From a bacterium (GTDB lineage Bacteria > NPL-UPA2 > JAGMAN01), in contig JAGMAN010000022.1 in assembly GCA_023130215.1 (NCBI GenBank), positions 1 to 26,388 of the forward strand: a stretch of DNA of 26,388 bases, given 5' to 3'. A program made the translations under genes and the position numbers. Below the pieces are notes generated by a model. It saw nothing but the letters and a program-made list of their open reading frames with translations, made no database searches and was not told the DNA's origin. This document shows positions 1-26,388 of the stretch, one piece after another (the stretch's first letter is position 1; the number at the start of each line of letters is the position of its first letter).

Positions 1-726
1 CGCTTCTCCAATGTGGAGATACTTCTTAATCCGGTAAGAGTGCAGGGCGAGGGAGCCGCTGGGGAGATTGCCCTGGCCATTGATGAATTGAATGAGATGG
101 GAGAAGTAGAAGTTATGATTGTTGGCCGGGGAGGGGGAAGCTTAGAGGACCTCTGGGCCTTTAACGAGGAAGTGGTGGCCAGGGCCATCTATGGCTCCCG
201 GATTCCTATCATCTCAGCGGTGGGCCATGAGATAGACTATACCATCGCTGACTTCGTAGCTGACCTCAGGGCACCCACTCCCTCTGCAGCCGCCGAATTA
301 GTAATAGTATCTAAGGAGGAATTAGTTAATAAGATAGAGGTCATTCAAAGTAGAATGAAATCAGGTATATTGAACACCTTAGCCCTTTTTAAGAACAGGC
401 TCGTAGCAGTTAAGGAGAGCTATGCCTTCCGCCGGCCGAAGGAGACCATTCAGCAATATCAGCAGAGGGTAGACGATTTAGCCAAGAATTTAGCCACTAC
501 CATGTCTCATCTCCTTGAGCTTAGCCGGGAGAGAGTTGCCCGAGTGGCTGGAAAGTTAGAGAGCCTGAGTCCGCTGGGCATCCTCAGCCGTGGCTATAGT
601 ATCTCGCTAAAGCTTCCGGAGAGGGCCATAATCAAGCAGGCAGACGCTTTAAAGGCAGGGGATGAGATAGAGACGATGGTAAAGGAAGGAAGTTTTCTCT
701 CCAGGGTAGAGAAGATTAAGAGGTGA
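1..726 (+). CDS. xseA: Exodeoxyribonuclease VII large subunit, 3' part
   Basis: This is the C-terminal part (241 residues visible) of the large subunit of exonuclease VII, which degrades single-stranded DNA with the small subunit XseB. The reading frame is open to base 1, so the gene is cut by the window edge; the GTG at base 13 is an internal valine, because the residues before it (RFSN) continue the family sequence. Visible family motifs are PVRVQGEGAA, GRGGGSLEDLWAFN and SAVGHEIDYTIADFVADLRAPTPSAAAE, which belong to the catalytic domain. The following region is helical and charged, as expected of the coiled-coil arm, and the short C-terminal segment contains the usual LSRGYSI motif. The stop is four bases before xseB, as in most bacteria, which supports co-translation of the two subunits. 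Confidence 0.96.
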   Translation, partial: RFSNVEILLNPVRVQGEGAAGEIALAIDELNEMGEVEVMIVGRGGGSLEDLWAFNEEVVARAIYGSRIPIISAVGHEIDYTIADFVADLRAPTPSAAAELVIVSKEELVNKIEVIQSRMKSGILNTLALFKNRLVAVKESYAFRRPKETIQQYQQRVDDLAKNLATTMSHLLELSRERVARVAGKLESLSPLGILSRGYSISLKLPERAIIKQADALKAGDEIETMVKEGSFLSRVEKIKR

Positions 727-730
727 AATT

Positions 731-1018
731 ATGGCTGAGGTAAAGTTTGAGGAGGCTTTGAAGAAATTGGAGAATATTGTTGAAGATTTGGAGAAGGGAG
801 ATTTGTCCCTGGATGAGGCGGTGAAGAAGTATGAGGAGGGGATGAAACTGGCCAAGATTTGCACTAAGAAATTAGAAGAGGCAGAGAAAAAGGTAGAGGT
901 CTTGGTAAAGTCTGAGGGTGGAAAGAAAGAGAAAAAGCCATTTGATGCTTCAAAGCTTGAGGAGGAAGCACTAGAAGTCGAGAAAGGAAAGGAAGGGGAC
1001 AAAGAGCTTTTGTTCTGA
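731..1018 (+). CDS. xseB: Exodeoxyribonuclease VII small subunit
   Basis: Small helical subunit of exonuclease VII, 95 residues. The first ~60 residues carry the family pattern: FEEALKKLENIVEDLEKGDLSL, then EAVKKYEEGMKL and a heptad-rich second helix with KKLEEAEKKVE. The C-terminal ~35 residues are highly charged and low in complexity; the family is often shorter (about 60-80 residues), so this tail is an extension of no clear function. An AGAGGTGA ribosome binding site lies in the end of xseA. Its TGA shares one base with the ATG of the next gene (TGATG), so translation is probably coupled to ispA. Confidence 0.95.
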   Translation: MAEVKFEEALKKLENIVEDLEKGDLSLDEAVKKYEEGMKLAKICTKKLEEAEKKVEVLVKSEGGKKEKKPFDASKLEEEALEVEKGKEGDKELLF

Positions 1019-1905
1019 TGGATTTTCAGAGCTACCGGGATGAGAAGAAGAAGTTAATGGATGAAGCCTTGGATAAGTATCTTCCTCCAGAGTCCGAGCC
1101 GCCGGAGATAATTCATCGGGCAATGAGGTCCGCTCTCTTTCCCGGAGGGAAAAGGCTCAGGCCAATGTTAACCCTTTCGGCGGCTGAAGCAGTGGGCGCT
1201 GATACCGAGAAAATCCTTCCTACTGCTTGTGCTCTGGAACTTATTCACACTTATTCCTTAATTCATGATGACCTTCCAGCCTTAGATAACGATGACGAGC
1301 GGCGGGGCAGACCAAGTTGCCATAAGGCTTTTGGGGAAGACATAGCTGTTTTAGCTGGAGATGCTCTCCTCACCTTAGCTTTTGATCTATTGAGCCGCAA
1401 TGGCCAGGTGGAAGGGGTGAAAAAAGAGGAAGCTCTGTCAATCATAGAGGAAATTACCCGGGCCATTGGAACTCGGGGTATGATCGGCGGGCAGGTAGAT
1501 GACCTTAAGTTGGAAGATATCACTCAACCCCAACTTGAATCCATCCACCGTCGAAAAACTGGAGCTCTGATGGAAGTCTGCCTCAAAGCAGGGGCTGTTT
1601 TAGGCGGAGGTAAGCCGAGAGAAATAGAAGCACTCTCCCGCTACGGGCAGAGTATCGGTCTTGCCTTCCAGATAGTGGATGATATCCTTGATGCTGATGA
1701 TGCGGAAAAGGATGCGGCCGGAGGAAAAGGAAAAACATCTTATCCCGCCATCTTTGGGTTGGAGAAATCAAAGCAGAAAGCAACCGAGCTGATTAAAGAG
1801 GCTAAAGCACAGCTTTCCATCTTTGGCAAAAAAGGGAAGGTTTTGGAAGAGATAGCAGACTTAATCATGGACAGGGGCTCAAAATATGAAGGAGAGGTTG
1901 GATAA
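1018..1905 (+). CDS. ispA: Farnesyl/geranylgeranyl diphosphate synthase (polyprenyl synthetase)
   Basis: Short-chain trans-prenyltransferase, 295 residues, normal family length. It condenses IPP with allylic diphosphates to make the C15 (or C20) precursor of quinones and undecaprenyl carriers. Visible motifs: GGKRLRP at residues 43-49; the first aspartate-rich motif HDDLPALDNDD with D84, D85 and D90 in the bacterial spacing; GGQVDDL near 158-163; and the second aspartate motif DDILD at 221-225. The xseA-xseB-ispA order is common. In many bacteria dxs follows ispA, but here ispA runs 20 bases into tlyA and dxs is absent. Product chain length cannot be fixed from sequence alone, so farnesyl versus geranylgeranyl is open. 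Confidence 0.93.
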   Translation: MDFQSYRDEKKKLMDEALDKYLPPESEPPEIIHRAMRSALFPGGKRLRPMLTLSAAEAVGADTEKILPTACALELIHTYSLIHDDLPALDNDDERRGRPSCHKAFGEDIAVLAGDALLTLAFDLLSRNGQVEGVKKEEALSIIEEITRAIGTRGMIGGQVDDLKLEDITQPQLESIHRRKTGALMEVCLKAGAVLGGGKPREIEALSRYGQSIGLAFQIVDDILDADDAEKDAAGGKGKTSYPAIFGLEKSKQKATELIKEAKAQLSIFGKKGKVLEEIADLIMDRGSKYEGEVG

Positions 1906-2674
1906 GGTCTTGGTGGAAAGGGGGTTGTCCCCTACCCGGGAGAAAGCGAAGAGGGAGGCCTTAGCTGGTTCTGTTCTGGTTGATGGGAAGAGGGCCGATA
2001 AGCCAGGCCGGATGGTCTCCGCAAGAGCAGAAATTGAGATTAAAGAGCCAAGTTGTCCTTATGTTAGTCGGGGTGGCCTTAAATTAGAGAAAGCTCTGCA
2101 GGATTTCGGGATTGAAGTAAAGAACAAGGTGGCCGTTGACATTGGAGCATCCACGGGAGGTTTTACCGACTGCCTCCTTCAGAATGGAGTTAAGAAAGTC
2201 TATGCCGTTGATGTTGGCTATGGGCAGCTTGCCTGGAATCTTCGCCGTGATGGGAGGGTAGTGAATTTAGAGAGGAAGAATGCCCGTTATCTATGCACGG
2301 AGGATTTAGGAGAAAAACCTGAGTTGGCCACTATTGACGTCTCCTTTATCTCCTTGGATAAGATTATTCCGGTGATTAGCTCTTTACTCAATGGGAAGGG
2401 GGAAATCCTTGCTCTCATCAAACCTCAGTTTGAGGTGGGGAGGGGTAAGGTAGGTAAAGGCGGGGTGGTTAGGAAAGAAGAATTTCAAAAAGAAGCTATA
2501 TCTAAAGTAGCTAACTTGGCGGAGGAATTGAAGTTAAAGGTGTGTGGGATTACTGCCTCCCCTTTGAGGGGACCGGCAGGGAACAGAGAATTCTTCATTC
2601 ATCTGAGTAAAGACAGAAGAAGTAAAAAGCTGGAGGATTTAGAAACTCTGGTAGAAAGTCAATGGGCAAGGTAA
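1886..2674 (+). CDS. tlyA: TlyA family 2'-O-methyltransferase (S4 + FtsJ-like), hemolysin-type
   Basis: Predicted rRNA 2'-O-methyltransferase of the TlyA family, 262 residues. An N-terminal S4 RNA-binding domain (about residues 3-60, starting RLDKVLVERGL) is followed by the family linker YVSRGGLKLEKAL and a Rossmann methyltransferase domain with the SAM motif DIGASTGGFTD at 85-95, then AVDVGYGQL and IDVSFISLDKI. The C-terminal KPQFEVGR and GNREFF motifs are also typical. The start at 1886 lies inside the ispA 3' end; the opening MKERLDKVLVERGL matches family N-termini, which supports this start. It overlaps the next gene by 13 bases. The historic hemolysin label should not be read as proof of haemolytic activity. 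Confidence 0.92.
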   Translation: MKERLDKVLVERGLSPTREKAKREALAGSVLVDGKRADKPGRMVSARAEIEIKEPSCPYVSRGGLKLEKALQDFGIEVKNKVAVDIGASTGGFTDCLLQNGVKKVYAVDVGYGQLAWNLRRDGRVVNLERKNARYLCTEDLGEKPELATIDVSFISLDKIIPVISSLLNGKGEILALIKPQFEVGRGKVGKGGVVRKEEFQKEAISKVANLAEELKLKVCGITASPLRGPAGNREFFIHLSKDRRSKKLEDLETLVESQWAR

Positions 2675-2865
2675 TTATTGATGAGGAGCGCTGTAAAGGC
2701 TGCGGGCTCTGTGTAGAGATTTGTCCCAAGCATATCCTTACCATAGCTGAGTCCACTAACAGTTTCGGCTACCAGCCGGCAAGAGTAGCCAATGATGAAG
2801 AGTGCACCGGTTGCGCTCTCTGTGCTCAGATGTGTCCGGATTTAGCCATTGAAGTCTATAAATAG
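2662..2865 (+). CDS. Small 2x[4Fe-4S] ferredoxin (2-oxoacid oxidoreductase delta-subunit-like)
   Basis: A 67-residue ferredoxin with two complete cluster motifs: C11-x2-C14-x2-C17-x3-C21-P and C48-x2-C51-x2-C54-x3-C58-P, separated by a 26-residue loop containing FGYQPA. Length and layout resemble the delta subunit of 2-oxoacid:ferredoxin oxidoreductases (KorD-type) more than a clostridial ferredoxin. No alpha, beta or gamma oxidoreductase subunits are nearby: it sits between tlyA (13-base overlap) and argB (8-base gap). It may therefore be a stand-alone electron carrier or a detached subunit serving an enzyme encoded elsewhere. The fold is certain; the partner is unknown. Confidence 0.88.
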   Translation: MGKVIIDEERCKGCGLCVEICPKHILTIAESTNSFGYQPARVANDEECTGCALCAQMCPDLAIEVYK

Positions 2866-2873
2866 GTGAGGTG

Positions 2874-3746
2874 ATGGAGAAACCGATGGAAAAGGCGGCT
2901 ATTTTAGTTGAAGCTCTTCCCTATATTAAGAGATTCCACGGTAAGACCATGGTAATCAAATATGGCGGGAGCACTATCGCTGACCAGCCAGTGGAGAAGA
3001 ATTTCACTGTTGATATTGTTCTCATGAAGTTCGTGGGTATGAATCCAGTCATCGTTCACGGGGGGGGGCCACGGATTACCGAGGCTTTGAAGAAGAAAGG
3101 CAAGGGAGCCCAGTTCGTCCATGGACTGCGAGTCACTGATGAAGAGGATATAGAGGTAGTCAGGGAAATTTTGGGGGCGGTAAATCAGGACATTGTCTCT
3201 CTTGTTAATGAGGCGGGAGGAAAGGGGCTTGGGCTAAAAGATATTATTAAAGCCAGAAGATACCCTCCCTTCAATCAGAAAGATGGGGAAATAGATATTG
3301 GGTTCGTGGGAGAGGTGCAGGGAATTAACCCTAAACTGTTCAGTATGATAGACAGTGAAAAAGGTGCTATTCCGCTTATCAATCCATTGGGAGTGGGAGA
3401 GGGAGAAGAGCATCTCAATGTCAATGCTGACGAGGCTGCCGCCACCGTTGCCGTGGAGCTTAAGGCGGAGAAGTTCGTTATCCTCACCGATGTCCCGGGC
3501 ATTATGAGGAACTGGGAAGATAAGGACTCTCTGCTCTCCACCTTGAAGATTGAGGAAGCTGAGGGGTTGATAAACGAAGGCGTGGTGATGTCTGGTATGA
3601 TTCCTAAGGTAAAGGCTTGCATAAAGGCTTTGAAAGGAGGGGTAGGCAAAGTTCACATCATTGATGGTCGAGTCAGCCATTCCATCCTTTTAGAGATCTT
3701 CACTGATAAAGGAATTGGGACGCAAATAATGAGAAATCAAAAATAA
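2874..3746 (+). CDS. argB: Acetylglutamate kinase
   Basis: Amino-acid-kinase family enzyme phosphorylating N-acetylglutamate, second step of arginine synthesis; 290 residues from this start. Motifs: KYGG at 29-32, HGGGPRI at 62-68, NVNADEAAA at 182-190, LTDVPG at 204-209 and SGMIPKV at 240-246. The N-terminal helix (MEKAAILVEALPYIKRFHGKT) is the extra segment known from hexameric, arginine-inhibited homologues, so feedback inhibition is likely (inference). Two common positions differ: GLGLKD replaces the usual GLSGKD type and SGMIPK replaces GGMIPK. In-frame alternatives are GTG 2871 and ATG 2886; ATG 2874 was chosen for its position after AGGTGAG, but 2886 has GGAG at good spacing. argC and argJ are not adjacent. 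Confidence 0.93.
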   Translation: MEKPMEKAAILVEALPYIKRFHGKTMVIKYGGSTIADQPVEKNFTVDIVLMKFVGMNPVIVHGGGPRITEALKKKGKGAQFVHGLRVTDEEDIEVVREILGAVNQDIVSLVNEAGGKGLGLKDIIKARRYPPFNQKDGEIDIGFVGEVQGINPKLFSMIDSEKGAIPLINPLGVGEGEEHLNVNADEAAATVAVELKAEKFVILTDVPGIMRNWEDKDSLLSTLKIEEAEGLINEGVVMSGMIPKVKACIKALKGGVGKVHIIDGRVSHSILLEIFTDKGIGTQIMRNQK

Positions 3747-3776
3747 TACAGAAAGGACATCAACCTATACTCTCAA

Positions 3777-4982
3777 ATGAATACAGAGGAAATTGCTGAA
3801 TTTGATAAGAAGTATATTATCAATACCTATGGCCAGCGTCCTGTTGCTATTAGTAGAGGTAAGGGGACGAGAGTCTGGGATGCTGACGGGAAAGAGTATC
3901 TGGACCTATTCTCAGGCATTGGGGTGAACCTCCTTGGCCATGGGCATCCTAAGGTAATAGCGGCTATTAAGGAACAGGCGGGGAAATTGATTCATGCCTC
4001 CAATCTCTATTATGTTGGGCCTCAGGTAAGATTGGCAAAACTTCTTTCAGAGAATTCCTTCGCTGGGAAATGCTTCTTCTGTAACAGTGGAGCAGAGGCG
4101 AATGAGGCCGCTATTAAGTTGGTTAGGAAGTATATGAAAAAAAACGAAGAACGAAGAACGAAGAACGAAAAATATGAAATTATCACTATGGAGAACTCTT
4201 TTCACGGGAGGACACTGGAAACGCTTGCGGCTACCGGGCAGACTAAGTATCAGAAAGGGTTTGAGCCTCTACCCTCTGGTTTTAAATATATTCCCTTTAA
4301 CGATGTGATTGCGGCTAAGCAGGCAGTGGATGAGAAGACGGCCGCTTTCATGTTAGAGCCCATCCAGGGAGAAGGCGGGGATAGAATTGCCTCAGACGAA
4401 TATTTAGTCTCCTTAAGGAAGCTGTGTGATGAGAAGGGACTTCTGCTTATCTTCGATGAGGTGCAGTGTGGTTTAGGGAGGACAGGGAAACTATTCGCCT
4501 GTCAGCATTCTGGAGTTGAACCAGATATAATGACCCTGGCCAAACCCTTAGGGGGAGGCTTCCCCCTAGGAACAATGATTGCCAGGGAAGAAGTAGCCGC
4601 CTCTTTTGAGCCTGGAAACCATGCCTCCACTTTTGGAGGAAATCCAGTTGCCTGTGCCGCCGGAGTTGCTGTGATGGAGACCATATTTGAGGATAATTTA
4701 TTGGAGAAGGCGGAGACGATGGGCAGCTATCTACAAAAAAAGTTGATGGCCCTTAAGGAAAAGTATTCTTTCATAAAAGATGTGCGGGGACGAGGATTGA
4801 TGGTTGGGATAGAGCTTGATTTTGAAGGAAAAGAGGTAGCTAATAAATGTATAGAGCGAGGTCTCTTGATTAACTGTACGTCCGACACCTTCATAAGATT
4901 CCTCCCGCCGTTAACCGTCACTGAAGAGGAGATTGACGAAGGACTGAATATTTTAGATTCAGTTCTCGGGGAGAAAAGATGA
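3777..4982 (+). CDS. argD: Acetylornithine aminotransferase
   Basis: Class III PLP aminotransferase making N-acetylornithine, 401 residues. It shows the expected FSGIGVNLLGHGHP, NSGAEANEAAIKL, SFHGRTLETLAATGQ, EPIQGEGGD and DEVQCGLGRTG motifs, the PLP lysine K256 in TLAKPLGGGFPLG, and STFGGNPVACAAG. The opening MNTEEIAEFDKKYIINTYGQRP matches family N-termini. A lysine/glutamate-rich loop between VRKYM and KYEIITM is encoded by tandem heptamers (separate entry) and is longer than usual, but the frame is kept. No good Shine-Dalgarno lies near the ATG; the closest purine run is about 18 bases upstream, and a TATACT sits 5 bases before the start. The 3' end overlaps argF as ATGA. Confidence 0.95.
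   Translation: MNTEEIAEFDKKYIINTYGQRPVAISRGKGTRVWDADGKEYLDLFSGIGVNLLGHGHPKVIAAIKEQAGKLIHASNLYYVGPQVRLAKLLSENSFAGKCFFCNSGAEANEAAIKLVRKYMKKNEERRTKNEKYEIITMENSFHGRTLETLAATGQTKYQKGFEPLPSGFKYIPFNDVIAAKQAVDEKTAAFMLEPIQGEGGDRIASDEYLVSLRKLCDEKGLLLIFDEVQCGLGRTGKLFACQHSGVEPDIMTLAKPLGGGFPLGTMIAREEVAASFEPGNHASTFGGNPVACAAGVAVMETIFEDNLLEKAETMGSYLQKKLMALKEKYSFIKDVRGRGLMVGIELDFEGKEVANKCIERGLLINCTSDTFIRFLPPLTVTEEEIDEGLNILDSVLGEKR
4144..4171 (+). repeat. Tandem heptamer array inside argD
   Basis: Three exact copies of ACGAAGA (4144-4150, 4151-4157, 4158-4164) are followed by one imperfect copy (ACGAAAA, 4165-4171). Three heptamers make 21 bases, so the array keeps the argD frame and encodes a run of K, N, E and R residues in a surface loop before the conserved EIITMENSFHGRT segment. 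A short-sequence expansion tolerated in a loop is the simplest reading. Confidence 0.9.
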
Positions 4983-5902
4983 AGCATTTGCTCTCTATTG
5001 CTGATTTAAGCAAAGAAGAGATAGGGGAGATCTTTAAGAAGACCCAGGAGTTGAAAACGGATTGGAAGAAAGGAGTGGTTTCCCCTATCCTGGCAGGTAA
5101 ATCTTTGGCTCTTCTCTTCCAGAAACCTTCCCTGAGGACAAGGGTTTCCTTTGAAGTGGGCATGCGCCAGCTCGGCGGCCAGGCTCTATATCTCAGCCCC
5201 GATGAGGTTCAGTTGGGGAAAAGGGAAGCAGTGAAGGATGTAGCAAAGGTTCTTTCTCGCTATGTTGACATAATCATGGCCCGGGTATTTTCTCATGAGA
5301 CAGTAGTTGAATTAGCTAAGCATTCGGGAGTTCCGGTCATAAATGGGCTCTCAGATAAACTACACCCATGTCAGGTCCTCTCCGATATTTATACCATATT
5401 AGAGCGCCGGGGCAATCTCAAAGATTTGAAGGTTGCTTTCGTGGGGGATGGGGATAATGTAGCCAATTCCTGGCTCCATGGAGCTTCCAAGTTAGGAATA
5501 AACCTGTCTGTAGCTACTCCTGAGGGTTACGAGCCCGATGGAGGTGTCTTATCTCAGGCTAAGGAGGAAGCTAAGTCAAACGGCAGCCGGGTGGAAGTTA
5601 TCCACGATCCGGCAGAGGCGGTAAAAGGAGCCCATGTCATCTATACCGATACCTGGGTGAGTATGGGGCAGGAAGAGGAGAAAGAGAAGAAGGAGAGAGT
5701 CTTTCCACCTTATCAGGTTAATCAGAATTTGCTTGAGAAAGCAAAGCCTGACTGCCTGGTTATGCACTGCCTTCCTGCCCATCGAGGGAAAGAGATAACC
5801 GATGAGGTCATGGATGGGTCCCACTCAATTGTCTTTGACCAGGCAGAAAACAGAATGCATGTCCAGAAAGCAATTTTAGTTTTCTTGCTGCATAAATTAT
5901 AG
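4979..5902 (+). CDS. argF: Ornithine carbamoyltransferase
   Basis: Anabolic ornithine transcarbamylase, 307 residues, normal length. The carbamoyl-phosphate loop reads S51-L-R-T-R55 (KPSLRTRVSFE), a known variant of the usual STRTR. Also present are HPCQ at 129-132, the ornithine/domain motif near TDTWVSMGQE (224-232), and HCLPAHRG at 263-270, with the catalytic cysteine C264. The start overlaps the argD stop (ATGA), so the two are translationally coupled. The stop TAG abuts a hairpin at 5902-5926. It makes citrulline for the ArgG encoded next. Confidence 0.96.
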   Translation: MKHLLSIADLSKEEIGEIFKKTQELKTDWKKGVVSPILAGKSLALLFQKPSLRTRVSFEVGMRQLGGQALYLSPDEVQLGKREAVKDVAKVLSRYVDIIMARVFSHETVVELAKHSGVPVINGLSDKLHPCQVLSDIYTILERRGNLKDLKVAFVGDGDNVANSWLHGASKLGINLSVATPEGYEPDGGVLSQAKEEAKSNGSRVEVIHDPAEAVKGAHVIYTDTWVSMGQEEEKEKKERVFPPYQVNQNLLEKAKPDCLVMHCLPAHRGKEITDEVMDGSHSIVFDQAENRMHVQKAILVFLLHKL

Positions 5903-5926
5903 AAAAAGGGGACGGTTCTCTTTTTC
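5902..5926 (+). repeat. Hairpin between argF and argG, possible dispersed-repeat copy
   Basis: An 11-base arm (5902-5912, GAAAAAGGGGA) pairs with 5916-5926 (TTCTCTTTTTC) around a CGG loop, allowing two G-U pairs as RNA. It begins at the last base of the argF stop and ends five bases before the argG ribosome binding site. The 3' arm has a T5 run, so it could act as a weak terminator or mRNA stabiliser between argF and argG. Its GAAAAAGGGGAC core resembles GAAAAGGGACAG in the element at 8457-8545. Confidence 0.65.
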
Positions 5927-5941
5927 GTTAGGAGGAGAATG

Positions 5942-7144
5942 ATGGCTGCGCCGAAGGTTGTTTTAGCTTATTCAGGAGGATTGGATACCTCTGTCTGTCT
6001 CAAGTGGCTTCAGGAGGAACGGCACCTGGAGGTGATTACTTTCTCTGCCGAGATTGGACAAGGACTTAATTTTGAAGAGCTCCGCAATAAAGCTCTCGGC
6101 AGTGGTGCCTCTAAGGTATACATTGAGGACTTGCGGGAGAAATTCCTCAACGATTATGTCTTTCCCGCCCTTCTAGCTGGGGCTCACTATGAGGATGAAT
6201 ATCTCTTAGGAACAGCTCTTGGACGTCCCTTAATTGTCAAGGCTTTAGTAGAAGTAGCTGAGATGGAAGGAGCCCAGGCAGTAGCCCATGGCTGCACCGG
6301 GAAAGGTAATGACCAGATAAGGTTTGAAGTGGGGGCTTCCTCCCTTAACCCGAACTTAAAACTCATTGCCCCTCTGCGGGAATGGTCGCTCGGCTCCCGG
6401 GAGGAGGAGATAGAGTATGCCCGAAGATATAATATTTCTGTATCAGCCTCCAAGGAAAGCCCCTATAGTATCGATAAGAACCTATGGGGGGTGAGTATAG
6501 AATGCGGTGCCTTAGAGGATCCCTGGGAGGAACCATCGCGAGAGATATATCAACTAACTCGAGAGCCGGCCAAAGCTCCCAAGGAGCCCACTTATTTAGA
6601 AATCTATTTTGAGGAAGGAATACCAACCAGACTGGATGGCAAAGACCATTCTCCTGTTGAACTGGTTACCAGGCTAAATGAGGTTGGGGGTAAGAATGGC
6701 GTTGGAAGAGTGGATATGGTTGAGAATCGGCGTCTTGGCATCAAATCCCGGGAAATTTATGAATGCCCGGCGGGGACAATTCTCCATTTAGCCCACCGGG
6801 CATTAGAAGCACTCACTCTAGATCGGGAGATGTTACATTTCAAAAAGGGAATCAGCCAGAGATATGGAGAACTGGTCTATGATGGTCTCTGGTTCTCTCC
6901 GTTAAGAGAAGCCTTAGATGCCTTTATAAGGGAGAGTCAAAAGAATGTAACCGGCACCGTCAGAGTGAAACTTCTAAGAGGAAAATGCGAGGTGGTTGGC
7001 CGAAAGTCCGACTACTCTCTCTACGATGAGCGTTTGGCTACCTATGGGAAGGAGGATGCCTTCGACCATCAGTCTGCTAAAGGATTCATTGATCTCTGGG
7101 GCCTCCCCTTCAGGATAAAAGCGATGAGAAAAAAAGGAAAATAA
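5942..7144 (+). CDS. argG: Argininosuccinate synthase
   Basis: Joins citrulline and aspartate using ATP; 400 residues. The N-terminal ATP-pyrophosphatase motif AYSGGLDTS is at residues 9-17, followed by AHGCTGKGNDQIRFE (usual citrulline/aspartate-binding region), SKESPYSIDKNLWG, and C-terminal GIKSREIYECPAG. Two consecutive ATGs occur at 5939 and 5942; a strong GGAGGAG at 5931-5937 favours 5942, since 5939 would leave almost no spacing. The TAA is directly followed by the lysA ATG. argH, which often follows, is not in the window, so the last arginine step must be encoded elsewhere. Confidence 0.96.
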   Translation: MAAPKVVLAYSGGLDTSVCLKWLQEERHLEVITFSAEIGQGLNFEELRNKALGSGASKVYIEDLREKFLNDYVFPALLAGAHYEDEYLLGTALGRPLIVKALVEVAEMEGAQAVAHGCTGKGNDQIRFEVGASSLNPNLKLIAPLREWSLGSREEEIEYARRYNISVSASKESPYSIDKNLWGVSIECGALEDPWEEPSREIYQLTREPAKAPKEPTYLEIYFEEGIPTRLDGKDHSPVELVTRLNEVGGKNGVGRVDMVENRRLGIKSREIYECPAGTILHLAHRALEALTLDREMLHFKKGISQRYGELVYDGLWFSPLREALDAFIRESQKNVTGTVRVKLLRGKCEVVGRKSDYSLYDERLATYGKEDAFDHQSAKGFIDLWGLPFRIKAMRKKGK

Positions 7145-8404
7145 ATGCACGATTTTAAGTACGTAGAAGGCGAACTTTTCTGTGAAGAGATGCGGGTAGA
7201 GGAGATTGCTCCTAAAGTGGGTACTCCCTTCTACCTTTATAGCTCTAAGACGTTAGTGGACCATTATCGCAAATTAGATAAAGCCTTTTCTTCCCTCCCC
7301 CATCTTGTCTGCTATTCACTCAAGGCTAACTCAAATTTAGCTATGTGTAAGCTACTGGCTCAGGAGGGAGCGGGGGCGGATGTAGTCTCCAGCGGTGAGC
7401 TCTTCAAAGCATTGAAGGCCGGCATGCCAGCGCAGAGAATAGTCTTTGCCGGGGTGGGTAAGACAGAGGAGGAGATAGAGTATGCCCTCAAAGCACAGAT
7501 CCTCATGCTTAATGTAGAGTCAGTCCCGGAACTGGATTTGATAAATGAGGTGGCTGGGCGTCTGGGCAAGAAGGCTCAGGTCTCCTTACGGGTTAATCCA
7601 GACGTGGATCCCCAGACCCATGCTTATGTTGCTACTGGAAGGAAGGAAAATAAATTTGGCTTAAGTATGGAAGTAGCCCGAGAGCTGTTTGAACGAAGAG
7701 CTGAGTTTACGCACCTGAAAATGGTCGGAGTTCATGCTCACATTGGCTCTCAGATTACCAGCGTTCGACCTTATGTAGAGGCCCTTCAAAAAATAGTTGT
7801 TTTCATTAAGGATTTAGAGCGAGGGGGTATTAAATTAGAGTATCTAAATGTAGGAGGGGGAATGGGGATTGTGTATGAGACGGAGATTCCCTCAACGGCA
7901 GAGGAGTTTGCCCGGGCTCTCCTTCCACTCATTAAACAGGTGCAGGCAAAAGTCATCCTCGAGCCTGGAAGATTTATCGTTGGGAATGCTGGAATCCTGG
8001 TGACCAGGGTGCTCTATGTCAAGAAGACTGCGGTTAAAACCTTTGTTATCGTTGATGCCGGTATGAACGATTTGATTCGGCCCAGTCTTTATGGGACTTA
8101 CCATGAAATCAGACCAACATCGGGCAGGAAAGGGACTATGCCCGAGTCAGATAAAAAGCTAATAGTTGCGGATATAGTCGGTCCCATATGTGAATCAGGA
8201 GACTTTTTTGCCAGGGATAGAGAGATTCCCGAAGTAGAAGGTGGTCAGCTTTTAGCTATCTTCGGAGCCGGTGCTTATGGTTTCTCTATGTCCTCTAACT
8301 ACAACTGCCGTCCCCGCCCGCCTGAGGTATTGGTGAAAGGAGATAAGTTCCAGGTTATTAGAGAAAGAGAAAAATATGAGGATTTGATCAGAGGAGAAGT
8401 ATAG
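7145..8404 (+). CDS. lysA: Diaminopimelate decarboxylase
   Basis: Fold-III PLP enzyme converting meso-diaminopimelate to lysine, 419 residues. PLP lysine K60 lies in CYSLKANSN, a variant of the usual Y-A-V-K-A-N. Other signatures: VHAHIGSQI (HIGSQ at 200-204), LNVGGGMGI near 235-243, EPGR at 274-277, CESGD at 350-354 with the active-site cysteine, and GAYGFSMSSNYNCRPRP with the substrate tyrosine. It begins on the base after the argG stop, using AAAGGA upstream, so it is tied to the arginine operon rather than to dapF, from which it is separated by a 252-base repeat-containing gap. Confidence 0.96.
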   Translation: MHDFKYVEGELFCEEMRVEEIAPKVGTPFYLYSSKTLVDHYRKLDKAFSSLPHLVCYSLKANSNLAMCKLLAQEGAGADVVSSGELFKALKAGMPAQRIVFAGVGKTEEEIEYALKAQILMLNVESVPELDLINEVAGRLGKKAQVSLRVNPDVDPQTHAYVATGRKENKFGLSMEVARELFERRAEFTHLKMVGVHAHIGSQITSVRPYVEALQKIVVFIKDLERGGIKLEYLNVGGGMGIVYETEIPSTAEEFARALLPLIKQVQAKVILEPGRFIVGNAGILVTRVLYVKKTAVKTFVIVDAGMNDLIRPSLYGTYHEIRPTSGRKGTMPESDKKLIVADIVGPICESGDFFARDREIPEVEGGQLLAIFGAGAYGFSMSSNYNCRPRPPEVLVKGDKFQVIREREKYEDLIRGEV

Positions 8405-8425
8405 GAGCAAGGCATTTTCTTGCTC
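8405..8425 (+). terminator. Hairpin immediately after lysA
   Basis: A perfect 7-base stem, GAGCAAG (8405-8411) with CTTGCTC (8419-8425), around a GCATTTT loop, starts on the base after the lysA stop. There is no T-tract downstream, so it is not a textbook intrinsic terminator; it could protect the 3' end or mark the edge of the repeat-rich spacer. Confidence 0.45.
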
Positions 8426-8456
8426 TCTGGCGGTTGCTCGCTGCTCCGCTTTGGTC

Positions 8457-8545
8457 GAAAAGGGACAGAAATTAAACTCCCCCCTCTTCTTGCTTTCGCA
8501 AGAAAGCAGAGGGGGTCAGACAAAATTTCTGCTTTAACCCTTTTC
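8457..8545. repeat. 89-base nested palindromic element (REP/MITE-like)
   Basis: Four nested inverted repeats share one centre. GAAAAGGG 8457-8464 pairs with CCCTTTTC 8538-8545. CAGAAATT 8466-8473 pairs with AATTTCTG 8524-8531. CCCCCTCT 8480-8487 pairs with AGAGGGGG 8508-8515. TCTTGC 8488-8493 pairs with GCAAGA 8498-8503 around a TTTC loop. All four stems are perfect, and unpaired bases between stems are short (1-8). The element lies in the lysA-dapF spacer and encodes no credible protein. The shape suggests a dispersed extragenic palindrome or a small non-autonomous element; terminal duplications were not seen. The rest of the gap (8546-8656) shows only a TGCTC/GAGCA mini-hairpin near 8596-8610. 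Confidence 0.75.
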
Positions 8546-8656
8546 TTCCTCAGCTACGCGGACGCTGCGCTACCAATGTTCGCTCGAAAACACCTTGCTC
8601 CTGATGAGCAGAAAAAATCCGCTCACGGCTAATGCCGAAACTTAGTATAGTTGAGT

Positions 8657-9496
8657 ATGAGAAAAATTAAATTTGTTAAGATGTGTGCTGGAGGGAATGA
8701 TTTTATCATAATAGATAACTGTGATAACATTCTCCCTGAGGATAGAAGTGCATTGGCTAAGGAGGTCTGTCGGCGAAAGTTTTCTGTTGGGGCAGATGGT
8801 CTTCTTCTGTTAGAGAGTTCCTCCCAGGCTGATTTTAAAATGCGCATCTTCAATCCGGATGGAAGCGAACCGGAGATGTGTGGGAACGGAGCCAGGTGTA
8901 TAGCCCGCTTTGCTTATCTGAGAGGAATAGCTGGGAAGAAGATGAGCTTTGAGACCCGGGCTGGCCGGATGGGGGCGGAAATAATTGATGAAAGAGTGAA
9001 ACTTGGGATGGGTGAGCCGACCGATATGGGGTTGAATTTAGAGATTTCATTAAAAAAGGGTATAAGGGGATCCAGTAATAAACTTTACAAACTGCACAAA
9101 ATAAATACCGGCGTTCCTCACGCTGTCTCTTTTGTTGATAATTTGGAAGAAGTTGAGGTTAAAGGCTTAGGAAGCCAGATTCGCTACCATCCCCACTTTC
9201 AACCCGAGGGGACGAATGCTGATTTCGTGCAGGTGGTGGATGGCCAGACTATCAAGATGAGGACTTACGAAAGGGGCGTGGAAGATGAGACTCGCTCTTG
9301 CGGCACGGGAGCAGTAGCCTCGGCCGTCGTTGCTTTCTCCTTAAAAAAGGTAGCAGAAATCCCTCTAAGGGTGGAAACCCGGGGAGGGGAAGTATTAAAG
9401 GTATATTTTAATTCAAAAGGGCAGAAAATGGCAGATGTCTACTTAGAGGGCGAAGCAAGAATCATTTATGAGGGGGAGCTAAAATGGAAAGATTGA
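8657..9496 (+). CDS. dapF: Diaminopimelate epimerase
   Basis: Cofactor-independent epimerase turning LL- into meso-diaminopimelate, 279 residues. The two catalytic cysteines are visible: C75 in MCGNGARC and C215 in SCGTGAVAS. The N-terminal motif reads KMCAGGNDFIIID, departing from the more common KMHGLGNDF, and FNPDGSEPEMCGNG, TGVPHAV and EGTNADF match the family. ATG 8657 was chosen over the in-frame TTG 8651. There is no clear Shine-Dalgarno; TATAGT sits five bases before the ATG. It overlaps dapA by 13 bases. Confidence 0.94.
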   Translation: MRKIKFVKMCAGGNDFIIIDNCDNILPEDRSALAKEVCRRKFSVGADGLLLLESSSQADFKMRIFNPDGSEPEMCGNGARCIARFAYLRGIAGKKMSFETRAGRMGAEIIDERVKLGMGEPTDMGLNLEISLKKGIRGSSNKLYKLHKINTGVPHAVSFVDNLEEVEVKGLGSQIRYHPHFQPEGTNADFVQVVDGQTIKMRTYERGVEDETRSCGTGAVASAVVAFSLKKVAEIPLRVETRGGEVLKVYFNSKGQKMADVYLEGEARIIYEGELKWKD

Positions 9497-10539
9497 AAAA
9501 GTTTGAAGGAGCCTGGACGGCATTGGTTACTCCCTTCAGGGAAGACGGGAAGATTGATTGGGAAGGATTTGAGAAGAATATCAAGTTCCAGACATCCCGG
9601 GGGATTAGTGGCTTAGTCCCCACGGGAACCACGGGAGAATCACCTACCCTGGGCTGGGAGGAGCATAATTTGTTCACAACTAAGACCATCCAGTTTGCAA
9701 GCAAAAAGTGCTATGTCATGGCCGGTACGGGAAGTAACTCCACTAAAGAAGCTATAGCCGGCACTAAGTATGCTGTGGAGGCAGGGGCTGATGCAGTGCT
9801 TTTAGTTGACTGCTACTATAATGGTCCATCCTCTCTGGAATTAAGAAAGGAATATCACGGAGCAGTTGCCAAGGAATTTCCATCCATACAGGTCGTGCCC
9901 TATATAATTCCTGGTCGGAGCGGCACGGCACTCTCTCCCGAGGACCTGGCTATTCTCTCCAAGGAGTTCTCCAATGTGCGGGCGGTGAAGGAAGCCACCG
10001 GGGACTTAAAAAGGATGATAAGAACCAGGCAGCTTGTAGGCAACGACTTTGACATCCTCTCCGGTGACGATGAACGGACCTTTGAGATGATGGCCCGCCC
10101 GGGAATAAGGGCTTCCGGGGTTGTCTCAGTAATGTCAAATGTTGCTCCTAAGGCAATTGGGGAGATGGTCCGTAGAACATTAGCCGGTGATTCAAAGGGA
10201 GGAGACCTGCGAGATGCTCTTTCCCCTCTCTTCAATATTGTAACCGTCAAGGTAAAGGATGAAAGAACTTTCCCCGATGGCAGTAAGTTTGCCGTTGAGG
10301 ATAAATTCAGGAATCCCCTTCCCGTTAAGACCCTTATGAATGGATTAGGAATGCCAGCCGGGCCATGCCGAAGACCCCTGGGCAAAATGAGTCCTCACGG
10401 CGTTCGGGTAGTTAGAAATGCAGCCCGGACAGTCTGGAAGAAAAATCCAGAAATTCTGAAGCCAATAGAAGATGCTTATGGAGTGAAGATAGAGGAGAGA
10501 CTGGAGAAAGATAAGTATTGGGATAAGCTTCACTACTAA
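9484..10539 (+). CDS. dapA: 4-hydroxy-tetrahydrodipicolinate synthase, long form
   Basis: DapA condenses pyruvate with aspartate semialdehyde, the entry step of lysine synthesis. The TIM-barrel core is clear: TPF at 16-18, GTTGESPTL with T49/T50, AGTGSN at 80-85, Y140 and R145 in YIIPGRSG, the Schiff-base lysine K169 in VRAVKEATGDL, and SGDDERTF near 193-200. At 351 residues it is about 55-60 longer than typical DapA (~290-300). The excess is an insert around 252-278 (KVKDERTFPDGSKFAVEDKF) before the NPLPVK segment and a C-terminal extension from about 315. A GGGGGAG ribosome binding site lies inside dapF. Presence of dapF, dapB and dapL nearby favours true DapA over another aldolase of the superfamily. 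Confidence 0.9.
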   Translation: MERLKKFEGAWTALVTPFREDGKIDWEGFEKNIKFQTSRGISGLVPTGTTGESPTLGWEEHNLFTTKTIQFASKKCYVMAGTGSNSTKEAIAGTKYAVEAGADAVLLVDCYYNGPSSLELRKEYHGAVAKEFPSIQVVPYIIPGRSGTALSPEDLAILSKEFSNVRAVKEATGDLKRMIRTRQLVGNDFDILSGDDERTFEMMARPGIRASGVVSVMSNVAPKAIGEMVRRTLAGDSKGGDLRDALSPLFNIVTVKVKDERTFPDGSKFAVEDKFRNPLPVKTLMNGLGMPAGPCRRPLGKMSPHGVRVVRNAARTVWKKNPEILKPIEDAYGVKIEERLEKDKYWDKLHY

Positions 10540-10542
10540 GGG

Positions 10543-10563
10543 AAATGGGCGCTTCCATTTTTT
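10543..10563 (+). terminator. Possible weak intrinsic terminator after dapA
   Basis: AAATGG (10543-10548) pairs with CCATTT (10555-10560) around GCGCTT, followed by three more Ts that continue a six-T run. The stem is short and AT-biased, so termination would be partial. It lies four bases after the dapA stop and before the bioY ribosome binding site. Confidence 0.4.
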
Positions 10564-10597
10564 GAAATTTTGATGGTGTTTTAAAAAGGAGAAACCA

Positions 10598-11266
10598 GTG
10601 CAAGAAATAGCAATAGTTGACGGGTTCTTGAAGGCAAGATACATACTTTTCAAATGGCGCTACAGCTTGGCTCTTGTAAACAAGCTCATTCTGGCATTGG
10701 GGATGGCCTGTGTAACTGGACTGTCGGCCCAGATTAAAATCTCTCTTCCCTGGACCCCGGTACCAATCACCGGTCAGACTTTTGCCGCATTATTAGCGGG
10801 AGTCCTTCTGGGCAAATGGTGGGGAGGAATGAGCCAAGGGATATATGTAGTACTGGGTGTGGTTGGTGTTCCCTGGTTTGCTGGTTGGAGTGGTGGTTAT
10901 GGCGCTCTCATTGGTCCCAGCGGAGGATATATAATAGGATTTATCTTAGCGGCTCTTTTTCTTGGTCATTTCGCTGACAAATATATTAGGGCCAGGAGTT
11001 TTCTTCACATGTTTGCTCTTATGCTATTTGCCAATTTTGTCCTGATACATGTGCCGGGACTGATACAGTTAGGGCTGTGGTTTTACATAGCCAAAGGTGC
11101 TGGATTGACTCTTTGGAATTTGCTCTGCATGGGAACTATTCCTTTTGTTATCGGGGACATAACTAAAATTGTAGCCGCGGCAATGTTAGCAAAAGCCATT
11201 ACTCCCAAAGAAGCTTATGATGGTGAAGTGGATGCTGCCAGGGCAAAGAAATGGCGAATATTTTGA
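10598..11266 (+). CDS. bioY: Biotin transporter BioY (ECF S-component)
   Basis: Membrane substrate-binding component for biotin uptake, 222 residues with about six hydrophobic segments. Family signatures include KISLPWTPVPITGQTFAALLAG, then LLGKWWGGMSQGIYVVLGVVGVPWFAG, and GPSGGYIIGF. An ~25-residue N-terminal lead precedes the first membrane segment; GTG 10598 was chosen because AAGGAG lies six bases upstream. Genes for the ECF energising module are not in the window, so it may work with a shared module or alone. It overlaps the next gene by 16 bases, giving a bioY-DUF1284-dapB unit. Uptake suggests at least partial reliance on external biotin (inference). Confidence 0.93.
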   Translation: MQEIAIVDGFLKARYILFKWRYSLALVNKLILALGMACVTGLSAQIKISLPWTPVPITGQTFAALLAGVLLGKWWGGMSQGIYVVLGVVGVPWFAGWSGGYGALIGPSGGYIIGFILAALFLGHFADKYIRARSFLHMFALMLFANFVLIHVPGLIQLGLWFYIAKGAGLTLWNLLCMGTIPFVIGDITKIVAAAMLAKAITPKEAYDGEVDAARAKKWRIF

Positions 11267-11658
11267 AACTTCGAGCTCACCACCTCTTGTGCATACAAGG
11301 TTTTCAAGGATACGGTTATGGTCAAGATTTCATAGAGAATATGGAGGAAGTTACCAAGCAGATAGATTCAAACCCTGAGTCACAAATAATTACCGAATGC
11401 GACATTATCTGTTCTTGTTGTCCCCACAAGGTAGAAGGAGTATGTCAAAAAAGGTCTGATTCTGCTCAAAAGGTTAAAGATATGGATATGCAGGTTTTGA
11501 GGAAGTTATATCTAAAAGATGGAACAAGAGGCAGAGTTAAAGATTTTGTTTCCCTTGCAAATACAAAGCTCAGAAACAGTTTTGATGTTCATGATATATG
11601 TGGGGATTGCGATTGGAAAGAGAAATGCCTTTGGTTTATTTCACGAGGTGAAAAATGA
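11251..11658 (+). CDS. DUF1284 family cysteine-rich protein
   Basis: A 135-residue protein of the uncharacterised DUF1284 family, recognised by its opening LKLRAHHLLCIQGFQGYGY and by FIENM. Cysteines occur in clusters: C49, C53, C55-C56 and C63 in the ITECDIICSCCPHKVEGVC region, and CGDCDWKEKC near the C terminus. This spacing suggests a metal or iron-sulfur site, which is inference. It overlaps bioY by 16 bases upstream and dapB by four downstream (ATGA), so it is co-translated with both. No function is established. Confidence 0.8.
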   Translation: MANILKLRAHHLLCIQGFQGYGYGQDFIENMEEVTKQIDSNPESQIITECDIICSCCPHKVEGVCQKRSDSAQKVKDMDMQVLRKLYLKDGTRGRVKDFVSLANTKLRNSFDVHDICGDCDWKEKCLWFISRGEK

Positions 11659-12458
11659 TCAGGGTAATTGTGACTGGTGCTTGTGGGAGGATGGGAAAGA
11701 GAATTTCCTCCCTGGTGATGGCTGAAAAGGATATGGAACTGGTTGGAGCTGTGGAAAGGAAGGGGCATCCTTCTCTTGGTAAGGACATTGGGGAACTATT
11801 AGGGCTGGGGAAGAAGGGGGTCATCTTGCAGGAAGATTTGAAGAAGGTTGTAAATAATGGCCGGGTGATTATCGACTTTACCGCTCCAGGGGCAACTTTG
11901 ACTCATTTGAGACTGGCGGCAGAGCATAAAAAAGCTATGGTTATCGGGACGACAGGATTTAGTGAGGAAGAGCTAAAAGGGGTTAAGGATTTAGCTAAAA
12001 ATATTCCCTGCCTCATTTCTCCCAATATGAGCTTAGGGGTGAACCTCCTCTTTAAAGTAGCCCGGGATATGGCCAGGGCCTTAGGCGATGGATACGACAT
12101 TGAGATTGTGGAGGCCCACCATCGCCGCAAGCAAGATGCCCCAAGCGGCACAGCTAAGAAACTGGCAGAAATCCTTTCTGAAGCGAGAGGAAAGTCTCTG
12201 GAAAAAGTGGCTGTTTATGGCCGCAAGGGAATGACCGGAGAAAGGCCGAAGGAAGCCATTGGTATCCATGCAGTGAGAGGAGGAGATATCGTCGGTGACC
12301 ATACCGTAATCTTTGCCGGAGAAGGGGAAAGAGTGGAACTCATCCACCGTGCCCACAGCCGGGATACTTTTGCCCGGGGAGCCATTCAGGCGGCAAGGTT
12401 TGTGACCACGGCGAAAGAGGGACTTTACAGCATGCAGGATGTTTTGGAGAACAAATAA
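11655..12458 (+). CDS. dapB: 4-hydroxy-tetrahydrodipicolinate reductase
   Basis: NAD(P)H-dependent reductase, second lysine-branch step, 267 residues. The N-terminal nucleotide-binding motif is VTGACGRMGKRI (GACGRMG at 8-14). The catalytic region is EAHHRRKQDAPSGTA with H155, H156 and K159, the family active-site signature. GTTGFSEEE at 98-106 and the C-terminal AHSRDTFARGA are also typical. It starts inside the end of the DUF1284 gene. Its product is the substrate of DapL encoded next, so the order follows the pathway. Confidence 0.96.
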   Translation: MIRVIVTGACGRMGKRISSLVMAEKDMELVGAVERKGHPSLGKDIGELLGLGKKGVILQEDLKKVVNNGRVIIDFTAPGATLTHLRLAAEHKKAMVIGTTGFSEEELKGVKDLAKNIPCLISPNMSLGVNLLFKVARDMARALGDGYDIEIVEAHHRRKQDAPSGTAKKLAEILSEARGKSLEKVAVYGRKGMTGERPKEAIGIHAVRGGDIVGDHTVIFAGEGERVELIHRAHSRDTFARGAIQAARFVTTAKEGLYSMQDVLENK

Positions 12459-12483
12459 ATGGTTAAATTACCCCTCACCCTTA

Positions 12484-12506
12484 CCCTCTCCCCATAAGAG
12501 AGAGGG
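12484..12506 (+). repeat. Hairpin in the dapB-dapL spacer
   Basis: CCCTCTC (12484-12490) pairs perfectly with GAGAGGG (12500-12506) across a nine-base loop. It follows a pyrimidine run (CCCCTCACCCTTACC) of a type often seen in dispersed intergenic repeats; that family link is from memory and unverified. It could lower read-through between dapB and dapL, though no T-tract follows. Confidence 0.55.
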
Positions 12507-12530
12507 ATATAAAAAGGAAATTCTTATAGT

Positions 12531-13730
12531 ATGAAGTTAGAGAAAGCAAGTAGATTAAATAATCTGCCACCCTATTTATTTGCAAAGATTGATGAGATGA
12601 AGCAAAAAGCGATGGAAGAAGGAGTGGATATTATTGACCTGGGAATAGGGGACCCGGATTTGCCTACTCCTGGCCATATTATCCAGCGGCTTTACGAGGC
12701 CGCTAAGGACCCGGCCAATCATCGCTATGCCTCTTATAATGGCCTGAGAGAATTAAGAGAAGCAATTGCTAAATGGTATGAGAGAAGATTCCAGGTTAAA
12801 TTGGACCCAGAGAGTGAAATTCTTCCCCTCGTCGGTTCCAAGGAAGGGATCGGGCACATTCCCCTTGCCTTCATAAATGAAGGGGACATCGTCTTAGTCC
12901 CTGACCCTGGTTATCCAGTTTATCGAGCGGGAACTGTCCTTTCTGGGGGGGAGCCTTACTTTATGCCCCTTCTCAGTCAAAATGGGTTTCTCCCTGACCT
13001 GAGTGCCATTAGCGAGGAGATTGCCCGAAAGGCAAAGCTCATGTTCCTTAATTACCCTAACAATCCAACTACGGCTACTGCCAGCGAAGAGTTTTTTCGG
13101 GAAGTGGTTCGCTTTGCTCAAAAATTCAATATCGTTATCTGCCATGACGGCGCTTACTCCGAGGTCACCTTTGATGGCTATAGAGCGCCCAGCTTCTTAG
13201 AGGTGGAAGGAGCAAAAGAGGTGGGGATAGAGTTTCACAGTCTTTCCAAGACCTATAATATGACGGGATGGAGGATAGGTTTTGCTGTTGGCAGCCGGGA
13301 GGTTTTAGCTAATCTGCTCAGGGTAAAGACAAACCTTGATTCAGGTATCTTCCAGGCCATTCAGTATGCCGGCATTGAAGCTTTGACTGGCTCAGAGGAT
13401 GAGACTCTCAAGGCAGTAAGAGTTTACCGGGAGAGAAGGGATACCCTGGTGGAAAGCTTAAAGGAGCTTGGCTGGCAACCGATAACGCCAAAAGCCACCT
13501 TCTATGTCTGGATTCCAGTTCCAAATGGTTGCACTTCCATGGAGTTTGTCTCTACCCTCCTCCGGAAAGCGGGCATCGTCACCACTCCCGGAGTGGGGTT
13601 TGGAGAATATGGGGAAGGATTTATTCGGGTCGCCCTTACCGTTCCCAGAGAGAGGATTAAAGAAGCCGTTGAAAGAATCAGAACGAAGATGCCAGATATA
13701 AAATATCAAAAATCAAATATCAAAAATTAA
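12531..13730 (+). CDS. dapL: LL-diaminopimelate aminotransferase
   Basis: Class I/II PLP aminotransferase, 399 residues, converting tetrahydrodipicolinate directly to LL-diaminopimelate. Visible features: IIDLGIGDPDLPTP at 34-47, YASYNGLRELREAIA, PDPGYPVYRAG at 124-134, NYPNNPT at 174-180, HDGAYSEVTFDGYRAPS, and the PLP lysine K240 in SLSKTYNMTGWRIG. HDGAYSE and the lysine-gene context favour DapL over a generic aspartate/alanine transaminase. The last ~9 residues (after MPDIK) come from an AT-rich tandem repeat and are unlike family ends. AAAAAGGAAA about 12 bases upstream is the only candidate ribosome site. Confidence 0.93.
   Translation: MKLEKASRLNNLPPYLFAKIDEMKQKAMEEGVDIIDLGIGDPDLPTPGHIIQRLYEAAKDPANHRYASYNGLRELREAIAKWYERRFQVKLDPESEILPLVGSKEGIGHIPLAFINEGDIVLVPDPGYPVYRAGTVLSGGEPYFMPLLSQNGFLPDLSAISEEIARKAKLMFLNYPNNPTTATASEEFFREVVRFAQKFNIVICHDGAYSEVTFDGYRAPSFLEVEGAKEVGIEFHSLSKTYNMTGWRIGFAVGSREVLANLLRVKTNLDSGIFQAIQYAGIEALTGSEDETLKAVRVYRERRDTLVESLKELGWQPITPKATFYVWIPVPNGCTSMEFVSTLLRKAGIVTTPGVGFGEYGEGFIRVALTVPRERIKEAVERIRTKMPDIKYQKSNIKN
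13701..13728 (+). repeat. 14-base tandem duplication at the dapL 3' end
   Basis: AAATATCAAAAATC (13701-13714) is followed at once by AAATATCAAAAATT (13715-13728), differing only at the last base. The dapL stop codon starts on the final base of the second copy, so the repeat supplies the tail of the protein. The following 13731-13795 is A-rich with no gene. Confidence 0.9.
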
Positions 13731-13794
13731 GAACAAAACTAATAAAAAGCACAAAAAGGGTAAAAACCACAAAAAATAAACCGTAAAAACAATT

Positions 13795-13811
13795 CTATAC
13801 TTTCCTATACT
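13795..13811 (+). promoter_or_regulatory. Doubled CTATACT upstream of folK (possible -10 elements)
   Basis: CTATACT occurs at 13795-13801 and again at 13805-13811, ten bases apart. TATACT resembles a -10 hexamer, and the second copy ends eight bases before the folK ATG, which has no Shine-Dalgarno. No convincing -35 was found, so a folK promoter with a very short or absent leader is only a suggestion. Confidence 0.25.
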
Positions 13812-13819
13812 GAAATATA

Positions 13820-14296
13820 ATGCAGGTTGGGATATACATAGGTTTAGGCTCTAACCTGGGAGACCGAAGAGGAAATATTAAGGAGGCAATAGACTCATTG
13901 AGGGCAGTGGATTCTATAGAGGTGAAAAAGATTTCCTCCGTTTACGAGACAGAACCGGAAGGGTTGAAGGACCAACCACATTTTTTAAATTGTGCCCTGG
14001 AGGTGGAAACAAAACTCTCCCCCGGCGAGCTGCTGGCCGGCCTGAAGGCCATTGAGGGACAGATGGGACGAAGCAGGGGTAAGAGATGGGGACCAAGAAT
14101 TATTGACTTAGATATCCTCCTCTATGGAGACTTAGTGATGAAGGAGGCTGACCTGGAAATTCCTCATCCACTCCTTCCAGAGAGGCTTTTTGTCCTGTCT
14201 TCTCTGTGCGAGATAGCTCCTGAGATAATTCATCCAGCATTGGGGAGGAGCATCCGAGATTTACGGAAACAGTTGGAGGAGAAAAAGCTAAAATAA
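13820..14296 (+). CDS. folK: 2-amino-4-hydroxy-6-hydroxymethyldihydropteridine pyrophosphokinase
   Basis: HPPK transfers pyrophosphate from ATP to the pterin in folate synthesis; 158 residues, the usual single-domain length. Motifs: YIGLGSNLGDR at 6-16, SSVYETEPEG, FLNCALEVET, the catalytic block RWGPRIIDLDILLYG at 89-103 with the Mg-binding DLD (96-98), and IPHPLLPERLFVL. Stand-alone FolK rather than a FolB or FolP fusion. It follows dapL after an 89-base A-rich gap and is 24 bases from the next gene. No ribosome binding site is visible at its start. Confidence 0.96.
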   Translation: MQVGIYIGLGSNLGDRRGNIKEAIDSLRAVDSIEVKKISSVYETEPEGLKDQPHFLNCALEVETKLSPGELLAGLKAIEGQMGRSRGKRWGPRIIDLDILLYGDLVMKEADLEIPHPLLPERLFVLSSLCEIAPEIIHPALGRSIRDLRKQLEEKKLK

Positions 14297-14320
14297 AATA
14301 CATCTGAAAGGAAGTGGCAA

Positions 14321-14722
14321 ATGAACAAGATGGAGATTTTCCGAATAAGGACAGACGACCGTCGGGGCGAACAACTTATCATCTTGAAAGAGAAGAATGG
14401 CAACGGTAGGGTCCTTCCCATAATCATCGGCATCTTTGAGGCCGAGGCTATCAGGATGAAGGTGAGGGGAGTGAAGACGGCTCGTCCTCTCACCCACGAT
14501 CTTCTCAAAGGGACCATTGAGCAGTTGGGGGCAACCTTAGAGAAAGTGGTTATAGACAATTTAGATAAAGGGACATTCTTTGCCAAACTGGTCTTGAGGA
14601 CGAACAGCGGCCGTGAGGTGATGGTGGATGCCCGCCCCAGTGATGCCATTGCCCTGGCTCTTCGAGCATCTTCACCCATTTTCGCGGAAGAGAAGGTGCT
14701 CAGCCTGACCGCCGCTTTATAG
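14321..14722 (+). CDS. Bifunctional nuclease family protein (DUF151)
   Basis: 133-residue member of the BFN/DUF151 family, known from plants and bacteria for nuclease activity on DNA and RNA; the physiological bacterial role is unclear. Family motifs are strong: RVLPIIIGIFEAEAIRMKVRGV, then RPLTHDLLKGTIEQLGATLEKVVI, GTFFAKLVL and VDARPSDAIALALRASSPIF. An AAGGAAG site at 14308-14314 sits seven bases before ATG 14321; an in-frame ATG at 14330 is a less likely start. It is probably co-transcribed with folK. Confidence 0.92.
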   Translation: MNKMEIFRIRTDDRRGEQLIILKEKNGNGRVLPIIIGIFEAEAIRMKVRGVKTARPLTHDLLKGTIEQLGATLEKVVIDNLDKGTFFAKLVLRTNSGREVMVDARPSDAIALALRASSPIFAEEKVLSLTAAL

Positions 14723-14742
14723 TGAGAGGAAGCTTTACAATT

Positions 14743-14799
14743 ATGAGAGAGCCGGGATTGAAGAAACTGGAGTTAGTGGGGATTACAAATAAAGCGTGA
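14743..14799 (+). CDS. Possible 18-codon leader ORF overlapping the panC start
   Basis: ATG 14743 opens an 18-codon frame (MREPGLKKLELVGITNKA) whose TGA at 14797-14799 overlaps the panC GTG at 14796. A GAGGAAG lies about 12 bases upstream. The GTGA overlap would let ribosomes finishing the leader restart on panC, which otherwise has no good Shine-Dalgarno. It could also be chance in a 73-base spacer or a relic of a lost gene. Confidence 0.3.
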   Translation: MREPGLKKLELVGITNKA

Positions 14800-15641
14800 G
14801 AGTCATCAAGAAGATTTCTGAGGCACAAGTTCTTGCCCAAAGAATAAGGGAAGAGGGTAAGACCATTGGCCTGGTTCCCACCATGGGTTATCTTCACGAA
14901 GGCCACCTTAGCTTAATCCGCCAGGCCCGTAAAGATTGCCAGCAAGTTTTCATTAGCATCTTCGTCAATCCCACCCAATTTGGACCCGCAGAGGATTATA
15001 AGAGTTACCCCCGGGATTTCCTGCGAGACAAAAGGTTGGCCGAGAAAGAGGGAGTGGATATTATTTTTGCTCCTTCCCCGGGCGAGATGTATCCGGCGCC
15101 CTTCCATACCTTCGTTGAGGTGGAGAAATTAAGTGAGCCTCTCTGCGGTCGTTCCCGACCCGGACATTTCCGGGGTGTGGCCACCGTAGTGGCAAAATTA
15201 TTCAATATCATTAGACCGCACATCGCCTATTTTGGTCAGAAGGATGCCCAGCAGGCCATAATTATTAAGAGGATGGTGCATGACCTTGATATGGATGTAG
15301 AGATCGAGGTGCTCCCCATCGTCAGGGAGAAAGATGGTTTAGCTTTAAGTTCCCGAAACCAGCATCTGAACGAAGCCGAGCGTCGAGCTGCCCCTATTCT
15401 GTATAAATCTCTGCAGGAGGCTGAAAGGATGATTAAATTAGGGGAGAGGCAAAGCAGAAATATCATCCGTAGAATGGAGGAGATGATTAAAGGAGAAAAT
15501 TTAGCTAAGATAGATTATTTAGCTATCGTTGATGGAGAAGCCCTAAAAGAAAGAGAGCGAGTGGAAGGTAAAGTCTTCATTGCTCTTGCCGTCCGGATAG
15601 GTAAGACCAGGCTGATTGATAACCTTATGTTGGAGATATAA
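14796..15641 (+). CDS. panC: Pantothenate synthetase (pantoate-beta-alanine ligase)
   Basis: ATP-dependent ligase joining pantoate and beta-alanine, 281 residues, normal length. The nucleotidyltransferase motif HEGH is at 34-37 within VPTMGYLHEGHLSLIR; FVNPTQFGPAEDYKSYPR, GRSRPGHFRGVATVVAKLFNI, YFGQKDAQQ and the ATP loop LALSSRNQHLNEAER follow. The GTG start gives MRVIKKISEAQVL, matching family N-termini. panB and panD are not nearby. The stop is three bases before nadX, so both share a transcript. Confidence 0.95.
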   Translation: MRVIKKISEAQVLAQRIREEGKTIGLVPTMGYLHEGHLSLIRQARKDCQQVFISIFVNPTQFGPAEDYKSYPRDFLRDKRLAEKEGVDIIFAPSPGEMYPAPFHTFVEVEKLSEPLCGRSRPGHFRGVATVVAKLFNIIRPHIAYFGQKDAQQAIIIKRMVHDLDMDVEIEVLPIVREKDGLALSSRNQHLNEAERRAAPILYKSLQEAERMIKLGERQSRNIIRRMEEMIKGENLAKIDYLAIVDGEALKERERVEGKVFIALAVRIGKTRLIDNLMLEI

Positions 15642-15644
15642 AAC

Positions 15645-16451
15645 GTGAGGGTAAAGGTAGGAATTATCGGTTGCGGGACGATTGGGAGTCAACTCAGTAG
15701 AGCAATTGCTACGGAGATGCCAGAACTGAACTTAGTAGCCCTCAGTGACATAAAAATGGAGAGAGCAAGGGAATTGGCTCAACATCTACCCATAAAGCCT
15801 CAGGTTCTGACTACGGATGAGCTAATTGATCTGGTTGACTTAGTAGTGGAATCTGCTTCCAAGGAGATCGCCGCTGAAATAGTGGAGAAGGCATTGAAAC
15901 GGGGTAAGGACATTATGGTGATGAGCACCGGGGGGCTGTTAGGTAAAGAAGCTCTATTCAGCCTGGCCCGGGAGAAGAATTGCTACATTCATCTTCCATC
16001 GGGAGCCTTGGCCGGTCTGGATGGGGTCAAGTCAGCGGCAGGCGGCGGAATAGACTCAGTTACCTTAACTACCCGTAAGCCACCGGCCGGCTTAAAAGGA
16101 GCTCCATATATAATAAAGAATAAAATTGACCTAAATTCAATAAAGGAAGAGAAATCAATCTTTGAAGGAACGGCCGAAGAAGCAATAGAGGGTTTTCCTC
16201 AGAACGTCAATGTGTCTGCAACACTTAGCCTGGCTGGAATTGGTCCCCAGAAGACGAAAGTTAGAATTGTAGCTGACCCAAACATAGATCGAAACATTCA
16301 CCAGATTGAGATTGAGGGAAAATTCGGAAGATTAATTTGTATGACAGAAAACTTCCCCTCTCCTTCCAATCCAAAGACCAGCTTCCTGGCTATCCTCTCA
16401 GCTATAGCTACTTTGAAGGGGATAACTGCCCGAATCAAAGTTGGTACTTAA
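15645..16451 (+). CDS. nadX: L-aspartate dehydrogenase
   Basis: NAD(P)-dependent aspartate dehydrogenase, 268 residues, which yields iminoaspartate for quinolinate/NAD synthesis in place of NadB. The Rossmann motif GIIGCGTIGSQL starts at residue 6. Other family blocks are MSTGGLLG, HLPSGALAGLDGVKSAAGGGI, the active-site FPQNVNVSATL at 184-194, H219 in the DRNIHQIEI segment, and NPKTSFLAILSAI near 242-254. The start is GTG, three bases after panC. nadA and nadC are not in the window, so the NAD role rests on family knowledge. It converges on rpsA across 44 bases with no visible terminator hairpin. Confidence 0.92.
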   Translation: MRVKVGIIGCGTIGSQLSRAIATEMPELNLVALSDIKMERARELAQHLPIKPQVLTTDELIDLVDLVVESASKEIAAEIVEKALKRGKDIMVMSTGGLLGKEALFSLAREKNCYIHLPSGALAGLDGVKSAAGGGIDSVTLTTRKPPAGLKGAPYIIKNKIDLNSIKEEKSIFEGTAEEAIEGFPQNVNVSATLSLAGIGPQKTKVRIVADPNIDRNIHQIEIEGKFGRLICMTENFPSPSNPKTSFLAILSAIATLKGITARIKVGT

Positions 16452-16495
16452 CCAAAAAACACTCCAACCTGGATTATACCTACTTCTACCATTGT

Positions 16496-18127
16496 TTATA
16501 CTTCCTTAAGGCTTAAGCCAATCCTTCTCTCCTCCGGACTTGCTCTGAGTACCTTGGCCGTCACATCCTGCCCCAGAGAGATTACCTCTTCCGGCTTGGA
16601 GATAGGCTCTTTAGATAACTCAGAGATGTGGACTAAGCCCTCTATTCCTTTCTCCAGTTCAATGAAGACCCCGAAGTTAGTCAGCTTGGTGACTTTGCCC
16701 TTAACAGATTGACCTGGCTTATATCTCTCCCTTACTGCCAGCCAGGGGTCAGTAGTGAGCTGTTTCATCCCCAGCGAGATCTTCTTATTCTCCGGGTCCA
16801 CCTCTAAGACCACAGCTTCTACTTTCTCACCCTTCTTGACAATTTCTGAGGGATGGCCAACTCTCCCGCTCCAGGACATATCGGAGACATGGATGAGACC
16901 ATCTATTCCTTCCTCCAATTCGATGAATGCTCCATAATCGGTTAGGTTACGAATGCGACCCTGTAGCCTGGTTCCCACCGGGTAGCGCTCCTTCACCCGT
17001 TCCCAGGGATTGGGCTCAACCTGCTTCATTCCCAAAGAGATCTTCTGGTTCTCCTTGTCTATACTTAAGACTACCACTTCTACAATGTCTCCCATAGCCA
17101 CTATATCAGAAGGGTGATTGAGCCGCCGCGTCCAGGACATCTCCGAAATGTGGGCTAAGCCCTCCACTCCCTTCTCTAACTGGACAAAGGCCCCGTATGT
17201 AGTGATATTCACCACTTTGCCTTTTACCTTAGAGCCAACTGGATAATTTTCTTCCACCATCAGCCAGGGATTGGGAGTCTTCTGCTTGAGGCCAAGCGAA
17301 ATCTTCCCCTTCTCTTTATCGAAGCCCAGGATGACCACTTCAATCTCATCTCCCATGGCTAAGGCCTCGGATGGATGGGAAACCCGTCCCCAGGACATAT
17401 CGGTTATGTGAAGCAGTCCATCTATTCCTCCCAGGTCAATGAAGGCACCAAAGTCAGTGATGTTCTTTACTCTTCCTTTGCGCAACTGCCCTTTCTCCAA
17501 CTCAGAAAGAATTTTTTCCCTGTTTTTCTTTCCCTCCTCCTCCTTAATTATCCGGTGAGAGACAACAACGTTGCGGCTCCGCTTATTCAACTTAATCACC
17601 TTAAAGGGGAGTTTCTGTCCGAGCAGCCGACTTAAGTTTCTAGTAAATACCTGGGAAGCAGGAAGGAAAGCATCTACCCCAATGTCCACCTCGAATCCAC
17701 CCCTAATTTGCTTATTTATCGTTCCCTCCACCATTCTCTCTTCCTGAAAGGCAGTAGAGATCTTCTGCCAATTCTTAAGTCGGTCAGCCTTCCACTTGGA
17801 GAGAACAATTCTCCCTTCCTTATCCTCAACCTTATCCAGTAGCACATTCACTTCATCCCCAACCTCAACTGGCCCTTGGAACTCTCTTAAGGGAATGCAC
17901 CCCTCTGATTTAAACCCGACATCAACCAATGCTTCCGTGCCGCTTATCCCGACCACCCTTCCTTTGATTATCTCTCCTTCAGCTATGTGCTGGAAGGTCT
18001 GATCATAGAGCTTGCTCATATCTCCGGGTATCTTTGCCTCAGGGCTAATGCCCTCGAGCACTTCTGTTTCTTTCTCCTCAACCCTTTCATCTTTCTTTAT
18101 CTTTTCGTCCTCCTCTATTCTTTCCAT
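16496..18127 (-). CDS. rpsA: 30S ribosomal protein S1, six S1 domains
   Basis: Ribosomal protein S1, 543 residues, close to the Gram-negative length. Six S1/OB domains are seen at about 49-112, 130-193, 213-282, 298-369, 385-456 and 472-542; domains 3-6 carry the strong G-x-V-x-N-I/L-T-x-F/Y-G-A-F and H-I-S-x-M-S-W signatures, while 1 and 2 are the divergent ribosome-docking type. A charged ~45-residue N-terminal lead precedes them. The start has an ideal AAGGAGG 12 bases upstream on the minus strand plus a nearer GGGAGG. The gene is transcribed away from gyrB, and its leader contains a palindrome (18161-18180). Confidence 0.96.
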   Translation of the reverse strand: MERIEEDEKIKKDERVEEKETEVLEGISPEAKIPGDMSKLYDQTFQHIAEGEIIKGRVVGISGTEALVDVGFKSEGCIPLREFQGPVEVGDEVNVLLDKVEDKEGRIVLSKWKADRLKNWQKISTAFQEERMVEGTINKQIRGGFEVDIGVDAFLPASQVFTRNLSRLLGQKLPFKVIKLNKRSRNVVVSHRIIKEEEGKKNREKILSELEKGQLRKGRVKNITDFGAFIDLGGIDGLLHITDMSWGRVSHPSEALAMGDEIEVVILGFDKEKGKISLGLKQKTPNPWLMVEENYPVGSKVKGKVVNITTYGAFVQLEKGVEGLAHISEMSWTRRLNHPSDIVAMGDIVEVVVLSIDKENQKISLGMKQVEPNPWERVKERYPVGTRLQGRIRNLTDYGAFIELEEGIDGLIHVSDMSWSGRVGHPSEIVKKGEKVEAVVLEVDPENKKISLGMKQLTTDPWLAVRERYKPGQSVKGKVTKLTNFGVFIELEKGIEGLVHISELSKEPISKPEEVISLGQDVTAKVLRASPEERRIGLSLKEV

Positions 18128-18160
18128 TGCCTCCCGTTACCTCCTTTGATTTTATTTACT

Positions 18161-18180
18161 GAATATTCTTAGGAATATTC
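18161..18180 (-). promoter_or_regulatory. 20-base palindrome in the rpsA leader
   Basis: GAATATTCTTAGGAATATTC is a palindrome except for one mismatched pair in the centre; each half GAATATTC is itself palindromic. It lies 34-53 bases upstream of the rpsA start and downstream of the predicted -10. As RNA it forms an 8-base stem with a four-base loop, followed by an A/U-rich stretch and the AAAGGAGGT site. It may be a repressor operator or an RNA element for S1 control; both are inference. Confidence 0.6.
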
Positions 18181-18204
18181 TTCCGCTTGGCTCGGCGCAC
18201 TCAT

Positions 18205-18233
18205 ATCCTACCCCTCCCAGCGGATAAAGTCAA
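18205..18233 (-). promoter_or_regulatory. rpsA promoter, sigma-70 type
   Basis: On the minus strand TTGACT (18233-18228) is followed after 17 bases by TAGGAT (18210-18205). This is one change from the -35 consensus and two from the -10, with ideal spacing. Transcription would begin near 18198, leaving a leader of about 70 bases that contains the palindrome. Confidence 0.65.
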
Positions 18234-18297
18234 CCAAAAAATCACAACATTCTACAAACACAACACACCCATCAAAAGGAAACGAGGATTAAAAATG

Positions 18298-18327
18298 TTG
18301 ACAGCGAGTAGAATGATGTGGCATAAT
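18298..18327 (+). promoter_or_regulatory. gyrB promoter, sigma-70 type
   Basis: A perfect TTGACA (18298-18303) is followed after 18 bases by CATAAT (18322-18327), one base off consensus. The predicted start near 18334 leaves a ~40-base leader with a small hairpin and the AAGGAGG at 18359-18365, eight bases before the gyrB ATG. Confidence 0.7.
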
Positions 18328-18331
18328 GTAA

Positions 18332-20743
<2,412 letters not shown>

Positions 20744-20777
20744 CAGTAAGTAATATGCAAAGAAAGAGGTATCTTGT

Positions 20778-20990
20778 ATGCATAATTGGTCGGTAGATGA
20801 AAAAACCTTTAAGAAATTGGATCCCGAAGGGTACAAGATTTGGCGGATACAGCAATTGATAAACTATGGCCTGGACGGAGAAAAACTTTCCCGCCGAGAG
20901 GTTAAAAAATGCTGGCATAAACTCTATCTAGATCCAAAAACAAAAAAATATTTGGAGTTCCTTTTATGGCCAAGAAAGAAAAAATCTTAA
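20778..20990 (+). CDS. Small protein, putative partner/antitoxin of the overlapping AbiEii-like ORF
   Basis: 70 residues, basic, aromatic-rich, with no named domain recognised. Notable segments are WSVDEKTFKK at the start, YKIWRIQQLINYGLDGEKLS in the middle and YLEFLLWPRKKK at the end. AGAGG lies about nine bases before the ATG. The last 25 bases overlap the next ORF, an arrangement typical of two-gene toxin-antitoxin operons. I recall small proteins of this look encoded next to AbiEii-like nucleotidyltransferases in uncultured bacteria, but cannot verify it. It differs from AbiEi, which is much larger and has a winged-helix domain. Reading frame, ribosome site and coupling suggest a real gene; function is unproven. 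Confidence 0.6.
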   Translation: MHNWSVDEKTFKKLDPEGYKIWRIQQLINYGLDGEKLSRREVKKCWHKLYLDPKTKKYLEFLLWPRKKKS

Positions 20991-21235
20991 CTATATATCA
21001 ACAGCAATTTTTAGAGCTTGCCTCAAAGCAAGATTACATCTCTAGAGATTTATCGATGAAGGCAAAGGCGAAATTTGACTGGCATATTGATTCAGTGCAG
21101 CTTGGGACACAATTATTGCAAGCCAAAGACAGGAAAGATTTCCCCCACATGCTTAAGAAGATAGACCACCAAGAATGGCAGGATTTTTTTGTCAAAGAGG
21201 CAAAGCAGCTGGAAAAGAAGATATTTAAGGCCTAA
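20966..21235 (+). pseudogene. AbiEii-like nucleotidyltransferase, internally deleted remnant
   Basis: An 89-residue ORF that seems to join the two ends of a larger AbiEii-type nucleotidyltransferase. Residues 1-29 (ILTIYQQQFLELASKQDYISR) look like the helix that normally leads into the YLTGGTAL-type catalytic motif. The next residues jump to a C-terminal-like part: FDWHIDSVQLGTQLLQ, DFPHMLKK and DFFVKEAKQLEKKIF. The catalytic G-G-T and D-x-D segments are missing, so nucleotidyl transfer should be lost. The frame remains open and a GGAG lies eight bases before the ATG, itself inside the preceding gene. Assignment rests on remembered family pattern, so a genuine short protein is not excluded. 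Confidence 0.55.
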
Positions 21236-21283
21236 AATAGTTCCAAACCCTGAGGTGGAACATGAAAGGCGGAAAAAATAATT

Positions 21284-21382
21284 ATGCATCGATTTCTTGT
21301 TGTGATCGAAAAAGCAGATGGGAATTACTCTGGTGCAAAAAGTACTTACCATCTGATAGCTGATATATGTGACTGCTTATAA
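21284..21382 (+). pseudogene. HicB-like antitoxin N-terminal remnant
   Basis: A 32-codon frame starts MHRFLVVIEKADGNYS, closely matching the first strand and turn of HicB antitoxins (typically ...LVVIEK...NYSAY.PDLPG). After NYS the match ends and a TAA follows at 21380. No HicA-like gene is visible on either side. It is most simply a decayed HicB fragment. The spacer bases 21236-21283 hold only a short open stretch ending PEVEHERRKK, of no recognisable origin, and 21383-21447 shows nothing. Confidence 0.5.
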
Positions 21383-21447
21383 AGCTCCCTCTAAGAGACT
21401 TAATTTCCAGGCGTTTCTTTACGGGACTTTTTTATTGATGGTGAAAG

Positions 21448-22869
21448 ATGAGAACTGAAAAAACGAAGGAAATTTCTGACAGGGATTTACTTAAAGGACT
21501 TCGGGCAGTCATAATTGAGGGAGTATCAACCACTATCTTTATGCTCATCACCGGTGCTATGGTAGGGAGTGTCTTCCTCACAAAATTCTTCTTGAATATG
21601 GGTGCCACATCTCTGGAAATCGGGATATTGGCTGCACTACCTCAACTGGCTTACATTGGCCAGTTTCTATGCTCTTATTATATTGAGAAATACGGCCATA
21701 GAAAGAAATTCTGCATCAGTACCTCAACTATTCAAAAACTACTCTGGTTTGTGGTCGCTGCCATACCTTTGCTTTTACCCCAGCTCAGGACTCAAGCCAG
21801 GATCTGGCTGTTGTTAGGCATCATCCTTATTTCAAGTCTATTCGGGGCCCTGGCCGGCGCTGCCTGGACCTCATGGATGGCTGACTTCATCCACCCCCGG
21901 AGGCGAGGGAGTTTCTTTGCCCGCCGGAATATCGTTGTTGGCCTGGCTACCTTTTTATTACCGGTGGCCGTAGGCAAGTATCTGGACCTGCATGGTGGTT
22001 TCCAAGATTACGCCTTTGTTTTTGGCCTGGCTACGCTGATTGGCCTGGTTGGCACCTGGTTCCTCAAGCAAGTCCCCAAAGTCAAATTAGAAAAAGAGCC
22101 TACCCTGAATTTTGCTGATATCTTCAAGGCCCCTCTGCGCGACCGCAACTTCAGAAATTTTCTCTACTTTACTATCTTCTGGACCCTCGGCACTGTCACT
22201 ATGGCACCTTATACGCCCGTGTTTCTTCTCAAAGAGATATCCCTGAACCAATATACTATCGGCATATATATTGCCCTCTTCACTCTGACCAACATCACCA
22301 CTATCATGATATGGGGTAATATTTCGGACCGATTCGGGCACAGGCCGGTTCTGGTAATCTGTGTGCTGGCTGTCTCATTCATTCCTCTGGGTTTTGCTAT
22401 AACCACGCCTCGTAATTACTGGTTGGTCATGCCAATACTTCACCTTATAGCCGGTATATTCTGGGCAGGAATAGGTCTGTCATTATTCAACCTGCTCATG
22501 GCACTGCTGCCAGAGAAAGGCAAGTCAAAATTTGTCAGCAGTTTTTTTCTTTTGTGTGGGATCTTTGGAGTGATTGGCCCACTGATAGGAGCACTGATAA
22601 TGGATATCTTCAGGAAATTTTCCATCAGTATCTCGGGTTTGCCAATAACCAATTATTCCATACTCTTCGTCTTCGCTGTCATTTTACGCATCTTTGCCTT
22701 TGTTATGCTCATGAGGGTAAGGGTCAGTGGCGAGATATCCGCACCTGCCTTAGTCAGGCAATTCCGGCTAATTAATCCATTTATGGCCTTTGCTAACCTG
22801 GCCATGGCTGTTCGCACCTTTTCTCAATCTGCCAGAGGCAAACTCAAGCGAGCCACCAGGCCACGCTGA
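21448..22869 (+). CDS. Major facilitator superfamily transporter
   Basis: Integral membrane protein of 473 residues with about 12 hydrophobic segments. MFS loop-type motifs appear twice: EKYGHRKKF after the second segment (cytoplasmic loop 2-3) and SDRFGHRPVLV after the eighth, the expected pseudo-symmetric positions. A charged central loop (KQVPKVKLEKEPTLNF) separates the halves, and the C terminus is basic. Substrate cannot be inferred. It is flanked by gene remnants rather than a pathway, so context gives no help. The ribosome site is weak (GGTGAAAG before ATG). The reading frame looks intact. Confidence 0.88.
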   Translation: MRTEKTKEISDRDLLKGLRAVIIEGVSTTIFMLITGAMVGSVFLTKFFLNMGATSLEIGILAALPQLAYIGQFLCSYYIEKYGHRKKFCISTSTIQKLLWFVVAAIPLLLPQLRTQARIWLLLGIILISSLFGALAGAAWTSWMADFIHPRRRGSFFARRNIVVGLATFLLPVAVGKYLDLHGGFQDYAFVFGLATLIGLVGTWFLKQVPKVKLEKEPTLNFADIFKAPLRDRNFRNFLYFTIFWTLGTVTMAPYTPVFLLKEISLNQYTIGIYIALFTLTNITTIMIWGNISDRFGHRPVLVICVLAVSFIPLGFAITTPRNYWLVMPILHLIAGIFWAGIGLSLFNLLMALLPEKGKSKFVSSFFLLCGIFGVIGPLIGALIMDIFRKFSISISGLPITNYSILFVFAVILRIFAFVMLMRVRVSGEISAPALVRQFRLINPFMAFANLAMAVRTFSQSARGKLKRATRPR

Positions 22870-23005
22870 AGGAGATGAAGAAAAATCACTCCTGAACTTA
22901 GCACACATTCGGTGCGGACTCTATTGTAATTACGCTTAAAGTATGTAGCCTTATCTTGGTTACCGCATCCAATGAGCGTGAATAATACTGAATTTTAGGG
23001 AAGAT

Positions 23006-23539
23006 ATGGAAGGACCAAGAAGAGCAACGGTCTCTGAATACAATGAGCTAATGGCTCTTATTAACCGCATCTTCCGCCCCCATTCCCGGGAAGCCGAACT
23101 ACTTGAGAGTCTGGTCCACCATCTCTTCCGGAGAAGACGAATAGAGTCATTAAGTTTCTCCTGTGCTGTAAGTAGCCATTATATCCCCCTTTTGTTAAAG
23201 ATTAGTGACACCTACAGCATTAGACCTATAGGAATGATCCGTCTAATTAACCTTCAGTCTACTCTGAAGAAGTTAACCCCCTTCTTGAGGCGAAGGGCAA
23301 GCAGAATGGGAGTAAAAGGAAAATTGACCCTGGGAATCAAGGACGGGGGAGAAGAAGTAAATTTGACCTTCGGCAGAAGGAAACCACATTATAGAATTAG
23401 GCTGGAAAGACGGGCCATGTGCCGCCTTCTCTTTGGACCACTTGAGGCGAACGATTCCATAAAGCCACTGAAGACATCTCCCATCATAGAGGCTCTCTTC
23501 CCAGTACCACTCTACATCTCTCCTCTTAATTGTGTATAG
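23006..23539 (+). pseudogene. GNAT/Eis-like acetyltransferase lacking its catalytic core
   Basis: 177 residues. The first ~25 (EGPRRATVSEYNELMALINRIFRP) look like the start of a GNAT acetyltransferase of the two-domain Eis-like type. The remainder resembles the C-terminal half of those ~400-residue proteins: SREAELLESLVHHLF, MIRLINLQSTLKKLTPFL, the SCP2-like strand region LTLGIKDGGEEVNLTFGRR, then LLFGP and LFPVPLYISPLNCV at the end. The acetyl-CoA binding segment (R/Q-x-x-G-x-G/A) is absent, so no catalysis is expected. The frame is open with AGGGAAG upstream. I call it an internally deleted relic; a functional SCP2-like protein is the alternative. Confidence 0.5.
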
Positions 23540-23560
23540 GTATCTGTAAACAAGCGATGC

Positions 23561-23675
23561 CTTGAAAGTGTACTAATACCTTACTTTCATAGCCACAATT
23601 TCCAGCCCCCATTTTTTCGCCTAATTCTTCAATTTTTTACACTTTCAGCCTCAAAATTTATTCAAAACTTTCAAG
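23561..23675. repeat. Cluster of ACTTTCA/TGAAAGT boxes upstream of gyrA
   Basis: Four copies of ACTTTCA lie in about 115 bases: inverted in CTTGAAAGTGTA (23561-23572), and direct at 23583-23589, 23641-23647 and 23667-23673. The first makes a perfect 10-base inverted repeat with 23638-23647 and a perfect 9-base one with 23667-23675. The 316-base gap 23540-23855 has no credible long gene; it holds these boxes, the gyrA promoter and a short leader ORF. Confidence 0.5.
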
Positions 23676-23745
23676 AATTCCATCCTTACAACGGCTATCT
23701 GAAAAAGACCGCTGTCAATGTCGTCACGTCTCGTCAAAAAACTGC

Positions 23746-23774
23746 TTGACTGACTTAAAAATACATGGTAGATT
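23746..23774 (+). promoter_or_regulatory. gyrA promoter, sigma-70 type
   Basis: TTGACT (23746-23751) and TAGATT (23769-23774) are separated by 17 bases. Transcription would start near 23781, giving a leader of about 75 bases that contains a short ORF. The -35 is identical to that of rpsA and the -10 is similar. Confidence 0.6.
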
Positions 23775-23815
23775 AGCCTGTGGGATTTATTGAAGAGGAC
23801 CACAAGAGGAGCCTA

Positions 23816-23869
23816 ATGTCTACAGGTCTATTGCCTGAATTGGTAGGGGAGAAAAATGTACGCCCGTAA
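23816..23869 (+). CDS. Possible 17-codon leader ORF overlapping the gyrA start
   Basis: ATG 23816 opens [17 protein letters not shown], ending at TAA 23867-23869, 14 bases inside gyrA in another frame. It has GAGGAG at 23806-23811, four bases before its ATG. gyrA has its own AGGGGAG at 23845-23851. Translation of the leader would pass through the gyrA start site and could modulate it. Chance occurrence remains possible. Confidence 0.3.
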
Positions 23870-26282
23870 TGAGAAAGTGACGCCGATTTACATTGAAGAT
23901 GAGATGAAGAGCTCCTACCTGGATTATGCCATGAGCGTAATCGTGGGGAGAGCTCTTCCTGATGTTCGGGATGGACTGAAGCCAGTGCACCGAAGGATCC
24001 TCTATGCCATGCAGGATCTGGCCTTGGGCAGCAACAAGGCCTATAAGAAGTCAGCCCGGGTGGTCGGCGAGGTCTTAGGGAAATATCATCCCCATGGAGA
24101 TGTAGCCGTCTATGACGCCTTAGCGAGAATGGCCCAGGACTTCTGCCTCCGCTACCCATTGATAGATGGACAGGGAAACTTTGGTTCTGTTGATGGAGAT
24201 GCTCCGGCAGCCATGCGTTATACTGAGGCGAGGCTCTCTCCTTTAAGTGAAGAGCTATTAGCTGACATTGACCGGGAGACGATAGATTTTATGCCCAACT
24301 TTGACGATACCCTGAAGGAGCCCACCATTCTCCCTTCTCGCATCCCCAATCTCTTAATTAATGGCAGTTCTGGAATTGCAGTGGGAATGGCCACCAATAT
24401 TCCCCCTCATAATTTAGGGGAAATAGTTGACGGTTTAGTGAAGTTGATTGAAGAGCCTGAGGTGACCATTGAGAAACTAATTGAGATCGTCCCTGGCCCG
24501 GACTTCCCTACCGCCGCTCTCATCTTCGGACGGGACGGGATAAAGGAAGCTTATGCTACCGGGAAAGGCCTCATTAAGCTTCGGGCCAGAACATCCATTG
24601 AGAAACTTAAGGGAGACAGGGAGAGAATCCTTATCACCGAGATACCCTATCAGATAAATAAAACCAATCTCCTGGAAACTATGGCTTCTCTGGTTCGGGG
24701 GAAGAAGATAGAAGGAATATCTGATATAAGGGATGAATCCGATAAGGACGGAATGAGGATAGTGGTGGAACTTCGCCGGGGAGAGGAGCCAAGAATCATC
24801 CTCAATCAACTTTATAAACACACTCAGTTGCAGGCAACGATCGGGGTGATTATGCTTGCACTGGTAGATGGTCGTCCCCGGGTGCTGAACCTGAAACAGT
24901 GCCTCCAACTTTATTTAGAGCACCGCAGGGAGGTGGTCAGACGGCGCACACAATATGACCTCAAGAAAGCAGAGCTAAGAGCTCACATATTGGAAGGGCT
25001 GAAGGTAGCTCTTTCCAAATTAGATGCAGTGATCAAGACCATACGGGAATCCCGTGAGGTTGACCAGGCTAGAGAGAATTTGATGAAACGGTTTAAGCTG
25101 ACCAAGGAACAAGCCCAGGCCATCTTAGATATGAGACTTCAGCGTTTGACCGGATTGGAGAGGCGAAAGATTAATGAGGAGTATTTAGAGCTAATTAAGA
25201 AAATTGTTAAGCTTCAGTCAATTTTAGCCAGCGAGCGGCAAATACTCAGTATCATTAAGGATGAACTCCTCAAAGTAAAGGAAAAGTTCGCAGATGAGCG
25301 AAGAACAGAGATTTTAGATACCTGCATAGATTTCTCGGTAGAGGACCTCATTGCTGAGGAGGACATGGTCATCACCATAAGCCATGCTAACTATATTAAA
25401 CGGCTTCCCGTTTCCACCTACCGCCAGCAGCAGAGGGGAGGTAAAGGGGTTACCGGGGCGGCTACCAAGGAAGAGGACTTTATTGAGCATCTCTTTATTG
25501 CCTCTACCCATCAATATATCCTCTTCTTCACCGATTCGGGCAGGGTTCACTGGTTAAAGGTCTATGACATGCCACAGGCGGGGAGGCTCTCTAAAGGAAA
25601 GGCCATCATCAACCTGTTGAGCCTGGCTCCTTCGGAGAAGATAACAGCTTTTGTTCCGGTGAGAGAATTTGACATAGAGCATTTCATTGTTATGGTCACT
25701 GAGAGAGGAATTATCAAGAGGACCCGTCTCAGTGCTTACAGCCATCCCCGGGCCGCTGGAATCATCGGGCTTACTTTAGATAAAGGAGACCGGCTAATTG
25801 AAGTCAAGTTGACCGGAGGTAGTGAAGAGTTGGTCTTAGCTACCGAGCAGGGGAAGGCTGTCCGCTTTAAGGAGACCAGGGTGCGGGAAGTGGGGAGAAC
25901 AGCCCGGGGAGTAAAGGGGATAAAGCTTGAGAAGAAAGACCGGGTGGTGGGAATGCAGATCGTTGACGAGGAAGCTACTCTCTTATCGGTTACTGCTAAT
26001 GGATATGGAAAGCGAAGCCCCTTCTCCGAATATCGCGCCACGAGCCGGGGAGGTAAAGGAGTCATCAACATCAAGACCAGCGAGCGCAACGGCTTGCTGG
26101 TTGGCATAGAGAGAGTGCTGGACAGAGACGAACTAATGCTTATCAGTTCTCAGGGAATGGTCATTCGTATCCCGATAGCTCCCATCCGGGTGCTAAGCCG
26201 CAACACCCAGGGGGTTCGCCTGATCAGGCTGGATGAGAAAGATGAAGTGGTTGGTGTGGCCAGGGTGGTAAAAGAAGAATGA
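23856..26282 (+). CDS. gyrA: DNA gyrase subunit A
   Basis: Breakage-reunion subunit of gyrase, 808 residues. Catalytic Y122 lies in [10 protein letters not shown], numbering as in E. coli. The quinolone-determining stretch reads [17 protein letters not shown], with V83 where E. coli has serine and D87 retained. The coiled-coil and tower follow, with [16 protein letters not shown] and [14 protein letters not shown], then a six-bladed C-terminal DNA-wrapping domain. The GyrA box reads QQRGGKG at 525-531, one change from the usual QRRGGKG, which supports GyrA rather than ParC; gyrB upstream agrees. A short acidic tail ends the protein. The stop overlaps the next gene as ATGA. Confidence 0.96.
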
Positions 26283-26388
26283 AGAAATACGAAACTTTCG
26301 ACCACACAGCAGATTTAGGTATTAGGGTCTTTGGGAAGACCAGGGAGGAACTCTTCGCTAATGCCGGCTACGCGATGTTTGATATTCT
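26279..26388 (+). CDS. Archease family protein, 5' part
   Basis: The first 36 codons of an archease (SHS2-fold), cut by the window end. The start [34 protein letters not shown] matches the family pattern of a conserved H-T-A-D followed by a K-T-x-E-E-x-F-x-N-A helix. Archease assists the RtcB-type RNA ligase in guanylylation and multiple turnover, so rtcB may lie beyond the edge (inference). It overlaps the gyrA stop by four bases, implying coupled translation. Confidence 0.85.

Follow-up and report, generated by a model that had tools for sequence, protein, structure and literature searches.

A probable ERIC/MITE-like dispersed palindromic DNA element in candidate division NPL-UPA2

In this study, we examined the spacer between lysA and dapF in a 26,388-nucleotide stretch of DNA (the window; contig JAGMAN010000022.1) from a genome of candidate division NPL-UPA2. 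This genome (G000; 1.01 Mb in 136 contigs, about 90% complete) and the other NPL-UPA2 genomes compared are draft metagenome bins. The two genes are encoded on the same strand, and the spacer holds a long imperfect hairpin followed by a separate short repeat (Table 1). The element and its closing stem, P1, begin within the TAG stop codon of lysA (8402-8404). Stretches resembling the short repeat are also present in the spacers of L217 and L219 in the same genome and in the rplN-rplX spacer of G002, a genome of the same genus.

Table 1. Features of the lysA-dapF region, in window coordinates
Feature	Position	Strand	Remarks
lysA, diaminopimelate decarboxylase	7145-8404	+	ORF; Pfam Orn_Arg_deC_N / Orn_DAP_Arg_deC
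Whole dispersed element, single long imperfect hairpin	8403-8602	+	From fold, outermost pairing and copy comparison
Closing stem P1, 5' arm AGGAGCAAGG	8403-8412	+	Complementary to 8593-8602
Core stem 1, 5' arm GAAAAGGG	8457-8464	+	Pairs with 8538-8545
Core stem 2, 5' arm CAGAAATT	8466-8473	+	Nearly invariant phylum-wide
AAACTC, 5' side of internal loop	8474-8479	+	Conserved, mostly unpaired; nearly invariant columns
Apical hairpin (stems 3 and 4, GCAA loop)	8480-8515	+	Copy-variable
Core stem 3, arms CCCCCTCT / AGAGGGGG	8480-8487 / 8508-8515	+
Core stem 4, arms GCTTTC / GAAAGC, GCAA loop	8492-8497 / 8502-8507	+
TCAGACA, 3' side of internal loop	8516-8522	+	Conserved, mostly unpaired; nearly invariant columns
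Core stem 2, 3' arm AATTTCTG	8524-8531	+
Core stem 1, 3' arm CCCTTTTC	8538-8545	+
Closing stem P1, 3' arm CCTTGCTCCT	8593-8602	+	10-bp stem with 8403-8412
Separate short repeat CAGAAAAAATCCGCTCACGGCTAATGCCGAAACTT	8609-8643	+	Between element and dapF
dapF, diaminopimelate epimerase	8657-9496	+	ORF, Pfam; ATG at 8657 (ORF list: TTG at 8651)

The initial annotation of this DNA had described an 89-base structure of four nested perfect stems (8, 8, 8 and 6 bp) at 8457-8545, and these stems are indeed present, though not around the single shared centre that it had assigned to them, as their centres are spread between 8497.5 and 8501. The folding that it had proposed as a check gave a minimum free energy of -36.9 kcal/mol for this segment against a mean of -19.5 for shuffled sequences (z -5.9), and none of 200 shuffles was as stable. 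However, the 89 bases are the inner core and not the whole of the element, which measures about 200 nt (8403-8602): the segment 8402-8605 forms a single imperfect hairpin with an energy of -85.4 kcal/mol (z -6.8), a stability reached by none of 300 shuffles. The approximate ends of the element were derived from the outermost pairing together with a comparison to copies L149, L156, L154, L148, L159 and L152. A simple scan of the + strand revealed no promoter at the element and no intrinsic terminator (a G+C-rich hairpin with a T run after it) between 8300 and 8750. No Rfam family reaches its gathering score for the element.

It had also been suggested that the hairpin might be a dispersed element, and the whole genome was searched for copies. 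At the DNA level, the window's own genome contains one full copy and three more copies of the central hairpin, while among 40 relatives whole copies were found in one genome of the same genus and one of the same order, with matches to the core in other families of NPL-UPA2. With a covariance model of the core, 15 full copies were recognized in six of nine NPL-UPA2 genomes (1-5 per genome), 10 of these 15 being the sequences from which the model was built. There are in addition at least seven partial copies (L033, L034, L185, L187, L188, one in L226 and one in L229), in part obtained by a DNA search with the consensus of the copies of family f5 and, for two more, by BLAST of sampled contigs. 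The copies range in length from 166 to 213 nt and have in common a core, CAGAAATTAAACTC ... TCAGACAAAATTTCTG, which lies inside a single long hairpin. Core stem 1 reads AAAAGGG/CCCTTTT in the window copy as against GTCGGG/CCCGAC in family f5. Copies in which the stems have changed and yet still pair are spread over the phylum, which runs against the single-copy status without stem conservation in relatives that had been named as a refutation, and the description as a dispersed element holds. No element was detected in viral contigs, plasmids or phages at the settings used. A scan of the contig collection with an 18-base pattern returned 101 stretches, and those judged to have the remaining core all come from NPL-UPA2 genomes; the pattern was exact, so that more divergent relatives elsewhere would escape it. 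As far as found by such sequence searches, the element thus appears to be confined to candidate division NPL-UPA2.

Comparison of equivalent gene junctions indicates that the element is an insert, since the same gene pairs abut or overlap without it. The genes rplN and rplX overlap (TAATG) at the empty site of G000 and are separated by a copy in G001, and dnaK and dnaJ overlap (ATGA) at the empty site of G008 and flank a copy in G006. In G003, G004, G006 and G008, lysA and dapF touch or overlap and the element is absent, while G001 and G002 have other DNA upstream of dapF. We infer movement from the occupation of different sites in different genomes; no within-species polymorphic insertion was seen. 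Flanks belonging to the same copy were no more alike than swapped flanks in a test for target-site duplication (p 0.33), in which the boundaries of the element were inexact; taken singly, a direct duplication at G008:C9 (GGAGATAG) and one at the G001 rplN-rplX site were suggestive. The terminal arms might also have come from the empty site, but neither of the two pairs of filled and empty sites compared showed this.

Most copies lie between operon genes, for example at dnaK-dnaJ, fusA-yebC, rplN-rplX and ilvC-leuA, and according to Pfam the flanking genes have unrelated housekeeping functions (EFG_C/YebC, HSP70/DnaJ, DnaJ/Methyltrans_RNA, RRF/Prenyltransf, KARI/HMGL-like, PDT/Aminotran_1_2, DMRL_synthase/NusB and Phage_integrase/PolyA_pol). 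That some of the host junctions belong to amino-acid operons (lysA-dapF, ilvC-leuA, pheA-aminotransferase) might point to control of amino-acid biosynthesis by a cis-regulatory RNA or an attenuator. However, other copies are found at fusA-yebC, dnaK-dnaJ, frr-uppS, rplN-rplX and ribH-nusB, the four relatives named above lack the element at lysA-dapF, and neither a + strand terminator nor an Rfam match was found, so that this reading, already disfavoured, is extremely improbable. The proposal that a structured RNA separates the lysA block from the dapF block is not supported as a locus-specific function, as the other full copies lie at other junctions and in four relatives the two genes touch or overlap.

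All 22 copies examined for orientation (15 full and 7 partial) run parallel to the callable flanking gene or genes; for G003:C45 and G006:C65 the upstream gene alone was called, and for the G001 copy the sense orientation of the upstream rplN was read from the DNA. In most copies P1 starts near the upstream stop codon, often overlapping it, and ends before the next start codon, while some copies are 8-17 nt away from the stop codon. As 273 of 299 neighbouring gene pairs in our sample (91%) are co-directional, a position between co-directional genes is unremarkable in itself, and it is the fixed orientation that is notable; in contrast, of the 95 spacer-to-spacer repeat pairs in that sample, 22 match with opposite orientations. 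The strand with positive GC skew carries about 89% of the sampled genes, although skew and coding bias are confounded here, and 0.89^22 is about 0.08. With so many genes on one skew-defined strand, a strand-bound route of insertion could yield the observed orientation, which could equally stem from selection within operons.

The terminal arms differ among copies and are nevertheless complementary within each copy. In family f5 (nine copies, including one deletion derivative), arms paired with their own partner had a mean duplex energy of -20.3 kcal/mol compared with -8.9 kcal/mol for swapped partners (permutation p 4e-5), and the outer portion of the arms alone gave -8.2 and -3.7, respectively (p 6e-5). 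In the f1/f2 copies (n=7) the difference was smaller, with -18.4 and -14.3 kcal/mol (p 0.005); the ends of these copies are partly conserved (GGAGCAAGG), whereas those of f5 are copy-specific. In consensus folds, the closing stem and the apical hairpin hold most of the two-sided changes; for these alignments the copies were cut by hand at the outermost pairing, so that the pair counts lean towards the fold, whereas the swap test was anchored on conserved inner sequence. Diverged copies with covarying stems, which had been named as support for a mobile or regulatory element, were found, with pairing kept within copies in two subfamilies.

Conservation of pairing in a sense-oriented element could mean that the folded RNA is under selection. 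In such a model, a mobile element lies in sense with a stop codon on one side and a ribosome-binding site on the other, and its closing stem either brings these two signals together, which preserves translational coupling, or serves as a target for RNase cleavage, with the result that sense, well-closed copies alone survive. The uniform orientation, the span of P1 in most copies, the copy-specific complementarity of the ends and the strong RNA fold are all in agreement with it, and for ERIC elements orientation has been described to matter for mRNA stability (PMC2229807). However, selection for pairing at the RNA level predicts an excess of G-U pairs, and G-U cells (22) are no commoner than A-C cells (29; p 0.40), which gives no support for such selection; moreover, the copies set back from the stop codon fit poorly, and the orientation may also follow from the strand bias of the genes. 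We consider this explanation unlikely. The G-U/A-C result is compatible with upkeep of the palindrome at the DNA level, for example by template switching between its arms, a process described in PMC8604942.

A second alternative is suggested by the palindromic, intergenic and dispersed character of the element, namely that it is of the REP/REPIN type and is mobilized by a RAYT (Y1) transposase. REP sequences are likewise extragenic palindromes, often located at stop codons, and their ends can provide stop codons (PMC3733652); furthermore, Y1 transposase genes (PF01797) are present in five of nine NPL-UPA2 genomes. However, the distribution of these genes and that of the element are unrelated: in G004 there are six Y1 matches without any element, while G000, G002 and G008 carry the element and have no Y1 match, so that the search for an IS200-like REP-associated transposase that the initial annotation had called for was negative in the window's own, roughly 90% complete genome. 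The element was not found beside any of the eight Y1 loci examined in relatives, there is no Y1 gene beside the copies, and no mobilizing enzyme was identified. Nor does the element have the fixed GTAG/CGTC tetranucleotide head, the bases at its 5' end being GTAG, ATAG, GTAA, TGA and others; it is at least about five times longer than a REP (about 200 nt as against 20-40 nt), and it reaches only 1-5 full copies per genome. The earlier suggestion of a REP is therefore not borne out, and mobilization by a RAYT is very unlikely. The sequences GGGGTCAGAC and GGGACAGAAATT were also tried as REP-like heads, and a search of the window's own genome yielded no abundant family.

The other half of that suggestion, the MITEs, fares better in part. 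As in RUP and NEMIS/Correia, we are dealing with a small, non-autonomous, dispersed insert with inverted terminal sequences; however, a fixed terminal inverted repeat common to copies across the phylum is lacking, no target duplication was detected at the approximate boundaries, and no parent transposon was found. Integron attC sites resemble the element in being imperfect palindromes with variable parts that lie beside stop codons. They have conserved ends and a variable middle, the reverse of what is seen in NPL-UPA2, where moreover the flanking genes are of the housekeeping kind. Closest in kind, as judged from its published description rather than its sequence, would be ERIC (or IRU), which is described in PMC2229807 as an enterobacterial, dispersed, imperfect palindrome of 127 bp in transcribed intergenic regions, for which the enzyme of mobility is unknown. 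The element shares the long imperfect palindrome, the dispersal and the transcribed intergenic location, but belongs to a different phylum, is 166-213 nt long and has copy-specific ends, a variable apical hairpin and all its copies in sense.

Taken together, these comparisons lead us to favour, with some confidence, the view that this is a new ERIC/MITE-like element, a dispersed DNA palindrome that is non-autonomous and, as far as found, restricted to NPL-UPA2. Its mobile form is probably a DNA hairpin exposed on one of the strands, and its mobility would be supplied by an enzyme acting in trans. A single-stranded route on the lagging strand would give a fixed orientation, because the genes lie overwhelmingly on one strand, and the arms may be kept complementary by template switching between the inverted repeats, by recognition of the folded form, or by both. 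An insertion that falls after a stop codon and ahead of the next ribosome-binding site would be tolerated because both genes remain intact. By analogy with ERIC, effects on the processing or stability of host mRNA are possible and would be secondary. A more specific version, in which an element without fixed ends has inverted terminal arms peculiar to each copy, inserts into operons exclusively in sense at the stop/start junction and, by holding stop and start together with its closing stem, keeps downstream translation going, seems to us quite unlikely; if true, it would describe a selfish element adapted to silence within operons. An ERIC/MITE-like element of this kind would add a family of dispersed palindromes to a phylum known mainly from metagenomes. 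For a MITE it is unusual to have ends that are specific to each copy yet complementary, together with placement in sense throughout, and the element provides a test case in which selection on the RNA, replication-coupled insertion and the correction of palindromes by template switching can be told apart.

Several other repeats were noticed in the spacers of these genomes. In the same genus, a second dispersed small hairpin, CCCC-TTCT-TGCTTTC-GCAA-GAAAGCA-GGGG, resembles the apical hairpin seen in the window copy; it is present at L004, L037, L002, L030, L032, L035, L036, L027 and L003. At L004 and L037 it is placed immediately between a stop codon and the ribosome-binding site that follows, and at L003, L027, L030 and L036 one called flanking gene is opposite to it in direction. 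L032 and L035 are long composite spacers of several hairpins, common to G002 contigs. Just upstream of the small hairpin in L003, near the contig end, the region around 1440-1510 looks by eye like an FMN riboswitch and has no Rfam match at the gathering score. Other families of spacer repeats are represented by L224, L225, L226, L228, L230 and L231, with some pairs in opposite orientation.
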